A stretch of DNA of 64,000 nucleotides, from NCBI GenBank assembly GCA_016931615.1, contig JAFGEL010000062.1, positions 151,837 through 215,836 on the forward strand, written 5' to 3'. The translations under genes were made by a program, and so were the position numbers. Positions 1-64,000 of the stretch are shown piece after piece. Origin of the DNA: Desulfuromonadales bacterium. GTDB lineage: Bacteria > Desulfobacterota > Desulfuromonadia > Desulfuromonadales > Geopsychrobacteraceae. The notes below the pieces were generated by a model, which made no database searches, was not told where the DNA came from, and saw only the letters and a list, made by a program, of their open reading frames with translations. The first letter of the stretch is position 1; every line of letters starts with the position of its first letter.

Positions 1-2
1 TG

Positions 3-1028
3 CATATCACCGATATGTCCTGGGGTCGCGTCAAACATCCTTCGGATATCCTTGCGGTTGGTGACACCATCAACGTCAAGGTGCTCAAATTCGACAAAGA
101 AAAAGAGCGGGTCTCGCTCGGTCTCAAGCAGATTGCTCCGGATCCGTGGCTTGACGTGCAGGAAAAATATCCGATCGATGCCAAGGTCACCGGCAAGGTC
201 GTCAGCCTGACCGATTACGGTGCGTTCATCGAGCTTGAGGAAGGTGTCGAAGGCCTGATTCATGTTTCGGAGATGAGCTGGACAAAACGTGTCAAGCATC
301 CGAACAAGGTCCTTAATATCGGTGATGAGGTGGAATCGGTCGTGCTTGCCCTCGATTCCGATAATCGCCGTATTTCTCTCGGCCTGAAACAGGTTGAGCC
401 GAACCCCTGGGATGTGATCGGCGAGAAATTCCCGATTGGAACCATCATCGAAGGCCAAGTCAAGAATATCACCGATTTCGGTATCTTTGTCGGGGTTGAT
501 GAAGGGATTGATGGATTGGTTCATATCTCCGACCTGTCATGGACGAAACGGATTAAACATCCATCTGAGGTTTATAAAAAAGGTGACCTGGTCAAGGCTG
601 TTGTTCTGAATATCGATCGTGACAATGAGCGTTTCTCCCTTGGTCTGAAACAATTGAGTGTTGATCCCTGGGAAACCGTGCCGACTCGCTACGCGCGTGG
701 AACGATTGTCCATGGTAAAGTCACTTCCGTGACCGATTTCGGTATCTTCATCGAACTTGAGGAAGGTATCGAAGGTTTGATTCACGTTTCAGAATTGAGC
801 AAGGAAAAGATCGACAGCCCGAAAGATTTCGCCCAGGTCGGTGCTGAGCTTGAAGCCGCTGTGCTTCAGGTTGATACGGTTGATCGCAAAATCGCTCTGT
901 CGGTTAAAAATCTTGATGAGCAGAAAGAAAAAGCTGAGGTCAACGAATTCATGGGCGCACAGAAAAGTGCGACTTCCAACCTCGGCGATCTGCTTCAGGG
1001 GGCCATGGGTCGTAAAGCAGACGACTAA
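3..1028 (+). CDS. rpsA: 30S ribosomal protein S1, 3' part (start lies before the window)
   Basis: The reading frame is open from the left edge, so the gene is truncated at its 5' end. What remains is the tail of one S1 (OB-fold) repeat followed by three full repeats of about 87 residues. Each has the pattern of a G-x-V core strand, a TD(Y/F)G(A/I)F turn, a glycine-rich GLIHVSE-like segment and a closing SLGLKQ motif; the last repeat is the most diverged. S1 binds mRNA and brings it to the 30S subunit. A perfect intrinsic terminator follows 20 bases after the stop. The neighbours sppA and ihfB are common companions of rpsA. The family call is certain; only the missing N-terminus limits it. Confidence 0.97.
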   Translation, partial: HITDMSWGRVKHPSDILAVGDTINVKVLKFDKEKERVSLGLKQIAPDPWLDVQEKYPIDAKVTGKVVSLTDYGAFIELEEGVEGLIHVSEMSWTKRVKHPNKVLNIGDEVESVVLALDSDNRRISLGLKQVEPNPWDVIGEKFPIGTIIEGQVKNITDFGIFVGVDEGIDGLVHISDLSWTKRIKHPSEVYKKGDLVKAVVLNIDRDNERFSLGLKQLSVDPWETVPTRYARGTIVHGKVTSVTDFGIFIELEEGIEGLIHVSELSKEKIDSPKDFAQVGAELEAAVLQVDTVDRKIALSVKNLDEQKEKAEVNEFMGAQKSATSNLGDLLQGAMGRKADD

Positions 1029-1047
1029 TTTTAACTTTTTATTGAGC

Positions 1048-1078
1048 AAGGACTCCGGCAATACCGGAGTCCTTTTTT
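1048..1078 (+). terminator. Intrinsic terminator after rpsA
   Basis: An 11-bp perfect stem (1048-1058 with 1064-1074), 5-base loop, ends in a run of six T. It should end the rpsA transcript just before sppA. Confidence 0.92.
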
Positions 1079-1088
1079 GTTGATATTG

Positions 1089-1979
1089 ATGAAAAAACGT
1101 CCGTTTCTCCTGGCCTCTTTGACAGTTGGGGCCATTTTTCTGTTCTTTGTGCTGGTGATATTCACTGCCGGTTTTTTCCGCTCGGGGTCATCTCTCGTCG
1201 CTGTCGGAGAAAAGGTCGGAATTCTGAACCTGGAAGGGCCGATTGTGAATGCCCGGCAGGTTCTTGAACAGATTGATCAGTTTCGCAATCAGACAGCGGT
1301 AAAAGCTGTGGTGCTCAGAGTTAACTCTCCGGGGGGCGCGGTTGGGCCATCACAGGAGATCTATTCTGAACTGAAGCGCTTCGCTCAGGAAAAACCGTTG
1401 GTTGTTTCGATGGGTTCGGTGGCTGCGTCGGGGGGCTATTACGTCGCTCTGGCGGGTGAACGCTTATTTGCCAACCCCGGCACGATCACGGGAAGTATCG
1501 GCGTGATTATGTCGTTTCCGAATTATCAGGAGCTCATGGGCAAGGTCGGGGTAGAGACAGAAGTGGTGAAGAGTGGTCGTTTTAAAGATATCGGCTCTTC
1601 AACGCGGGACTTTTCCGCGGCTGATCGAGAACTGCTGCAAAACATGATTGATGACGTTCATCAGCAGTTCGTTGAAGAAGTCAGCCTCCAGAGAAATATG
1701 CCTGTCGAGCGTCTTCAGCCGTTTGTTGACGGCAGGATTTTTACCGGTCGTCAGGCTCAGCAGGCAGGTCTTATTGATGAACTGGGTACCTTCAATGATG
1801 CAGTGAAGTTTGCTGCCAAGCTCGCTGGAATGGGAGACGATCCGGACCTGGTTTATCCCGAGCCGGAAAAGAGAAGCCTGCTGGATCGCTACCTTCCGGA
1901 TGTTATTAGTCGTTATCTCGGCATTGAATTAGGTGCTCAAGATATGATCGGTCCGCAGTATATGTGGCGTGTTTTTTAG
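1089..1979 (+). CDS. sppA: Signal peptide peptidase SppA (family S49), short form
   Basis: Membrane-anchored serine protease of family S49 that degrades signal peptides left in the inner membrane. The protein of about 296 residues has one N-terminal hydrophobic segment, then a Clp-fold domain. The nucleophile serine is in the GSVAASGGYY motif and the general-base lysine in the VVKSGRFKD segment, so the Ser-Lys dyad is intact. The length fits the short bacterial type, not the 600-residue E. coli protein. I start at the ATG at 1089; a TTG at 1077 is in frame but lies inside the upstream terminator. Neither has a good ribosome binding site. The end is certain. Confidence 0.93.
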   Translation: MKKRPFLLASLTVGAIFLFFVLVIFTAGFFRSGSSLVAVGEKVGILNLEGPIVNARQVLEQIDQFRNQTAVKAVVLRVNSPGGAVGPSQEIYSELKRFAQEKPLVVSMGSVAASGGYYVALAGERLFANPGTITGSIGVIMSFPNYQELMGKVGVETEVVKSGRFKDIGSSTRDFSAADRELLQNMIDDVHQQFVEEVSLQRNMPVERLQPFVDGRIFTGRQAQQAGLIDELGTFNDAVKFAAKLAGMGDDPDLVYPEPEKRSLLDRYLPDVISRYLGIELGAQDMIGPQYMWRVF

Positions 1980-2017
1980 TCTGAAAACGTTCTTTATTGA
2001 AATGGGTGGTTGAAACA

Positions 2018-2302
2018 ATGACAAAAAGTGAATTGATTGAAAAACTTTCGGACGGTCATGAACTGTTGAACAAGAAGGATGCGGAAACGGTGATCAACCT
2101 GATTTTTGGTGGTATCGGCGATGCTCTTTCAGAAGGGAGTCGGGTTGAGATCCGCGGCTTTGGTTCATTTTCCGTTCGCGAACGTGAGGCCCGTGAAGCG
2201 AGAAACCCTAAAAGTGGAGAGCTGGTCAAAATACCTTCGCGCAAGACGCCGTTTTTTAAAACCGGCAAAGAATTGAGGGAGCGGGTTGACGAGTCGCTAT
2301 GA
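2018..2302 (+). CDS. ihfB: Integration host factor beta subunit / HU family DNA-binding protein
   Basis: A 94-residue DNA-bending protein of the HU/IHF family. It begins MTKSELIEKL, shared with IHF-beta, and has the RGFGSFS strand and the RNPKSG beta-arm tip whose proline inserts between base pairs. The place just after rpsA and sppA also matches ihfB. I chose the ATG at 2018 because it gives the canonical N-terminus; an upstream in-frame start at 1997 adds seven residues with no family support. A strong hairpin follows after ten bases. IHF shapes promoter DNA, often at sigma-54 promoters. Confidence 0.92.
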   Translation: MTKSELIEKLSDGHELLNKKDAETVINLIFGGIGDALSEGSRVEIRGFGSFSVREREAREARNPKSGELVKIPSRKTPFFKTGKELRERVDESL

Positions 2303-2312
2303 GGTAGAAATT

Positions 2313-2345
2313 GAAAAGGCCCTGAATCAAATTCAGGGCCTTTTC
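2313..2345 (+). terminator. Strong intrinsic terminator after ihfB
   Basis: A 15-bp perfect stem (2313-2327 with 2331-2345) closes a 3-base loop. The A-rich left flank and T-rich right flank suggest it works in both directions. Confidence 0.9.
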
Positions 2346-2642
2346 AGTAAGACTCTCCGGGATGCCGGCCTGTTCTGTACGGTTGACCTGAGTGAAAGGT
2401 TAGTCTTCGGAGGAGACTTCAGGCGTCCTGCTCAAGGGCCGGCTTGCACACCATCTCTTCACGTACCGACAGGTCAAAATCAACGTTGGTCAAGGACCAG
2501 AATCACGACCGTACACCCCAGAAATCAAAGATCTGTTAAGCTTGTTCACAGCATAACAATTTCTATATTTAAGTCAAGAGTTAAATTAGATATTATAAAT
2601 GATATATCTTTATAATCGAGTCAATTGTCCCCGGATCTCGTC
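2346..2642. other. Gene-poor gap with an orphan open tail and an AT-rich promoter-like stretch
   Basis: No convincing gene fills this gap. On the plus strand 2404-2556 stays open for 50 codons after a stop codon, has no start codon with a ribosome binding site, and ends in TAA. Its translation looks protein-like (a Tyr-Arg-Gln-Val-Lys-Ile stretch, then Pro-Glu-Ser-Arg-Pro-Tyr-Thr-Pro-Glu) but I do not recognise it. It may be the C-terminal remnant of a lost gene. After it the DNA turns AT-rich, with a TATAAT hexamer at 2611-2616 that could be the -10 element for the next gene; no good -35 element is seen. Confidence 0.4.
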
Positions 2643-3560
2643 ATGACTTGGACCATTCATCGTTTAACTGTGTCACAAGATGAACAGGGAACTCGGCTTG
2701 ACCAGTATATCGCCGCCGCTGGACTGGATATTTCAAGATCACTGGCTAGAAAAATCATTGATCTCGGTGGGGTTCATATCAATGGGCGCAGGGTGAGAAA
2801 TTGTTCATTACCCGTAGGCTTCTCTGACGCCGTCGAGATCTATATTGATCACCTGCCCCTTGAACCATATCGCATCAGTGCTGCTGATATTCTTTACCAG
2901 GATCAATACCTGATCGTTCTCAACAAGCCCGCGCAGGTCGATACTCAGCCGACCCATGCACGCTACAAAGGCACCCTGTTTGAGGCCTTACAGGTGTATT
3001 TAAAGGATGATTTTCGGCCTCATCATAAAGTCCAGATCGGTATGATCCAGCGTCTTGATCGTGGAACTTCAGGGATTATAGTGTTTTCAATTCATCCCCG
3101 TTCGCATAAGGCGATGACACGAATTTTTCTGGATCATCAGGTTGATAAACGCTATCTTGCCCTGGTTCATAACGTTCCAGCGCAGCAGTATGGTGAAATC
3201 AGATCGTTTCTGGCCCGGACTCGCAAGGAAAATCGTGTTCGCAGTGTCGCCAAGGGTGGCAAAGAAGCAGTGACCAGATTTGTCGTCAAGGAAATTCTGG
3301 ATGGAGCTGCTCTGGTGGAATTGGAACTGGTCACCGGCCGTTCACACCAGATCCGTGCCCATATGGCTGAACAGGGGTGTCCGCTGCTGGGTGATGTTCG
3401 TTACGGCGGACAGTCGAATTTTTTATCCTTTTCCATCCAACGGCCGCTGCTGCATGCCTGCAGACTGTCTTTTCGGCACCCTGTCACAGCAGACAACCTG
3501 GACTTTGCAGTTGATCTGCCGAGGGATATGGTTCTGATCAAAAACTTTTTGGGCGACTAA
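2643..3560 (+). CDS. RluA-family pseudouridine synthase with S4 domain
   Basis: Isomerises specific uridines to pseudouridine, probably in 23S rRNA. The protein of about 305 residues has an N-terminal S4 RNA-binding domain (roughly residues 10-60, with the G-VHINGRRV hallmark) and a catalytic domain with the motif RLDRGTSG holding the catalytic aspartate, then the RSHQIRAHMA motif. This order is that of RluC/RluD-type enzymes; the sequence alone does not tell which uridine is modified. I start at the ATG at 2643; a TTG at 2625 is in frame. Neither has a clear Shine-Dalgarno. It ends five bases before lgt, so the two may be cotranscribed. Confidence 0.9.
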   Translation: MTWTIHRLTVSQDEQGTRLDQYIAAAGLDISRSLARKIIDLGGVHINGRRVRNCSLPVGFSDAVEIYIDHLPLEPYRISAADILYQDQYLIVLNKPAQVDTQPTHARYKGTLFEALQVYLKDDFRPHHKVQIGMIQRLDRGTSGIIVFSIHPRSHKAMTRIFLDHQVDKRYLALVHNVPAQQYGEIRSFLARTRKENRVRSVAKGGKEAVTRFVVKEILDGAALVELELVTGRSHQIRAHMAEQGCPLLGDVRYGGQSNFLSFSIQRPLLHACRLSFRHPVTADNLDFAVDLPRDMVLIKNFLGD

Positions 3561-3565
3561 AACCG

Positions 3566-4354
3566 ATGAATTTTCCACCTATTGATCCGGTTATTTTTAC
3601 TATCGGGCCGCTGGCTGTGCGCTGGTACGGTTTGATGTATCTGCTTGGATTCGTCGGCAGCTATTTTATGATGTGTCACGTGTCGCGGTTGCGGCGTTGG
3701 TCGTTGGATAAGAATGCTGTTTCCGACCTGCTGTTCTATGGTGTCTTTGGCGTCGTGCTGGGTGGCCGGCTCGGATATACCCTGATCTACAACTTTGCCT
3801 ATTACAGTCGTCACCCGCTGGAAATTCTTTTTGTCTGGCAGGGGGGGATGAGTTTTCATGGGGGCCTGATCGGGGTTCTGGTAGCCATCCTGGTTTTTTG
3901 CCGGCGCCAGAAGTTCAGGTTGTTGATGGTTGCTGACCTGGTTGTCGCCGCGGTACCGATTGGGCTTGGGCTTGGACGGATCGGAAATTTCATTAATGCA
4001 GAACTCTGGGGTCGAGTCACGGATCTGCCCTGGGGAATTGTTTTTCCCGGTGCGGGGACACAGCCTCGTCATCCGAGTCAGCTTTACGAAGCCGGACTGG
4101 AAGGCCTTGTTCTTTTGTCGGTTATTTACTTTCTGCATCGGCGTGAAGTCCGGTCTGGTGTTCCGGCTTTCAGCTTTCTGATGCTCTATGGAGTGGTGCG
4201 GTTCCTGGTGGAGTTCCTGCGACAGCCGGACAGTCACCTCGGGTTTCTCTGGGGCGGGGCAACGATGGGACAGCTTCTCTCAGTGCCGATGATCATGATC
4301 GGTCTGAGTGGCCTGGTATTGGTGTTGAAGAGGCAGCGGCATGGAGCGGATTGA
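3566..4354 (+). CDS. lgt: Prolipoprotein diacylglyceryl transferase
   Basis: Integral inner-membrane enzyme that moves diacylglycerol from phosphatidylglycerol to the lipobox cysteine of prolipoproteins, the first step of lipoprotein maturation. The 262-residue protein has several membrane segments, the GGMSFHGGLIG motif with the essential histidine, the GRIGNFINAELWG signature and the PRHPSQLYEA motif. It serves the many lipoproteins made nearby, such as those at 9645, 11387 and 12139. Its last 14 bases overlap the next gene, which suggests coupled translation. Confidence 0.96.
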   Translation: MNFPPIDPVIFTIGPLAVRWYGLMYLLGFVGSYFMMCHVSRLRRWSLDKNAVSDLLFYGVFGVVLGGRLGYTLIYNFAYYSRHPLEILFVWQGGMSFHGGLIGVLVAILVFCRRQKFRLLMVADLVVAAVPIGLGLGRIGNFINAELWGRVTDLPWGIVFPGAGTQPRHPSQLYEAGLEGLVLLSVIYFLHRREVRSGVPAFSFLMLYGVVRFLVEFLRQPDSHLGFLWGGATMGQLLSVPMIMIGLSGLVLVLKRQRHGAD

Positions 4355-4964
4355 GGCTATAATTTTCGATTGCGATGGGGTCATGTTTGAGAGCCGTGAG
4401 GCAAACCTGGCTTATTATAACCGGATTCTTGAACAGTTTGCCTATCCGCGTGTGTCGGCGGCAGACGGGGAGCGTGCTCATCTTTGTCACACCGCCAGTT
4501 CGCCTGAGGTTTTGAAAGGCTTGATGCGTCTGGAAGATGTTGCGCCGGCTCTCGAGTTTGCTGCCCGCCTCGATTACCACGAATTTATTCCCCAGATGAT
4601 TCCTGAGCGCTTTCTGGAACAGGTTTTGGCTGATCTTCAGCAAAGATATCCCTTGGCTATTGCCACCAACAGGGGGCAGAGCATTCGGCCTATTCTTGAG
4701 CACTTTAATCTCGCTGATTATTTTTCGGTGATCGTTACCAGTCATGATGTAGCCAGGCCTAAACCCGCGCCCGACATGCTCTTGCTGGCGGCTGAGAAAC
4801 TGGGGGTTTCACCCCGTTCTTGTCTTTTTATCGGTGATTCCGAGTTGGATCGCCGTGCGGCCTTTGAGGCCTCCGTACAGTTCTCCGGCTACGGGGATAT
4901 GGTCACGAGTGAGCGAACTGTGGTCACTCATCTTGATCTGCTGGAATGGCTGGCCGAATATTGA
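4341..4964 (+). CDS. HAD-family hydrolase (phosphoglycolate phosphatase-like)
   Basis: A 207-residue phosphatase of the haloacid dehalogenase superfamily. Motif I is DCDGVMFES with the nucleophile and acid-base aspartates, motif II is the ATNRG segment, motif III the lysine of RPKPAPDM, and motif IV the FIGDSELD acid pair. A small helical cap lies between motifs I and II, as in phosphoglycolate phosphatase and beta-phosphoglucomutase. The substrate cannot be told from sequence. It overlaps the end of lgt by 14 bases. It converges on the minus-strand signalling operon; I see no clear terminator in the 55-base gap. Confidence 0.88.
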   Translation: MERIEAIIFDCDGVMFESREANLAYYNRILEQFAYPRVSAADGERAHLCHTASSPEVLKGLMRLEDVAPALEFAARLDYHEFIPQMIPERFLEQVLADLQQRYPLAIATNRGQSIRPILEHFNLADYFSVIVTSHDVARPKPAPDMLLLAAEKLGVSPRSCLFIGDSELDRRAAFEASVQFSGYGDMVTSERTVVTHLDLLEWLAEY

Positions 4965-5019
4965 ATTCGAATCCGATTAAAACTACAGCCTCTGAGTGTT
5001 GAGCCTGGAAAAAGGGACT

Positions 5020-5442
5020 TTAGTTCAGAAATTTTATCATCTGCAGAACGTTTGAATCTCCTTCGCGCAAATATTCCACCTCATCCATCAGTTTACAGAT
5101 CAGCTGAATCCCTCGGCCACCCTCATCACTGGTTTTTGCCATGAGTTTGGAATGCGCATCCATGTCGAATCCCTGCCCCTGATCATAAACCCGGATGATC
5201 AGATCCTGATCAGAGGCGGAGATCGATAATTTCACGTCCTTGTCGGGATCACACAGATTTGCGTGGCACATGGCATTGGCCAGGGCCTCTGTCAGCACCA
5301 GGTTGAGGTGATAGGCGAGCTCGCGGCGATTGCCCTGAAAGCCTTTGAGCGAGTACGCGAGACTTTCGCCTATTCTTCCGATCATTCCAAGATACTTGGT
5401 TTGATTCGGTACTTTGATGTCAACCTCAATGCGTCTGGACAT
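5020..5442 (-). CDS. RsbW-type anti-sigma factor / serine-protein kinase
   Basis: A single-domain GHKL (HATPase) protein of about 140 residues. The N box reads ALANAMCHAN, the G1 box DQGQGFD and the G2 box GGRGIQL, so ATP binding should be intact. In partner switches of the RsbW/SpoIIAB type this protein binds a sigma factor or other target and phosphorylates its STAS antagonist. It is the last gene of a minus-strand operon and lies just after the STAS gene, so the pair should interact. I prefer the ATG at 5442; a TTG at 5466 is in frame. No sigma factor gene is near, so the target is unknown. Confidence 0.88.
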   Translation of the reverse strand: MSRRIEVDIKVPNQTKYLGMIGRIGESLAYSLKGFQGNRRELAYHLNLVLTEALANAMCHANLCDPDKDVKLSISASDQDLIIRVYDQGQGFDMDAHSKLMAKTSDEGGRGIQLICKLMDEVEYLREGDSNVLQMIKFLN

Positions 5443-5471
5443 ATGCGCAAAATCCGATGGGGACAACTTCG

Positions 5472-5807
5472 TTAAAAACTGGCCTGAGCTTCATCCAGAG
5501 TGGTGAAAATTTCGAAAACCCGGTGGAGCCTGGTCAGTTCAAACATGGAACGGACCTGCGGTTGTAAACAGCACAATTTCAGGTTGCCCTCCCTGGCGCT
5601 GGCATTCTTGAAGCCCGAGACCAGAGCACCCAGACCTGATGAGTCGATAAATCTCACGGCACTCAGATCGACGATCAGGTTACATTTTCCGTCGTCAAAC
5701 AACTGCAGCATCTGTTCCTTGAGATCACCGCTGTTATGTGCGTCCATGCGCTCTTCCTGGACACTGATTTGAACGATATCACCCTGTTCTGAAATGTTTA
5801 ATTGCAT
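5472..5807 (-). CDS. STAS-domain anti-anti-sigma factor (RsbV/SpoIIAA type)
   Basis: A 111-residue single STAS domain. The IDSSGLGAL motif near residue 60 holds the serine that RsbW-type kinases phosphorylate and SpoIIE-type phosphatases free again. A strong ribosome binding site (AAGGAG) precedes the ATG at 5807. It sits between the phosphatase gene upstream and the kinase gene downstream, giving a complete switch in one operon. When unphosphorylated it should bind the kinase and release its target. Family assignment is firm; the output is not known. Confidence 0.93.
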   Translation of the reverse strand: MQLNISEQGDIVQISVQEERMDAHNSGDLKEQMLQLFDDGKCNLIVDLSAVRFIDSSGLGALVSGFKNASAREGNLKLCCLQPQVRSMFELTRLHRVFEIFTTLDEAQASF

Positions 5808-5897
5808 TCAAGTTCTCCTTCTAGGCTCAAATAATAAAATTTTCTGCTACTGGTGTTGGGCACTGTCCGTGAGTGACAGTACGTATGTCTAGATATT

Positions 5898-8800
5898 CTA
5901 GTTCAATACTTTCATAACCACTAACGTGATGTCATCGTTAAAGTGGCGCATACCGGTAAAAAATCTTACCTGGTTCATGATGCAGTCAATAATCTCCTGG
6001 GGATCCAGGTTGTCACATTCCTCAAGTAAATGACCGAGACGTTCCGTGCCGAAGAATTGATGATCATTGTTTTCAGCTTCTATAATACCATCCGTGTAAA
6101 GCAGCAGAAGGTCTCCGGCGGCAAGATTGGTTGTTTTCTGTTCAAATGAAATATTTTTTTTGACTCCGAAGATCAGTCCCTCGGCATCAAGCAGTTCCAG
6201 CTGTTTTTTCTTGTTCCTCCAGAGCAGCGGGTTGTTATGCCCGGCATTGCTGTATATAAGGCGATGGCTGTCCGGGTTATACTGGAGATAGAACATGGTG
6301 ACGAACAAATCGGAACGATCAAGATCCTTGAGAAAATAGCTGTTGAGTTCACTGAGCATGGCGGCAGGTTGTTGAATGCTTTGAATGCGGGCATGAATGA
6401 AGGTCCGCGCTTCGGCCATGATCAGCGCTGATCCGATATTGTGACCGGAAACATCCGCTATGACCACGTCGTAGGTTGTGCTGTTGCGCTGAATAAAGTC
6501 GTAATAGTCGCCTCCGACCTGATGGGCGGGCACACAGAGCCCAGCCAAAGCAACGCTTTCAAGCTGTGGCAGTGAAGAGGGCAGGAGACCCATCTGGATA
6601 TCTCTGGCGATCTCCATTTCACGCTCCTGGTCGCGTACGATCAGCAACTCCTGAAGTTGTTGCTGGTTGCGCCAGGCAATCGCGATTTGACGCGCAAGAT
6701 TTTCAAACAGGGCGACAAACTCCTGAGTAAAGATGCCTTTCACCGTTTTTGAAAAAGCCGAAAGAACACCGACCGGTTCCCCTTCAAGTACGATGGGTGT
6801 GTGGGCAAAGCAGGTAATCGCTTCACGTTTGATAATTTTTGCCGAAGCAGCTTTCTCAAGGTATTCCGTGTCATTGACGACCATCGTGACGTTGGATAAA
6901 AAGGCCTGGCCGATATAGGTGTCCATGTTGAGGTTACGCTCGGACTGGCCGAAATCCTCGGAGGACTGACCGACCAGACTCCTGACCATCAGCGTCATTG
7001 ATTCCGGTTCCAGAAAGCGGATAACGCAGAGGTCGAACTTGAACTGTTGAGAGAGCAATTCAAGAATGCGGTCCAGCACCTGTTGAAAATCCGCCCCGCT
7101 GGACACGATTTGCGCGGCGTCGTAAAGAACGCTCAGCTGTTCACGGCTGGCTGCATCGCTGATCGTCACCGACCCGAAAATATCAAAGACATCCTCCATC
7201 TCGCTACCTCGCGCTGCAAGGTAATTGTCAAGAATGATACGGGCCGGAGCGGCGCCGACGTAGCCCGCCAGGGTCCTTTCGGTAAAGTTTTTCAAGTGGG
7301 GGATTTCATGATCCGAAAGACTGCCACGTGAATCGATTTCCTGATTTTTCAGATATTCAGTGATGGAGGCCTGAGCCTGTTTGCCCCCGATGAATTTTGA
7401 CATCAATTCGACAAATTCCATCACTGTCGGGGCTTTACTGATGCGCTTCAGACTGGTCTGAGCGACGGTCTGTTCAGTGAAGATTTCAACGAATTTATCC
7501 GCCTGCTGCTTTTCTGATTCGGACTGCTCGCTGAAAAAAGACACAGTGAGAAACGCCGCGAGGTTGAACAGCAGGCTCCAGAAAAGCGAATGAGTATAAA
7601 TATCGAAGCCTCGCAACCCGAACAGTTCCAGGGGCTTCAATAGGCTGAAGTTGAAAAGTCCGTTCTGCAAAATGTCGGAACTGACCCACCCGGAGCGTAC
7701 GAAAGAAGGAATCAGCAGGGTGTAAACCCAGAGCAGAAACCCGGTGCCGATACCTGCGGACGCGGCTTTGCGGTTGGCCCTCTTCCAATAAAGTCCGCCG
7801 ATAATTGCCGGAGCGAACTGGGTCGCTGCGGTAAAGGAGATCAGTCCGATATTGACCAGGGCATAGGAGTCGCCGATGACCCGAAAATAAAAGTAGCCGA
7901 GAAAGACCGTACCAAGAATTCCGAGTCGCTTCAGATTGATGAGGATTCCGGAGAAATCCTGAATATGGACATTCATTTTAAGAATGATCGGCATGATCAG
8001 ATGGTTGAGAATCATTGTCGATATGGTCACTGAAGATACCATAACCATTCCGGCTGCGGCGGAGAGACCACCGACAAACACCAGCAGGGCCAGCCACGGG
8101 TGTCCAGAGGCGAGGGGCAGGGTGAGGACAAAATAATCAGCCTGGGCGGTGTCCCCTCCGTTGACGATCAAACCGCCCAGAGCGATCGGGATGACAAAGA
8201 TGTTCATCAGAAAAAGATAGGCGGGAAAACGCCACATCGCTTTTTTGATATGATTTTCGTCTGAGTTTTCCGTGATCATGATGTGGAACTGCCGCGGTAG
8301 AAACATTACCGCCATCATCGACAGGATGATCAGGGTAAACCATTTGGTGTAGGGTGTCTGTTCCGTGCCGAGCAGAAACAGGTCCCGGCGCTCGGGAAAC
8401 TGGGCGAAGAAACGCTGAAAAATATCGGAAAAACCGTCAAACATTCCATAAGTGACAAAAATTCCGACGGCGATAAAGGCGATCAGTTTGACCAGTGATT
8501 CAAACGCCACGGCCACCACCAGACCTTCATGGCGCTCTGAAGAATCGAGATGCCGGGCACCGAAAATCATGCCGAAGATTGCCAGGATGAAAGCCACGAT
8601 AAAAGCTGTATCGATGCCGGTCGGAAGCATCTGGGTATAGGCCTCAAGGCCCAACTCAGACATGACCAGGGGCATTGACAAAATATTCAGGGTGTGGGCG
8701 ATGGCTTTCAGTTGCAGGGCGATATAGGGCGTAATACCAAAGACCGCGAACAGCGTGACAATGGCGCCCAGAATGGCTGAACGATCGTAGCGGCTGGAAA

Positions 8801-9122
8801 GAAAGTCGGCAATACTGGTGATGTTCTGCTGTTTGCTGATCCGCACCATTTTTCTCAACAGAAACCACCAGGTAAAAGCGATCAGCGTCGGGCCCAGGTA
8901 AATCGGCAGGAATTCGAGTCCGCTTGTTGCCGCTCGGCCGACGCTGCCGTAAAAAGTCCAGCTGGTACAGTAAACCGCCAGAGACAGGCTGTAGACATGT
9001 GAACTTGACAACAGGCTCCTGCCTTTTTGGCGCCTGCGATCAGCATAGTATGCCACCAGAAAGAGGATGACAAAGTAGATGATCGAGATCAGTAAGACGG
9101 TTTTTGCTGGGATCATCGACAT
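5898..9122 (-). CDS. SLC5 transporter-STAC-GAF-SpoIIE phosphatase fusion protein
   Basis: A 1074-residue membrane protein with four parts. Residues about 1-540 are a sodium:solute symporter (SLC5/PutP-like) domain with many hydrophobic segments, as in the sensor kinase CbrA. About 555-650 resembles the STAC linker of transporter-coupled kinases (the ERTLAGYVGAAPAR stretch). About 660-825 is a GAF domain. From about 830 a PP2C/SpoIIE phosphatase domain has VGGDYYDF, ADVSGHNIGSAL, YTDGIIEAEN and FNDDITLV, so the metal-binding aspartates are present. Relatives with this transporter end usually carry a histidine kinase; here it is replaced by a phosphatase. Next come its expected STAS substrate and the RsbW-type kinase. 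It likely senses or carries a solute and dephosphorylates the STAS protein. The solute is unknown. Confidence 0.88.
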   Translation of the reverse strand: MSMIPAKTVLLISIIYFVILFLVAYYADRRRQKGRSLLSSSHVYSLSLAVYCTSWTFYGSVGRAATSGLEFLPIYLGPTLIAFTWWFLLRKMVRISKQQNITSIADFLSSRYDRSAILGAIVTLFAVFGITPYIALQLKAIAHTLNILSMPLVMSELGLEAYTQMLPTGIDTAFIVAFILAIFGMIFGARHLDSSERHEGLVVAVAFESLVKLIAFIAVGIFVTYGMFDGFSDIFQRFFAQFPERRDLFLLGTEQTPYTKWFTLIILSMMAVMFLPRQFHIMITENSDENHIKKAMWRFPAYLFLMNIFVIPIALGGLIVNGGDTAQADYFVLTLPLASGHPWLALLVFVGGLSAAAGMVMVSSVTISTMILNHLIMPIILKMNVHIQDFSGILINLKRLGILGTVFLGYFYFRVIGDSYALVNIGLISFTAATQFAPAIIGGLYWKRANRKAASAGIGTGFLLWVYTLLIPSFVRSGWVSSDILQNGLFNFSLLKPLELFGLRGFDIYTHSLFWSLLFNLAAFLTVSFFSEQSESEKQQADKFVEIFTEQTVAQTSLKRISKAPTVMEFVELMSKFIGGKQAQASITEYLKNQEIDSRGSLSDHEIPHLKNFTERTLAGYVGAAPARIILDNYLAARGSEMEDVFDIFGSVTISDAASREQLSVLYDAAQIVSSGADFQQVLDRILELLSQQFKFDLCVIRFLEPESMTLMVRSLVGQSSEDFGQSERNLNMDTYIGQAFLSNVTMVVNDTEYLEKAASAKIIKREAITCFAHTPIVLEGEPVGVLSAFSKTVKGIFTQEFVALFENLARQIAIAWRNQQQLQELLIVRDQEREMEIARDIQMGLLPSSLPQLESVALAGLCVPAHQVGGDYYDFIQRNSTTYDVVIADVSGHNIGSALIMAEARTFIHARIQSIQQPAAMLSELNSYFLKDLDRSDLFVTMFYLQYNPDSHRLIYSNAGHNNPLLWRNKKKQLELLDAEGLIFGVKKNISFEQKTTNLAAGDLLLLYTDGIIEAENNDHQFFGTERLGHLLEECDNLDPQEIIDCIMNQVRFFTGMRHFNDDITLVVMKVLN

Positions 9123-9144
9123 AAACAGACCGTTTTAACGGGCA

Positions 9145-9396
9145 TCATGGGACGCGGCCGTCCTTGGGTTGCGTATTTGAGTCGGCACTGTCAGCCCCCA
9201 TATTATGAACGAACAGCCAGATAACGAATATCGACAACGGCCAGCCGATCAGAAAATAGAGAACCAGCTCGGGAATATTGAAAATCAGGTGATCAGTATT
9301 AAAGATGTGGATGAAAGGGAAATTGATCATGACCAGGCCGATAATCAGGCAAAGAATCCAGGCCTCTCGAATTGATTTCCCCTTGGTTTCTTTCAT
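9145..9396 (-). CDS. Small two-helix membrane protein next to the transporter-phosphatase
   Basis: A protein of about 83 residues with two hydrophobic segments joined by a short loop, and a hydrophilic C-terminal tail. I do not recognise the family with certainty. Small two-helix proteins often accompany SLC5-type symporters (for example the DUF4212 and DUF997 types), and this one lies 22 bases before the SLC5-phosphatase gene on the same strand, so it may be a subunit or chaperone of that protein. I start at the ATG at 9396, preceded by a GGGG stretch; a TTG at 9402 is in frame. Confidence 0.72.
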   Translation of the reverse strand: MKETKGKSIREAWILCLIIGLVMINFPFIHIFNTDHLIFNIPELVLYFLIGWPLSIFVIWLFVHNMGADSADSNTQPKDGRVP

Positions 9397-9644
9397 TGCC
9401 AAACCCCGTTCTCATGGTGGATTTATGAAAGACGTTTCAGCCGGTTGTAAAACGCTCGTACCAATTGACAGACTAGCTGTCTCCGGGTGGAAATACAATA
9501 AAAATTATAAAATTCACATAGTAGAAATTTAGCAGGAATTTCAGGTCTGTAAAGTTATACTTAAGAGCCTTTATTGCTTTGACGGCGGCAAAATGGGTAT
9601 GCTAGGTATCAGCAGTCAGTGAATTCCTTTTTGAGAACCGGGCG
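9397..9644. promoter_or_regulatory. Divergent intergenic region between the signalling operon and the TPR/peptide importer operon
   Basis: Both operons read away from this 248-base gap, so promoters for both must lie here or inside gene starts. A TTGACA at 9465-9470 and an AT-rich block at 9491-9530 are suggestive, but no -35/-10 pair with a spacing near 17 is found on the plus strand. I name no exact promoter. Confidence 0.45.
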
Positions 9645-11390
9645 ATGCGTATTTTCTGTGGCTTAAAATATTTGGTCCGACTGATCGGGCTGATGATTCT
9701 GATTACGATGGTGGCTGGATGCGTTTTTTCCAAAACTGTCCGTCATTCTGCTCCTTCTTCACCCCCAATGCTTTCCGCATATGAGTCGCAGCTTGCTGAT
9801 CCGGCCGCCAAAGCTCTGTTCGCCTTCAGCCAATTCAGGCTCTTAGGCGGAGAAAATCGCTGGGATGAAGCAATTGCGGCTTTGGTCCGGGCCAGTGAGT
9901 TTGATACGCAAAGTGAATATCTGCGGTTGATTCTGGCCAAAGCTTATCTGCATACGGAGCAACCGGATAAATCGGTGCAAACTCTGCTGGATCTGGTGAA
10001 AAGATTCCCTCTGAACAGTGAAGCGCATCAACTCCTTGGAGATGTTTTCAGCTATCAGCAGAATTTTACCCAAGCGGTTGACCAGTTCCATCTGGCCCTT
10101 GGTCTGAATCCGGATGATGAACAGCTGCAGATGCGTATGGCCCTGGCTCTGGCCCGCCTCGAGCGTAAAGACGAGGCGATCGACGTTTTGGAAAACCTTT
10201 TACGCCGCCATCCTGGGGCGGTTGGTGCGCGCCTGTCTCTGGCTCGCTTTTATGTCGATAAGGGGCTTAATCAACCGGCGCTTGAAGCTTATCAGCAGAT
10301 CCTGGAACAGCAGCCGGGGAATCAGGCAGCAGTGCTTGAATACGGCAAAATGCTGGAAGATGAAGATCCCGGATCAGCTGTCGAACTCTATCACGAGGCC
10401 TTGAACCATAGCCCCAATGCGACTGCGATCAGTCAACGGCTGGCCCAGTTGTATATGACGCAACAGCGCTTTGCGGAGGCCCTTGATCAGTTCCGACTGG
10501 TTCGCCGACAGTTCCCCGACAACCAGCAGATCATTGCCCGCTGTGCCTTTCTTCAACTGGAATTGCAACATTGGAGTGAAGCGGAAGCTGATTTTCGCAT
10601 GCTGCTCGAGCATGCCGCAGCTGATGATGAAAATCGTTATTATCTGGCGATTGCTCTGGCGGGCCAGGATAAATTCTCCGAGGCGATTGAAAGCCTGAAA
10701 CAATTGACTAAAACCTCTGAAATTTATCCACAGGCGGTTCTTCAACTGGCTTATCTGCATGGCCGGGTGGGCAGGGCGGATGAAGCTGTAGAAGTCTTGA
10801 AACAGGCGCTCCACGATTCTATCCAGCAACCGGATATTTATTATTATCTGGCAGCTTTTTTGGGGGATCGGAATGATTACCGGCAGGCCCTGGAGTATAC
10901 TACTGCCGGGGTTCAATTTTTTCCTGAGGACGTTCGTCTGCGCTACCAGCTGGGAATTATCCAGGAAAAGCTGGGCGACCGGAATGCCGCCGTTGCGTCC
11001 ATGGAAAAGATTCTCAAGGTCGACCCCGACCATGCTGATGCCCTCAACTTTCTGGCTTATCATCAGGCGGAAAAGGGCCTCGACCTGGAGCTGGCCCTGA
11101 CGCGCGTCCAGAAGGCGCTGGAACTCAACCCGAGCGGATATATTGTGGATACTCTCGGCTGGGTTTTGTTCAAAATGGGACGCTTGGCCGAAAGCCGCGT
11201 GCAGCTTGAGGACGCCGCCCAACTCCATCCTGAAGACGCCGTTATTGCTGAGCACCTGGGTGATCTTTACCGTGAGATGAAACTTTGGCGTAAGGCCCGT
11301 GACAGTTACCGTCGCTCCCTGGAACTGGATCCGACAGCGACTCATGTCCAGGAAAAGCTCGACCAGTTACCCGCTGAGGAGCAGCCATGA
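9645..11390 (+). CDS. TPR-repeat lipoprotein
   Basis: A 581-residue protein with an N-terminal membrane segment ending in the lipobox-like MVAGC, so it is probably lipid-anchored. The rest is an array of tetratricopeptide repeats from about residue 60 to the end; units show the W/L-x-x-A-x-x-x-Y and L-x-L-x-P spacing (for example the ALGLNPDD and ALELNPSG ends). TPR arrays are protein-binding scaffolds, often in envelope assembly. It heads a compact plus-strand operon: its stop overlaps the start of the LolB-like lipoprotein by four bases. No specific function can be given. Confidence 0.88.
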   Translation: MRIFCGLKYLVRLIGLMILITMVAGCVFSKTVRHSAPSSPPMLSAYESQLADPAAKALFAFSQFRLLGGENRWDEAIAALVRASEFDTQSEYLRLILAKAYLHTEQPDKSVQTLLDLVKRFPLNSEAHQLLGDVFSYQQNFTQAVDQFHLALGLNPDDEQLQMRMALALARLERKDEAIDVLENLLRRHPGAVGARLSLARFYVDKGLNQPALEAYQQILEQQPGNQAAVLEYGKMLEDEDPGSAVELYHEALNHSPNATAISQRLAQLYMTQQRFAEALDQFRLVRRQFPDNQQIIARCAFLQLELQHWSEAEADFRMLLEHAAADDENRYYLAIALAGQDKFSEAIESLKQLTKTSEIYPQAVLQLAYLHGRVGRADEAVEVLKQALHDSIQQPDIYYYLAAFLGDRNDYRQALEYTTAGVQFFPEDVRLRYQLGIIQEKLGDRNAAVASMEKILKVDPDHADALNFLAYHQAEKGLDLELALTRVQKALELNPSGYIVDTLGWVLFKMGRLAESRVQLEDAAQLHPEDAVIAEHLGDLYREMKLWRKARDSYRRSLELDPTATHVQEKLDQLPAEEQP

Positions 11391-12142
11391 GATGGTTGGG
11401 TCTGGTTGCGTTTCTGGTCGTTCTGGGATGTGCCCCGCGACTGCCCGATCGCTGGCTTGAGGTCCCCTCTGCGGACCAATTACTTGCCCGGCTTGGAGAT
11501 CAGGCGGGAAAGTTCACCTCACTGGACGCTGTAGCCGGTGTTAAGTTGACCACTGGGAGCAAATTTTTTTCCAGCCAGCAGTTTCTTTTGCTGGAGCGAC
11601 CCAACCGGGTTCGGGCTGATGTGCTCACCGGGTTCGGGCAACTTGCCCTGCAGTTGGCTTCCGACGGTGAACGGCTGGCGGTTTTTCTGAACAATACCGT
11701 TCCCGGACGCTTTCTCTACGGTCCGGCAAGCGATGCTAACCTGACACGTTTCATCCGGATCCCTTTGGCAGCTGAAGACCTGTTGGCTATCCTGCTCTAC
11801 GATCCGCCATTTATTGACTATAATACCAGCCGCACGCTTGTCGCGGACAACCGCTTGGAATTGATCCTGGAGCATCCCGGAAGCCAACAGCTGGTTGTGT
11901 TTGATGAAAATCTCCGGGTTGTCGGTTGTCGCTATTGGATACAAAAAAAGCTGGTTCTGGAAGTTGAATACGCGAAATTCAACAAGGAAGCGAATTTCCC
12001 TGCCAGGGTCAGCATAGAAATACCGGTTGAGGACACTCGGGTCGTGATGAATTTTACCGAACTGCAACTGAATACCTTGATCGATTCGGCCAGATTCTCT
12101 CTCCAGCAGCCGAAGAACAGTTTATTCGAGGCACTGCCATGA
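11387..12142 (+). CDS. LolB/LolA-fold lipoprotein (DUF4292-like)
   Basis: A 251-residue lipoprotein with a short signal peptide ending in VLGC. The mature part has the layout of the LolA/LolB half-barrel: an early region on slow loss of a lipid-binding strand, the ERPNRVRADVLTGFG segment typical of LolB-like proteins, a central strand pair and a C-terminal F-P-x-R strand. LolB takes lipoproteins from LolA at the outer membrane. In this phylum true LolB is hard to recognise, so this could do that job or bind another lipid. It overlaps the genes on both sides by four bases, so translation is coupled. Confidence 0.68.
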   Translation: MRWLGLVAFLVVLGCAPRLPDRWLEVPSADQLLARLGDQAGKFTSLDAVAGVKLTTGSKFFSSQQFLLLERPNRVRADVLTGFGQLALQLASDGERLAVFLNNTVPGRFLYGPASDANLTRFIRIPLAAEDLLAILLYDPPFIDYNTSRTLVADNRLELILEHPGSQQLVVFDENLRVVGCRYWIQKKLVLEVEYAKFNKEANFPARVSIEIPVEDTRVVMNFTELQLNTLIDSARFSLQQPKNSLFEALP

Positions 12143-13764
12143 GATTGCTGAGAAAAGGGCTGCTGATTGTCACTGTGATTGTGCTCGCTGCCTGCAACCA
12201 GAGCGATGAACTCAATCATCCCGGTGTTGAACAGGTGACAACCCCCGCCTATGGTGACACTTTCATTGAAGCCTCGATCGGCGATGCCAGCACGCTGCTT
12301 CCGGTCCTGGCTTCCGATTCAGCGTCAAGTTCGATCAATGGTCTGGTTTACAATGGCCTGATCCGTTACAACAAAAATTTACAGATCGAGGGCGAACTCG
12401 CGGAATCCTGGGATATCGCCGAGGATAACCTGACCATAACTTTTCATCTGCGCCGGGATGTTCGCTGGCACGACGGTGAGCCTTTGACTGCCGCTGATGT
12501 CCAGTTTACCTATAATTTGTATATCGACCCTGCCACCCCGACAGCCTATGCTGAAGCTTTCAAGCAGGTGACACGTGTCGAGGTTCCCGACCCTTATACT
12601 TTTGTGGTTCATTACGACAAGCCCTATGCCCCGGCTCTGATCAGCTGGGCAACGGCTATTCATCCGCGCCACCTCCTGGAAGGGCAGGATATCACCAAGA
12701 GCCCGCTGTCCCGTCATCCGATCGGCACCGGGCCCTACAAATTCAGCGAGTGGGTCGGTGGTGAAAAAATCGTCCTGGAAGCCAATCCGGACTATTTCGA
12801 AGGTCAGCCTTACATCAAACGAGTGGTTTACCGGATTATCCCGGATGTTTCGACGCAGTTCCTCGAATTGCAGACGGGCAGCCTGGACTTCATGGGCCTT
12901 TCACCCCTGCAATTCGATCGTCAGACTGATACTCCGGCATTCAGACGACTTTACAACAAATATCGCTATCTGAATTTTGGCTATACATATCTCGGCTACA
13001 ATCTCAAGCGCCCCCTGTTTCAGGATAAAAGAGTCCGGCAGGCTCTGTCGTATGCGATCGACAAACAGGAGTTGATTGACGGCGTTCTGCTCGGCTACGG
13101 CGCGATTGCAACGGGTCCTTATAAACCGGACACCTGGGTTTATAATGGCAATGTGCAGCGCTATCCGTATAATCCTGAAAAGTCCAGGGAGCTTCTCGCA
13201 GCGGCCGGCTGGGAAGACTCAAATGCCAACGGCATTCTCGACAAAGACGGAGTTGAGCTGGCCTTTACGATTGTTACCAATCAGGGTAATGATCTGCGTT
13301 CAAAGACGGGTGAAATTATCCAGCGGCGTTTCAGGGAGATCGGTGTCGATGTCAAACTGAGGATCATCGAATGGGCGACTTTTTTGAAAGAGTTTATCAA
13401 CCCGGGTAATTTCGATGCGACCATCCTCGGCTGGACAGGAGGTCCAGAACCGGATCAGTATAATATCTGGCATTCAAGTAAAACCGGTCCTCGAGAACTG
13501 AATTTTATCGGCTTTAAAAATGCGGAAGTCGACCAGCTCCTGGAAGATGGTCGCAGAGTCTTCGACGAACAGCAACGGAAAATCTATTACGACCGTTTTC
13601 AGGAAATTCTGGCCGAGGAGCAGCCGTACACGTTTCTTTATGTCGGTGAGGCTCTTCCCGCGGTGTCGCGCCGCTTTCGTGGAGTAGAACCGGCTCCGGC
13701 CGGTATTCGCTATAATTTTACCCATTGGTTTGTACCCAAGGCTGAACAGAAATACTCCAGGTAG
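12139..13764 (+). CDS. Peptide ABC transporter substrate-binding lipoprotein (OppA/DppA family)
   Basis: A 541-residue family 5 extracellular solute-binding protein. The signal peptide ends in the lipobox LAAC, so it is lipid-anchored outside the inner membrane. The domain shows the usual LAESWDI and [11 protein letters not shown] segments, and the [15 protein letters not shown] signature in its second half. It should bind di- or oligopeptides and hand them to the permeases encoded next. The two permease genes follow, but no ATPase gene is in this operon, so the importer must borrow ATPases encoded elsewhere. It overlaps the upstream gene by four bases. Confidence 0.93.
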
Positions 13765-13768
13765 AGGT

Positions 13769-14764
13769 ATGCTTCGCTATATCATTCGTCGACTTGTGCT
13801 GCTGGTTCCATTGCTGATCGGGATCACACTGATTTCCTTTGTCGTCATCCATCTGGCTCCCGGAGAACCGACAGACCTGCAGACACAGATGAATCCTCAG
13901 GCCAGTTCTGAACTTCAGGAGCGTCTGCGTGTTCAGTACGGGTTGGACCAGCCGCTTTACGTGCAGTATGGCCGGTGGCTCGGACGCCTGATCCAGTTGG
14001 ATTTCGGTGAGTCTTTTGCGACGGATCGCAGACCGGTTCTGGATAAGATTTTTGAACGACTGCCCGTGACTATTCTGTTGAATGTTTTGTCGATCGTCTT
14101 CATCCTGGCCATAGCGGTGCCGCTGGGGGTAGTTTCAGCCATTCGCCGCAATTCAGGTTTTGATCGGGCGACGACCATCCTGGTCTTTACCGGTTTTGCC
14201 ATGCCTTCATTCTGGCTGGCCCTGCTGTTGATGGACTGGTTCGGAGTACGCCTGGGGGTGTTGCCGGTTTCCGGTCTCAAGTCGCTCGGCTATGAGTATC
14301 TCAGCTGGGGTGCACAGCTTCTGGACCGTATTTCTCATCTGATTTTACCGGTTTTTGTCTCAGCGATCGGTGGGGTCGCCGGTTTTTCCCGCTACATGCG
14401 CTCCAATATGCTCGAGGTTATTCGCCAGGATTATATCCTGACGGCCCGGGCCAAGGGTTTGGCCGAGCGAACTGTGATCTACAAGCATGCCTTGCGCAAT
14501 GCTCTGTTGCCGGTTATTACCATTCTCGGCTTGTCGGTCCCTGGATTAATCGGCGGCAGCGTCATTTTTGAAACCATTTTTGCCATTCCGGGAATGGGCA
14601 AACTTTTTTATGACGGGGTCATGATGCGCGATTACCCCCTGATCATGGGGATACTCGTCATCGGGGCGGTTTTGACCCTGCTGGGGAATCTTTTAGCCGA
14701 TATTTCCTATGCTCTGGCTGACCCGCGCATACGCCACACGCAGCAGGCAAATCGTTCACAATAG
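13769..14764 (+). CDS. Peptide ABC transporter permease, DppB/OppB type
   Basis: A 331-residue inner-membrane permease with six hydrophobic segments. It starts [10 protein letters not shown], has the IDFG-like LDFGES segment, and the EAA loop near residue 220 (the ARAKGL-x-E stretch with [10 protein letters not shown]) that docks on the ATPase. I place the start at the ATG at 13769, preceded by GAGG, four bases after the binding-protein gene; an upstream in-frame start would add 13 residues read out of the previous gene. Partner of the DppC-type permease, though the MshEN gene separates them. Confidence 0.94.
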
Positions 14765-14804
14765 TATGTACTTAAATCAACGGAGTGATTTCCAGGGGGA
14801 CAAT

Positions 14805-15419
14805 ATGCAGTTAAATGCCAACCGACTGGGTGAAATGTTGTTGGAAGCTGGTCTTATTGATCAGTTTCAGCTTGAATCAGCGCTGTCGATGCAGAGAAAC
14901 CTGGGGGGGCGCATTGGTAGTGCCCTGGTGAAGCTGGGCTATCTGCCTGAAGAAACCATCATGGAGTTTCTCGAAACACAGGTCAAATATTCACGGGTAT
15001 CACTGAAAGAACTTACTGTGCCTCCCCAGCTGATGGCTTTACTGCCGATTGAACGGATGCTCGAACTTCTGGTGATTCCCCTGGAATTACGTAAGACCGG
15101 CAGCGAAAAAAGTCTCCGCATGGCGATGACCGATCCGACGAATCTGAAGCTGATCGATGACCTGCAGTTTGCGACCGGGTGTAAAATTCTCCCGGTTCTG
15201 GCTGCAGAAGATGAGATTGATGAAGCAATTCGCAATAATCTACCCAAAGAACCGCCAAAACCACCGGAGCCCATTCAGGAACAGCCTCATGTCGAACATA
15301 ACGTGGTCGACTTCAGTGATGTTTCACCGCATGACCCGCGGCTTGACCGCCTGCTGACGGTGTTGAAAGAAAAGGGTATCCTCAGTGTCATTGATGTAGA
15401 AAGGATCAAGTTCGATTAG
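14805..15419 (+). CDS. Stand-alone MshEN / GspE N-terminal domain protein, predicted c-di-GMP binder
   Basis: A 204-residue soluble protein made of a T2SSE_N (MshEN) domain with no ATPase domain attached. Two 24-residue motifs follow each other with a five-residue spacer: R7-L8-G9 to Q30 and R36-I37-G38 to Q59. Both keep the R-[LI]-G start, central glycine (G16, G45), the hydrophobic pairs and the closing L-x-x-Q, the pattern reported for c-di-GMP binding in MshE. A proline-rich linker (about 150-165) and a short C-terminal helix follow. The ATG at 14805 has a strong AGGGGGA site. The gene sits between two peptide permease genes, so it may control that importer; this is inference. Confidence 0.82.
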   Translation: MQLNANRLGEMLLEAGLIDQFQLESALSMQRNLGGRIGSALVKLGYLPEETIMEFLETQVKYSRVSLKELTVPPQLMALLPIERMLELLVIPLELRKTGSEKSLRMAMTDPTNLKLIDDLQFATGCKILPVLAAEDEIDEAIRNNLPKEPPKPPEPIQEQPHVEHNVVDFSDVSPHDPRLDRLLTVLKEKGILSVIDVERIKFD

Positions 15420-15421
15420 TG

Positions 15422-16276
15422 ATGTCTGTTCCGCGTAGTTCATTTATCCGTGACGTCGTCTGGCAGCGTTTGCGGCACAATCGCATGGCGCTGATCGGTG
15501 CCGTCATCGTTCTGATCATGTTCGTCATGGCAGCGGCTGCTTCTTTAACCGGTCTCGATCCGGCGGCTATCGATGTCAGTCAGCGGCTTTTACCGCCGAG
15601 TGCAGCGCATCCCCTGGGGACAGACGATCTCGGGCGCAGCGTTCTTGTACGTATGCTTTACGGGGCGCGTATTTCATTGCTGGTGGGATTTGTCGCTGTA
15701 GGCATTTCAACCCTGATCGGTATTTTGTTCGGGTCGTTGGCCGGCTATTACGGTGGCTGGATCGATACCCTGATCATGCGTTTTGTCGACATTATGCTCT
15801 GTTTTCCGACTTTTTTCCTGATCCTGGCAGTCATCGCTTTTCTCGATCCATCAATCTGGAACATCATGATTGTCATCGGCCTGACCAGCTGGATGGGGGT
15901 GGCGCGCCTGATCCGCGCCGAATTTTTAAGTCTGCGTCAACGCGATTTTGTTCTCGCCGCCCAGGCGCTGGGAGCTTCGGACGGCCGACTGATTTTCCGA
16001 CACATTCTGCCGAATGCCATGTCCCCGGTACTGGTTTCCGCCACTCTGGGCGTTGCCGGAGCCATTCTGACTGAAAGTGCTTTGTCTTTTCTGGGGATCG
16101 GAGTCCAACCGCCGACACCTTCGTGGGGCAATATGCTGATTACCGGTAAGCAGACCCTGGGGAGTGCCTGGTGGTTGTCGGTTTTTCCCGGTTTAGCGAT
16201 CCTGATCACGGTTCTCGGTTATAATCTTCTTGGCGAGGGGATTCGTGATGCGCTGGATCCGCGGTTAAAAGAATGA
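15422..16276 (+). CDS. Peptide ABC transporter permease, DppC/OppC type
   Basis: A 284-residue second permease of the peptide importer. It has the N-terminal OppC-type leader (RHNRMALIGA), the HPLGTDDLGRSV segment, GARISLLVG and the EAA loop near residue 190 (AAQALGASDGRLI then RHILPNAMSP). It should pair with the DppB-type permease at 13769. I take the ATG at 15422; a GTG three bases earlier overlaps the upstream stop. The end overlaps the next gene by four bases. Confidence 0.94.
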   Translation: MSVPRSSFIRDVVWQRLRHNRMALIGAVIVLIMFVMAAAASLTGLDPAAIDVSQRLLPPSAAHPLGTDDLGRSVLVRMLYGARISLLVGFVAVGISTLIGILFGSLAGYYGGWIDTLIMRFVDIMLCFPTFFLILAVIAFLDPSIWNIMIVIGLTSWMGVARLIRAEFLSLRQRDFVLAAQALGASDGRLIFRHILPNAMSPVLVSATLGVAGAILTESALSFLGIGVQPPTPSWGNMLITGKQTLGSAWWLSVFPGLAILITVLGYNLLGEGIRDALDPRLKE

Positions 16277-16680
16277 CACCGCAGGAATCTCTTCATCACC
16301 GTTTTGAGGCTCTGCAGAATCATGACTATTCGGCGGTATATCAGAGCTATCACCAGGATTCGCCCCTCCATCACCAATTTGCTGACAGTGCGACATATGC
16401 AGCTTTTGCCGAGCAGCAACTCAGTGACCTGATTTTAACCTCCTGGAGATGCCTGGCGGAGCGTACCCTGTCAACAGATCAAGTCGAATGTCTGTTACAG
16501 ATCGATTTCGAGCTTGCTGAAGAGTCTCACCGTCTTTATGAGCTGGCCTTACTGATTCGCTGTGACGGGCAGTGGTATTATCATTCTGCTCAGAAACTTC
16601 CTGCTGAAGACCTCAGTGGCCATGAAGATGATATCGGTTTTGAACATTTTGATAACAACAGTGAAAAAATCAGATACTGA
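16273..16680 (+). CDS. YchJ-like NTF2-fold protein (UPF0225 type), no SEC-C zinc motif
   Basis: A 135-residue acidic protein that resembles the middle NTF2-like domain of YchJ: an N-terminal helix with a YHQDSPLHHQF segment, then mixed strands. The cysteine-rich SEC-C motifs that flank this domain in YchJ are missing, so it lacks the zinc site. Its function is not known. It overlaps the end of the DppC-type permease by four bases and is two bases from mutM, so it belongs to the same transcript. Confidence 0.6.
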   Translation: MTPQESLHHRFEALQNHDYSAVYQSYHQDSPLHHQFADSATYAAFAEQQLSDLILTSWRCLAERTLSTDQVECLLQIDFELAEESHRLYELALLIRCDGQWYYHSAQKLPAEDLSGHEDDIGFEHFDNNSEKIRY

Positions 16681-16682
16681 CC

Positions 16683-17498
16683 ATGCCTGAACTTCCAGAA
16701 GTTGAAACCACCCTGCGTGGGATTGAGCCCCTGGTGAAGGGGCGGACAATCCGTGAACTGGTGCTGAGAACGGCTAAACTACGCCGACCACTGGATAAGT
16801 CGTTGTGTCATCAGTTGCCCGGTCAGACAATTAACCACCTTGAACGCCGGGCTAAATATCTCCTGATGTTTACTGAGCGTGGGACCCTGATCTTTCATCT
16901 CGGAATGACCGGTATCCTCAGAGTTGTCCCTGCAGAAACGACCGAGCAGAAACATGACCATGTTGATTTAATTTTCACCAACGGGCAGGCTCTGCGTTTT
17001 ACAGACCCGCGCAAGTTCGGGATTTTTACCTACACAGAGGATTCTCATCTGCAGCATCCCTGCCTGGCTCACCTTGGACCGGAGCCTCTGTCCGCTCAAT
17101 TTACCGGTGCCTATCTGTATCGCCATTCAAGAGATAAACAACTGGCTGTCAAAGCCTTTATCATGGATCAGAAGCTCGTAGTCGGGGTGGGAAACATTTA
17201 TGCCAACGAAGCGCTGTTTCGCGCCGGAATTCATCCTGCGCGTCCGGCCGGCCGGGTTGGGGTGAAACGTTATGTTCGGCTGGTCAAAGAGATCCGGGAT
17301 ATTCTTGAACAGGCGATTGCCGCAGGGGGGACAACCATCAGCGATTTCCGACAAAGTGACGGACGTCCAGGGTATTTCGATCAGCAACTTCAGGTTTACG
17401 GTCGGGCAGCTCAACCCTGCGTGCAGTGCCAAGCCCTGATCAGGATCAGGCGTATCGGCCAGCGTTCAAGTTTTTATTGCCCGCATTGCCAACATTAG
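16683..17498 (+). CDS. mutM: Formamidopyrimidine-DNA glycosylase
   Basis: DNA repair enzyme that removes oxidised purines such as 8-oxoguanine and nicks the site. The mature N-terminus PELPEVETT holds the catalytic proline (P2) and glutamate (E3); a lysine in ERRAKYLL matches the conserved Lys57. The helix-two-turn-helix has VGVGNIYANEALF, and a C-terminal zinc finger is formed by the cysteines of CVQC and CPHC. Length 271 residues is normal. Two bases separate it from the upstream gene. Confidence 0.96.
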   Translation: MPELPEVETTLRGIEPLVKGRTIRELVLRTAKLRRPLDKSLCHQLPGQTINHLERRAKYLLMFTERGTLIFHLGMTGILRVVPAETTEQKHDHVDLIFTNGQALRFTDPRKFGIFTYTEDSHLQHPCLAHLGPEPLSAQFTGAYLYRHSRDKQLAVKAFIMDQKLVVGVGNIYANEALFRAGIHPARPAGRVGVKRYVRLVKEIRDILEQAIAAGGTTISDFRQSDGRPGYFDQQLQVYGRAAQPCVQCQALIRIRRIGQRSSFYCPHCQH

Positions 17499-17518
17499 GC
17501 TCAAAAAGGATCAGGACC

Positions 17519-17929
17519 TTGGTTGAAACTGCATTTCACTTCTCGCATCGTGTCGGTGTCGCTGATGTCAACTACGGCGGGCACGTCTCCAACTCTGCGG
17601 TATTGAATATCTTTCAGGATGCCCGTATCGCTTATCTGGCTGCTTTGGGACCATTCTCTGAGATTGATCTGGGGGGCTGTGGCCTGATTATGCCGGAAGC
17701 ACATGTTTATTACCGCCGGGAGATGTTTCTCGCCGACCAACTGGTGATCAGGGTTCGCACTGTTGAGCTGAAACGTTCAAGTTTTACTCTTGATTACCGT
17801 ATTTTGCGGGATGGAACTTTGACGGCCGAGGGACAAACGCCGTTGGTGTGTTTCGACTACGCAAAACACAAACCCTGTCGAATGCCGCAACTGTTCAAAT
17901 CAGCGTTGATCAGCTTTGAAGGCCTGTGA
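17519..17929 (+). CDS. Hot-dog fold acyl-CoA thioesterase (4HBT type)
   Basis: A 136-residue hot-dog thioesterase. The segment HRVGVADVNYGGHVSN corresponds to the 4HBT motif with the active-site aspartate or asparagine near a conserved glycine-histidine, and strands for a hot-dog dimer follow. I choose the TTG at 17519, which has an AAGGATCAGGA stretch before it and avoids the 70-base overlap with mutM that a longer ATG-started frame would need. The substrate is unknown. It is the last gene of the long operon before the lysS promoter. Confidence 0.75.
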   Translation: MVETAFHFSHRVGVADVNYGGHVSNSAVLNIFQDARIAYLAALGPFSEIDLGGCGLIMPEAHVYYRREMFLADQLVIRVRTVELKRSSFTLDYRILRDGTLTAEGQTPLVCFDYAKHKPCRMPQLFKSALISFEGL

Positions 17930-17978
17930 GACCCTGATGGTTTGAAGGCATAAAGAACAAGAAAGAAAGGCTTTCGCC

Positions 17979-18007
17979 TTGACGAATGGTGCCTCTAGGG
18001 GTATCGT
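17979..18007 (+). promoter_or_regulatory. Predicted sigma-70 promoter for lysS-lolC-lolD
   Basis: TTGACG at 17979-17984 and TATCGT at 18002-18007 are 17 bases apart. It lies 35 bases before the lysS start. Confidence 0.55.
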
Positions 18008-18041
18008 GCGCAGCGCAATCAAGCCTTTGAGGAATGAGAAA

Positions 18042-19526
18042 ATGGAAGAATTAAACGACCTTCAACAACAGCGACGCGCTAAGATCGAAAATTTTCAGGC
18101 TGAAGGGATTAACCCTTTTGCCAATGATTTTCAGGTGACGCACAGCGCTTTGGATATAGCGGACGCCCACGGGGCTGACGATAAAGATGCTCTGGAGAAT
18201 GTTACCAGTGAATACCGGGTCGCCGGCCGAATTATGGCGCGGCGAGACTTCGGCAAGGCGGCTTTTCTACAATTGCAGGACGGAAGCGGACGAATTCAGG
18301 TCTATGTCGCCCGCAATCTGGTCGGAGACGCCGCCTTTGAACAGTTCAAAAAATATGATATCGGCGATATCGTCGGAATTATCGGCAGCCCGTTTCGCAC
18401 CAAGACAGATGAATTGTCGCTGCGGGCCGGTGAAATCCGTTTGCTGACGAAATCGCTGTTGCCCCTGCCGGAAAAGTGGCACGGGCTGACCGATGTCGAG
18501 ACGCGTTATCGTCAGCGTTATCTGGACCTGATGGTCAATCCCGATGTTCGTGAGGTGTTTAAAAAACGCAGTCGGATCGTCAGTCTGATTCGTGAATACA
18601 TGATCGCCAATGATTATCTTGAAGTCGAAACCCCGATGATGCAGCCGATAGCCGGTGGGGCGACTGCCAAGCCCTTTGTGACGCATCATAATACCCTGAA
18701 AATGGATCTGTTCTTACGGATCGCGCCGGAGTTGTATTTAAAGCGTCTGGTGGTGGGCGGATTTGACCGGGTTTTTGAGATCAACCGGAACTTCCGTAAC
18801 GAGGGAATTTCCATTCAGCACAACCCCGAATTCACCATGATGGAATTCTACCGGGCTTACGCGACCTATCATGACCTGATGAATTTCACCGAAGAACTGA
18901 TCTGCCACGTCACCCGTCAGGTTTGCGGCAGCCTGGTGATTCCTTATGCCGAGCGCGATGTCGATCTGACCCCGCCCTGGGATCGTTTGACCCTGAAGGA
19001 AGCGATCGTTAAATATGGTACTGTCGACATGGCGACACTGGAGAATCGCGACCAAGCGTTCGCCTATGCTGAAAGCCTTGGTCTTGAGCTCGATAAAGCT
19101 ATCGGGCATGGAAAGCTGCTGGCGGAGATATTTGATGAGGTGGTTGAGCCGAAGCTCTGGCAACCGACCTTTATTACCGAGTACCCGACTGAAATTTCAC
19201 CACTGTCCCGCAAAAATGACCAGAATCCCGAGGTGGTTGATCGGTTTGAGCTGTTTATCGTCGGGCGTGAACTGGCCAACGCCTTTTCCGAGCTGAACAA
19301 TCCTCTGGATCAGAAAGAACGTTTCCTGAAACAGCTGGAAGAAAAGGCTGCCGGCGACGAAGAGGCACACGCCATGGATGAGGACTATATCCGTGCCCTT
19401 GAATACGGTTTGCCTCCGACAGCGGGTGAGGGGATCGGAATCGACCGTCTGGTCATGCTGCTGACCAATTCTGCGTCGATTCGCGATGTGATTCTTTTTC
19501 CGCAATTAAGACCAGAAGCGGGTTAA
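18042..19526 (+). CDS. lysS: Lysyl-tRNA synthetase, class II
   Basis: Charges tRNA-Lys with lysine. The 494-residue protein has an N-terminal OB-fold anticodon domain (about 55-150), then the class II catalytic core: motif 1 around the [13 protein letters not shown] segment, motif 2 with the RNEGIS loop, and motif 3 with [11 protein letters not shown] near the end. I take the ATG at 18042 with GAGGAATGAG before it; a longer frame from 17979 would start inside the predicted -35 box. It ends 18 bases before lolC, so they are probably one transcript. Confidence 0.97.
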
Positions 19527-19544
19527 CGGCCCGAACGGATTTTG

Positions 19545-20795
19545 ATGTCCTACGAATGGTTCATCAGCCTTCGCTACCTGCGTGCCAAGCGAAAACAGAC
19601 ATTCATTTCGGTGATTTCCTTCATCTCGATCGCTGGTGTGACACTCGGGGTTGCTGCGCTGATCCTGGTTCTGGCGGTCATGACCGGGTTTACCGATGGG
19701 GTTCGGCAACAGATCCTGGGTAATGTTCCCCATGTGCTGGTTCAGAAGTTCGGCGAAGGTATCTCAGATCATGAGGATATTGTTCAATACGCTGAACAGC
19801 TGCCTCATGTCGTATCCGCCACTCCCTTTGTTGCCAAGGAAGCGATGCTGCTGTCACAGGGCAATGTTGCGGCGGTCAGTGTTAAAGGGATCAGCCGGAA
19901 ACATAAGCTGTTGACCCAGCAATTGCTGACCCTGGATGGCCAGCCGGTCTCGGAGATATTTTTTGCTCCTGACGCCCCACGACCAGGAATTATTATCGGC
20001 TTGGATACGGCCAGCAGCCTCGGCGTTGCCGTCGGCGATTCCATCAATGTCATTCCACCGCTGTTCACCATCACGCCCTTTGGCATGATTCCCAAAATGA
20101 AACCTTTTCAGGTCGTTGCCATCTTTGAAAAACAGAGCAGCCTGGTCGACAGTTTTTATGCTTATATTCCCCTGACAGTCGCCCAGAGCTTTTTTGATAT
20201 GCAGGATCAGGTCAGCGGTGTTGAACTTGAGGTCGATCGGTTTGAAAAAGCGCCTCAAGTCGCTGAAGCCCTGAGCCGTGAATTTGATTTTCCCTACGTG
20301 ATCCGCCCATGGCAGAGTATTTATGGTTCTTTTCTTTCTGCGTTGAAACTTGAGAAACTGGGATTATTCATTGTCCTGGGGATTATCGTTCTGGTTGCGG
20401 CGTTTAATATCGCCACGACCCTGATTATGGTGGTGATGGAAAAAAACCGTGATATCGCCATTTTGAGGGCCATGGGAGCCAACGCGAAAAGCATTATGAA
20501 GATATTTGTTATCGAGGGCTTCATCATCGGCACTTTGGGGACCAGCATGGGGGCAGGTCTGGGAATTCTGCTGGCGCATTATGCCGACGCCGTCATCAAG
20601 TTTCTTGAGCGCACCTTCGGCATCAAGATTTTTGATCAGGCGGTGTATGGTATGGAGCACTTTCCCGCAGAAATTATCGCGACGGATGTTTTCGGAGTAA
20701 TCGTAATGGCTTTGAGCATCTCGCTTCTGGCGACGATCTATCCGGCCTGGAGAGCATCGCGCATGGATCCTGCAGAGGCCCTGCGTTATGAATAA
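19545..20795 (+). CDS. lolC: Lipoprotein-releasing ABC transporter permease LolC/E
   Basis: Inner-membrane subunit of the LolCDE complex that extracts mature lipoproteins for transport to the outer membrane. The 416-residue protein has four membrane segments, a large periplasmic domain after the first (about 45-270) and the coupling region KNRDIAILRAMGA on the cytoplasmic side. Only one such permease gene is here beside lolD, so it may work as a homodimer like LolF-type proteins. The last eight bases overlap the lolD start. Confidence 0.94.
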   Translation: MSYEWFISLRYLRAKRKQTFISVISFISIAGVTLGVAALILVLAVMTGFTDGVRQQILGNVPHVLVQKFGEGISDHEDIVQYAEQLPHVVSATPFVAKEAMLLSQGNVAAVSVKGISRKHKLLTQQLLTLDGQPVSEIFFAPDAPRPGIIIGLDTASSLGVAVGDSINVIPPLFTITPFGMIPKMKPFQVVAIFEKQSSLVDSFYAYIPLTVAQSFFDMQDQVSGVELEVDRFEKAPQVAEALSREFDFPYVIRPWQSIYGSFLSALKLEKLGLFIVLGIIVLVAAFNIATTLIMVVMEKNRDIAILRAMGANAKSIMKIFVIEGFIIGTLGTSMGAGLGILLAHYADAVIKFLERTFGIKIFDQAVYGMEHFPAEIIATDVFGVIVMALSISLLATIYPAWRASRMDPAEALRYE

Positions 20796-21480
20796 CGCGG
20801 GTATGATACAGGTCAATCACCTGGAAAAGCAGTTCATGACCCCCGGCGGGGTGATCGAGGTTCTGCGGGATATTAATATGCATATCACAGCCGGTGAACG
20901 GGTTGCCGTTATGGGAACCTCCGGGGCGGGCAAGACGACGCTGATGCATATCCTTGGCGGGTTGGATCAGCCGACCTTCGGGGAGGTGATTTTCGAGGGC
21001 CTCTCACTCAGTGATCTGCGTGGCTCAGCGCTTGATGCTTTTCGCAACCAGACCATCGGCTTTGTCTTTCAGTTTCATCAGCTGCTGCCTGAATTTTCCG
21101 CTGTGGAAAACGTGATGATGCCGCTTCTGATCGGTGGCTGCGCACGCTCCGAAGCTGTGGACAAAGCAACAACCCTGTTGCAGGAAGTCGGCCTGGGGCA
21201 CCGGCTGACGCATAAGCCGGGAGCCCTGTCCGGTGGTGAACAACAACGCGTTGCCATTGCCCGAGCCCTGGTGCGTGAGCCGCGACTGCTGCTTGCCGAT
21301 GAGCCGACGGGGAACCTCGACAGCAGCACTTCGGATGAAATCCTGGCCCTGTTGAATCAAATGCACCAGTCCCGTGGGTTGACAATGATCATCGTCACGC
21401 ATAATACCCCGTTGGCCACCAGCCTTGACCGGGTTCTCAAGCTCGAAGATGGTGTTCTCGTCGGCGATAATTTAAATTGA
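20788..21480 (+). CDS. lolD: Lipoprotein-releasing ABC transporter ATPase LolD
   Basis: ATPase of the LolCDE complex, 230 residues. Walker A is GTSGAGKTT, the signature [16 protein letters not shown], and Walker B LLLADEP; the switch histidine is in IIVTHN. It belongs to the MacB/LolD/FtsE branch. Start ATG 20788 overlaps lolC by eight bases. A bamA promoter appears to begin at its very end. Confidence 0.95.
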
Positions 21481-21505
21481 TGTTACGCTATCGATTCCCT
21501 ATAAT
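21477..21505 (+). promoter_or_regulatory. Predicted sigma-70 promoter for bamA and downstream lipid A genes
   Basis: TTGATG at 21477-21482 and a perfect TATAAT at 21500-21505 are 17 bases apart. The -35 box overlaps the lolD stop codon. The bamA start is 37 bases downstream. Confidence 0.7.
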
Positions 21506-21542
21506 CCTCCTTTTATGTCAAATCTCAGGCTGAGGGAAATAC

Positions 21543-23786
21543 ATGGTTAAAAAACTCCTGTTGATGCTTTGTTTTCTGTTGTTCGCCGTCGTCACCACGG
21601 CATCGGATTTCAAAGTGTCGGATATTCAAATCGAGGGGAACAGCAGGGTCGAGACCTCCTCCATCCTTTCCGCTATCGGCATCAATGCCGGTGATCAGGT
21701 TACGCTGGGGGATGTCGATGAAGCTCTGCATAACATTTTCAACCTGGGACGATTTGAAGATGTGTCGGCGGAACTGACCGAAATTCAGGGGGCCAAGATC
21801 ATCACCTTTATCGTCAAGGAATTGCCCCTGGTCCGCCAGATTGAATTTCAGGGTAATAAAGAACTGAAGCGGGACAAGTTGCGTCCGCTGGTGACGTTCA
21901 GGATCCCCTCTCTTTACGACAGAGAAAAAGTGAAGAGCAGCGTTGAAGAAATAAAAAAAGCTTACATCGAAGATGGCTATCATGCGGCCAGACTTAAGAC
22001 GAATCTGAAGACCGATATCAACAATGAAGCGACACTGGTTTTTGACATCAATGAAGGTGATAAAGTGCTCATCCGTAAAATCGCTTTTGTCGGTAACACG
22101 GTTTTTGACAAGGGTGACCTGATCGATGTCATTGAAACCCGCGAACGTTGGTTTCTGTCGTGGATCACCGGACGTGGAGCCTATCTTAAAGATACCATGG
22201 ATATCGACATCGAAAGGATCAAGGCGGCCTATCATGACGCCGGCTATCAGGATGTCAAAGTCAAACCGGCTGAGGTGACACTGGTCGATGATAAGTATCT
22301 CGATATTATGATCGAGATTGACGAGGGTCCGCAGTATCATGTCGGCAAAGTTAACGTCAGTGGCGACTTGATGTATTCGGAAGAACAACTCTTGCAGGGT
22401 GTGAAACTCAAGCCGGGCGATGTCTTCAGTCGCGAGGAATTACGTAACAGTATCGTTGCGTTGACCGATCTGTATGCTGACAACGGTTATGTCAACGCCA
22501 ACGTCGCGCCGCTGACCAATAAAGACCGTAAAAATCTGCTGATCGATCTGAATCTTGAAATCGAGCAGGGCACCCAGGTTTATGTCGAGCGGATCAAGAT
22601 TCATGGCAACACCAAGACGCGGGACAAGGTCATTCGTCGTGAAATACCGATCGTTGAAGGTGACCTATACAGTGCCAGAAGAGTCAAGGACGCGAACCGT
22701 CGAGTGCGCAACCTCGGTTATTTCGATGAAGTCAATGTCACCAACACACCGGGTTCGGCCGAAGATCAGACTGTCCTTGATGTCGCGGTGACAGAACGCC
22801 CGACGGGGACCTTCTCCATCGGAGTCGGTTATTCTTCCGTTGATAAACTTATCGCCCAGGGTTCTTTAAGTCAGGACAATTTCCTCGGCTATGGCTGGAA
22901 GTTGCGTCTGAGCGGCAGCCTGGGCTCGACCAGCACGACCTACTCTCTCGGGCTCACCGATCCCTATTTTCTCGATACCGACTGGACCCTGGGTTTTGAG
23001 GTCTACAAGTCGGAGCGGGAATATGATGATTACGATGATTACCGCACCGGTGGGGCCATTAAGGCCGGTCATCCGGTGACCCGTAATTCTAAAGTCTATC
23101 TGACCTATCGCTATGAACAGAAAGAGATTTTGAATATCGATCCTTTTGTCACCAGCGCGATTATTCTTGATGCAGAAGGTGAGTCGACCCTGTCTTCCAT
23201 CACTGCAGAATGGGTGCGCAACAGCACCGATTACTACCAGGATCCCAGCCGTGGCGGGATTTCCCGCGTCAGCCTGGAATACGCCGGTCTGGGGGGGACG
23301 GATAATTTCATCAAGTCGATGGCTTCACACCGGCATTTTTTCCCGTTGTTCTGGGGAACGGTTTTCTCCGTACATGGTGAACTAGGATACGTGACGGCGA
23401 CCACGGATGACGATGTGCCCCTAGGGGAAAAGTTTTATCTTGGCGGCATCAGAACCCTGCGTGGTTTTAAAACTCGGGAAGTTGGACCGACTGACCCTGA
23501 CGATCCAACAGAATACATAGGTGGCGAGAAAATGGGTTATTTCAATTTTGAATACCTGTTTCCGATTGCCGAGGATTTAGGGGTCAAGGGAGTTTTGTTT
23601 TACGACACCGGGAATGCCTGGACCGATGATGAGGAATATTTCTCCGACATGCGTAATGCCGTCGGTGCCGGGATCCGCTGGCTGAGTCCTCTGGGGCCGC
23701 TGCGCTTCGAGTGGGGCTATAATCTTTCACCGCGTGATGGCGAGAAAGATTCGGTTTTTGAATTTACTATCGGAAAAGCTTTTTAA
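21543..23786 (+). CDS. bamA: Outer membrane protein assembly factor BamA
   Basis: Central Omp85 subunit of the BAM complex, which folds beta-barrel proteins into the outer membrane. The 747-residue protein has a signal peptide (about 1-20), five POTRA repeats (to about residue 420) each with the V-x-x-I-x-x-x-G-N pattern, and a 16-strand barrel; the lid-loop motif appears as the LGGIRTLRGF segment. It ends in phenylalanine, the usual beta-signal. GAGGGAAAT lies before the ATG at 21543. The skp gene follows, as in many Gram-negatives. Confidence 0.97.
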   Translation: MVKKLLLMLCFLLFAVVTTASDFKVSDIQIEGNSRVETSSILSAIGINAGDQVTLGDVDEALHNIFNLGRFEDVSAELTEIQGAKIITFIVKELPLVRQIEFQGNKELKRDKLRPLVTFRIPSLYDREKVKSSVEEIKKAYIEDGYHAARLKTNLKTDINNEATLVFDINEGDKVLIRKIAFVGNTVFDKGDLIDVIETRERWFLSWITGRGAYLKDTMDIDIERIKAAYHDAGYQDVKVKPAEVTLVDDKYLDIMIEIDEGPQYHVGKVNVSGDLMYSEEQLLQGVKLKPGDVFSREELRNSIVALTDLYADNGYVNANVAPLTNKDRKNLLIDLNLEIEQGTQVYVERIKIHGNTKTRDKVIRREIPIVEGDLYSARRVKDANRRVRNLGYFDEVNVTNTPGSAEDQTVLDVAVTERPTGTFSIGVGYSSVDKLIAQGSLSQDNFLGYGWKLRLSGSLGSTSTTYSLGLTDPYFLDTDWTLGFEVYKSEREYDDYDDYRTGGAIKAGHPVTRNSKVYLTYRYEQKEILNIDPFVTSAIILDAEGESTLSSITAEWVRNSTDYYQDPSRGGISRVSLEYAGLGGTDNFIKSMASHRHFFPLFWGTVFSVHGELGYVTATTDDDVPLGEKFYLGGIRTLRGFKTREVGPTDPDDPTEYIGGEKMGYFNFEYLFPIAEDLGVKGVLFYDTGNAWTDDEEYFSDMRNAVGAGIRWLSPLGPLRFEWGYNLSPRDGEKDSVFEFTIGKAF

Positions 23787-23815
23787 AAGTTGACCACAAA
23801 ACAGGAGATTACGTC

Positions 23816-24322
23816 ATGAAAAGAATTGTTGTAGCACTTATCGCCATGCTGATGTTTGCCGCACCGGCATTGGCTGAGACGAAAATCGCATATGTTGATT
23901 TGCAGAAAGCTCTGAATCTGTCAAAAGCCGGAGCCCAGGCTAAGAATGAGATCAGTGAACTGGTGAAAAAATATGAGGCTGAGTTCAAGGGTAAACAGGA
24001 AGACCTGTTGAAAAAAAAGGACGAACTGGAAAAACAGGCCGCTCTGCTTTCCGACAGTGCCAAAGCCGAAAAAGAACGGGAATACCAGAGAGATGTCAAA
24101 GACCTGCAAAGGTTCCAGAAAGATGTCAAGGATGAACTGCAGCAGAAGGATGCTGAGCATACCAAGCGTATTTTGAATGAGCTTTTTGAAATTCTGCAGA
24201 AAATGGGAAAAGACGGCAGCTACACGATGATCCTCGAAAAGAACGAAGGCGCAGTTATTTACGCGGCTGAGAGCGTCGATCTGACTGATGAGTTGATCAA
24301 AGCCTACGACGCCGGCAAATAA
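23816..24322 (+). CDS. skp: Periplasmic chaperone Skp/OmpH
   Basis: Periplasmic holdase that shields unfolded outer membrane proteins on their way to BamA. The 168-residue precursor has a signal peptide cut after ALA (residue 20 or so), the IAYVDLQKALN strand, and a long charged coiled coil (about 40-125) that forms the tentacles. A good AGGAG site precedes the ATG. It sits between bamA and lpxD as in many proteobacteria. Confidence 0.93.
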   Translation: MKRIVVALIAMLMFAAPALAETKIAYVDLQKALNLSKAGAQAKNEISELVKKYEAEFKGKQEDLLKKKDELEKQAALLSDSAKAEKEREYQRDVKDLQRFQKDVKDELQQKDAEHTKRILNELFEILQKMGKDGSYTMILEKNEGAVIYAAESVDLTDELIKAYDAGK

Positions 24323-24341
24323 TTTCAAACGGATAAAAATA

Positions 24342-25373
24342 ATGGCAACATTGCGACAGCTGGCCGAGCTGATTGAGGGTCGGATCCAGGGGAATGCGGA
24401 TACCGAGATTCTGCGGGTCATGCCGATTGATCAGGCGCGGGTTGGTGATATCACCTTTGTCTCAAACCCCAAATACCTACCCCTGTTAAAGTCTTGTCAG
24501 GCTTCGGCGGTCATCGTTGCCCCGGGAGTCGAGGCCCCGGACAGTAATCTGCTGATCAGTACCAATCCGTATCTGGCTTTTGCCAAGATTCTGACTTTTT
24601 TACAGGCCGCTTCTCCTTCGGGCAAAGGGGTGATGGCGGGTGCGCTGGTCGCCGATTCTGCTGAAGTTCATCCTTCGGCAACGGTTTGTCCGGGAGCCTG
24701 TCTCGGCGAGCGGGTGAGGGTCGGGGCCGACACCATCATTCATTCGGGAACTGTTCTGTATGATGACGTGGTGGTTGGCCGGGATTGTCTTCTGCATGCG
24801 CAATCCGTCGTGCGTGAGGGCTGCCGGTTGGGAAATCGCGTCATTCTTCAGCCTTCGGCCGTAATCGGTTCCGATGGTTTCGGTTTTGCCCCGGACGGAG
24901 AGCGCTACTATAAAATTCCCCAGGTCGGAATTGTCGTTCTGGAAGACGATGTCGAAATCGGCGCCTGCAGTTGTGTCGACCGGGCAGCACTTGGTGAAAC
25001 CCGCATCGGTCGCGGTACCAAACTGGATAACCTGGTACAGATCGGCCATAACGTCGTGGTGGGTGAAGATTGTATCATCGTTGCCCAGGGAGGCATTGCC
25101 GGAAGTTCGAAAATAGGCAAGCATTGTACTTTTGGTGGCCAGGCAGCGATTGCCGGCCATCTGAAAGTCGGTGATAACGTAATGATCGGCGGTCGTGGCG
25201 GGGCGACCGGTGATGTTGCGTCGAATCAGGTTTTATCAGGCTTGCCGCTGATGCCCCACAAGCAGTGGTTAAGGGCGACCATGACGATTCCTAAACTGCC
25301 GGAAATGCGCAAAGAGATGCAGCAATTGAAAAAGCGCCTGGACGAACTTGAAGCGCTGATGAAGGAGAATTAA
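24342..25373 (+). CDS. lpxD: UDP-3-O-acylglucosamine N-acyltransferase
   Basis: Third enzyme of lipid A synthesis: adds the second acyl chain, from acyl-ACP, to the amino group of UDP-3-O-acyl-glucosamine. The 343-residue protein has an N-terminal uridine-binding domain (about 1-100), a left-handed beta-helix of hexapeptide repeats with the active-site histidine in IGHNVVVG, and a C-terminal helix. It ends one base before fabZ. Confidence 0.96.
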
Positions 25374-25374
25374 T

Positions 25375-25812
25375 ATGCTTGTGATGAACATTCAACAGAT
25401 CATGGCCACGCTGCCGCACAGATATCCCTTTCTTCTGGTCGACCGTATCGAGGAACTGGAAGAAGGTAAGCGGGTAGCGGGATATAAGAATGTCACCGTG
25501 AACGAGCCCTTTTTTCAAGGTCATTTCCCCGGCCATCCGATCATGCCGGGGGTTTTGATTGTCGAGGCGATGGCCCAAGTCGGCGGAGCCTACGTATCGG
25601 TGATCGACGAGATTGGCGATGACCGGGTGACCTATTTTGTCGGTATCGATAGTGCGCGTTTCCGGAAGCCTGTGGTTCCGGGAGATATCCTGCGCATGGA
25701 ACTGGAACTGGTTTCCAAGAGGCGCGGAATTTACCAATTCAGCGGCGTCGCTTATGTGGGTGACACCAAGGTTGCTGAAGCGGAACTGAAAGCGACCTTT
25801 GCCGACAAATAA
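25375..25812 (+). CDS. fabZ: 3-hydroxyacyl-[acyl-carrier-protein] dehydratase FabZ
   Basis: Dehydrates beta-hydroxyacyl-ACP in fatty acid synthesis and competes with lipid A synthesis for 3-hydroxyacyl-ACP. The 145-residue hot-dog protein has [12 protein letters not shown] and the catalytic [19 protein letters not shown] with His and Glu. AAGGAG lies before the ATG at 25375; an ATG nine bases later is less likely. The place between lpxD and lpxA is classic. Confidence 0.96.
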
Positions 25813-25825
25813 TTCAGGAGAGTTT

Positions 25826-26599
25826 ATGATCCATCAGACTGCTATTATCGCTCCCGGGGCTGAACTGGACCCATCTGTCAGTGTCGGGCCCTATGCCGTC
25901 ATCGGTGAGCATGTCAGGATTGGAGCAGGTACGACAGTCGGTCCTCATGCCGTCATAGAAGGTTACACGGAAATCGGTTGTGATAACCAGATTTTCCAGT
26001 TCGCTTCCATCGGCGCCGTTCCTCAGGATCTCAAATTCCATGGTGAAAAGTCGTACCTTAAAATCGGTGACAGGAATAAAATTCGAGAGTTTGTCACCAT
26101 TCACCTCGGCACGGAAGATGGCGGGGGGATAACCACGATTGGAGATGACAACCTGTTTATGGCTTATGCCCATGTTGCGCATGACTGTATCGTCAAGGAT
26201 CACGTTATCCTGGCCAATGCCGCTACACTCGCTGGTCATGTCGAAGTCGACAGCTTTGCCATTCTGGGTGGATTGAGTGCCGTTCACCAGTTTACCCGTA
26301 TCGGATGCCACGTCATGGCCAGCGGCGGATCCATGATCGGTCAGGATGTCGTTCCGTACGCCATTGTTCAAGGTGATCGCGCCAAACCTGTCGGGTTGAA
26401 CCTGACCGGGTTGAAACGTCGCGGTTTCAGCAGTGCGGCACTGGCCAACATCAAAAACATGTACAAAATTGTTTTCAGGTCGAATTTTAAGCTCGAAGAG
26501 GCCATTGAAAAAATCTCAAACGAATTCGATACCCACGCGGACGAGGTGCTGACCTATATCGAATTTCTGCAAAAAAGCGAACGTGGTCTGGCACGCTAA
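25826..26599 (+). CDS. lpxA: UDP-N-acetylglucosamine O-acyltransferase
   Basis: First enzyme of lipid A synthesis: puts a 3-hydroxyacyl chain on UDP-GlcNAc. The 257-residue protein is a hexapeptide beta-helix with the catalytic histidine in the AHVAHDC segment, then a helical C-terminal domain. I take the ATG at 25826 with CAGGAGAG before it; an in-frame upstream start at 25799 would overlap fabZ. Confidence 0.96.
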   Translation: MIHQTAIIAPGAELDPSVSVGPYAVIGEHVRIGAGTTVGPHAVIEGYTEIGCDNQIFQFASIGAVPQDLKFHGEKSYLKIGDRNKIREFVTIHLGTEDGGGITTIGDDNLFMAYAHVAHDCIVKDHVILANAATLAGHVEVDSFAILGGLSAVHQFTRIGCHVMASGGSMIGQDVVPYAIVQGDRAKPVGLNLTGLKRRGFSSAALANIKNMYKIVFRSNFKLEEAIEKISNEFDTHADEVLTYIEFLQKSERGLAR

Positions 26600-26636
26600 A
26601 AGTGACCGGAACCGGGCAGATTGAGGTATAAAAGCT

Positions 26637-26670
26637 GCGAGCTCCGAGTGGGCTCGCCGTTTGTTTTTTA
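26637..26670 (+). terminator. Hairpin with T-rich tail just before lpxB (possible attenuator)
   Basis: An 8-bp GC-rich stem (26637-26644 with 26650-26657, one G-U pair) with a 5-base loop, followed after three bases by T-rich DNA. The lpxB ribosome binding site comes directly after. It may be a partial terminator between lpxA and lpxB. Confidence 0.4.
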
Positions 26671-26681
26671 AGGACATGGGT

Positions 26682-27854
26682 GTGGCTGAGAGTAAGATCG
26701 ACAAACAGTCTCAAGTGATGATTGTTGCCGGCGAAGCATCGGGAGATCTTCACGGCAGCAACCTGATCAGAGCCGCCGGGGAACATTATCCGGAATTAGC
26801 CTTTTACGGTGTCGGCGGTGATAAAATGAAGACAGCTGGATGTCGAATCCTCTTTCCTTCCGATGAACTTGCCGTCATGGGGATACAGGAAGTTCTGACT
26901 CGACTGCCTGTCATCGTCAAGCGTTTTCGTCAGCTGAAAAAGATTCTCTCTTCTGCTGAAAAACCAGACCTGCTGGTTCTGATCGATTTTCCCGATTTTA
27001 ACTTGCGACTGGCCAAAGTGGCCAAACAACACCAGGTCCCGGTGCTTTACTATATCAGTCCAAAGGTCTGGGCCTGGCGGCAGGGACGAGCTGGAACGAT
27101 TGCCGCCAGGGTGGATCGCCTTGCTCTGATCTTTCCGTTCGAACCTAAAATATATGCCCCCCTGGGGGTCTCAGCTGAATACGTCGGCAACCCGCTGCTC
27201 GATGAGTTTGCGGCCAATCGGCCGCAACAGGTGCTACGTAATCAACTGGGCATCGAGTCTCACAGCCAGCTTGTGGGGATTTTCCCCGGTAGTCGGGAAA
27301 GTGAATTGAAATACATCCTTGATAGTCTGATTGAGACGTGCAAGCTTGTTAATAATGTAAAACCTGATGTGACGTTTCTCGTGCCGGTTGCTCCCTCGTT
27401 ATCTCTGGCCGATTTGAAATCACGTTTTTCCGGTAGCGGTTTGCCGGTTATTTTTATTGAAGAGAATATTTATGAAGTGGCTGCCGCCTGTGATGCCGTT
27501 TTAACGGTTTCTGGTACGGTGACCCTGCAGATCGCCCTGGCTGGAACTCCTATGGCTATTGTTTATAAGGTTGCACCGCTAAGTTATGCCATTGGCAAAC
27601 GTCTGATCAAAATTGAATATGCCGGTCTCACCAATATCGTCGCGGAAAAAGGGATCGTCAGGGAGTTCATTCAAGATGACGCCGAACCGGAAATAATGTG
27701 CCGGGAGGTGCTGCGACTTCTGGATGATGACAATTACCGGCAGCACATGCTTGATGATCTGGCCGAGGTCAAACTACGACTGGGGCAGCCCGGATGCTCT
27801 CAGCGGGTCGCGGAGATGGCTGCGGAAATGTGCTTAAAACGATTGCAAGGATAG
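26682..27854 (+). CDS. lpxB: Lipid-A-disaccharide synthase
   Basis: GT19 glycosyltransferase at the inner membrane that joins lipid X and UDP-diacylglucosamine into the lipid A disaccharide. The 390-residue protein has GEASGDLHGSNLI near the N-terminus, SPKVWAWRQGR in the middle and FPGSRESELKYI before the nucleotide site. Three starts are in frame: TTG 26661, ATG 26676 and GTG 26682; AAGGA at 26670-26674 fits the GTG best, so I use it. The lpxH/I function, needed to supply lipid X, is not encoded nearby. A possible attenuator lies before it. Followed by msbA after four bases. Confidence 0.95.
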   Translation: MAESKIDKQSQVMIVAGEASGDLHGSNLIRAAGEHYPELAFYGVGGDKMKTAGCRILFPSDELAVMGIQEVLTRLPVIVKRFRQLKKILSSAEKPDLLVLIDFPDFNLRLAKVAKQHQVPVLYYISPKVWAWRQGRAGTIAARVDRLALIFPFEPKIYAPLGVSAEYVGNPLLDEFAANRPQQVLRNQLGIESHSQLVGIFPGSRESELKYILDSLIETCKLVNNVKPDVTFLVPVAPSLSLADLKSRFSGSGLPVIFIEENIYEVAAACDAVLTVSGTVTLQIALAGTPMAIVYKVAPLSYAIGKRLIKIEYAGLTNIVAEKGIVREFIQDDAEPEIMCREVLRLLDDDNYRQHMLDDLAEVKLRLGQPGCSQRVAEMAAEMCLKRLQG

Positions 27855-27858
27855 TTTC

Positions 27859-29607
27859 TTGTTACCAGTAACTCAGCAGAAAAACGTATATCGGCGCTTA
27901 ATCGCTTATGCCAAACCCTACCGATTCAGAATTGCTCTGGCCATGGTGGCTTCACTCGGGGTTGGTGGTTCGGATGCGGTGATTGCCTATCTGGTGAAAC
28001 CCTTTGTTGATGATCTGATTATCGCCGGGAATGTTCAGCTTGCCAGGCTGGTTCCTTTTCTGGTCATCGCTCTTGCCGGGGTCAAAGGCATGTCGCGCTA
28101 TATTCAGCAGTACAATATTCGCACTGCAGGGCAGGCTGCTGTTCAGGATATCCGCAATCAGCTTTACGGACATTGTATCAATCTGTCGATGCGGTTTTTT
28201 ACCAAGACATCAACCGGGGGATTGATGTCACGCCTTCTCAATGATGTTAACGTTATGCAGGCGGCCTTGTCTGATGTCCTGGTCACTCTTCTGCGGGAAG
28301 TGACGACCATGGTAGCGTTGATCGGCTATGCTTTTTATGCGGATTGGAAAATGGCGTTAATGGCTTTCGTCGTCATCCCCGCGGCGGCATGGCCAGCCAG
28401 CGCTCTGGGGAAAAAGATCAAAAAGTTTTCTCGTCGCGGTCAGGACGCCATGGGTGATGTGACCTCAGTTGTGGAGCAGAGTTTTTCGGGAATAAAAGTG
28501 ATCAAGGCCTTTGCGACAGAACAGTCCGAACAGAATAAATTCGAAAAGGAGAATGCCGGATTCTTTCGGCTGCTTAAAAAGACTTTTCGCTATGATGCGG
28601 CTTCTTCACCCGTCGTTGAGGTAATGACCTCTTTTGGTGTTGCTGTGGTGCTCTGGTACGGTCTGAATCGTGTGCTGGCTGAAGAAATTACCAAAGGGGA
28701 AATGTTTTCCATCCTGGCGGCAATTGTGATGATGTATACCCCGCTGAAGCGCCTGACCCGTGTCAATAATATCATTCAGCAGGCCCTCGGGGCCGGTGAA
28801 AGGGTTTTTGAGGTTCTCGACACTCCGGTTGAGATTGTCGACCCTCCCCAAGCTGTTGATTTGCCACGCAGTCAAGGTTATGTGAGCTTCAAGAATGTTT
28901 CTTTTGCTTACGATGATGAACCGGTGTTGGAGAACTTTTCCGTTGATGCCAAACCTGGTGAGGTGATTGCCCTTGTCGGGCCGAGCGGTGCCGGGAAAAG
29001 TACCTTCATCGGCCTTTTGAACCGGTTCTATGATCCTCAGAGCGGGCAAATTACGATTGATGGTCAGGATATTCGCAATATCACCCAGAAAAGCCTGCAT
29101 GATAATCTCGCTCTGGTAGATCAGGAAACTTTTTTATTCAATGCAACCATTGCCGACAATATTCGCTACGCACGACCGGATGCTGATCTTGTGACTGTAA
29201 AAGAGGCCGCCCGCAAGGCATATGCCGATGAGTTTATAGAACAGTTGCCGGAGAAATACGCGACCCCGATCGGTGACCGCGGCGTGCGTCTTTCGGGGGG
29301 GCAAAGGCAACGCATCTGCATTGCCCGGGCGATTTTGAAGGATGCTCCGATCCTGTTGCTCGACGAAGCCACGAGCGCCCTCGATACGGAAAGTGAAATC
29401 ATGGTGCAGAAGGCTTTGGGGAACCTGATGCGCAATCGGACAACTTTTATCGTTGCGCACAGGCTGTCGACAGTCATGCACGCCGATCGTATCCTGGTTC
29501 TTGAAGCGGGTCGTGTTGTCGAGCAAGGGACTCATCCGCAATTACTCGCTAAAGGAGGGCTGTATAAGCGCCTCTATGATGCCCAGTTTAATGATGGATC
29601 ATCATGA
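27859..29607 (+). CDS. msbA: Lipid A export ABC transporter MsbA
   Basis: A 582-residue half-transporter that flips core-lipid A across the inner membrane. Six membrane segments fill residues about 20-310, then an ATPase domain with Walker A GPSGAGKST, Q-loop, signature LSGGQRQRICIARAI, Walker B ILLLDEAT and the H-loop VAHRLST. The start is a TTG at 27859 with AAGGA before it. Its stop overlaps the next gene by four bases. The lipid A neighbours support MsbA over a drug exporter. Confidence 0.92.
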   Translation: MLPVTQQKNVYRRLIAYAKPYRFRIALAMVASLGVGGSDAVIAYLVKPFVDDLIIAGNVQLARLVPFLVIALAGVKGMSRYIQQYNIRTAGQAAVQDIRNQLYGHCINLSMRFFTKTSTGGLMSRLLNDVNVMQAALSDVLVTLLREVTTMVALIGYAFYADWKMALMAFVVIPAAAWPASALGKKIKKFSRRGQDAMGDVTSVVEQSFSGIKVIKAFATEQSEQNKFEKENAGFFRLLKKTFRYDAASSPVVEVMTSFGVAVVLWYGLNRVLAEEITKGEMFSILAAIVMMYTPLKRLTRVNNIIQQALGAGERVFEVLDTPVEIVDPPQAVDLPRSQGYVSFKNVSFAYDDEPVLENFSVDAKPGEVIALVGPSGAGKSTFIGLLNRFYDPQSGQITIDGQDIRNITQKSLHDNLALVDQETFLFNATIADNIRYARPDADLVTVKEAARKAYADEFIEQLPEKYATPIGDRGVRLSGGQRQRICIARAILKDAPILLLDEATSALDTESEIMVQKALGNLMRNRTTFIVAHRLSTVMHADRILVLEAGRVVEQGTHPQLLAKGGLYKRLYDAQFNDGSS

Positions 29608-30269
29608 AACTGAGTGACAAACTACTGCTGATGACGGTTCCACCGTTAGCGGCTACTTTGATCCGCTTGCTTTCATTGACCATCCGCCATGAAATCCTCG
29701 GATTGGGTTATCTGAAGGCCGTCTGGGCCAGAAACGAACGGGCCATCATCGCCTTCTGGCACGACCAATTGTTGTTGATGGTTTTTGCTTACCCAGGCAA
29801 AGGGGCAAAATTATTGATCAGTTCGTCCAATGATGGCGAACTTCTGGCTCGTACGATGAAGTTTTTTTCCCAGGATACGGTTCGCGGTTCATCCTCAAAA
29901 GGGGGGCGAGCCGCTTTCAAGCAGATGTTGAGTCTTGCCAAAGTCGATGCCGATATCGTCCTGACACCTGATGGGCCCAAAGGACCGCGCCATCAACTGA
30001 AAGATGGTGTGGTGCAATTGGCCAGGTTGAGTGGTCGACCGATTGTTCCCCTGGCGTTTGTCTGCAGTCACGGACATCGCTTCGGATCCTGGGATCGTTT
30101 TCTCCTGCCCTATCCTTTTTCAAGGGGGGTTTACTCCTATGGTGAACCGCTTTACTTCGACAAGGGAGAAAACGTTAAAGACTTTCGCGTACGTCTGAAA
30201 GACGCTCTGCAGGCAAATTTACATTGTGCCGAAAAGTATCTGGAGAGTTATGGTGACTCTGCTGTATAA
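29604..30269 (+). CDS. DUF374 lysophospholipid acyltransferase-family protein
   Basis: A 221-residue member of the LPLAT superfamily (DUF374). It has an N-terminal hydrophobic helix, the FWHDQ motif that takes the place of the catalytic H-x4-D motif, SSSNDGEL, and TPDGPKGPRHQ. The place between msbA and waaA points to a lipid A acyl transfer role, such as a late acyltransferase in place of LpxL, but this is not proven. The start overlaps msbA by four bases and the end overlaps waaA by 20 bases. Confidence 0.85.
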   Translation: MKLSDKLLLMTVPPLAATLIRLLSLTIRHEILGLGYLKAVWARNERAIIAFWHDQLLLMVFAYPGKGAKLLISSSNDGELLARTMKFFSQDTVRGSSSKGGRAAFKQMLSLAKVDADIVLTPDGPKGPRHQLKDGVVQLARLSGRPIVPLAFVCSHGHRFGSWDRFLLPYPFSRGVYSYGEPLYFDKGENVKDFRVRLKDALQANLHCAEKYLESYGDSAV

Positions 30270-31551
30270 CCTATTACTGGTCTGTTCGGCGCTTTTTCTG
30301 CTGCCTTATTACCTGTTTCGCGGGCTGAAATACGGTAAAAGCCGTCGCGGTATCAGGGAGCGTCTGGGCTACTATTTCCCAGAGTTTATGACTGCTATTC
30401 AGCAACAACCGGTGATTTGGATTCATGCGGTTTCGGTTGGGGAAACGCGCGCTGCAGCACCTTTAATCCGTCAGATCCGCGGTACTTATCCCGATTATAA
30501 AATTCTTCTCAGCAATGTCACGGAAACGGGTCATGCCATCGCTCTGGATAATCGGGATATCGATTTCTGTATTTTTTTTCCGTTTGATTTTTCCTGGGCG
30601 GTCAAAAAGGCGTTGACCCTTATTCAGCCTGAAATCATCATTATCGTTGAAACTGAAATATGGCCGAATTTCACTCGCTTGTCACATCAGCTGAATATTC
30701 CTCTATTATTGGTCAACGGGCGCATTTCGGATCGATCCTATCCCCGCTATCGGCGTATCCGCTTTATTTTTAAGCCGCTCCTGGAATCCTTTGCCGCCTT
30801 CTGTATGCAGTCACAGGCGGATGCCGAACGGATTATAGCGCTGGGGGCCGATTCACAACGCGTTGAAAATACCGGTAATCTCAAGTTCGATCATGACTTG
30901 GAAACTGTTAGTCAGGACGATGTTGAGCGCTTAAAGGCGTTGTTCAAGATCCCTGACCCTGGCGTCGTCATGGTTGCCGGAAGCACCCATGAAGGTGAAG
31001 AAAAGCAACTGCTGAGCGTTTATCAGGGGATTCTTCAAGAAGTAGACCGGGATCTGGTGCTGGTTCTGATCCCGCGGCATCCTGAACGTAAACGTGATAT
31101 CGAACATCTGTTGAAAGATGCGGGTCTCCCCTATGCTGTCCGTAGCGCTCTAAAAGAGGACGACCCCTTCCTTGTTTCAGGCGGTGTCCTGCTGGTTGAT
31201 ACTCTGGGTGAGGTTCTCAACTTCTACCGGATTGCAGACCTGGTTTTTGTCGGTGGAAGTTTGGTTCCGATCGGCGGACATAATCTGCTTGAAGCGTCAT
31301 TGTTGGCAAAGCCGGTGCTTTTTGGCCCTCACGTACATAACTTCAAGGAGATCTCCGCCAAACTGATCCGTGCCGGTGCCGGAATCAAAGTTCAAAATCA
31401 ACGAGAGCTTCTACGTCAATCGATCCAAATGGTGAATGATCCAGCCCGCTGTCGGGCGATGGGTGAAGCGGGCCGCTCTCTGATTGCGGAGAATGCCGGT
31501 GCAACCCAGCGGACTATGCGCCATATTGCCAGGGTTTTGCACCAGCGATGA
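30250..31551 (+). CDS. waaA: 3-deoxy-D-manno-octulosonic acid (Kdo) transferase
   Basis: GT30 inner-membrane enzyme that transfers Kdo from CMP-Kdo to lipid A. The 433-residue protein has an N-terminal membrane helix, the HAVSVGETRAA motif with the catalytic glutamate, and in the C-terminal half GGSLVPIGGHNLLE for CMP-Kdo binding. Whether it adds one or two Kdo cannot be read. ATG 30250 has GGAGAG before it and overlaps the acyltransferase by 20 bases. The stop overlaps lpxK by four bases. Confidence 0.96.
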   Translation: MVTLLYNLLLVCSALFLLPYYLFRGLKYGKSRRGIRERLGYYFPEFMTAIQQQPVIWIHAVSVGETRAAAPLIRQIRGTYPDYKILLSNVTETGHAIALDNRDIDFCIFFPFDFSWAVKKALTLIQPEIIIIVETEIWPNFTRLSHQLNIPLLLVNGRISDRSYPRYRRIRFIFKPLLESFAAFCMQSQADAERIIALGADSQRVENTGNLKFDHDLETVSQDDVERLKALFKIPDPGVVMVAGSTHEGEEKQLLSVYQGILQEVDRDLVLVLIPRHPERKRDIEHLLKDAGLPYAVRSALKEDDPFLVSGGVLLVDTLGEVLNFYRIADLVFVGGSLVPIGGHNLLEASLLAKPVLFGPHVHNFKEISAKLIRAGAGIKVQNQRELLRQSIQMVNDPARCRAMGEAGRSLIAENAGATQRTMRHIARVLHQR

Positions 31552-32618
31552 AGAAGGTCTGGCAATTGCATCAGCAACTGGTGAACGGAACAAACTGGAC
31601 GCCTCTGGAATGGTTGCTGTTTTTTGTCCTTATCCCCTGTTCCGTTGCCTATGGGGCTATGGGCTGGTTCAGAAATTTTTTATATGACGTCGGGATATTT
31701 TCATCTTACCGGGCAAACATTCCTGTTTTGTCAGTAGGAAACCTGGCCGTCGGAGGAACCGGAAAAACCCCGGTTGCAGATTTTCTGGTCAAAGAATTTC
31801 AGCAGCGGGGTAAGCGTCCCGTCATCATCAGTCGCGGCTATGGGGGATCTTTCTCCCGGGATGTGGGTGTCGTTTCCAACGGGGATAAGATTCTCATGAC
31901 GGCGGTGGAGGCGGGCGATGAGCCTTTTCTCCTCGCCACAAAAAATCCGTCTTGTGCTGTTCTTATCGCAAAACGCAGAGCTGCAGGGATCAAGTATGTT
32001 GAAAATAATATTGATGCCGACCTGATCATTCTGGATGATGCGTTTCAGCATCGTGCCGTGGCAAGAGATGCGGATATCGTTCTGCTTGATGCTACCCGTC
32101 CCCTCGGAAACGGGTGGCCGTTGCCCGTCGGCAACCTGCGCGAATTCAGAGGGTCTTTAAAGCGAGCTGACCTGGTGATTATGACGCGCGCTGTAAAGGG
32201 GACGCCTGAGTATTTTCAAGACAGGCCAGTTTATACCAGCCGTCATCAACTGGCGGAATCTGCTGTCAGCCTCAAAGGAGAGATTGTCAGGATCGATAGT
32301 CTCAAGGATTTGCGCTTACTGGCATTTGCCGGAATAGCCAACCCCGAGAGCTTTTTTTCTTCTCTCAAAAAGGCAGAGTTGAACTTGGGTTGCACGCTGA
32401 GCTTTCCCGATCATGTCGATTACTCGCAAGAATCCGTTATGGAGCAGTTGCAGTCGATGTCAAGGAACGCTGATGCACTGATGACAACGGAAAAAGATGC
32501 TGTTAAGCTTTCGGCGGAGCTGTTTGATCTGCCCTGTTACCAATTGCCGATGACGGTCAGCATAGACAATCCGGATGGCCTTATGGAAGCAGTTTTTAAA
32601 CATTTGTGGAGTAAATAG
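31548..32618 (+). CDS. lpxK: Tetraacyldisaccharide 4'-kinase
   Basis: Phosphorylates the 4' position of the lipid A disaccharide. The 356-residue protein has an N-terminal membrane-associated helix, SVGNLAVGGTGKTP with the P-loop, SRGYGG and the DDAFQHR segment. The start overlaps waaA by four bases, and the stop touches the next gene. Confidence 0.96.
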   Translation: MKKVWQLHQQLVNGTNWTPLEWLLFFVLIPCSVAYGAMGWFRNFLYDVGIFSSYRANIPVLSVGNLAVGGTGKTPVADFLVKEFQQRGKRPVIISRGYGGSFSRDVGVVSNGDKILMTAVEAGDEPFLLATKNPSCAVLIAKRRAAGIKYVENNIDADLIILDDAFQHRAVARDADIVLLDATRPLGNGWPLPVGNLREFRGSLKRADLVIMTRAVKGTPEYFQDRPVYTSRHQLAESAVSLKGEIVRIDSLKDLRLLAFAGIANPESFFSSLKKAELNLGCTLSFPDHVDYSQESVMEQLQSMSRNADALMTTEKDAVKLSAELFDLPCYQLPMTVSIDNPDGLMEAVFKHLWSK

Positions 32619-32786
32619 ATGTCGATACGTGCCGAATTGTTAGATATATTGGCCTGCCCGAAATGTAAGCAGGCGGTCGTGCTTAATGAGGGGGATAATT
32701 CGCTGCGATGTGAACACTGTCGCCTCACATTTCCGATCCGTGACGATATCCCGATTATGTTGATTGATGAAGCTCAAGAGTATTGA
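32619..32786 (+). CDS. Small Trm112/YcaR-like zinc-ribbon protein
   Basis: A 55-residue protein that begins right after the lpxK stop. It has two cysteine pairs, CPKC and CEHC, forming a zinc ribbon, and the FPIRDDIPIMLIDEA end typical of the Trm112/YcaR (UPF0434) family. The next gene starts inside its stop codon. Members often follow lpxK (E. coli lpxK-ycaR-kdsB). It may activate a methyltransferase or act as a chaperone; the role here is unknown. It is easily missed because of its size. Confidence 0.88.
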   Translation: MSIRAELLDILACPKCKQAVVLNEGDNSLRCEHCRLTFPIRDDIPIMLIDEAQEY

Positions 32787-33706
32787 GGATTGCTTTGGCT
32801 CAAGGGCGTTTTCTTATTCTCAGCGACGGCAAGCCGGGCCATGTCAATCAGTCCGTGGCTCTGGCCCGGCATCTGGGTTACGCTTATGATCTAGTTCCGG
32901 TTGACTTTACTGCACGGCCTATGAAGGCACTGACCTATCTGGCTGATCGTATCGGATTTTATTCACCAAGGCTGTTCGACTCGAATATTCCCGATAAAAG
33001 TTATGCCGCCGTGGTTTCAACCGGTTCGTCGACTTATTATGCCAACAAGGTTGTGTCCCGGCAGCTCGGCGTTAAAGCGATCGCGATTATGCTTCCCCGG
33101 GGGTATCGTTATGATTTTGATCTGATTATTGCCCAGGAGCACGACAATCCACCTGACCGTGAGAATCTTATCAGCCTGCCGATCAATCTGACCTTTGTGG
33201 AGCCGAAAGGAATCGTTCAGCCGGCAACTGGAGCTAAATATATCTCACTGGTGATCGGTGGAGACAGTGCCCACGGAACATTGGATGCAGATTGGTTGCG
33301 CGACCAGATTCGGCAGATTTTAACATTATTTCCTGAGTATAAAGTCTGGATGACCACCTCCCGACGAACTCCGGAAACAGTGGAAAAGATGTTGCGTGAG
33401 TTTAGATTTGAGCGCGCTGTCTACTATTCTCAGGAACCGATCAACCCGATTCCCGATTTTCTGCGGTACAGTGAATATGTTTTTTTAACCGCCGATTCCA
33501 GTTCGATGATCAGCGAAGCAGTCAGTTACGGGCATAGCTGTGTTGAGGTTCTGCATGCTTCAAAAGGTTCTGTAATCGAGAACAAGTTCAGCAGAATGCT
33601 GTCAACCTTGGAGAAGTTAAACGCGATCCATCTTTTCAAAAAGAATGTCGGCCAGGCAAATCACAAAATCCCGCTTGATTCAATCTTAAGTGGACTGAAA
33701 CTATGA
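32783..33706 (+). CDS. ELM1/GtrOC1-family putative glycosyltransferase
   Basis: A 307-residue protein of the Mito_fiss_Elm1 (DUF1022) family, known in plants as a mitochondrial fission factor and in bacteria found in LPS gene clusters. It shows the SDGKPGHVNQ N-terminal motif, a GGDSAHGTLD segment and the TADSSSMISEAVSYG loop that resembles a GT-B nucleotide-sugar site. The place after lpxK suggests LPS core assembly. It starts with TTG at 32783, overlapping the Trm112-like gene by four bases, and overlaps the next gene by four. Confidence 0.78.
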   Translation: MRIALAQGRFLILSDGKPGHVNQSVALARHLGYAYDLVPVDFTARPMKALTYLADRIGFYSPRLFDSNIPDKSYAAVVSTGSSTYYANKVVSRQLGVKAIAIMLPRGYRYDFDLIIAQEHDNPPDRENLISLPINLTFVEPKGIVQPATGAKYISLVIGGDSAHGTLDADWLRDQIRQILTLFPEYKVWMTTSRRTPETVEKMLREFRFERAVYYSQEPINPIPDFLRYSEYVFLTADSSSMISEAVSYGHSCVEVLHASKGSVIENKFSRMLSTLEKLNAIHLFKKNVGQANHKIPLDSILSGLKL

Positions 33707-34803
33707 AAGTTATTCAACTGCTTCCAGAATTGAATGAAGGCGGTGTTGAGCGTGGCACGGTCGAATTGAATCGTGAACTGGTAAAACGAGGACTCGAAAG
33801 TATCGTTATCAGTGCCGGTGGAAAATTGGCTGAACAGATCAACGTTGATGGGGGAAAGCACATTCGTTTTGATGTCTGCAGTAAAAATCCGTTGTCAGTT
33901 CCGTTGCGGGTAGTGAATCTCAGGAGGATTCTTAATGAGCTAAAACCAGATATTATTCACGCGCGCAGCCGTGTGCCTGCTTGGCTGGCATACCTGGCGA
34001 ATAAGAAGCTGGGAATCCCTTTCGTGACAACAGTGCACGGTTTCAACAGTGTCAACTTATATAGTCGCGTCATGACCTACGGTGACCGTGTGATCTGCGT
34101 CAGCAACGCTATCAAAGAACATATTCAGCAACACTATAGAGTGCCCGACGAAAAGATTGTCGTTATTCCTAGAGGGGTTGACCTTAAACTTTTTGATCCT
34201 GCTTATGTTGATCAAAAGTTTATAGAGAGCTTCAGACAGGAATACCAACTGGAAGGAAAGTTTGTCGTGACCTCAGTCGGCCGTATCACACAGCTGAAAG
34301 ATTACGAGACTTTTATCAAAGGCATCGTCCTGGTCCGTGAACAGATCCCAAATATTCGCGGTCTGATAGTCGGTGGAGTCAGGAAGGATAAACAGGATTA
34401 CTTTTTATTTTTGCAGAAACTTGTACGTGAATTGAATGCTGAAGAGGTTGTAAGTTTCTGCGGTTCGCAAAGCAAAATAGCTGAGATTTACTCAACCAGT
34501 GATGTAGTGGTAATTTGCTCGAAAAAACCGGAAAGCTTTGGAAGGACTGCCGCAGAAGCGCTGGCGATGGATAGACCGGTTGTGGCGAGCGAACATGGGG
34601 GAGTTTTGGATATAGTCCAGGCCGGAGAAACAGGGGAGTTTTTTAAAGTCGGATCGGTTTCCGAATTGACCCTGGCACTCAAGGTCGTTCTTAGGCGGGG
34701 TTACCCTGACAGCCGTAGCTATGTCTGTGATCATTTTTCGTTACAGAACATGGTCGCGCTAACTGAAAAAGTTTACTGCTCTACAATCACAAGCGAAAGT
34801 TAA
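33703..34803 (+). CDS. GT4-family glycosyltransferase, LPS core
   Basis: A 366-residue GT-B enzyme. The N-terminal half has LPELNEGGVERG and a TTVHGFNSVN segment; the C-terminal half has SVGRITQLKDYETFIKG and the ESFGRTAAEALAMDRPV motif with the two glutamates for nucleotide-sugar binding. It should add a sugar to the LPS core; donor and acceptor are unknown. The start overlaps the ELM1-family gene by four bases, so it belongs to the lipid A/core transcript. Confidence 0.9.
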   Translation: MKVIQLLPELNEGGVERGTVELNRELVKRGLESIVISAGGKLAEQINVDGGKHIRFDVCSKNPLSVPLRVVNLRRILNELKPDIIHARSRVPAWLAYLANKKLGIPFVTTVHGFNSVNLYSRVMTYGDRVICVSNAIKEHIQQHYRVPDEKIVVIPRGVDLKLFDPAYVDQKFIESFRQEYQLEGKFVVTSVGRITQLKDYETFIKGIVLVREQIPNIRGLIVGGVRKDKQDYFLFLQKLVRELNAEEVVSFCGSQSKIAEIYSTSDVVVICSKKPESFGRTAAEALAMDRPVVASEHGGVLDIVQAGETGEFFKVGSVSELTLALKVVLRRGYPDSRSYVCDHFSLQNMVALTEKVYCSTITSES

Positions 34804-34882
34804 GGCCTTCTATCGCAGTTGCATCTAGTTCTCCGGATAGCGCCTCAGTGGTAATGTCTGAATAGAGAACCGATTAAAAACT

Positions 34883-35884
34883 ATGAAAATTGCCCTTTTT
34901 ATTACCTCCACAGGTCATGGTGGTGCGGAAAAGTTTTTTTTAGAGCTATGTAATGAGCTTTCTAAAAAACACGAGATTACAGTCATGACATATAAGAATC
35001 CATATATTCTGGATAATCTGAAAAATCACATTGGGAAGATTGTTATTCCCAAAAGAAGTCGTCGTAACCCGATGAGTTATTTTGATGTGTACAAGCATCT
35101 AAAGAAAAATAATTTTGAAATTATCCATACTCATTCTGCTAAAGCTGCAGAAATTACTTACAGAATTTTAAAATTTATTCCTCTCTGCCAAGTTGCAACG
35201 AAGCATAACTCTAGGAAAGGGAAGGTTTTCGACCGAATTAAATATGTGACAGCCGTATCATCGAACGTGGCAAAGACAATCAAAAAAGAGAGTTCGGTGA
35301 TATTTAATGGAATTAAAGTCAAAAAAATAAACCCCAGCCAGCCTGCAGATGGGCGTTTCAGGATATTGGCAATTGGTCGCCTTGACCCGGTTAAGGGCTT
35401 TGATGTTCTTATCGATCAAGTTTCTACTCTGGATATCGATTATAAACTTGATATCGTTGGAGAGGGACCACAGAGAGCCCTTTTGGAGAAAAAGATAGGT
35501 GATCTTTCATTGGCTGGAAAAGTTAAACTTTTAGGGTTTTGCGACAATGTCCATGATCTTATGAATGAATCAGATTTAGTTGTCATATCGTCTCACACGG
35601 AAGGTTTTTCACTCGTTACTATTGAATCTCTTTTTTATGCAAATATCCTCATCAGTACTCCAGTAAGCGGTTCAGTTGAAATTTTACCTGAATCCCTTAT
35701 TGTAGAGCAGGAAAATATTGCAAAGAAAATACTTGAAATACATGAAAATAAGCAAGATTACGTTGAAATATTTAAATCTGTCAGTAACTCTTGTCGTGGA
35801 CAATTCGATATTAAGACATGTTCAGATGAATATTCTAAGTTTTATCAGAACGTTTACAATCAGTTTGAGTCGCGTGATAGGTAG
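34883..35884 (+). CDS. GT4-family glycosyltransferase, AT-rich
   Basis: A 333-residue GT-B enzyme with TSTGHGGAEKFFLEL at the start, THSAKAAEITYR in the first half, and AIGRLDPVKGFD plus the HTEGFSLVTIESL motif in the second. The DNA is much more AT-rich than the lipid A genes upstream, and codon use shifts to AAA/AAT/ATA, which points to acquisition from another source. It lies 79 bases after the previous gene and nine before the ligase gene. The sugar is unknown. Confidence 0.88.
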   Translation: MKIALFITSTGHGGAEKFFLELCNELSKKHEITVMTYKNPYILDNLKNHIGKIVIPKRSRRNPMSYFDVYKHLKKNNFEIIHTHSAKAAEITYRILKFIPLCQVATKHNSRKGKVFDRIKYVTAVSSNVAKTIKKESSVIFNGIKVKKINPSQPADGRFRILAIGRLDPVKGFDVLIDQVSTLDIDYKLDIVGEGPQRALLEKKIGDLSLAGKVKLLGFCDNVHDLMNESDLVVISSHTEGFSLVTIESLFYANILISTPVSGSVEILPESLIVEQENIAKKILEIHENKQDYVEIFKSVSNSCRGQFDIKTCSDEYSKFYQNVYNQFESRDR

Positions 35885-35892
35885 GTTTTTGC

Positions 35893-37098
35893 ATGATTTT
35901 TTATAGTTATGTAAAGACCGCTTCTCAGTATTTGACGTTGATACTTCCCGTACTTATTTTTTTTGGTAAGGCTCCTACAGATATTGCTTGTTCACTGATC
36001 GCTTTGCTTTTTCTATCCGCTCACCTGGTTCGAAAAGACTTTGGTTGGATTAAGCCTCTTTGGGTTAAGGCGGGCCTCCTTCTTTGGGGTTACTTGGTTT
36101 TGCGCAGTTTTTATTCCCCAGATGTTCTGGCTGCGTTAGGTCGCACGATACCGTGGGGTCGCTATCTTCTCTTTGGAGTTGCTCTATGGTATTGGGTCGT
36201 GGACAATGAATCATTTTCCAGGAAATTACTTTTTAGCGTGGGTGTTGTTACAGTTGCTTTAGCGATGGACGGGCTACTTCAATATGTTATTGGTCATGAT
36301 GTTTTTGGTTATGAAAAGCATGGTCTTTATAGGTTGACTGGCCCATTTGGTAGTCCTCGTTTGGGTTATGTCATTACGTGGATCGCCTTTCCTGTGTTGG
36401 TGAGTTGTCTGAAATATTCTAAGGATCAGAGCAAGATATTTGCTTTGAAGATCATTTGTTTTGTCCTTGTTGCTGGGGCAGTTATCGCCAGTGGTGATCG
36501 AACTCCAATGATTTTATTATTCTTTGGGGTTGGTCTTGTCCTTTTTTTGCATCCGGTTTTTCGAAGACACCTTATTTATATCTTCCCAGTTATGTTGGTG
36601 ACTCTCAGTATTGTCGTCTACAGTAATCCAACCCTCCACGGGCGTTACATCGATCAGACGGGTAAGGTCTTCAGTGCTTTTTGGGAATCAGCATATGGGA
36701 AGATTGTATTGGATTCAAAAGACATAATCATATCCAATCCAATTTTTGGTGTGGGTATAAGGCAATACCGTGTCGTGACCACCGAAGGAAACAATGCCCG
36801 CCTCCATGCTTTTCATCCACATAACTTTTATTTGGAAATGTGGGCTGAGGCCGGGATTGTAGGCCTTTTCCTGCTTCTTTTGTTGTTCTGCTCCTGGATA
36901 GTGGTGTTTTTCAAGAATTACCAATTATGGAAAATGGATCATCTCATCTTGGGTTTGATCGTGGGAGTAACTATTCGTTTGTGGCCAATAATCGCCAATC
37001 CGAGTTTTTATGCTAGTTGGAATGTTATCCCTCTTTGGTTGCTACTTGGTTGGACTATGGCAGAGTTAAAACTAAAATCATGCAACGATTTAATTTAA
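35893..37098 (+). CDS. O-antigen ligase (WaaL / Wzy_C family)
   Basis: A 401-residue integral membrane protein with about ten hydrophobic segments. The long periplasmic loop near residues 265-310 has HAFHPHNFYLEMWAEAG, the conserved H-N-x-x-L-x-x-x-x-E-x-G feature of O-antigen ligases. It should transfer finished O-chains from undecaprenyl diphosphate to lipid A-core. A Wzy would share the fold, but another Wzy candidate lies at 49648, and this gene sits beside the core genes. Moderately AT-rich. Confidence 0.85.
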   Translation: MIFYSYVKTASQYLTLILPVLIFFGKAPTDIACSLIALLFLSAHLVRKDFGWIKPLWVKAGLLLWGYLVLRSFYSPDVLAALGRTIPWGRYLLFGVALWYWVVDNESFSRKLLFSVGVVTVALAMDGLLQYVIGHDVFGYEKHGLYRLTGPFGSPRLGYVITWIAFPVLVSCLKYSKDQSKIFALKIICFVLVAGAVIASGDRTPMILLFFGVGLVLFLHPVFRRHLIYIFPVMLVTLSIVVYSNPTLHGRYIDQTGKVFSAFWESAYGKIVLDSKDIIISNPIFGVGIRQYRVVTTEGNNARLHAFHPHNFYLEMWAEAGIVGLFLLLLLFCSWIVVFFKNYQLWKMDHLILGLIVGVTIRLWPIIANPSFYASWNVIPLWLLLGWTMAELKLKSCNDLI

Positions 37099-37180
37099 GA
37101 TTGAAACTCAAGGCGAATATTTTTATGGATTGTTTAAAAGAAGTTTTACGTCAAAAGAATTCTTAACCAAGGCAATTTGA

Positions 37181-38260
37181 ATGATAAAGGGGAATGGCCA
37201 AGCCGCTAATAGAGAAGTTATTGTAAAATTCATGGCTAAGGGGCATCGCTCGGATGACCATGAAGCGTGGATTCGCCAATTTCCACATCGTGAACCGGTC
37301 TGGGGACAGTGCCGGTTTGTGTTTGATCAATCGGCGAACGAGTACGACTGGTTGGCCGTTTACGATGATTTGGCCCCGGTGGGGACGGAACGTTTTTCCA
37401 CGCGTTGCGAACGCTTGCCCTGTCCGAGCGAGAATACAATTTTCATTACCGCAGAACCCTCTTCGGTTAAGATTTATGGTTCGGAATTTCTGGCTCAGTT
37501 CGGGGCGGTGTTAACCGGTCAGGAGGCCGAGGTCATTCGTCATCCAGGTCTCATCCATTCGCAGCCCGCGTTGCGCTGGTTTTACGGTTTGCCATTCGGG
37601 ACGTCGGTGCGGGCAAGTTACGATTATGACCGAATGGCAGCCGCCACCCCACCGCAAAAGACCGGGCAGGTCTCCACCGTCTGTTCCAATAAGCAGATGG
37701 CGCACACTCTGCATCAAAAGCGCTTTGAGTTTACGCGTCGTCTGAAAGCGGCGATGCCTGAATTGGATCAATTTGGGCAGGGGGTGCGCCCGATCGATGA
37801 CAAAGCCGAGGCCCTCGATCCTTATCGCTATCATATCGCTATCGAAAACCATATTTCACCTCATCATTGGACTGAGAAGCTGGCTGATGCCTTTCTCGGG
37901 TATACCCTGCCGCTTTATTACGGATGTCCCAATGTTTCGGATTATTTTCCGGAAGAGAGTTTTGTTGCCATCGATATAGACGACTTTGAAGGGACCTTGG
38001 CATTGATACGGACGTTGGTCGAGGAAAACGCTTATGACAAGCGGTTGTCGGCAATTATTGAAGCGCGCCGCCGAGTACTTGAAGAATATAATATTTTTGC
38101 CGTGTTGTCGCGTGAGATTGAGAGGATGGAGTCTGCTGAAAACCGTCAACGGCTGGGGTCCTCTTCCCGAGTGATCTACGGTCGACACGGTTTCCGTAAA
38201 CATCATCCGTTACGCGGTGTGCTTGATCTGCTTGAAAGCTGGCGTCACAAGAGCCGTTAA
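37181..38260 (+). CDS. GT10-family (alpha-1,3/4-fucosyltransferase type) glycosyltransferase
   Basis: A 359-residue enzyme whose C-terminal half has the GT10 signature: PYRYHIAIENHISPHHWTEK, then LPLYYG and a conserved YFPEESFV strand. These match the donor-binding region (YxFxxxxENs...YxTEK...PVYYG) of bacterial and animal fucosyltransferases that use GDP-fucose. The next two genes, gmd and fcl, make GDP-L-fucose, which supports this. The N-terminal acceptor domain is not conserved. Base composition is close to the chromosome average, unlike the previous two genes. An ATG at 37232 is a possible shorter start. Confidence 0.85.
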   Translation: MIKGNGQAANREVIVKFMAKGHRSDDHEAWIRQFPHREPVWGQCRFVFDQSANEYDWLAVYDDLAPVGTERFSTRCERLPCPSENTIFITAEPSSVKIYGSEFLAQFGAVLTGQEAEVIRHPGLIHSQPALRWFYGLPFGTSVRASYDYDRMAAATPPQKTGQVSTVCSNKQMAHTLHQKRFEFTRRLKAAMPELDQFGQGVRPIDDKAEALDPYRYHIAIENHISPHHWTEKLADAFLGYTLPLYYGCPNVSDYFPEESFVAIDIDDFEGTLALIRTLVEENAYDKRLSAIIEARRRVLEEYNIFAVLSREIERMESAENRQRLGSSSRVIYGRHGFRKHHPLRGVLDLLESWRHKSR

Positions 38261-38305
38261 AATGATTTCTTATGAAATCGATAATGAGATTCAAAGGACG
38301 AATTA

Positions 38306-39424
38306 ATGAAAAAAGCCCTTATTACTGGTGTGACCGGACAGGATGGATCCTATCTGGCAGAGTTTTTACTGAACAAAGGGTATGAAGTTCACGGTATCAA
38401 GCGCCGTGCGTCATCATTCAATACCCAGCGAATTGATCACATTTACCAGGACCCGCACGTTGAAAATCAGAACTTCGTGCTTCACTATGGCGATCTGACC
38501 GATTCTTCCAACCTGACCCGAATTCTGCAAGAGGTAAAGCCGGATGAAGTTTACAATCTCGGGGCTCAGTCTCACGTTGCCGTCAGTTTTGAATCGCCGG
38601 AATATACCGCTGATGTCGATGCTCTGGGGACCCTGAGATTACTTGAGGGGATTCGGTTGTTAGGTCTGGAGAAGAAGACCCGCTTCTACCAGGCATCCAC
38701 CTCAGAATTGTACGGTCTGGTGCAGGAAATCCCGCAGAAAGAGACAACACCCTTTTATCCCCGTTCCCCGTATGCAGTTGCCAAGCTCTACGCTTACTGG
38801 ATCACCGTCAACTACCGAGAAGCTTATGGTCTCTATGCCTGTAATGGGATTCTTTTTAATCATGAATCTCCTCGACGCGGAGAAACATTTGTCACGCGAA
38901 AAATCACCAGAGGGTTGGCAAATGTCGCCCAGGGGCTTGAGGAGTGCCTTTATATGGGGAATATGGATGCGTTACGTGACTGGGGCCATGCCAAAGATTA
39001 TGTCCGCATGCAATGGCTGATGTTGCAGCAGGATGCTCCTGATGACTATGTCATTGCCAGCGGCAAACAATATTCGGTGCGCGATTTCATTCGCTGGTCC
39101 GCAGCAGAACTCGGGATTGAGCTTGATTTTATAGGAAGTGGTATTGACGAGCATGCCGTTGTTACAAGGATAGACAGTGACAATGCCCCGGCTCTCAAGG
39201 TCGGTGATATAGTCGTCCGTGTTGATCCACGCTATTTTCGTCCTGCCGAGGTCGAAACACTTCTGGGCGATCCCTTAAAAGCTGAACAGAAGTTGGGCTG
39301 GCATGCTGAGATCAGCGCTCAGCAAATGTGTGCAGAGATGGTGTCGGCAGATCTTGAGATAGCCAAGCGACACGCGTTTTTGAAACAGCATGGTTTTGAA
39401 ATTCCGCTGACCCAGGAAACCTGA
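38306..39424 (+). CDS. gmd: GDP-mannose 4,6-dehydratase
   Basis: First step of GDP-L-fucose synthesis: turns GDP-mannose into GDP-4-keto-6-deoxymannose. The 372-residue short-chain dehydrogenase has the N-terminal [13 protein letters not shown] nucleotide loop, STSELYG with the catalytic Thr-Ser, and [12 protein letters not shown] with Y-x-x-x-K. The C-terminal [12 protein letters not shown] segment is typical. AAAGGACG precedes the ATG. It lies one base from fcl. Confidence 0.96.
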
Positions 39425-39425
39425 A

Positions 39426-40379
39426 ATGTCATCAGCCCCCACAATATATGTTGCCGGTCACCGTGGAATGGTCGGTTCCGCACTTGTTCGCAAACTGGAA
39501 AAGGACGTAAACGTCCACATTTTGACGGTAGAACGGGAAGATCTGGATTTGTTGAACCAAAAACAAGTCAAGGACTTTTTTCGTCAGCATCGGATAGATC
39601 AAGTCTACCTGGCAGCGGCAAAAGTTGGAGGGATTCACGCCAACAATCATTTTCCGGCTGAGTTTATCTATCAGAATTTACAGATTCAAAACAATATCAT
39701 CCATGCCGCACACGAAAATGATGTGCAGAAACTTCTGTTTCTCGGGTCATCCTGCATTTACCCTCGACATGCACCGCAGCCGATACCGGAAGGTGCTTTA
39801 CTCACAGGGCCTCTGGAACCGACGAACGAACCTTATGCGATTGCCAAAATTGCCGGCATCAAGCTCTGCGAAAGTTATAACCGTCAATATGGCCGTGACT
39901 ACCGCAGTGTCATGCCGACCAACCTATACGGACCAAATGATAACTATCACCCCGAAAATAGTCATGTTGTCCCAGCCTTGATCCGGCGTTTCCATGAGGC
40001 CCTCAAGAATCATAACCGTGAAATTGTCATCTGGGGTAGCGGCAACCCTAGGCGAGAGTTTCTGCATGTTGATGATATGGCTGGTGCCTGTCTCCATGTG
40101 ATGACCCTTGATCCATCTTTTTATCAGTCACAGTTTGATCCCATGTCCTCTCATGTCAATGTCGGTACGGGAACCGACTGCAGTATTCGCGAATTAGCCG
40201 AGATCATCGCTCGGGTCAGTGGGTTTAAAGGGCAGGTGTTGTTTGACACGACAAAACCGGATGGGACTCCGCGCAAATTGCTCGATGTTTCAAAATTGAC
40301 TGCCTTAGGATGGGTGGCTGAAATCCCACTGGAAGAAGGGCTAAGAGAAACCTATCGCTGGTTTGTTGAGAACGTTTAA
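39426..40379 (+). CDS. fcl: GDP-L-fucose synthase
   Basis: Epimerises at C3 and C5 and reduces C4 of GDP-4-keto-6-deoxymannose to give GDP-L-fucose. The 317-residue protein has [26 protein letters not shown] with the catalytic serine and cysteine, and [14 protein letters not shown] with Y-x-x-x-K. It starts one base after gmd; together they supply the GT10 enzyme upstream. Confidence 0.96.
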
Positions 40380-40412
40380 TTTTCTCTTTTCCGTATGATA
40401 AATCAATGCTAT

Positions 40413-40429
40413 AGTTCGTTGTACGAACT
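40413..40429. promoter_or_regulatory. Perfect inverted repeat upstream of the ComEA-like gene
   Basis: AGTTCGT, three bases, then ACGAACT, over a TATAGT hexamer at 40410-40415. Could be an operator over a -10 box. The partner protein is unknown. Confidence 0.35.
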
Positions 40430-40500
40430 TCTGTGGAGGGGCCATTCGCAGAAAATTTAATTTTCAACTGATCTGAAAAGATCAAGAATGGAGTGGGATA

Positions 40501-40788
40501 ATGAAAAGTTTGAAAAGTTATTTTGTCTTCTTTGCACTTCTCGTAACACTCAGTTTTGCCTGTCAGCCGGCCTTCACTATGGAAAAGATCAATCTCAATA
40601 CTGCCACCATCGAACAACTGATGGAGCTCAAAGGGATTGGCGAAAAAACGGCTGAGAAAATTATCGAGTACAGAAAACAGCATCAATTTAAAAGCGTAGA
40701 CGAACTGGTCAACGTTAAAGGTGTGGGGGAAAAGACCCTGACAAAGATCCGTGATCAGCTCACGGTTGAAGAGAATAAGAAAAAATAG
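40501..40788 (+). CDS. Secreted ComEA-like helix-hairpin-helix protein
   Basis: A 95-residue protein with a signal peptide of about 26 residues and one ComEA-type (HhH)2 module: ELKGIGEKTAEKI and NVKGVGEKTLTKI are the two DNA-contacting hairpins. ComEA binds incoming DNA in the periplasm during natural transformation; short ComEA-like proteins are also common orphans. A cysteine near residue 21 is not in a good lipobox. It has its own ribosome site (GGAGTGG) and an intrinsic terminator after it, so it is a single-gene unit between O-antigen genes. Confidence 0.85.
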   Translation: MKSLKSYFVFFALLVTLSFACQPAFTMEKINLNTATIEQLMELKGIGEKTAEKIIEYRKQHQFKSVDELVNVKGVGEKTLTKIRDQLTVEENKKK

Positions 40789-40820
40789 TTTTTTGTTTCG
40801 GGCCCATTCACAGGTATGAT

Positions 40821-40859
40821 GACGGGAGAGGGGGAATGCCTCCTCTCCCGTTATTTTTT
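40821..40859 (+). terminator. Intrinsic terminator after the ComEA-like gene
   Basis: A stem of 10 perfect pairs (40822-40831 with 40842-40851), extendable inward with one G-U pair, closes on an AATG loop and ends in a run of six T. Confidence 0.9.
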
Positions 40860-40890
40860 CTCCAATGTTAAAGGTTATAGAGGGTTTTCA

Positions 40891-41898
40891 ATGAAAGTTC
40901 TTGTCACCGGCGCTGCCGGGTTTATCGGTTTTCATCTGTCCAAATATTTGTTGGAACGTGGAGACGATGTTGTAGGTCTCGATAATCTCAATGATTATTA
41001 CGATGTCAGTCTCAAGCAAGCGCGCCTGCAACAACTTGAAGCTCAGTCAGGTTTTCGCTTCGTCAAGTTGGATCTGGCTGATCGGCAGGGTATCGCTGAT
41101 CTTTTCAAGGCTGAAAAATTTGATAAAGTGGTCAACCTGGCGGCCCAGGCCGGGGTGCGTTACTCGCTGATCAATCCCTATGCCTATATTGACAGCAATA
41201 TCCAGGGGTTTATCAATATCCTGGAGGGTTGCCGACACAATAATGTGCAGCATCTGGTTTATGCGTCGTCCTCTTCGGTTTATGGGGCCAACACCGCCAT
41301 GCCGTTTTCCGTGCATGACAATGTCGATCATCCGGTCTCCCTTTATGCGGCCAGTAAAAAATCAAATGAACTTATGGCACATACCTATAGCCACCTGTAT
41401 GGATTACCGACTACCGGTCTGCGTTTCTTTACTGTCTATGGTCCCTGGGGAAGGCCTGACATGGCGATGTTTCTGTTTACCAAAGCGATTCTGGCCGGTG
41501 AGTCGATTGACGTCTTTAACTACGGAAAAATGATGCGTGATTTCACCTATATCGATGATATTATCGAAGGTGTTGTTAGAACCCTTGATCATACAGCTGT
41601 ACCCAATTCTGACTGGAGTGGAGATCATCCCGATCCCGGCACCGGTGCTGCTCCTTATCGTCTGTATAATATCGGTAACAACAATCCCGTCGAGTTGATG
41701 CATCTGATTGATGTGCTGGAAAAGACCTTGGGGAAAACGGCCGAAAAAAATATGCTACCAATCCAGCCTGGAGATGTCCCGGCGACCTATGCCGATGTTG
41801 AGGCGTTGGTCGCAGATGTCGGGTTTAAGCCCGCGACCAGTATCGAAGAAGGGGTGCGGAAATTTGTCGATTGGTATCGAGGATTTTATTCGGTGTGA
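40891..41898 (+). CDS. NAD-dependent epimerase, probably UDP-glucuronate 4-epimerase
   Basis: A 335-residue short-chain dehydrogenase of the extended type. It starts [16 protein letters not shown], has YASSSSVYG with the catalytic serine, [15 protein letters not shown] with Y-x-x-x-K, and [12 protein letters not shown], which is a signature shared by CapI/LspL-type UDP-glucuronate 4-epimerases. It should make UDP-galacturonate for the O-chain. I use the ATG at 40891 with AGAGGG before it; a longer frame from 40816 would run through the terminator. Confidence 0.88.
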
Positions 41899-41994
41899 GC
41901 TCGTTAAGAAACTTTTAAGAATTTAAGATTAGTACCCCCTTTACTTGTGTTTTGGTGTTTTACCTTTGTTCTCATTGATCTTTTGGAGTTTCAT

Positions 41995-43197
41995 GTGAAT
42001 CAGGCTAATTCCGAATTTGAACAGAATGGAATGGATGACGAAATCGACTTGGTCGAACTGTTTCTCATCCTGTGGAAACGTAAATGGATGATCGTAACGT
42101 TAACCCTGTGCGTGACAGTTACGGGGGGACTGTACAGCTTTTTTAAAACCACATCATATGAGTATGTCACTACCCTTGTTGTCGGCACCATTCTCGTCAG
42201 TGAGGAGGATCAGACTGAACGAATACCCGTTGAGGGCCCTGAAGTTGTTAAAATTAAACTTGATCAGGTGTACATCCCCATAGCAGTTAATGAATTTTTG
42301 GATGAGACCGCAGGGAGACGATTAAAAGCTGAAACATCTGTGCAAAAAAACAGTAACATCCTCCTTGTGAAATCGGCAGGCCCTGCCGACCAACGGGCTA
42401 TTTATAAGAAATTTCATCAATTGATCATTGACCCGGTTATTCAAGAACATGGGCAGCTGATTTCAGCGACGTTAAAAGAATATCAACTAATGGTGGATAG
42501 GGCGAACTTGAAGTTAAAAGAACTTGAGGACCCACAAATATTCACGTTTGATGAAAAGGTGCTTGAAGGTGATATCAACGAGGCAGAGTTTCGATTGGTA
42601 CATTTAGATGACGAAAATAAACTTCTTCAATCAAAACAGCAACGCCTGCTTGACACACAGGAGATATTAAAAAAGCAAATCGTCAAGATTGAAAAAAATC
42701 TTGAATTATCTTTTGCCAAACGCCCAAAAGCCACTCAAGAAGCCGACGATGAAGCTAAGGCCTTAACGTTTTTAATGATTAACAATCAGATTGAGTATAA
42801 CGAAAACCGCCTGGCGAGCTTACAGGAACGGCTTTATGTCGACTTAGAAAATCAGAAACAGCTACTGGAAAATCAAATTGCTGATAACCGTAGAAGCCGT
42901 GAGTTGCAAAAGAAGAACGTGGCTGAGTTGCAGAGCAAGTTGGTGAGGATGCGCGCAATACGCTCAAGTAGTCTTGATCAACAAAAAAATGTCATTGCCG
43001 ATGCTGAGAGTAAAATGGATTTGTTCCAAAACAGCAGTGCCCTTGGATTGGCTCAGCGTTCTTTGGAGCCCAAGGGGCCGGGGAAAAGTATTGTTGTGGC
43101 ACTTGCCTTCGTTCTCGGTTTTATGGGGAGTATCATGCTTGCATTCATCGCTGAATTTATGACCAAGGTTCGTCAACAGCAGGTTCAGATACATTAG
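41995..43197 (+). CDS. Polysaccharide chain-length regulator (Wzz family)
   Basis: A 400-residue inner-membrane protein that sets O-chain length with Wzy. Two membrane segments, near residues 35-55 and 370-390, frame a large periplasmic domain with long coiled-coil parts. The start is taken as GTG 41995, preceded by GGAG with good spacing; a frame from 41947 has no such site. The second membrane segment has the proline-glycine pattern usual in this family. No kinase domain is attached. Confidence 0.87.
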   Translation: MNQANSEFEQNGMDDEIDLVELFLILWKRKWMIVTLTLCVTVTGGLYSFFKTTSYEYVTTLVVGTILVSEEDQTERIPVEGPEVVKIKLDQVYIPIAVNEFLDETAGRRLKAETSVQKNSNILLVKSAGPADQRAIYKKFHQLIIDPVIQEHGQLISATLKEYQLMVDRANLKLKELEDPQIFTFDEKVLEGDINEAEFRLVHLDDENKLLQSKQQRLLDTQEILKKQIVKIEKNLELSFAKRPKATQEADDEAKALTFLMINNQIEYNENRLASLQERLYVDLENQKQLLENQIADNRRSRELQKKNVAELQSKLVRMRAIRSSSLDQQKNVIADAESKMDLFQNSSALGLAQRSLEPKGPGKSIVVALAFVLGFMGSIMLAFIAEFMTKVRQQQVQIH

Positions 43198-43757
43198 CCT
43201 CTATAGATTTTAATGGGTTATCTTGAGCTTGGGAAGGTTGCGGACAAAGAACCTCTGGAAGTCATTTTAGATGATATCAGTTGAAAATTTGATTTTTGCT
43301 GGAAGGGCACGAGTCACTGCGCCGGGAGATCCACGGTATTCGTGACGAACTGTCCGAAAAGATCGACAACAACAGCTTCAAGATCGATGTTCTAAACAAA
43401 AAGATTGATAGTGTGGCTGCAGACTTAAAAGCGACCGATGAAAAACTGACGCAAAAGATCGATGCGGTCGCAACCGATCTCAAAGAACATCGCGCCAATA
43501 CGGAAGCGCATTCAGGTGTGAATCAAGAAATGAGGGGAGTGTCCCTTATTTTCTTATGCTCTATATGATTTGAAGCAAAAGTATATGTAGCTGATGAGGT
43601 CGTGTAGGTAAGAGCTGGCCCCGAAAGTACCTGCCCCATTTCACCTTCTCAGCTAGTTGTTTTTACTCGGCTCAATTTTGAATCAACCGCTTTGAGAGGT
43701 TCACTCATAAAACCCCGACTTTGCCGGGGGATTACAATCAAACCTAGTAGAGGAACG
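43198..43757. other. Decayed 560-base stretch between wzz and the amino-sugar genes
   Basis: No intact gene is visible. It holds a 23-codon open frame (43213-43284) ending in TGA, the broken coiled-coil gene at 43296, a small hairpin AGGGGAGTGTCCCT at 43533-43546, and a CCCCG/CGGGG hairpin near 43715-43731. Such hairpins and fragments suit past mobile-element traffic or rearrangement, but no transposase is present. Confidence 0.5.
43296..43568 (+). pseudogene. Remnant of a small coiled-coil protein
   Basis: The frame gives a heptad-rich coiled coil (KIDNNSFKIDVLNKKIDSV and the following repeat of D-A-V-A-x-D-L-K), the kind found in small hypothetical proteins of this phylum. It has no good start: a stop codon lies six bases before the TTG, and no ribosome binding site is seen. 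After about codon 74 the sequence turns into an unrelated hydrophobic tail. I read it as a piece cut at both ends. Confidence 0.55.
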
Positions 43758-44777
43758 ATGTTTAAAAACAAAATACTCTTGATTACTGGTGGTACGGGAT
43801 CCTTTGGCAATGCAGTGCTGCAGCGTTTTCTTAACACGGATGTCAAAGAGATAAGAGTTTTTAGCCGTGATGAGAAGAAGCAGGAGGATATGCGAATTTC
43901 TCTGGCAAGTAATAAAGTCAAGTTTTACATTGGTAATGTACGAGACTATGAGAGCGTTTTGCCGGCAATGGATGGGGTTGATTATGTTTTTCAGGCAGCA
44001 GCTTTGAAGCAGGTACCATCCTGTGAGTTTTATCCCCTTGAGGCTGTTAAAACTAATGTTCTTGGTACTGAAAACGTCCTGAATGCATCAATTGCCTGCG
44101 GTGTAGCGCGGGTGATTGCTCTTAGTACAGATAAAGCTGTTTATCCAATTAATGCCATGGGAATGTCTAAAGCACTCATGGAAAAACTAGTTGTTGCGAA
44201 GGCGCGTTTAACTGATCAAACCAAAACTACCTTTTGTTGTACCCGCTATGGCAATGTTATGGCTTCACGTGGTTCCGTTATCCCTCTGTTTATCAAATTG
44301 ATCAAGGAAGGCAAACCTCTTACGATTACTGACCCGAAGATGACACGTTTTCTTATGTCACTTGATGATGCAGTTGACCTTGTACTGTATGCCTATGAGC
44401 ATGGACTTCAAGGTGATACCTTTGTCCAAAAGGCACCCGCTTCCACGATTCAGGATCTTGCTCAGGCCTTACTTGAGTTGTTCAATGCTGATAACAACAT
44501 AAAAGTGATAGGTACTCGACATGGGGAGAAGCTCTATGAATCACTAATGACCCGTGAAGAAATGACTCATGCCGAAGATCTTCCTGGGTATTATCGTATC
44601 CCTGCTGACAATCGAGATCTTAATTATAACAAGTACTTTATTGAGGGTGAGCAACAACTTTCAGTAGCGGAAGATTATCACTCCCATAACACAGAGCGAC
44701 TTAGTGTAGAGCAAGTGAAGGAAAAACTGCTGAGTTTGGAATATGTACGAAACGAGCTCGCTGGGAGGGTGAATTGA
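43758..44777 (+). CDS. UDP-GlcNAc 4,6-dehydratase/5-epimerase (FnlA/WbjB/CapE family)
   Basis: First enzyme of UDP-L-amino-sugar synthesis: converts UDP-GlcNAc to 2-acetamido-2,6-dideoxy-4-keto sugars of the L series. The 339-residue protein has TGGTGSFGNAVL, ALSTDKAVYPINAMGMSK (Ser/Thr-Asp-Lys triad, with Met in place of Tyr before x3-Lys) and TRYGNVMASRGSVIPLF, typical of the soluble CapE branch. ATG 43758 has GAGG before it. The stop overlaps the next gene by four bases. Confidence 0.9.
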   Translation: MFKNKILLITGGTGSFGNAVLQRFLNTDVKEIRVFSRDEKKQEDMRISLASNKVKFYIGNVRDYESVLPAMDGVDYVFQAAALKQVPSCEFYPLEAVKTNVLGTENVLNASIACGVARVIALSTDKAVYPINAMGMSKALMEKLVVAKARLTDQTKTTFCCTRYGNVMASRGSVIPLFIKLIKEGKPLTITDPKMTRFLMSLDDAVDLVLYAYEHGLQGDTFVQKAPASTIQDLAQALLELFNADNNIKVIGTRHGEKLYESLMTREEMTHAEDLPGYYRIPADNRDLNYNKYFIEGEQQLSVAEDYHSHNTERLSVEQVKEKLLSLEYVRNELAGRVN

Positions 44778-45622
44778 GAATCCTGATACTTGGCGGGGAT
44801 GGTATGTTGGGGCATCAGTTACTGAAGTCCTTTCAGTGTAAGCATGAAGTTTGTTGTACGCTCCGTCAGGACTTGGCTACTTATGAGTCTTATGGTCTTT
44901 TTTCTGCTTCAAACAGTTATGCCGCTGTAGACGTCCGTTCTCTTGATCGATTGGTAGAGGTTTTTGCAGACTTCCTTCCAGAAGTAGTTATCAACTGCAT
45001 TGGTATTGTTAAGCAGCGACCGACAGCCAAAGAGAGCATTCCCAGCCTAGAAGTTAATGCCTTGCTGCCTCATCGGTTAGCAGTCCTATGTAAAGGGATT
45101 GGTGCTCGTCTGATTCATATGAGTACCGACTGTGTATTCAATGGTCGAAAAGGTAATTATCAAGAGGGAGATCACTCTGATGCCGAGGACCTTTATGGCA
45201 AGACCAAGTTCCTCGGGGAGGTTCATGATAAAAATTGCCTGACTCTGCGCACCTCGATTATAGGGCGCGAACTTTCTAGACATAAAAGTCTGCTTGATTG
45301 GTTCTTGGCTCAACAGTCAATTGTGAAGGGGTATAAAAACGCCATCTATTCTGGTTTTACCACTCAGGAAATGGGAAGAATCATTGAAAAGATGCTTATG
45401 GAACATCCGACTGCGAATGGTGTTTATCAAGTGTCGAGCGAGCCGATCAGTAAGTACGATTTGTTACTACTGTTCAAAGATAAGCTTGGGCACGATATAG
45501 AGGTTCTTCCCGATGAGTCGTTCTGTTGTGATCGAAGTTTAGACTCAACCCGATTCCGTAACGAATTTAATTATATGCCGCCAACGTGGGAAACTATGGT
45601 CGCGGAGTTGAACAACATCTGA
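44774..45622 (+). CDS. RmlD-like nucleotide-sugar 4-reductase (WbvR type, no cupin domain)
   Basis: A 282-residue short-chain reductase with GGDGMLGHQL at the N-terminus, HMSTDCVFNG and the YGKTK motif. It resembles dTDP-4-keto-rhamnose reductase. In UDP-L-FucNAc pathways this step is done by WbjC/CapF of about 370 residues with a C-terminal cupin; that domain is missing here. A cupin-free reductase is described in the Vibrio UDP-L-QuiNAc route (WbvB-WbvR-WbvD). So the sugar is more likely L-rhamnosamine/L-quinovosamine than L-fucosamine. Start TTG 44774. Confidence 0.82.
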   Translation: MRILILGGDGMLGHQLLKSFQCKHEVCCTLRQDLATYESYGLFSASNSYAAVDVRSLDRLVEVFADFLPEVVINCIGIVKQRPTAKESIPSLEVNALLPHRLAVLCKGIGARLIHMSTDCVFNGRKGNYQEGDHSDAEDLYGKTKFLGEVHDKNCLTLRTSIIGRELSRHKSLLDWFLAQQSIVKGYKNAIYSGFTTQEMGRIIEKMLMEHPTANGVYQVSSEPISKYDLLLLFKDKLGHDIEVLPDESFCCDRSLDSTRFRNEFNYMPPTWETMVAELNNI

Positions 45623-45639
45623 AGAGGAATCTAAATAAG

Positions 45640-46770
45640 ATGGCAATGAAAGTCATGACCATAGTAGGTACGCGCCCCGAGATTATCAAGATGAGCCGTG
45701 TGATTGCTGAGTTTGATCGCCAGTTCAAACATATCCTGGTGCATTCTGGTCAGAATTATGACTATGAACTTAATCAGATTTTTTTCGATGATCTTGGCGT
45801 GCGTAAGCCAGATCACTTCCTCAATGTTGCGGGTGAAAGCTCGGCTAAAACGATCGCTAACGCGATCGCGGCAGCTGATGATGTTATCGTCAAGGAAATG
45901 CCGGATGCCGTGATGCTCTACGGTGACACCAATACTTGCATGGCTGTGATCGCCGCCAAGCGTCGTCGGGTGCCGGTTTTTCATATGGAGGCAGGCAACC
46001 GCTGCTTCGACCAACGAGTGCCCGAAGAGCTTAATCGTAAAGTTCTGGACCATCTGAGTGATATCAATTTAGTGTTGACGGAGCATGCTCGCCGTTATCT
46101 GCTCGATGAAGGAATCCGCCCTGAGACTATCATGAAGACCGGTTCGCACATGCACGAGGTCATCAGTCATTACCATGACAAGATTATGGAATCGATGATT
46201 CTTGAGAAGCTGGGGTTAGAAGAGGGGAAGTTTTTTATCGTTTCAACTCACCGAGAGGAGAACATCGACGATGAAATCAATCTCAACAACCTGATCGATA
46301 GCCTTCATCAACTCGGACAGAAATATAACTATCCTATCATAGTCTCGACTCACCCGCGCACACGTAAACGTCTTGAATCGCTCGGAATTGATATACCGTT
46401 AGTCCGGTTCTTACCGCCTTTTGGCTTTTTCGATTACTTGAAGCTTCAAACTGCTGCGACCTGTGTTGTTTCGGATAGCGGAACGATTGCCGAAGAGGCT
46501 TCTTTACTAAATCTGCCGGCGGTAACGATCCGCAATGCGCATGAGCGACCCGAGGGGATGGATGAGGGGACCGTTGTTATGTGTGGTTTGCGTGCTGAGC
46601 GTGTTCTGGAGGCTATAGAACTGGTTGTCTCACAACATGACCGTGAGGTCCGGACCATTCCTCCGGTCGCTGATTATGAGGGGGGGCCTGTGTCTAAACA
46701 GGTGGCCCGAATTGTCCAAAGTTACGTTGATTACGTTAAACGTACAGTTTGGCACGAGATACCGAAATGA
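45640..46770 (+). CDS. UDP-N-acetyl sugar C2-epimerase (WecB/WbjD/WbvD family)
   Basis: A 376-residue member of the UDP-GlcNAc 2-epimerase family. It has IVGTRPEIIKMSRVI, the HMEAGNRCFDQRVPEE core, STHREEN with the uridine-binding histidine, and VVSDSGTIAEEA. As third gene after an FnlA-type dehydratase and a reductase it should epimerise C2 of the L-amino sugar, not make UDP-ManNAc. ATG 45640 has AGAGGAA upstream; ATG 45646 is possible. Confidence 0.88.
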   Translation: MAMKVMTIVGTRPEIIKMSRVIAEFDRQFKHILVHSGQNYDYELNQIFFDDLGVRKPDHFLNVAGESSAKTIANAIAAADDVIVKEMPDAVMLYGDTNTCMAVIAAKRRRVPVFHMEAGNRCFDQRVPEELNRKVLDHLSDINLVLTEHARRYLLDEGIRPETIMKTGSHMHEVISHYHDKIMESMILEKLGLEEGKFFIVSTHREENIDDEINLNNLIDSLHQLGQKYNYPIIVSTHPRTRKRLESLGIDIPLVRFLPPFGFFDYLKLQTAATCVVSDSGTIAEEASLLNLPAVTIRNAHERPEGMDEGTVVMCGLRAERVLEAIELVVSQHDREVRTIPPVADYEGGPVSKQVARIVQSYVDYVKRTVWHEIPK

Positions 46771-46804
46771 CGATATTGCTCTTGAGATATTTCAAGGTGG
46801 CGCA

Positions 46805-48328
46805 GTGAGAACAGGCAGGTTCCTGCGTCAGGTAGGCTTCATATTTGTCTTGATGGTATTGGCAAAAATTGCAGCCTTCGCAAAAGACGTGCTGCTTTCT
46901 CTCCAGTTTGGTGCAGGGTGGCAGACCGACGCTTATTTTATCGCCAACACCATTCCCGGGTTTGTCTTCGGGGGGGTTTTGGCAACGATTAGCATGGTGT
47001 TCTTGCCGGTGTTCAAGCGTGCCTTGCATGATAACGAAGAAGCCGCGGCGACGACCTATCGCACTGCGGCGGTTTGTTATACAGTACTGAGTGCGGGCCT
47101 GGGTTCGCTCACCTTTGTGTGTGCAGGGTACATTGTTTCGTTACTGGCACCGGATCTGCCGTTTGGGACCAAAGACCTCGCAGTGAACATGACGCGGATT
47201 ATGGCGTTCAGCTTTGTCTTTTCGGGTTGGGTCGGATTGCAGAATGCTGTACTGCAATCCCACAAACTATTTATCTGGCCGCAGATTGTTCAGGTTTTTA
47301 ATCATCTTTTCGTCATAATTGGGCTTGCGCTAGCGTTGCTGACTGATGGGTCGATTGCCCTGTTGGTCTACGCTGCGGTAATTGGATGGGCAGTTACCGC
47401 GCCGATGGTGTCGTTGCGTTCTGCGGCGTTCTGGCCAAAGGCAAAGGTTGCGTGGATTAACCGGAAAACTGCTTTTTCGTTGGTAGCTCTGTCTTTTCCG
47501 GTGTTTCTCAGCCTGTCGCTTGACCAGGTTAATGTTCTGGTAGGTACTTACTTGGGTTCGTCTTTCCCCGAAGGTTCTATTTCACACCTGAACTATGCTT
47601 CACGGTTGACGCTATTACTTTCGTCCGTATTTGCGCTGGTCATTGCCTATGTGCTGTTTCCTTACCTGACCGAGAGTGTTGTCGCCAAAAATGTTGCGAA
47701 AACGAGGCACTTCCTGGCGCAGGCGGTGATAGCAGTGTTGTTGTTGTCAGCACCGCTTCTTATTGTCAGTCTCTGTATGGGGGAGGAGTTTATCACCTTT
47801 GTCTTCCAGCGAGGGGCTTTTCGGTCTGAAGATGCGGTGGCCTCTGGGGTTGTGCTGGCATATTTCTCGCCGGTTATCGTTCTTGCTGGGGTGCGAGAAG
47901 TCCTCAATCGTTTGTTTCTTGCCTTGCAGCAGGCCGGTGCATTGCTGTTTTTTGGGGTGTTGGCAATGGTGGTCAATATCGGAGCGAGTGTTTACTTCAG
48001 TAGCCGAATCGGTTTGAAAGGGATTGCTTTGGGGATGACATGTGGTGCCTTGATCTATGTTTGTACTCAGGTCGCAATTATACTAACCCGTCATCGCAAT
48101 CTGCTTCACCGAGACCTGGTGCGGTGGCTGGTCGCAATCACTGTCTCATCGTTGACTTCGGCCATAGTTGGTCTGTGGATCGACAGGCAAGTGGTTATAG
48201 ATAATGTACGTCTGGATTTCCTTCTCAGTGCAATTACAGTAGTTGCGACTTTCAGTCTTGTCATTGCTTTGTTCTTTTTGGCATCCGAGCGCCTACGAGG
48301 CGTCTTTAAAATGGAAACCGAATCGTGA
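46805..48328 (+). CDS. MurJ/MviN-family lipid flippase, probably O-unit flippase
   Basis: A 507-residue integral membrane protein of the MOP superfamily with about 14 hydrophobic segments. It shows the N-terminal DVLLSLQFGAGWQTDAYF segment, like MurJ (LAxxFGxGxxxDAFFxA). No other Wzx candidate is in the locus, so it may flip the O-unit here. GTG 46805 has AAGGTGG before it; the longer frame overlaps wecB by 146 bases and lacks a site. The stop overlaps the next gene by four bases. Confidence 0.85.
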   Translation: MRTGRFLRQVGFIFVLMVLAKIAAFAKDVLLSLQFGAGWQTDAYFIANTIPGFVFGGVLATISMVFLPVFKRALHDNEEAAATTYRTAAVCYTVLSAGLGSLTFVCAGYIVSLLAPDLPFGTKDLAVNMTRIMAFSFVFSGWVGLQNAVLQSHKLFIWPQIVQVFNHLFVIIGLALALLTDGSIALLVYAAVIGWAVTAPMVSLRSAAFWPKAKVAWINRKTAFSLVALSFPVFLSLSLDQVNVLVGTYLGSSFPEGSISHLNYASRLTLLLSSVFALVIAYVLFPYLTESVVAKNVAKTRHFLAQAVIAVLLLSAPLLIVSLCMGEEFITFVFQRGAFRSEDAVASGVVLAYFSPVIVLAGVREVLNRLFLALQQAGALLFFGVLAMVVNIGASVYFSSRIGLKGIALGMTCGALIYVCTQVAIILTRHRNLLHRDLVRWLVAITVSSLTSAIVGLWIDRQVVIDNVRLDFLLSAITVVATFSLVIALFFLASERLRGVFKMETES

Positions 48329-49566
48329 ACCGCAATGTTGTCTTGTATGTCGGTGCATTTGAACTGCCCGATCTCAACGCTGCAGCGCAACGAGTTAGGG
48401 CGAATGCTAGTATCCTCAAGGCTTTGGGATACGAAGTTGTCCTTGTCGGTCGGAATGCCTCGTCCTCAATGCCTGCTAACCAGTTGCATAAGGCCTGTTT
48501 CCCGGGGCTTGAATTCGAATGCTGGGAGATGGGGCAGCCGTCCACTCAAAGTGAATGGCTTCGCTATATTGTTAGCGTGTCTGCTATCCGCAAGCTGATT
48601 GCAACCCACTATTCGGGGCGTGTTCATTCGATCATTTGCTACAATTTTCCAGCGGTGGCGCAATTAAGGATCAAGGGGCTCGCTCAAAGAGTTGGTGCCC
48701 GAGCAATGGCCGATGTCACAGAGTGGTACCAAACTCTCAAACTTACTTCACTTGCTCCAGTTATCAAGAACCTCGATACGTGGTTTCGTATGCGGGTAGT
48801 TAACCCGCGGATGGATGCACTGATCACTACCAGTCGCTATCTGACCCGTTACTATGCCAGGTGGTTTGATGATCTTGTTGAATTGCCGACATTGATTGAG
48901 CATGATCCTAATGATCTTTCGGGACTTAAGGCCACACCTGATGGTCAGCCGAAGAGACTTTTTTACGGAGGATCAGTAATTAACAAAAGGGTTCTTGCGC
49001 GGGAAAAAGGTGGCCTTAAAGATCGGATCGACTGGGTCATCGAGTTGTTGGACGCTGTAAAACAGTCGGGCGACGATTTCCGATTTGATATATACGGTGT
49101 CGAGCGTGAGGATTACCTCGACTACTTCCCTCAACACGCACCCCTCCTCCGCCGATTGGGTGAGAGCGTTAACTTCCACGGTCGTCAACCGCGTCAGCTA
49201 TTGTTAAAGGCCCAGCGTGAAGCAGATTTTTCGATGTTTATGCGTTCGGAGATGCGCACAACGCTAGCGGGCTTTCCGACTAAGTTTTCAGAATCTATAA
49301 GTTGCGGTACGCCGGTATTGACCAATCCTCTTGAAAACTTAATTCCTTACATGCATGAAGGCTTCAACTGCGAAAGTCTCGATTATGCTGAGTTCGATAC
49401 GGCGGTGAATAATATCAGAAGATGTTTAGCTCTTACTTCCGAGGAGGTGTTGCGTCGTAAGCAAGCCTGTCGCTGCTCGGCGCGATTCCATCCAATGAGT
49501 TTCGTCGAAATCACACAATCTCTTTTCCCGATGGTGGCATCGTCGAAGGAAATCCTGCGCGTCTGA
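48325..49566 (+). CDS. GT-B fold glycosyltransferase (GT4-like)
   Basis: A 413-residue enzyme with the GT-B build: an N-terminal domain with NAAAQRVRANASIL and ADVTEWY, and a C-terminal domain with RLFYGGSV, FHGRQP and FPTKFSESISCGTPVLTN, where the glutamate of SES takes the place of the GT4 E-x7-E first residue. Donor and acceptor are unknown. It overlaps the flippase by four bases. Confidence 0.83.
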   Translation: MNRNVVLYVGAFELPDLNAAAQRVRANASILKALGYEVVLVGRNASSSMPANQLHKACFPGLEFECWEMGQPSTQSEWLRYIVSVSAIRKLIATHYSGRVHSIICYNFPAVAQLRIKGLAQRVGARAMADVTEWYQTLKLTSLAPVIKNLDTWFRMRVVNPRMDALITTSRYLTRYYARWFDDLVELPTLIEHDPNDLSGLKATPDGQPKRLFYGGSVINKRVLAREKGGLKDRIDWVIELLDAVKQSGDDFRFDIYGVEREDYLDYFPQHAPLLRRLGESVNFHGRQPRQLLLKAQREADFSMFMRSEMRTTLAGFPTKFSESISCGTPVLTNPLENLIPYMHEGFNCESLDYAEFDTAVNNIRRCLALTSEEVLRRKQACRCSARFHPMSFVEITQSLFPMVASSKEILRV

Positions 49567-49647
49567 TAAAAACACCGAGGAGTTTCTGTAGTTTGCTTCT
49601 GAGAAATCGCTTAAAATAGGGCATCTCCCCGATATGGAATATGTATA

Positions 49648-51000
49648 GTGCCTGTTAAACAAACCTCAATAGAGAATAGAAGCCTGCGTAATGCTCCGAT
49701 GTTTGGCGTCGTTAGTTACTTGCTTTTGGGCGTCGGCGTCGCAACCTTTGGCCCTCTGAAGTATCAGGGTTACCGTGTAGATCTAGTATTGCCCTTTATG
49801 CTATTTGTCATCATGGCCTTCAGTGTCGGGTACGTGCTCGGATCGCGAACTCGACCACTCGCTCGCGTTATGCTCAAAAAAGGTCACTGCCACGCCGAGT
49901 TGAAGATGTTTTTTTGTGCGTGCCTGTTCGCTTCAATTTTACTCATGAGCTATGAAATTCTGTTCGCTGCTTTTCAAGGAGGATTAAGCTTTAGTTTTTC
50001 AGGTGGGGCCGAAAATTATTTTGCTGCATATACGGACTATGAGCGGAATTCGGGAAATTACAGTGCGCACTTTCTCCTTATGTCAATTGGAGCGTTACCT
50101 CTCTTCACAGCCCAGGTACTAGGTATTCTATACTTCAAAGACCTTAGTCGCCTTTCGCGCCTTGCCGTGGTCTTCCTTTTTGTCTCCAGCTTACTCGTCT
50201 ATGTGCTGGGTGGCGGTAAGCAGAAGCAATTTGGAGACATCATTATCTATGTTGTGTCTGTGGTCATAGCGAAACAGGCTATGACCGGGCGCTTGACATT
50301 TGCAACCTTGATGAAAGTTGCTCTGGTCTTATGTGCAGGCATCTCCGTCCTTCTCGCCCTTCTTACATATCGCTATCGAGCGATTGGTGTTAGCCTCGCC
50401 AATTTGAACGAAAAACTACATCCGTTGATGCATTACCAGGAGATTGAGTTTTTGAATGGGATTTTGAACAAGGCGATTTTTTTTCCAATTGTGATGTTTT
50501 CTGGTTACCTTGGGCAGGGGTATTATGGGTTGGCGCTCTCACTGGAACAACCATTTACTTGGACCTGTTTTGCCGGGTCTTCATATTCTGTTTCTGTTAT
50601 TCTTAACCGTTTCTTCGGTGTTGAATTCTGGGTTACTCACAATTATCCCTATCTCGTGGGTTTCGCAACAGACTGGAACCAATCTAAGTGGCACACGGTC
50701 TTTTCCTGGTTGGCATCTGATCTGACGTTTCCGGGGGTAATCGTTTTTATGGGATTTATAGGGTTCCTTTATGGTCGCGTTTGGCGTGAGATTTTGTTGT
50801 ATCGAAATCCGCTTTCAGTAATGGTCTTTGCGATGATGAATATCGGTTGGGCCTACGCACCGGCTAATAACCAATTGATGCACTCGCCCGGTGCACTTTT
50901 TACGACTCTGGCCACACTGTTGGTGTATTTTTGTTTTCACGTTAATTTCAATGTAGACCCAACGACCCTGAATCTCAGATCTAGCCGGTTGCGGGTTTGA
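49648..51000 (+). CDS. O-antigen polymerase candidate (Wzy type)
   Basis: A 450-residue integral membrane protein with about 11-12 hydrophobic segments and a large extracytoplasmic region with WVTHNYPYLVG and a WLASDLTFPG segment. Wzy proteins share little sequence; the topology and the place between a flippase/glycosyltransferase pair and other O-antigen genes are the basis for this call. It starts with GTG 49648; the ribosome site is weak. The 158-base gap after it is AT-rich and holds no gene that I can see. Confidence 0.75.
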   Translation: MPVKQTSIENRSLRNAPMFGVVSYLLLGVGVATFGPLKYQGYRVDLVLPFMLFVIMAFSVGYVLGSRTRPLARVMLKKGHCHAELKMFFCACLFASILLMSYEILFAAFQGGLSFSFSGGAENYFAAYTDYERNSGNYSAHFLLMSIGALPLFTAQVLGILYFKDLSRLSRLAVVFLFVSSLLVYVLGGGKQKQFGDIIIYVVSVVIAKQAMTGRLTFATLMKVALVLCAGISVLLALLTYRYRAIGVSLANLNEKLHPLMHYQEIEFLNGILNKAIFFPIVMFSGYLGQGYYGLALSLEQPFTWTCFAGSSYSVSVILNRFFGVEFWVTHNYPYLVGFATDWNQSKWHTVFSWLASDLTFPGVIVFMGFIGFLYGRVWREILLYRNPLSVMVFAMMNIGWAYAPANNQLMHSPGALFTTLATLLVYFCFHVNFNVDPTTLNLRSSRLRV

Positions 51001-51158
51001 ATTGTCATCATGAATACTGAGTCAACTGATACTCATATTAGGCGATAAAAGAATAGCCGCTTCGATAAATATAAAAAAGCAATTCAATTAACAGTTTGTG
51101 ATAAAGCACACCAATGTTAATGAGCTATCATGTTAGCTAATTTTTACGAGCAGTAGTA

Positions 51159-52301
51159 ATGTCAAATGAAAAATCAATTAAATTTCTTCTTGTCGCCGGC
51201 TATCCTGACTCGCTCTTGAATTTTCGAGGTCAGCTTATTGACAGACTTGTAGCTGCAGGTCTAACTGTCCATGTTGCTGCGCCAGATTTACGTGAGGGCA
51301 AGATACGGAGTCTGCTGGAAGCGAAAGGGGCGGTTGTTCATAATCTTCCTTTGCAAAGGGTAGGCTTGAATCCTGCGAAGGATTCGATTTCGTTAATGCG
51401 TCTTTGGAGAATGATGCGGAGTATTGATCCCGACTATTTTTTAGGATATACAATAAAACCCGTTATTTACGGTTCTTTGGCTGCATTCGCCGCGCGAATT
51501 TCTCACCGTTATGCTCTTATAACTGGGCTCGGATACGCATTTACCGGCACAGAAAAGAAGGGAGTTCGACGATTTATACGTTCGTTGGTTCAGCATTTAT
51601 ACGCTGTTGCCCTTAAGCGGGCCCATAAAGTTTTCTTCCAAAACCCCGATGATCAAGCATTATTTCGTGCCCTTAAGATTCTCAAACCTGGCGTGGTTTC
51701 ACGTGTTGTGAATGGTTCAGGGGTTGATGTTGGTTCATTTGCCGTTGTCCCTTTTCCTTCTGCTCCTATACGCTTTCTTCTTATTGCTCGTTTATTGGGC
51801 GACAAGGGCGTTCGTGAATATGTGGAAGCTGCTCGCCAAATACGAGTTTTTAATTCTTCTGTTCGCTTTCATTTGGTCGGATGGATAGATGAGAATCCAG
51901 ACTCTGTAACGCAGCAGGAACTGGATAATTGGATTGACGAGGGTGTCGTGGAATTTGACGGCAAGCTGAGTGATGTCCGTCCGGCACTTGCCAAATGCAG
52001 TGTTTATGTGTTGCCATCCTATCGTGAGGGGACACCACGAACGGTGTTGGAGGCGATGGCAATGGGGAGACCTGTTATTACGACAGATGCACCTGGTTGC
52101 CGTGAAACTGTTATTGATGGTGATAATGGTTTTTTGGTGCCAGTTAAATCTGTTGACGGTTTAGTGGAGGCGATGGAAAAATTTATTAGCCAACCTGACT
52201 TGATCGAACAAATGGGGAAACGGTCCAGAGTTATTGCTGAAGAAAAATATGATGTGCATAAGGTAAATGCATTTATGTTAAAAGAGATGGGGATTCAGTG
52301 A
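51159..52301 (+). CDS. GT4-family glycosyltransferase, PglA-like
   Basis: A 380-residue GT-B enzyme. The N-terminal half has LLNFRGQLIDRLVAAG and ITGLGYAFTG, and the C-terminal half has IARLLGDKGVREYVEAA and PSYREGTPRTVLEAMAMGRP with the E-x7-E motif. This pattern is that of PglA and related enzymes that add the second sugar to Und-PP-bacillosamine. Its stop overlaps the initiating transferase gene, and PglD-, PglE- and PglF-like genes follow, as in pgl loci. Substrate use is inferred. Confidence 0.86.
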   Translation: MSNEKSIKFLLVAGYPDSLLNFRGQLIDRLVAAGLTVHVAAPDLREGKIRSLLEAKGAVVHNLPLQRVGLNPAKDSISLMRLWRMMRSIDPDYFLGYTIKPVIYGSLAAFAARISHRYALITGLGYAFTGTEKKGVRRFIRSLVQHLYAVALKRAHKVFFQNPDDQALFRALKILKPGVVSRVVNGSGVDVGSFAVVPFPSAPIRFLLIARLLGDKGVREYVEAARQIRVFNSSVRFHLVGWIDENPDSVTQQELDNWIDEGVVEFDGKLSDVRPALAKCSVYVLPSYREGTPRTVLEAMAMGRPVITTDAPGCRETVIDGDNGFLVPVKSVDGLVEAMEKFISQPDLIEQMGKRSRVIAEEKYDVHKVNAFMLKEMGIQ

Positions 52302-52894
52302 TGAAACGATTGATGGATATATTCGTTTCAAGCTGTGGGCTTTTATTTCTGTCCCCATTGCTGGTGCTTGTAACTATTCTGATTCGCGTAAAGTTGGGCA
52401 GTCCTGTTTTGTTTAAACAAGTTCGCCCCGGTTTTCATGGTAATGAGTTCGAAATGGTTAAGTTTCGCACCATGCTGGATGCTGAAGATAAAGAGGGTAA
52501 TCCGTTGCCAGATGAGCAGCGTATGACATCTTTTGGGCAATTGTTGCGTTCCACCAGCATTGATGAACTGCCTGAATTGTGGAACGTTCTCAAGGGTGAT
52601 ATGAGCCTAGTCGGCCCGCGCCCGTTGTTGATGGAATACCTGCCCCTATATAAAACTGAGCAGGCACGACGGCATGAGGTGCGACCTGGTGTCACTGGTT
52701 GGGCGCAGGTCAATGGGCGTAATGCGCTTTCTTGGGAAGAAAAGTTTAAATTGGATGTCTGGTATGTTGATAATCGTTCCTTTTGGCTGGATCTGAAAAT
52801 CCTTTTTTTGACGGTGAATAAGGTGTTTGTGCGCGAAGGTATCAGTGCTAAAGGGGAGGCAACAATGTCTAAATTTACTGGGAGCGAAAAATGA
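52301..52894 (+). CDS. Undecaprenyl-phosphate sugar-phosphate transferase, PglC-like (small form)
   Basis: Starts O-unit synthesis by moving a sugar phosphate from UDP-sugar to undecaprenyl phosphate. The 197-residue monotopic enzyme has a re-entrant N-terminal helix, KFRTM, the catalytic SIDELPELWNVLKGDMSLVGPRP core with Asp-Glu, and the RPGVTGWAQVNGRN segment. It is the minimal form (about 200 residues), as in PglC, which uses UDP-diNAcBac. The ATG at 52301 overlaps the upstream stop. Confidence 0.92.
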   Translation: MKRLMDIFVSSCGLLFLSPLLVLVTILIRVKLGSPVLFKQVRPGFHGNEFEMVKFRTMLDAEDKEGNPLPDEQRMTSFGQLLRSTSIDELPELWNVLKGDMSLVGPRPLLMEYLPLYKTEQARRHEVRPGVTGWAQVNGRNALSWEEKFKLDVWYVDNRSFWLDLKILFLTVNKVFVREGISAKGEATMSKFTGSEK

Positions 52895-53526
52895 AAGATT
52901 TAATAGTCGTTGGCGGGGGTGGTTTTGCTAAGGAAGTTATCTGGCTAGCTCAAGACTGTGGCTTTAATGTGATTGGTGCTTTGGATGATGCGTTCGAGAC
53001 ATCTGGTGAGAAAATTTATGGTGTTGAATTGTTAGGTAAGGTAAGTGACTGGACACGTTACAAAGAATGTTCTTTTGTCGTTGCTATAGGGGCTCCTCGT
53101 ACAAGGGCCACAGTTGTAGAAAAAATGAAAAATCTTGGGGATCCGGACTTTGCAACGCTGATTCATCCAAGTGTGAAGAAATCGGAATCAGTAAACGTTA
53201 GAGAAGGGACCATCATATGTGCTGGTACAATCTTAACAGTAGATATTGAAGTTGGGAGTCATGTCATTCTGAACCTTAATGTCACAGTCGGGCATGAGTC
53301 CGTTATTGGTGATTTTGTGACTGTTGCGCCTATGGTTGCGGTATCCGGTAACGTTAGTCTTGATGATTGTGTAGAGGTTGGTACGGGAGCCTCAATCAGG
53401 CAAGGCATTAGGCTACATCGCGGTTCAATGCTTGGCATGGGCAGTGTTTTAACAAAAGTAGTGCCTGAAAACGTTATTTTTGCGGGTGTTCCGGCTAAGA
53501 AATTGAAGGAGTTGCCAGAAGTATAA
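52891..53526 (+). CDS. Sugar O/N-acetyltransferase, PglD/NeuD family
   Basis: A 211-residue enzyme with an N-terminal Rossmann-like domain (VVGGGGFAKEVIWLA) that binds the UDP-sugar and a C-terminal left-handed beta-helix of hexapeptide repeats. The likely catalytic histidine is in NVTVGHESVIGDF, and the end APAKKL-like segment (GVPAKKLKEL) closes the helix. With an aminotransferase and a 4,6-dehydratase downstream it should acetylate UDP-4-amino-4,6-dideoxy-GlcNAc. It overlaps the transferase gene by four bases. Confidence 0.9.
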   Translation: MKDLIVVGGGGFAKEVIWLAQDCGFNVIGALDDAFETSGEKIYGVELLGKVSDWTRYKECSFVVAIGAPRTRATVVEKMKNLGDPDFATLIHPSVKKSESVNVREGTIICAGTILTVDIEVGSHVILNLNVTVGHESVIGDFVTVAPMVAVSGNVSLDDCVEVGTGASIRQGIRLHRGSMLGMGSVLTKVVPENVIFAGVPAKKLKELPEV

Positions 53527-53583
53527 TTTTATACTGTTGGTCATCATAGCCAGTATTGATTCAATTTCGAACAGGAGGACGGA

Positions 53584-54417
53584 ATGGAAGTTGCCGTTGT
53601 TGGCTTGGGTACTATCGGAATTAAATTGATAGAATATTTAGCTGAAAAGAATATAAATATTGTTGCATACAATCACAGAAATATAGATGCTAAAAAATCA
53701 GCTTTCACCTCCAATGTGGAAAAGAAAGTAAAATATGGCAAACTGTCTTACATTAATTTTGAACAATTAATAAATCGCGTTAGGTTTACATCTGAAATAA
53801 AAGATGTGAGTTCCTGTCCACTGATTTTAGAGTCTGCTAAAGAAACATATGATATAAAAAAAAATATATATGAACAACTGAAAAAAATATCAGGAAAAGA
53901 TTCATTATTAGCCACTACTACATCAAGCTTATCTCTTGATAAACTCAGTAAATTATTTCATCCCGATAAGTTTATAGGGATACATTTTTTTAACCCTCCA
54001 ACTAAAATGAAGCTTATTGAGCTCTCTTTTATGCCTCAAAATTCTGAGGCAGTGAAAAACACAGTATATAGATTTTTATCAAAACTAGATGATAAAAAAG
54101 TTATAGAAATACCTCCTGTTCAGGGATATATAGTGAATAATATACTCTTTAATTACATAAATTACGCAATTTTATATTCTTCAGAATATGAAGTTGGTTT
54201 TCAAAATATAGATGAGTCAATGAAACTAGGAACCAATGTTCCTATGGGGCCTTTGGAGTTGAGCGATTATATTGGTAATGACGTGACGTTACAAATTTTA
54301 ACTGAGCTGTATTCTGCAACAAATGACACCAGATTTAAACCACACGAGAAATTAGTTTCTATGGTCGAAGAAGGCTTGCTGGGCAGAAAAACTAAGGAAG
54401 GTTTTTATAAATATTAA
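53584..54417 (+). CDS. 3-hydroxyacyl-CoA dehydrogenase family protein, very AT-rich
   Basis: A 277-residue NAD-dependent dehydrogenase. The N-terminus has the Rossmann loop GLGTIG, the middle GIHFFNPPTKMKLIEL with the catalytic histidine and glutamate, then VNN in place of the usual VNR, and PMGPLELSDYIG. So the active-site set of 3-hydroxyacyl-CoA dehydrogenases is complete. Such an enzyme is unusual in an O-antigen locus; it might serve a 3-hydroxyacyl decoration of an amino sugar. The DNA is strikingly AT-rich, more than all neighbours, which suggests recent gain. AGGAGG lies before the ATG. Confidence 0.85.
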   Translation: MEVAVVGLGTIGIKLIEYLAEKNINIVAYNHRNIDAKKSAFTSNVEKKVKYGKLSYINFEQLINRVRFTSEIKDVSSCPLILESAKETYDIKKNIYEQLKKISGKDSLLATTTSSLSLDKLSKLFHPDKFIGIHFFNPPTKMKLIELSFMPQNSEAVKNTVYRFLSKLDDKKVIEIPPVQGYIVNNILFNYINYAILYSSEYEVGFQNIDESMKLGTNVPMGPLELSDYIGNDVTLQILTELYSATNDTRFKPHEKLVSMVEEGLLGRKTKEGFYKY

Positions 54418-54489
54418 AAAATCTGACCTATATTTTTTTACTCTTATTTCTCTTGCCAATAAATATGCACCCGTGATTGGAAATATATT

Positions 54490-55665
54490 GTGTTAAGTGG
54501 TCCCTTTTCTTCTTGGCCTTCTTTTACAAAGGAAGAAGGCGTAGCTGTTCAAAAAGTCCTTCTCTCCAATAAAGTCAACTACTGGACAGGCCAGGAAGGG
54601 CGGCAGTTCGAAAGAGAGTTTGCCGCTTTTTCTGAAACTGAATATGCCGTTGCTGTGGCGAACGGAACGGTTGCTCTTGATCTGGCTATGAAGGCCTTAG
54701 GTATAGGGCCGGGAGATGAGGTTATCGTAACCAGCCGTACCTTTCTTGCCTCCGTTTCATCAGTTGTTACTGCCGGAGCCGTTCCTGTTTTCGCCGACAT
54801 AGATCGTGACAGTCAGAATGTAACTGCTGACTCTATACGTTCCGTTTTAACTCCGAAAACCAAAGCAATCGTCTGTGTCCACTTGGCAGGCTGGCCTTGT
54901 GACATGGATTCTATTATGGCATTAGCAGTAGAAAACCATCTGTATGTGATCGAGGACTGTGCTCAAGCTCATGGTGCTCAATACAAAGGGCAGTCGGTTG
55001 GCTCGATCGGTCATATCGGTTGCTGGTCATTCTGCCAGGACAAAATTATGACAACTGGTGGCGAAGGAGGGATGGTGACAACCAATGACCAGGCTCTTTG
55101 GTCCAAAATGTGGTCGTATAAGGATCATGGTAAAAGTTGGGAGGCGGTGTACGAAAAAGAACACCCTCCCGGGTTCCGCTGGCTCCATGAATCTTTTGGT
55201 ACTAACGGACGGATGACGGAGATGCAGGCGGCAATCGGGAGGATTCAACTCAAACGCATGTCGCAATGGAACAAAGCGAGGACCGATAATGCCAATCGAA
55301 TTCTTGACACTGCTCGTTCTTTGTTGGGATTACGTGTGCCGGCTGTGCCCACAGACATTGAGCATGCCTGGTACAAATGTTACGTTTTTGTGGAACCTAA
55401 ACAATTAAAACAGGATTGGAATCGTGACCGCATCATGAGCGCCATGGTTGAACAAGGTGTACCCTGTTTCTCAGGATCTTGCTCAGAAGTCTATCTTGAA
55501 AAAGCTTTTGATGGGACCGGCTGGCGACCCCAAAAAAGATTGCCAGTTGCCAAAGAATTGGGGGAGACCAGTTTGATGTTCCTGGTGCATCCGACCTTAA
55601 CCGAAGCTGAGATTCGAAAGACCTGCGATGTGTTAAAGGTTGTGATGAGAAAGGCTGCGGTTTAA
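54490..55665 (+). CDS. PLP-dependent sugar aminotransferase (DegT/DnrJ/EryC1), PglE-like
   Basis: A 391-residue aminotransferase. It has VANGTVALDLAMKALG for the phosphate site, DCAQAHGAQYKG with the PLP-contact aspartate, and SFCQDKIMTTGGEGGM with the Schiff-base lysine. It should aminate the 4-keto group made by the downstream 4,6-dehydratase, giving the substrate of the PglD-like acetyltransferase. The start is GTG 54490. The 72-base gap upstream is AT-rich. Confidence 0.92.
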   Translation: MLSGPFSSWPSFTKEEGVAVQKVLLSNKVNYWTGQEGRQFEREFAAFSETEYAVAVANGTVALDLAMKALGIGPGDEVIVTSRTFLASVSSVVTAGAVPVFADIDRDSQNVTADSIRSVLTPKTKAIVCVHLAGWPCDMDSIMALAVENHLYVIEDCAQAHGAQYKGQSVGSIGHIGCWSFCQDKIMTTGGEGGMVTTNDQALWSKMWSYKDHGKSWEAVYEKEHPPGFRWLHESFGTNGRMTEMQAAIGRIQLKRMSQWNKARTDNANRILDTARSLLGLRVPAVPTDIEHAWYKCYVFVEPKQLKQDWNRDRIMSAMVEQGVPCFSGSCSEVYLEKAFDGTGWRPQKRLPVAKELGETSLMFLVHPTLTEAEIRKTCDVLKVVMRKAAV

Positions 55666-55741
55666 CTGTCTTAATGCAAATAATTCTGATAGCATAGCAG
55701 TGTTGTAATTAGTGCAAATATCATTCAGGGGTGGGGGAGAT

Positions 55742-57637
55742 ATGAAAGCATTTTTTTATCGGAAACGTTTTTTTATTATTTTTTTACTGACATGTCTGAT
55801 TGTCGTCAGCTCGCTTTTGCTGGCTTATGCTATACGTTTTGACTTCTCTATTCCCCGAGCGTACTGGCCGCGGATCGGAGCACTTATTCCGGCTGTTCTA
55901 GCCATCAAACTTTCTTTTTTCTGGCAGTTCGGTTGTTTTCGCGGCTGGTGGCGTTATGTATCGATGCCGGACCTGGTTCAGATCGTCAAGGCCAACTTTT
56001 TAGGATCGATTGTTTTTGTTGCCTATGTGGTTGTTGTTTACCGCCTGGATCAGGTTCCCCGTTCTGTTCTGATACTGGATGGAGTCTTCTGTTTTCTGGC
56101 AGTCAGTGGGATCCGTTTTTTTACCCGGGCATTTCGTGAGCACTACCTGCCCCTGCGTAAAGGAAGTGAGCTGAAGAAAACACGCGTGGTGATTGTCGGG
56201 GCGGGGGATGCGGGGCAGATGATCGCGCGTGAAATCCGCTCGAACCAGTTGCTGGACCTGGATATTGTTGGTTTTATTGACGATGATCCAGTTAAGAAAA
56301 ATACTTCTTTTCAAGGGATCAACGTTCTCGGGCCACAATTTGAATTAAACAGAATCGTTAAAGAGAATTCCGTCGATGAAATTATCATCGCCATTCCCTC
56401 CGCGTCTGGAAGACAGATACGGAAGATCATTGAAAACTGTCGAAACACTCAGGTCAAATTTCGAACCCTGCCGAAGATCAGTGACCTGATCGATGGAAAG
56501 GCTTCAGTTCAACAGATTCGCGATGTTGATCTGAACGATCTGCTCGGTCGTGAACCGATAATGTTGGATGAAGCTCAAATTAACAATTATCTTCAGGGTA
56601 AGCGAGTTCTGGTGACCGGAGCCGGAGGGAGTATTGGCAGTGAAATCTGTCGGCAGGTTGCCCGTTTCAAGCCTCAGAAGCTGATTCTGTTTGAGAATGC
56701 CGAGACCCCGCTGTTCGTGATTGAGAGGGAATTAGTTCAGAAATTCTCTGATCTGACGATCGTGCCGGTGATCGGCGATGTCCGCAACCGTTCCCGGGTG
56801 AATGTGATCTTTGATGAGCAGATGCCTCAAGTGGTTTTTCATGCGGCAGCCTATAAGCATGTGCCGATGATGGAGATGAACCCGGCAGAAGCGGTGAATA
56901 ATAACGTTCAGGGGACCCGCATCGTGGCCGACGCTGCGAATGCCTGCGGAGTCGAGCGGTTCGTCATGGTTTCTACCGATAAAGCCGTGCGCCCGGCCAA
57001 TATTATGGGTTCGACCAAGCGTGTCGCCGAGCTTTATGTTCAGTCGCTCAACAAGATGAGCAAGACAAAGTTTGTGACCACGCGTTTCGGCAACGTTCTG
57101 GGCAGTAACGGCAGTGTTATCCCGACTTTCAAAGAACAGATCGCCCATGGTGGTCCGGTGACCGTCACCCACCCTGAGGTGACGCGTTTTTTCATGACCA
57201 TCCCGGAAGCGACTCAATTGGTTCTGCAGGCGGGCAGTATGGGCGAGGGCGGTGAGATTTACTTGTTTGACATGGGGGAACCGGTTAAGATACTGACCCT
57301 TGCGGAGGAATTGATCCGCCTTTCAGGCATGAAGCCGCATGACGACATTGAAATTACCTACATTGGTCTGCGGCCTGGCGAGAAGCTTTATGAAGAACTG
57401 CTGCTGGATGATGAGGGTGTTCTGCCGACGCAGCACAAGAAAATCTGCCGTGCACAATCGGTTGAAATTGATCGTCAGTCACTTATTAGAGATATTGAAG
57501 CACTTGTGGGGGATGCAAAGGCCCTTGACCTGAGCGGAGTCAGGGCAAAGCTTCAGAAGCTGGTTCCGGAATACCATCCGGTCAATCATAAGCCTGTCGC
57601 AAAGGTTATTCCGCATCCGGCGACAAAAGTCAGTTAA
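55742..57637 (+). CDS. Membrane nucleotide-sugar 4,6-dehydratase (WbpM/PglF/CapD family)
   Basis: A 631-residue protein with four N-terminal membrane helices (to about residue 130), a first Rossmann domain (VVIVGAGDAGQMIARE), and a catalytic short-chain dehydrogenase domain with TGAGGSIGSEICRQ, VSTDKAVRPANIMGSTK and TRFGNVLGSNGSV. It converts UDP-GlcNAc to the 4-keto-6-deoxy sugar at the membrane. It is the last gene of the O-antigen locus and the PglF counterpart of the cassette. ATG 55742 has GGGGGAGA before it. Confidence 0.94.
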   Translation: MKAFFYRKRFFIIFLLTCLIVVSSLLLAYAIRFDFSIPRAYWPRIGALIPAVLAIKLSFFWQFGCFRGWWRYVSMPDLVQIVKANFLGSIVFVAYVVVVYRLDQVPRSVLILDGVFCFLAVSGIRFFTRAFREHYLPLRKGSELKKTRVVIVGAGDAGQMIAREIRSNQLLDLDIVGFIDDDPVKKNTSFQGINVLGPQFELNRIVKENSVDEIIIAIPSASGRQIRKIIENCRNTQVKFRTLPKISDLIDGKASVQQIRDVDLNDLLGREPIMLDEAQINNYLQGKRVLVTGAGGSIGSEICRQVARFKPQKLILFENAETPLFVIERELVQKFSDLTIVPVIGDVRNRSRVNVIFDEQMPQVVFHAAAYKHVPMMEMNPAEAVNNNVQGTRIVADAANACGVERFVMVSTDKAVRPANIMGSTKRVAELYVQSLNKMSKTKFVTTRFGNVLGSNGSVIPTFKEQIAHGGPVTVTHPEVTRFFMTIPEATQLVLQAGSMGEGGEIYLFDMGEPVKILTLAEELIRLSGMKPHDDIEITYIGLRPGEKLYEELLLDDEGVLPTQHKKICRAQSVEIDRQSLIRDIEALVGDAKALDLSGVRAKLQKLVPEYHPVNHKPVAKVIPHPATKVS

Positions 57638-57738
57638 AAAATGTTCGGAGTTCGAAGTTTTACATTTCAAATTTGAGGATGAAAAAATAATTTGGAATAT
57701 GCAACGTGAAAGCCCGAGCGCATTATTGAGGTTCTCCC

Positions 57739-58614
57739 ATGGTCAAAAGTATGACCGGTTACGGGCGAGGGCAGGCCGAGGTTGATGGCCTGTCTTTTTC
57801 TGTTGAAATCAAAGCGGTGAATCACCGTTATGGCGATATCAGTATCAAGGCGCCCCGTCTGCTGGCCCCCCTGGAAAATGATGTCAAAAAACAGGTCTCG
57901 GGCGTTTTGAAGCGTGGCAAGATTGATGTTTTCATCAGCCAGGACCACACCGGTGAAATGTGGTCAAAGCCGGTTATCAACAAATCGGTTGCAGCGGCTT
58001 ATATTTCAGCATTCAAGCAGTTAAAAGAGTTGAGCGGTTTGACGGATGACATCAGCCTGGATTTCCTGGCCGGTCAGAAAGACGTACTGTGCTTTCAGGA
58101 TGCTGATATTGACAGTGATGCTTTGGCTGATTGTCTAACGAAAGCTGTCGCCTCAGCTCTGGATGCGTTACTGACGATGCGTCAAAATGAGGGGGCTGCC
58201 ACTGCTGACGATATAGCCCGGCGCTTGAAACTGATCGAGGATGAATTGGCGCAGATCAACATCTGCGCTTCGCGGGTTCCCACTGAGTGGCAACACAAGT
58301 TGACGGAGAGATTGTCGCGTTTACAGGACAATGGCGGTGACCCCCAACGTGTGGCTCAGGAAATCGCAATTTTTGCCGATCGGTGTGACATCAGTGAAGA
58401 GATCAGTCGTTTCAACAGTCATTTGGAGCAGTTTGATGCTCTGATGAATAAACCGGAGCCGGTGGGACGTCAGATGGATTTTCTGGTCCAGGAATTAAAC
58501 CGTGAAGCCAACACTATGGGATCCAAGTCGAATGATGCTGAGTTGACACGACATGTCGTGATTCTGAAGTCGGAACTGGAAAAAATCAGGGAGCAGGTAC
58601 AGAACATTGAATAA
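57739..58614 (+). CDS. YicC-family endoribonuclease
   Basis: A 291-residue protein with the YicC N-terminal signature KSMTGYGRG and the C-terminal DUF1732 signature GRQMDFLVQELNREANTMGSK. YicC proteins are endoribonucleases linked to RNA turnover. The yicC-gmk-rpoZ-rel order is common. TTGAGG precedes the ATG. The stop overlaps gmk by eight bases. The 101-base gap upstream separates it from the O-antigen locus. Confidence 0.93.
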   Translation: MVKSMTGYGRGQAEVDGLSFSVEIKAVNHRYGDISIKAPRLLAPLENDVKKQVSGVLKRGKIDVFISQDHTGEMWSKPVINKSVAAAYISAFKQLKELSGLTDDISLDFLAGQKDVLCFQDADIDSDALADCLTKAVASALDALLTMRQNEGAATADDIARRLKLIEDELAQINICASRVPTEWQHKLTERLSRLQDNGGDPQRVAQEIAIFADRCDISEEISRFNSHLEQFDALMNKPEPVGRQMDFLVQELNREANTMGSKSNDAELTRHVVILKSELEKIREQVQNIE

Positions 58615-59233
58615 GCAGAGTCAGAGAGATGGTGTTCTTTTCGTGGTTTCGGCGCCTTCAGGTGCCGGAAAAACTTCTCTGTGTCGAGAATTAATTGACA
58701 ATGTGCAGGATTTAAGTCAGTCTATTTCGTTCGCGACCAGAGAGATCCGGGCCGGTGAACAAGACGGTGTCGATTATCATTTTATCGATGAGCCCGCGTT
58801 TCGCGATATGATCTCTGATCACAAACTGGCGGAGTGGGCGGAGGTTCACGGTAATTTATACGGGACATCAATCACAACGCTCAAGCAGGCAGCCCTCGAT
58901 GGTGTTGATCTGCTTCTCGATATCGATTGTCAGGGCGCGGCGCAGTTGAGGAAGAACTATCATCAGGGGGTATTTATTTTCATCCTTCCCCCGGATATGC
59001 AGGTGCTGGAGCAGCGTCTGCGCGATCGAGGAACCAACAGTGCTGCCGATATTCAACGTCGCCTGAAAAATGCTCACGGAGAAATTAAACAGGCGGCCTG
59101 GTATGATTATCTGGTGGTTAATGACACTTTTGCGGCGGCGAGAGATAAGCTGACAGCAATTATATCGGCTGAACGTTGCAAAGCCCAACGCAATAAGTTT
59201 TTACTCAATCAATTTCACTCACAGGAGTTTTAA
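58607..59233 (+). CDS. gmk: Guanylate kinase
   Basis: Phosphorylates GMP to GDP, feeding GTP and (p)ppGpp pools. The 208-residue protein has the P-loop [11 protein letters not shown], the GMP-binding [19 protein letters not shown] region and [11 protein letters not shown]. It starts with TTG 58607, overlapping yicC by eight bases, and ends two bases before rpoZ. Confidence 0.96.
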
Positions 59234-59235
59234 TC

Positions 59236-59442
59236 ATGGCGCGTGTTACCGTAGAAGATTGTCTTGATGTGATCCCCAACCGTTTTTTACTGGCTATGGT
59301 TGCGGCAAAGCGCTCCAAGCAGCTTTACAAGGGCGCTGAGCCGTTGATTGAAAATAAATCGAATAACAAGAAAGTCGTCGTGGCGTTGCGTGAGATTGCT
59401 GCGGATAAAGTTGAGTTTCAAATTCCTCAACGTAAGCGTTAG
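59236..59442 (+). CDS. rpoZ: RNA polymerase omega subunit
   Basis: A 68-residue protein with the omega signature [17 protein letters not shown] and [10 protein letters not shown]-like helix ([11 protein letters not shown]). It helps assemble RNA polymerase and takes part in ppGpp binding. The AGGAG site overlaps the end of gmk. The gene order gmk-rpoZ-rel is conserved. Confidence 0.97.
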
Positions 59443-59503
59443 GAAAATAACGACTTTTGTAATTCTGTTTGTTGACATCAATAAACAGGTCTATCACACG
59501 TCA

Positions 59504-59522
59504 GACCGGAAAGTTTCTGGTC
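59504..59522. promoter_or_regulatory. Near-perfect palindrome just upstream of rel
   Basis: GACCGGAAA, one base, TTTCTGGTC: all arms pair, with one G-U. It lies 6 bases before the rel ATG and could be an RNA hairpin or an operator. The rel start has no clear ribosome site. Confidence 0.35.
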
Positions 59523-59528
59523 ACGTCT

Positions 59529-61685
59529 ATGCTTCATATCGATCACATTATTGAGCAACTGCGCAGCTATCATCCCCAGGGAGATGCCGACCTGCTGATC
59601 CGCGCCAGTGAACTCTGTCAGCGCGCCCACCTGCATCAACAGACCCCCGACGGTCGTGATTATCTTCAGCATACCCTCGAAGTCGCCTCTATTCTGGCTC
59701 GTCTGAAAGTTGATGAAACGACTCTGATCGTCGGTATCCTCCATGACAGCCTGATGACCGGCAAGGTGGAGGCCGATGAGATCGAAGCGGAATTCGGTCA
59801 TGAGGTCTTAAGTCTGATTCAAACCGGCAACAAGATCAGCAGCATTCCCTATCGTCAGAATAATCGCAAACAGGTCGAAAGTTTTCGCAAGATGTTTGTC
59901 TCCATGGCGCGGGATTTACGCGTCATTCTGGTCTACCTGGCTGACCGATTGAGCGACATGCGCATGATCACTCACCGGGATAAAACGGAGCAGATAGCCT
60001 ATTCAAGAGAAACCCTTGAAATTTACGCTCCCCTGGCTAACCGGCTGGGGATCAGCTGGTTAAAGGGTGAACTTGAGGATCTCTCACTCCAGATTCTTGA
60101 GCCGGAAAAATATGCTGCTCTGGCGCGCAGAATTACCGCCCACAAAGAAGAACGGGGTGAATATGTCGAAAAGATTCGCGGGCAGATTTGTGACCTGTTG
60201 AAGGAGCATGATCTTCAGGGCACAGTGACGGGCCGGTTCAAACATTTTTACTCGGTGTACCGCAAGATGGAGCGGACCGGGGTTGATCTGGATCAGATCT
60301 ATGATCTGACGGCATTTCGTGTCCTGGTTGGTTCGGTGCGCGAATGTTACGAGGTGCTGGGCATCATTCATGCGACCTGGAAACCGATCCCCGGGCGCTT
60401 TAAAGACTATATCGCCATGCCCAAAACCAATATGTATCAGTCGCTGCACACGACTGTCATCGGACCCTATGGTGAACGTATGGAAGTGCAGATTCGCACC
60501 CACGAAATGCATCGTATTGCTGAAGAAGGGGTTGCCGCTCACTGGAAGTATAAAGAAGGTGGCGCCGTTGCTGTAACCGGCAGGGATGATCAACGCTTCA
60601 ACTGGTTACGCCATGTGCTTGAGTGGCAACGCGACGTCAGCACCGATTGGAGCCCTTCAGGTTCGTCCTACATCGATCTTTTTCCCGAAGAAGTTTACGT
60701 TTTTACCCCCAACGGCGAAGTTAAGGAATTACCCAAAGGTTCGACGCCGATCGATTTTGCTTACGCTGTCCATACCGATGTCGGCCGACAGTGTGTCGGC
60801 GCGCGCATCAATGGCAAACTCTGTCCCTTAAAAACACCATTGAAAAACGGTGACAGTGTTGAAATCCTGACCTCTGCCCACCAGACGCCGAGTAAGGACT
60901 GGCTGTCTTTTGTCAAGACGTCCAAGGCGCGCAATAAGATTCGCCAGTGGATCAAGGCCGAACAGCGTGAGAAAAGTATTGAAATCGGCCGCGACCTGGT
61001 GGAAAAGGAGCTGCGTAAATATCAGTACAGTTTAAAAAGAGCGCAGGCCCTCGATAGTTTTAATCAGGGAATTGCCGAGCTTGGATTCAAAACATCGGAA
61101 GATCTGTTTGCCGCTGTGGGCTATGGCAAACTGTCTGCCGGACAGGTGATTTCTCACACTCTCCCCAAGGAAGAGCTGAAATCACAGACGGAAAAAACCG
61201 GGCCGATCGGCAAAGTTCTGGAGAAATTCGGGCGTAAAAAACCGCAGAGTGCCATTCTTATCGGGGGAATCGATAACGTTATGGTGCGTTTTGCCAACTG
61301 CTGTAACCCTCTCCCTGGGGAGCCGGTGACCGGGTTTATTACCCGGGGCCGTGGATTGACGGTTCATGCCATGGACTGCGCCCAGGTTCTTGCCAGTGAC
61401 CCCGAACGGCGTATCGACGTTGAATGGGATATGCAGAGGAAAACCTCGCGCCCGGTCAAAATACAGGTAATCTGTACGGACCAGAAAGGGATGCTGGTCG
61501 GAATGTCCGGGGCCATCAGCAACGCCGACGCTAATATTGTCAGTGCAACGGTCCATGCTCGAGGGGACAAAAAGGGGACCAACCTGTTTGAGATCGATGT
61601 TGAAAATCTTGAGCATCTCAACCGGGTGATTCGTGAAATCAAAAAAGTCAAAGGCGTTCTACGTGTTGAGCGGGTACGCAATTAA
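59529..61685 (+). CDS. rel: RelA/SpoT-family (p)ppGpp enzyme with degenerate hydrolase motif
   Basis: A 718-residue long RSH protein: HD domain (about 20-180), synthetase (about 225-350), TGS (about 385-450) and ACT (about 640-718). The synthetase keeps GRFKHFYSVYRKM, RFKD (the RXKD form), YQSLHTTV and EVQIRTHEMH, so it should make (p)ppGpp. In the HD domain H48, H72, D73 and D139 remain, but the Glu-Asp pair that follows HD is Met76-Thr77 and the DRLHN motif reads DRLSD, with Asp143 for the ribose-contact Asn. Hydrolysis is therefore doubtful. The start ATG 59529 lacks a strong ribosome site. Confidence 0.93.
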   Translation: MLHIDHIIEQLRSYHPQGDADLLIRASELCQRAHLHQQTPDGRDYLQHTLEVASILARLKVDETTLIVGILHDSLMTGKVEADEIEAEFGHEVLSLIQTGNKISSIPYRQNNRKQVESFRKMFVSMARDLRVILVYLADRLSDMRMITHRDKTEQIAYSRETLEIYAPLANRLGISWLKGELEDLSLQILEPEKYAALARRITAHKEERGEYVEKIRGQICDLLKEHDLQGTVTGRFKHFYSVYRKMERTGVDLDQIYDLTAFRVLVGSVRECYEVLGIIHATWKPIPGRFKDYIAMPKTNMYQSLHTTVIGPYGERMEVQIRTHEMHRIAEEGVAAHWKYKEGGAVAVTGRDDQRFNWLRHVLEWQRDVSTDWSPSGSSYIDLFPEEVYVFTPNGEVKELPKGSTPIDFAYAVHTDVGRQCVGARINGKLCPLKTPLKNGDSVEILTSAHQTPSKDWLSFVKTSKARNKIRQWIKAEQREKSIEIGRDLVEKELRKYQYSLKRAQALDSFNQGIAELGFKTSEDLFAAVGYGKLSAGQVISHTLPKEELKSQTEKTGPIGKVLEKFGRKKPQSAILIGGIDNVMVRFANCCNPLPGEPVTGFITRGRGLTVHAMDCAQVLASDPERRIDVEWDMQRKTSRPVKIQVICTDQKGMLVGMSGAISNADANIVSATVHARGDKKGTNLFEIDVENLEHLNRVIREIKKVKGVLRVERVRN

Positions 61686-61723
61686 CCCTAGTAGATGTAT
61701 TCAGGGCGTGAAGGAGAGGCACG

Positions 61724-62110
61724 ATGGCATTCGAAAAAATTGAAACTGCAGCAGCCCCAGCAGCAATCGGGCCCTATTCGCAGGCTGTCAGAGCGGGGAA
61801 CCTGCTGTTCTGCTCCGGTCAGATCCCTCTGGTACCTGAGACTGGTGAACTCGTTTCTGGTGACATTGAGGCACAGACGCACCAGGTGATGAACAGTCTC
61901 AGGAAAGTTTTGCTGGCCGGCGGTGGTGATTTCAGCTCAGTTGTCAAGACAACCATCTACCTGGCCGATATGGTGGATTTTTCTACTGTCAATGCCATCT
62001 ACGCAGAGTATTTTGAAGGGGTAGCACCAGCACGAGCAACTGTCCAAGTGGCCGCTCTGCCGAAAAATGCCCGGATAGAAATAGATGCTATTGCTGTTTT
62101 AAAGTTCTGA
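61724..62110 (+). CDS. ridA: Reactive intermediate/imine deaminase RidA
   Basis: A 128-residue YjgF/YER057c/UK114-family trimer that hydrolyses reactive enamine/imine intermediates from PLP enzymes. It has AIGPYSQAV, FCSGQIPLVPETG, and the ARATVQVAALPKNARIEIDA segment with the essential arginine and the glutamate near the end. GAAGGAGAGGCACG lies before the ATG. It follows rel by 38 bases, as in related genomes. Confidence 0.95.
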   Translation: MAFEKIETAAAPAAIGPYSQAVRAGNLLFCSGQIPLVPETGELVSGDIEAQTHQVMNSLRKVLLAGGGDFSSVVKTTIYLADMVDFSTVNAIYAEYFEGVAPARATVQVAALPKNARIEIDAIAVLKF

Positions 62111-62133
62111 CCAGGTAGCTTGAAACAAGAAAA

Positions 62134-62158
62134 GGGATGACTCGATTTGAGCCATCCC
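62134..62158. terminator. Hairpin between convergent ridA and rpmB, likely bidirectional terminator
   Basis: GGGATG and CATCCC pair, then one mismatch, then CTC with GAG, on a 5-base loop. A-rich on the left and moderately T-rich to the right. Confidence 0.55.
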
Positions 62159-62189
62159 CAGGGTTTCTAATTTCTTAGTGGTACTTGGG

Positions 62190-62381
62190 TCAAACGACTT
62201 TTTGGACTTTACCTGAACGGATACAGCGGGTACAAACCTTGATGGTTTTCACAGAACCGTTTTGTACGGCACGGACCTTCTGCAGATTCGGGTTCCAGAC
62301 CGCACGGGTCTTATTGTGAGCGTGGCTGACGTTATTTCCAGTCACGGGCTTCTTACCGCAGATTTCACATTGCTTGGACAT
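62190..62381 (-). CDS. rpmB: 50S ribosomal protein L28
   Basis: A 63-residue ribosomal protein of the zinc-binding type, with cysteine pairs CEIC and CTRC. It has the [19 protein letters not shown] segment typical of L28. I use the ATG at 62381, which has AGGAGG at good distance; a longer frame from 62411 adds ten residues without support. It faces ridA across a hairpin. Upstream, a DUF523 gene lies on the same strand. Confidence 0.95.
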
Positions 62382-62428
62382 CTTGACATTCCTCCTGAAA
62401 GTTTCGAACACGGATTAATAACACAGAT

Positions 62429-62911
62429 TTATTCTTGATGCAAATTTTTTACGTCATTTTCAGTCGGGAGTTTGTCATCACCGAAAACCTCTAATCCATG
62501 CTGCCTCAGCAGCGCCGCTGTGACACCCATTCCGGAAATGAGTTGATTGTTCAAATAGATCGATTGTGTCCCGCAGGAAGGGCTGCGTTGTTGAAAAATC
62601 GCCCACTGACAACCACTCATTCTGGCAATCTTGAGGGTTTCGTGGGCGCCATGGATGAAACGCTCAGTGACATCCACGCCCTGTTCATCCTGAAGTCGTC
62701 CTGCTCCCTCAATGACTGCCTTGCCATCGCCATGACTGAACCAGCATTTTGGTCGCGGCGTCGCAAACCCGGCCAGTTGTTCCGGACAGACCGGAATTGC
62801 CATCAGTTGATGTCTGGCGAGAAAGTCACGTACGTCTTGATTGTTGTTATCGGTGGCATCATAGCGGGTTTGTAAGCCGAGCAGACAACTGCTGACGAGA
62901 ATACATTTCAT
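62429..62911 (-). CDS. DUF523 family protein
   Basis: A 160-residue protein of the DUF523 family, with the SSCLLGLQTRYD N-terminus, CPEQLAGFATPRP and the SPSCG motif near residue 110. The conserved cysteines (positions 9, 42, and in SPSCG) suggest a metal or cluster site. The function is not known, though relatives are sometimes fused to DUF1722. It lies 14 bases after purN on the same strand. Confidence 0.85.
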   Translation of the reverse strand: MKCILVSSCLLGLQTRYDATDNNNQDVRDFLARHQLMAIPVCPEQLAGFATPRPKCWFSHGDGKAVIEGAGRLQDEQGVDVTERFIHGAHETLKIARMSGCQWAIFQQRSPSCGTQSIYLNNQLISGMGVTAALLRQHGLEVFGDDKLPTENDVKNLHQE

Positions 62912-62925
62912 GCTGATTTTTTCCG

Positions 62926-63582
62926 TTATTCGCAGGCAGGATTGATCAGGGCCACATCAGCAGATCTTGCGCCAGAGACGGTGACTGAACGACCTTGGAT
63001 GATAATGCGGCCTTCGGCAAACCATTGAATGGCCTGGGGGTAGATTTTATGTTCCTGCTCCAGGATACGCGCCGCCAGGGTGCTTTCAGTGTCATTACTA
63101 TGGATCGGCACAACCGCCTGAAGAATGATCGGTCCAGTATCGACGTCGTCATCGACAAGATGAACGGTACATCCGGAAAATCGCGCACCGTATTCAAGGG
63201 CTTTTTTCTGGACATGCAAACCTGGAAAGGCGGGCAGAAGAGCCGGGTGAATATTGATGATGCGTTGCGGAAAAGCCTCGAGGAACACTTTTGAGATAAT
63301 GCGCATGAACCCGGCAAGAGCGACCAAATCAGTTTTGGCCTGTTGCAGGGCCGTGACGACGGCGCGGTCAAAGTCCTGGCGCTGGGGAAAATTACGGTGA
63401 TTGATGCATAGGTTTTTAATCCCTGCAGAAGCGGCTCTTTCCAGCGCTCCTGATTGCGGATTGTTGCTGATCACCAGAACGATTTCTACGTCCAGCTTGC
63501 CCTGCTGGGACTGGTCAATAAGCGATTGCAGGTTGGTACCGCTTCCTGATGCGAGTACGGCTAAACGCAGTTTCGGCTTCAT
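62926..63582 (-). CDS. purN: Phosphoribosylglycinamide formyltransferase
   Basis: Third step of purine synthesis: transfers formyl from 10-formyl-THF to GAR. The 218-residue protein has VLASGSGTNLQSLI, the catalytic NIHPALLPAFPG with Asn and His, and HLVDDDVDTGPII with the aspartate. It starts four bases after purM, so the two are coupled. Confidence 0.96.
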   Translation of the reverse strand: MKPKLRLAVLASGSGTNLQSLIDQSQQGKLDVEIVLVISNNPQSGALERAASAGIKNLCINHRNFPQRQDFDRAVVTALQQAKTDLVALAGFMRIISKVFLEAFPQRIINIHPALLPAFPGLHVQKKALEYGARFSGCTVHLVDDDVDTGPIILQAVVPIHSNDTESTLAARILEQEHKIYPQAIQWFAEGRIIIQGRSVTVSGARSADVALINPACE

Positions 63583-63586
63583 TGAT

Positions 63587-64000
63587 TTATCCGAGTTCGA
63601 CTACGGGAGCGTCCGCAGGCAGTATTTCGCCGATGAGGCGGGCCTGCTCGTTCATCCCGTTGAGCCGGTTGATGATATCATCGGCATCTTGAGCAGAGAC
63701 CACCAGGGTCATGCCGATACCGTAATTGAAGGTGCGGTACATTTCCTCTTCGGGAATGTTGCCGCCTTCGCGCAGCATTTCAAATATGACCGGCTTTTGC
63801 CAACTCTGTTTATCAATTACCGCCTTGCACTGCTGGGGAAGGATGCGTGGGATGTTTTCCAGCAACCCCCCCCCGGTTATATGAGCGATGCCCTTGATAT
63901 CAAAGTCGCGAATCAGGTTGAGAATACTCTTGACGTAAATCCGCGTCGGCGTCAGCAGTTCAGACCCTAGAGATTGATTCAGCCCGGCCGGCTGTGAAGA
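63587..64000 (-). CDS. purM: Phosphoribosylformylglycinamidine cyclo-ligase, C-terminal part (gene runs past the window)
   Basis: Closes the imidazole ring of AIR in purine synthesis. The frame is open to the right edge, so only the C-terminal 137 residues are seen. They include GIAHITGGGLLENIPRILP with the conserved glycine-rich turn, and FNYGIGM. The 5' part is outside. It leads into purN. Confidence 0.95.
   Translation of the reverse strand, partial: SSQPAGLNQSLGSELLTPTRIYVKSILNLIRDFDIKGIAHITGGGLLENIPRILPQQCKAVIDKQSWQKPVIFEMLREGGNIPEEEMYRTFNYGIGMTLVVSAQDADDIINRLNGMNEQARLIGEILPADAPVVELG

Follow-up and report, generated by a model that had tools for sequence, protein, structure and literature searches.

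A four-gene operon in a 64,000-nucleotide stretch of a Desulfuromonadales bacterium genome (contig JAFGEL010000062.1, hereafter the window) probably encodes a membrane transceptor wired to a partner switch of the RsbV/RsbW type, in which a ligand-driven PP2C phosphatase would reset a STAS protein and free the target of the RsbW kinase. The genes share the minus strand, with short gaps or overlaps, and comprise a CbrX-like small membrane protein of 85 aa with two predicted transmembrane helices (9145..9402), a sensor phosphatase of 1074 aa (5898..9122), a STAS protein of the RsbV/SpoIIAA type (111 aa, 5472..5807) and an RsbW-type serine kinase (140 aa, 5020..5442). The sensor architecture, SLC5 followed by a STAC-like bundle, GAF and SpoIIE/PP2C, was derived from the open reading frame, Pfam, an alignment with PDB chain 10ed_A, an AF2 model and Foldseek. 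The original prediction, made from the letters of this DNA, had placed the last three genes correctly but overlooked the upstream one, and had started the RsbW gene at a TTG codon at 5466 that relatives do not have in common; we replaced it with the ATG at 5442, which gives 140 aa as in relatives. The flanking genes, encoding a TPR protein, a peptide ABC transporter, Lgt and a HAD phosphatase, are all divergent or convergent, and no target gene adjoins the operon. A candidate sigma-54 promoter, which scores 9/12 and precedes the operon in the window, was rejected, as neither its position nor its sequence is kept in relatives.

The SLC5 domain, of LeuT fold, occupies residues 1-540 (7503..9122, minus strand). 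Pfam SSF gave no match for the SLC5-STAC part of the protein, but residues 8-638 align with 10ed_A, a solved 606-aa chain labelled “histidine kinase” (E 3.7e-72), and Foldseek with the sensor model returned SGLT, NIS and SiaT among its matches, so that the SLC5 transporter assigned to the long gene stands. We read 10ed_A as the SLC5-STAC part of CbrA, since the pocket residues that the CbrA structure paper names are present in its sequence. Lys212 of the sensor takes the position of CbrA K196, which fills the Na2 site, and is kept in all 51 sequences compared (42/42 PP2C-type and 9/9 histidine kinase-type relatives). At the eight pocket sites mapped from CbrA, sensors linked to the partner genes are 95-96% identical to the window copy, even where SLC5 identity falls to 56-67%, against 67% in unlinked paralogues. 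Homologues of the 85-aa protein immediately precede the sensor gene in both PP2C-type and histidine kinase-type relatives, mostly with an overlap of a few bases, and share the pattern N[YF]P..F..GIP.L.LY...GW. This protein had no match in Pfam, NCBIfam or PDB, whether as a single sequence or as a profile, and no sequence match to known CbrX could be made; it equals Pseudomonas CbrX, a small subunit that cryo-EM has revealed together with CbrA, in place and two-helix topology (PMC13022988).

Behind the transporter part the AF2 model places four helices (residues 567-636), forming a STAC-like bundle at residues ~563-640 (7203..7436, minus strand). When predicted alone, the bundle had as its top structural neighbour Af1502, the STAC prototype of known structure, with 69/69 residues at an rmsd of 2.9 and a Z of 6.0, a modest score for a helical bundle. 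The 10ed_A alignment continues into the CbrA STAC at 21% identity, and the junction of helices 1 and 2 carries IGGKQA where STAC has the motif LGPx(x)A (PMC4834066). A sequence profile of the bundle searched against PDB found no STAC chain, and for the reported CbrA STAC contact residues N531 and G579 the letters at those numbers disagree in our mapping, so nothing was drawn from them. The STAC-like assignment is thus favoured, though not decisively, by its position, its helices and a structural match of modest score.

The GAF domain (residues 677-817, 6672..7094, minus strand; Pfam E 2.9e-15) matches PDB 2qyb (E 3.6e-30), a structure that Foldseek also found. A long helix at residues 800-846 (6585..6725, minus strand; AF2 model) runs from GAF to phosphatase and is a candidate coiled-coil linker, which may work in a manner similar to RsbU linkers (PMC12143880). 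The SpoIIE/PP2C phosphatase domain then spans residues 857-1072 (5907..6554, minus strand; Pfam SpoIIE 882-1072, E 2e-51), with the motifs GGDYYD, DVSGH, AGH, TDG and DD all intact. Their residues do not vary in 42 relatives; the metal-binding motifs GGDYYD, DVSGH, TDG and DD are kept in 42/42, apart from one Y874F, and Foldseek matched this domain to the RssB, Rv1364c, SiaA and SpoIIE phosphatases. In Pfam, the C-terminus of the sensor is SpoIIE/PP2C and the HisKA plus HATPase_c output of a histidine kinase is not present. Profiles, the PDB match, folds and motifs agree that a GAF domain and a complete SpoIIE phosphatase share one protein with SLC5.

This architecture also allows the GAF domain to be the main sensor. 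In CbrA, the membrane domains become dispensable when the protein is over-produced, so that SLC5 is not strictly needed for signalling, and the cytosolic PAS domain is essential (PMC6591292). By analogy GAF would bind a cytosolic metabolite, and SLC5 would anchor the protein in the membrane, transport on the side or have a mild modulating effect. GAF is indeed well conserved and always present in PP2C-form sensors, yet SLC5 and STAC are full length in essentially all sensor copies, and linked copies hardly vary in the pocket and at K212 while paralogues do, as expected under selection for ligand binding. We regard GAF as the true sensor as somewhat unlikely, and favour a ligand-binding transceptor.

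The two presumed partners of the phosphatase have intact motifs. The STAS protein (Pfam STAS, E 3.7e-23; NCBIfam ant_ant_sig) and the RsbW-type kinase (Pfam HATPase_c_2, E 6.2e-21; NCBIfam RsbW) both score under the curated equivalog cut-offs. Ser57 in FIDSSGLG is the candidate phospho-serine of the STAS protein, and D55, S56, S57 and G58 of DSSGLG are invariant in 16/16 sequences. The same holds for the ATP site of RsbW (N box E..N, DxGxG and GRG), where E52, N56, D87, G89, G91, G109, R110 and G111 are invariant in 16/16. Profiles and invariant motifs thus bear out a STAS protein with the phospho-serine motif and a complete RsbW-type kinase in the two genes following the sensor.

Most likely, the sensor is a transceptor of the CbrA kind in which the kinase output has given way to a phosphatase acting on a partner switch to reset it. 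The SLC5 receptor and its CbrX-like subunit would bind a small solute in the central pocket, probably in a proton-linked manner through Lys212, and the receptor state would pass through STAC, GAF and the long helical linker to the C-terminal PP2C, presumably by altering the phosphatase dimer. The phosphatase would then remove the phosphate from STAS Ser57, and unphosphorylated STAS would hold RsbW and free its target, a sigma factor or another protein probably encoded elsewhere; with the phosphatase off, RsbW would rephosphorylate STAS and recapture the target. The sequences themselves establish the domain makeup, catalytic and phospho-acceptor motifs that are intact, and conservation of both operon and pocket. 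Architecture, motifs and linkage with STAS and RsbW agree with the transporter-gated serine switch of the original prediction; gating by transport or binding, its direction and STAS as the substrate we infer.

As that prediction had noted, no sigma factor lies near the operon. The genome has six Sigma70_r2 matches, none of them nearby, with no obvious SigB/SigF-type factor among them; the RpoS-like and FliA-like ones are two plausible distant sigma factors, RpoS being only a candidate for the final target. This lack of adjacency and of a SigB/SigF type would suit a reversed signal, in which STAS and RsbW regulate the transporter, or a STAS protein driving some other effector, for example an enzyme of c-di-GMP. 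In P. aeruginosa, HsbA has both FlgM and a diguanylate cyclase as binding partners (PMC6482189), and the higher mean column identity of STAS (79%, against 62% for RsbW) would suit several partners. Against this, with a complete PP2C output it is simplest to assume a forward signal, and family f17 retains STAS-RsbW after losing the sensor and the CbrX-like gene, so the pair are not solely transporter regulators and another phosphatase can serve them. Either alternative to forward signalling onto a sigma factor seems to us improbable.

Across genomes, the transceptor and its putative switch mostly stay together. The sensor phosphatase occurs in 119/136 genomes of the order, STAS in 132/136 and RsbW in 131/136, and in 111 of the 114 order genomes with an intact sensor C-terminus STAS follows 28-324 bp downstream on the same strand. 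This search of other genomes for the architecture and its partners, proposed with the original prediction, yielded very strong conserved linkage; the proposed domains did not prove to be misassigned, nor the partner genes to be never linked. The operon is not accidental and is retained across almost the whole order. That it merely reflects inherited gene order is extremely improbable: the flanking TPR protein, Lgt and HAD phosphatase genes are likewise conserved within the order, which would suit that reading, but in other orders of class Desulfuromonadia the four-gene operon is intact in 8/8 genomes read out, among flanking genes that differ between genomes, and its co-directional, closely spaced or overlapping genes include phosphatase, STAS and kinase, the known minimal partner-switch set. 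The G. sulfurreducens GAF structure 2qyb shares 82% identity across 158 residues with the GAF domain in one linked member (L047), suggesting that the system is present in this genetically tractable species. Unlinked sensor paralogues exist as well, and a bolder, rather doubtful proposal would be a class-wide nutrient transceptor setting sigma factor availability, most plausibly of RpoS, through partner switching, where several transceptor phosphatases with differing pockets would converge on one STAS-RsbW pair and sum nutrient signals.

Among known systems, the closest input is that of Pseudomonas CbrXA, an SLC5-STAC-PAS-HisKA-HATPase histidine kinase with the CbrX subunit. Both have the SLC5 fold, a STAC (STAC-like here) domain after the last transmembrane helix, the Na2-site lysine and a gene for a two-helix protein just upstream, whereas the sensor described here has a PP2C output and GAF in place of PAS, only 33% SLC5 identity with CbrA, and Thr53, Thr56 and Ser268 in the pocket where CbrA has Ser53, Ala56 and Phe248. 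CrbS/MxtR and RpuS, SLC5-STAC hybrid kinases for acetate and pyruvate, have the same input, but their output is a histidine kinase plus receiver and a LuxR-type regulator; the pocket of an RpuS-type protein on pNGR234b (L140; Y,T,W,S,F,Y,A,F) is nearer to the one here than that of CbrA. That SLC5-STAC modules normally drive histidine kinases is right, though not exclusively so, given that an EAL domain is annotated in one SLC5-STAC protein (L142), and given the Actinobacterial SSS proteins with GAF, PP2C_SIG and HATPase_c reported in a SMART survey (PMC7918813). The latter belong to another phylum and are reported to carry the kinase in the same protein, with STAC, operon and function undescribed (PMC7918813); beyond that survey remark, our literature search, largely without subscription papers, found no description of an SLC5-STAC-PP2C protein.

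On the output side, Bacillus RsbU/RsbP-RsbV-RsbW and SpoIIE-SpoIIAA-SpoIIAB have the same set of PP2C, STAS phospho-acceptor and GHKL serine kinase, which the present system encodes in a single operon, but our system has a transporter-like membrane protein as its sensor and lacks an adjacent sigma gene, and its STAS and RsbW score below equivalog level. The Gram-negative switches CrsR-CrsA of Shewanella and HsbR-HsbA of P. aeruginosa likewise join PP2C, kinase and STAS and control RpoS (PMC6482189), with PP2C and kinase fused behind a receiver, while the present operon encodes them as two proteins, behind a transceptor. For CbrA it is still an open question how a transporter-like receptor couples to its cytosolic output, and since the same receptor apparently drives a different enzyme here, the common element must be the coupling itself. 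In sediment bacteria that reduce metals, partner switching would also gain a nutrient as a defined input, and cells could sense a nutrient and reset a switch of gene control with no need of a classical two-component relay.

The window comes from a Desulfuromonadales MAG whose nearest relatives are Desulfuromusa-like genomes, and its minus strand holds an operon of four genes encoding, in order, a small two-helix protein of 85 aa (cbrX-like gene, 9145-9402), a sensor phosphatase of 1074 aa (5898-9122), a STAS protein of 111 aa (5472-5807) and an RsbW-type kinase (5020-5442). The sensor, STAS and RsbW genes named in the original prediction are all there, but the first gene of the operon had been overlooked, and the kinase start, placed at TTG 5466, was corrected to ATG 5442 because this yields the length of its relatives, 140 aa. 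Many relatives carry one further gene, APH/AAA_33 kinase-like, between the cbrX-like gene and a TPR gene (e.g., 4209-5762 of locus L018); the window lacks it.

Pfam places the GAF domain of the sensor at residues 677-817 and SpoIIE at 882-1072, while the Pfam SSF model gave no match to the protein. Residues 8-638, spanning the SLC5 and STAC regions, form one continuous alignment to 10ed_A (E 3.7e-72), which we read as CbrA, since it has the pocket residues reported for that protein (Y51, S53, W55, A56, F71, Y75, K196, F248, and F406; PMC13022988) with the same letters and numbers. In the AF2 model (pLDDT 77) the transporter helices are followed by four helices at 567-636, then by a GAF fold, a helix of 47 residues at 800-846 and finally a PP2C fold, and Foldseek matches the model to SGLT/NIS/SiaT, to the GAF structure 2qyb and to the phosphatases of RssB, Rv1364c, SiaA, and SpoIIE. 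When the STAC segment was modelled alone, its top structural neighbour was Af1502, the STAC prototype, with Z 6.0 and rmsd 2.9 over 69/69 residues, a modest score for a helical bundle; the unrelated rows that follow score 4.7 and lower. Where its helices 1 and 2 meet, the segment also carries the glycine motif IGGKQA, in the position of LGPx(x)A in STAC proteins (PMC4834066); our confidence in assigning it to STAC is good, though not final.

The motifs on which such a switch would depend are intact. The PP2C metal-site motifs are invariant among 42 PP2C-type relatives, and K212, corresponding to CbrA K196, the occupant of the Na2 site, is invariant in these 42 and in nine kinase-type relatives. 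DSSGLG of STAS and the N box, DxGxG and GRG of RsbW are invariant in 16/16 sequences each. At one locus of a complete genome (L117, 3807-7019; G105) the sensor gene lies in two frames, the search having read through one TAG.

A scan of species genomes found full-length sensor relatives of 49-83% identity throughout Desulfuromonadales, with a STAS gene at 36 and an RsbW gene at 34 of the loci; both STAS-bearing loci without RsbW end directly past STAS. Among 136 genomes of the order, 119 hold the sensor, 131 RsbW and 132 STAS. The original prediction had called for seeking this architecture in other genomes, and linkage with STAS is borne out: in 111/114 genomes with an intact sensor C-terminus, STAS follows the sensor on the same strand after 28-324 bp, and in the remaining three the two genes are on separate contigs, at the ends of these or close to them insofar as the coordinates reveal it. 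In a sample of the phylum, full-length matches were confined to the same class (18/47 matched genomes); the other matches break off past GAF, at about position 840, and lie in frames of 820-1490 aa. In other orders of the class, the cbrX-like, sensor, STAS, and RsbW genes stand together in 8/8 genomes; because the operon is intact there amid flanking genes that vary by genome, shared gene order alone does not account for the linkage.

Two kinds of exception were found. One family of the order (f17) has STAS and RsbW in 13/14 genomes and the sensor in 0/14; at the five loci read (L110-L114) STAS-RsbW keep their usual position but the sensor and small upstream gene are missing, and other SpoIIE phosphatases are present in the four genomes searched. 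Conversely, seven sensor paralogues (L028, L033, L034, L035, L046, L050, and L056) all stand without STAS-RsbW, and all except L033 without the small upstream gene. One genome (G001) carries three full-length sensor phosphatases and a single STAS and RsbW of the operon's type, which suggests, but does not show, that several inputs may converge on one switch.

At eight pocket sites derived from CbrA, linked copies are 96% identical to the window, and still 95% where SLC5 identity is just 56-67%, whereas six unlinked paralogues reach 67% though their SLC5 identity (about 60%) is similar; the sequences are few and related, so this is an indication, not a significance test, that ligand binding is under selection. 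Histidine is not a safe guess for the ligand, because the window has T53, T56, and S268 where CbrA has S53, A56, and F248. By our reading of the sequence, TRAP transporter or CoA-transferase-like genes adjoin the paralogues L028 and L035, a weak hint at carboxylates as candidate ligands.

As for the output, the genome encodes two small RsbW-like kinases, two stand-alone STAS proteins and three SpoIIE proteins. Its second partner switch lies within a chemosensory cluster (L108, contig C29, 4633-14638) of STAS, CheA, chemoreceptor, CheW, CheB, CheR, receiver-SpoIIE, and an HATPase_c_2 protein. By sequence and context, the sigma factors are RpoD-like, RpoS-like (adjoining a LysM/NlpD-like gene), FliA-like (adjoining a MinD/FlhG-like gene) and three short ECF-like; RpoS is a candidate target by analogy with other proteobacteria, where it is held by CrsR and HsbR (PMC6482189).

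With very few exceptions, SLC5-STAC proteins are kinases (PMC4834066, PMC9100948). In an SLC5-STAC tree, a branch with support of 96/96 divides the PP2C types from the kinase and EAL types if CbrA, whose branch is very long, is disregarded; this is consistent with a single swap of the output domain. The GAF-PP2C helix of the sensor resembles linkers proposed to dimerise and activate phosphatases of this type (PMC12143880); such a linker-like helix would account for the interchange of the sensor between kinases and phosphatases. On plasmid pAZKH of Azoarcus sp. KH32C (L142, 2802-6192) the annotation of an SLC5-STAC protein names an EAL domain, and a hypothetical ORF of 64 aa lies immediately upstream; this gives the sensor module a third kind of output, c-di-GMP turnover.

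The GAF domain of a linked protein (L047, 6478-6951) shares 82% identity over 158 residues with 2qyb, a solved Geobacter sulfurreducens GAF whose source protein is labelled 'putative membrane protein'. 2qyb thus probably derives from the sensor phosphatase family, and from this identity G. sulfurreducens very probably has the transceptor-partner switch system. In Actinobacteria, SSS is reported together with GAF, PP2C_SIG, and HATPase_c (PMC7918813, a review); we found no description in the literature of the four-gene sensor phosphatase-STAS-RsbW operon. This operon combines a CbrA-like input, an RsbU-like output and RsbV/RsbW partners: the input half of its sensor resembles that of CbrA, its phosphatase output that of RsbU, and its STAS protein and kinase resemble RsbV and RsbW.
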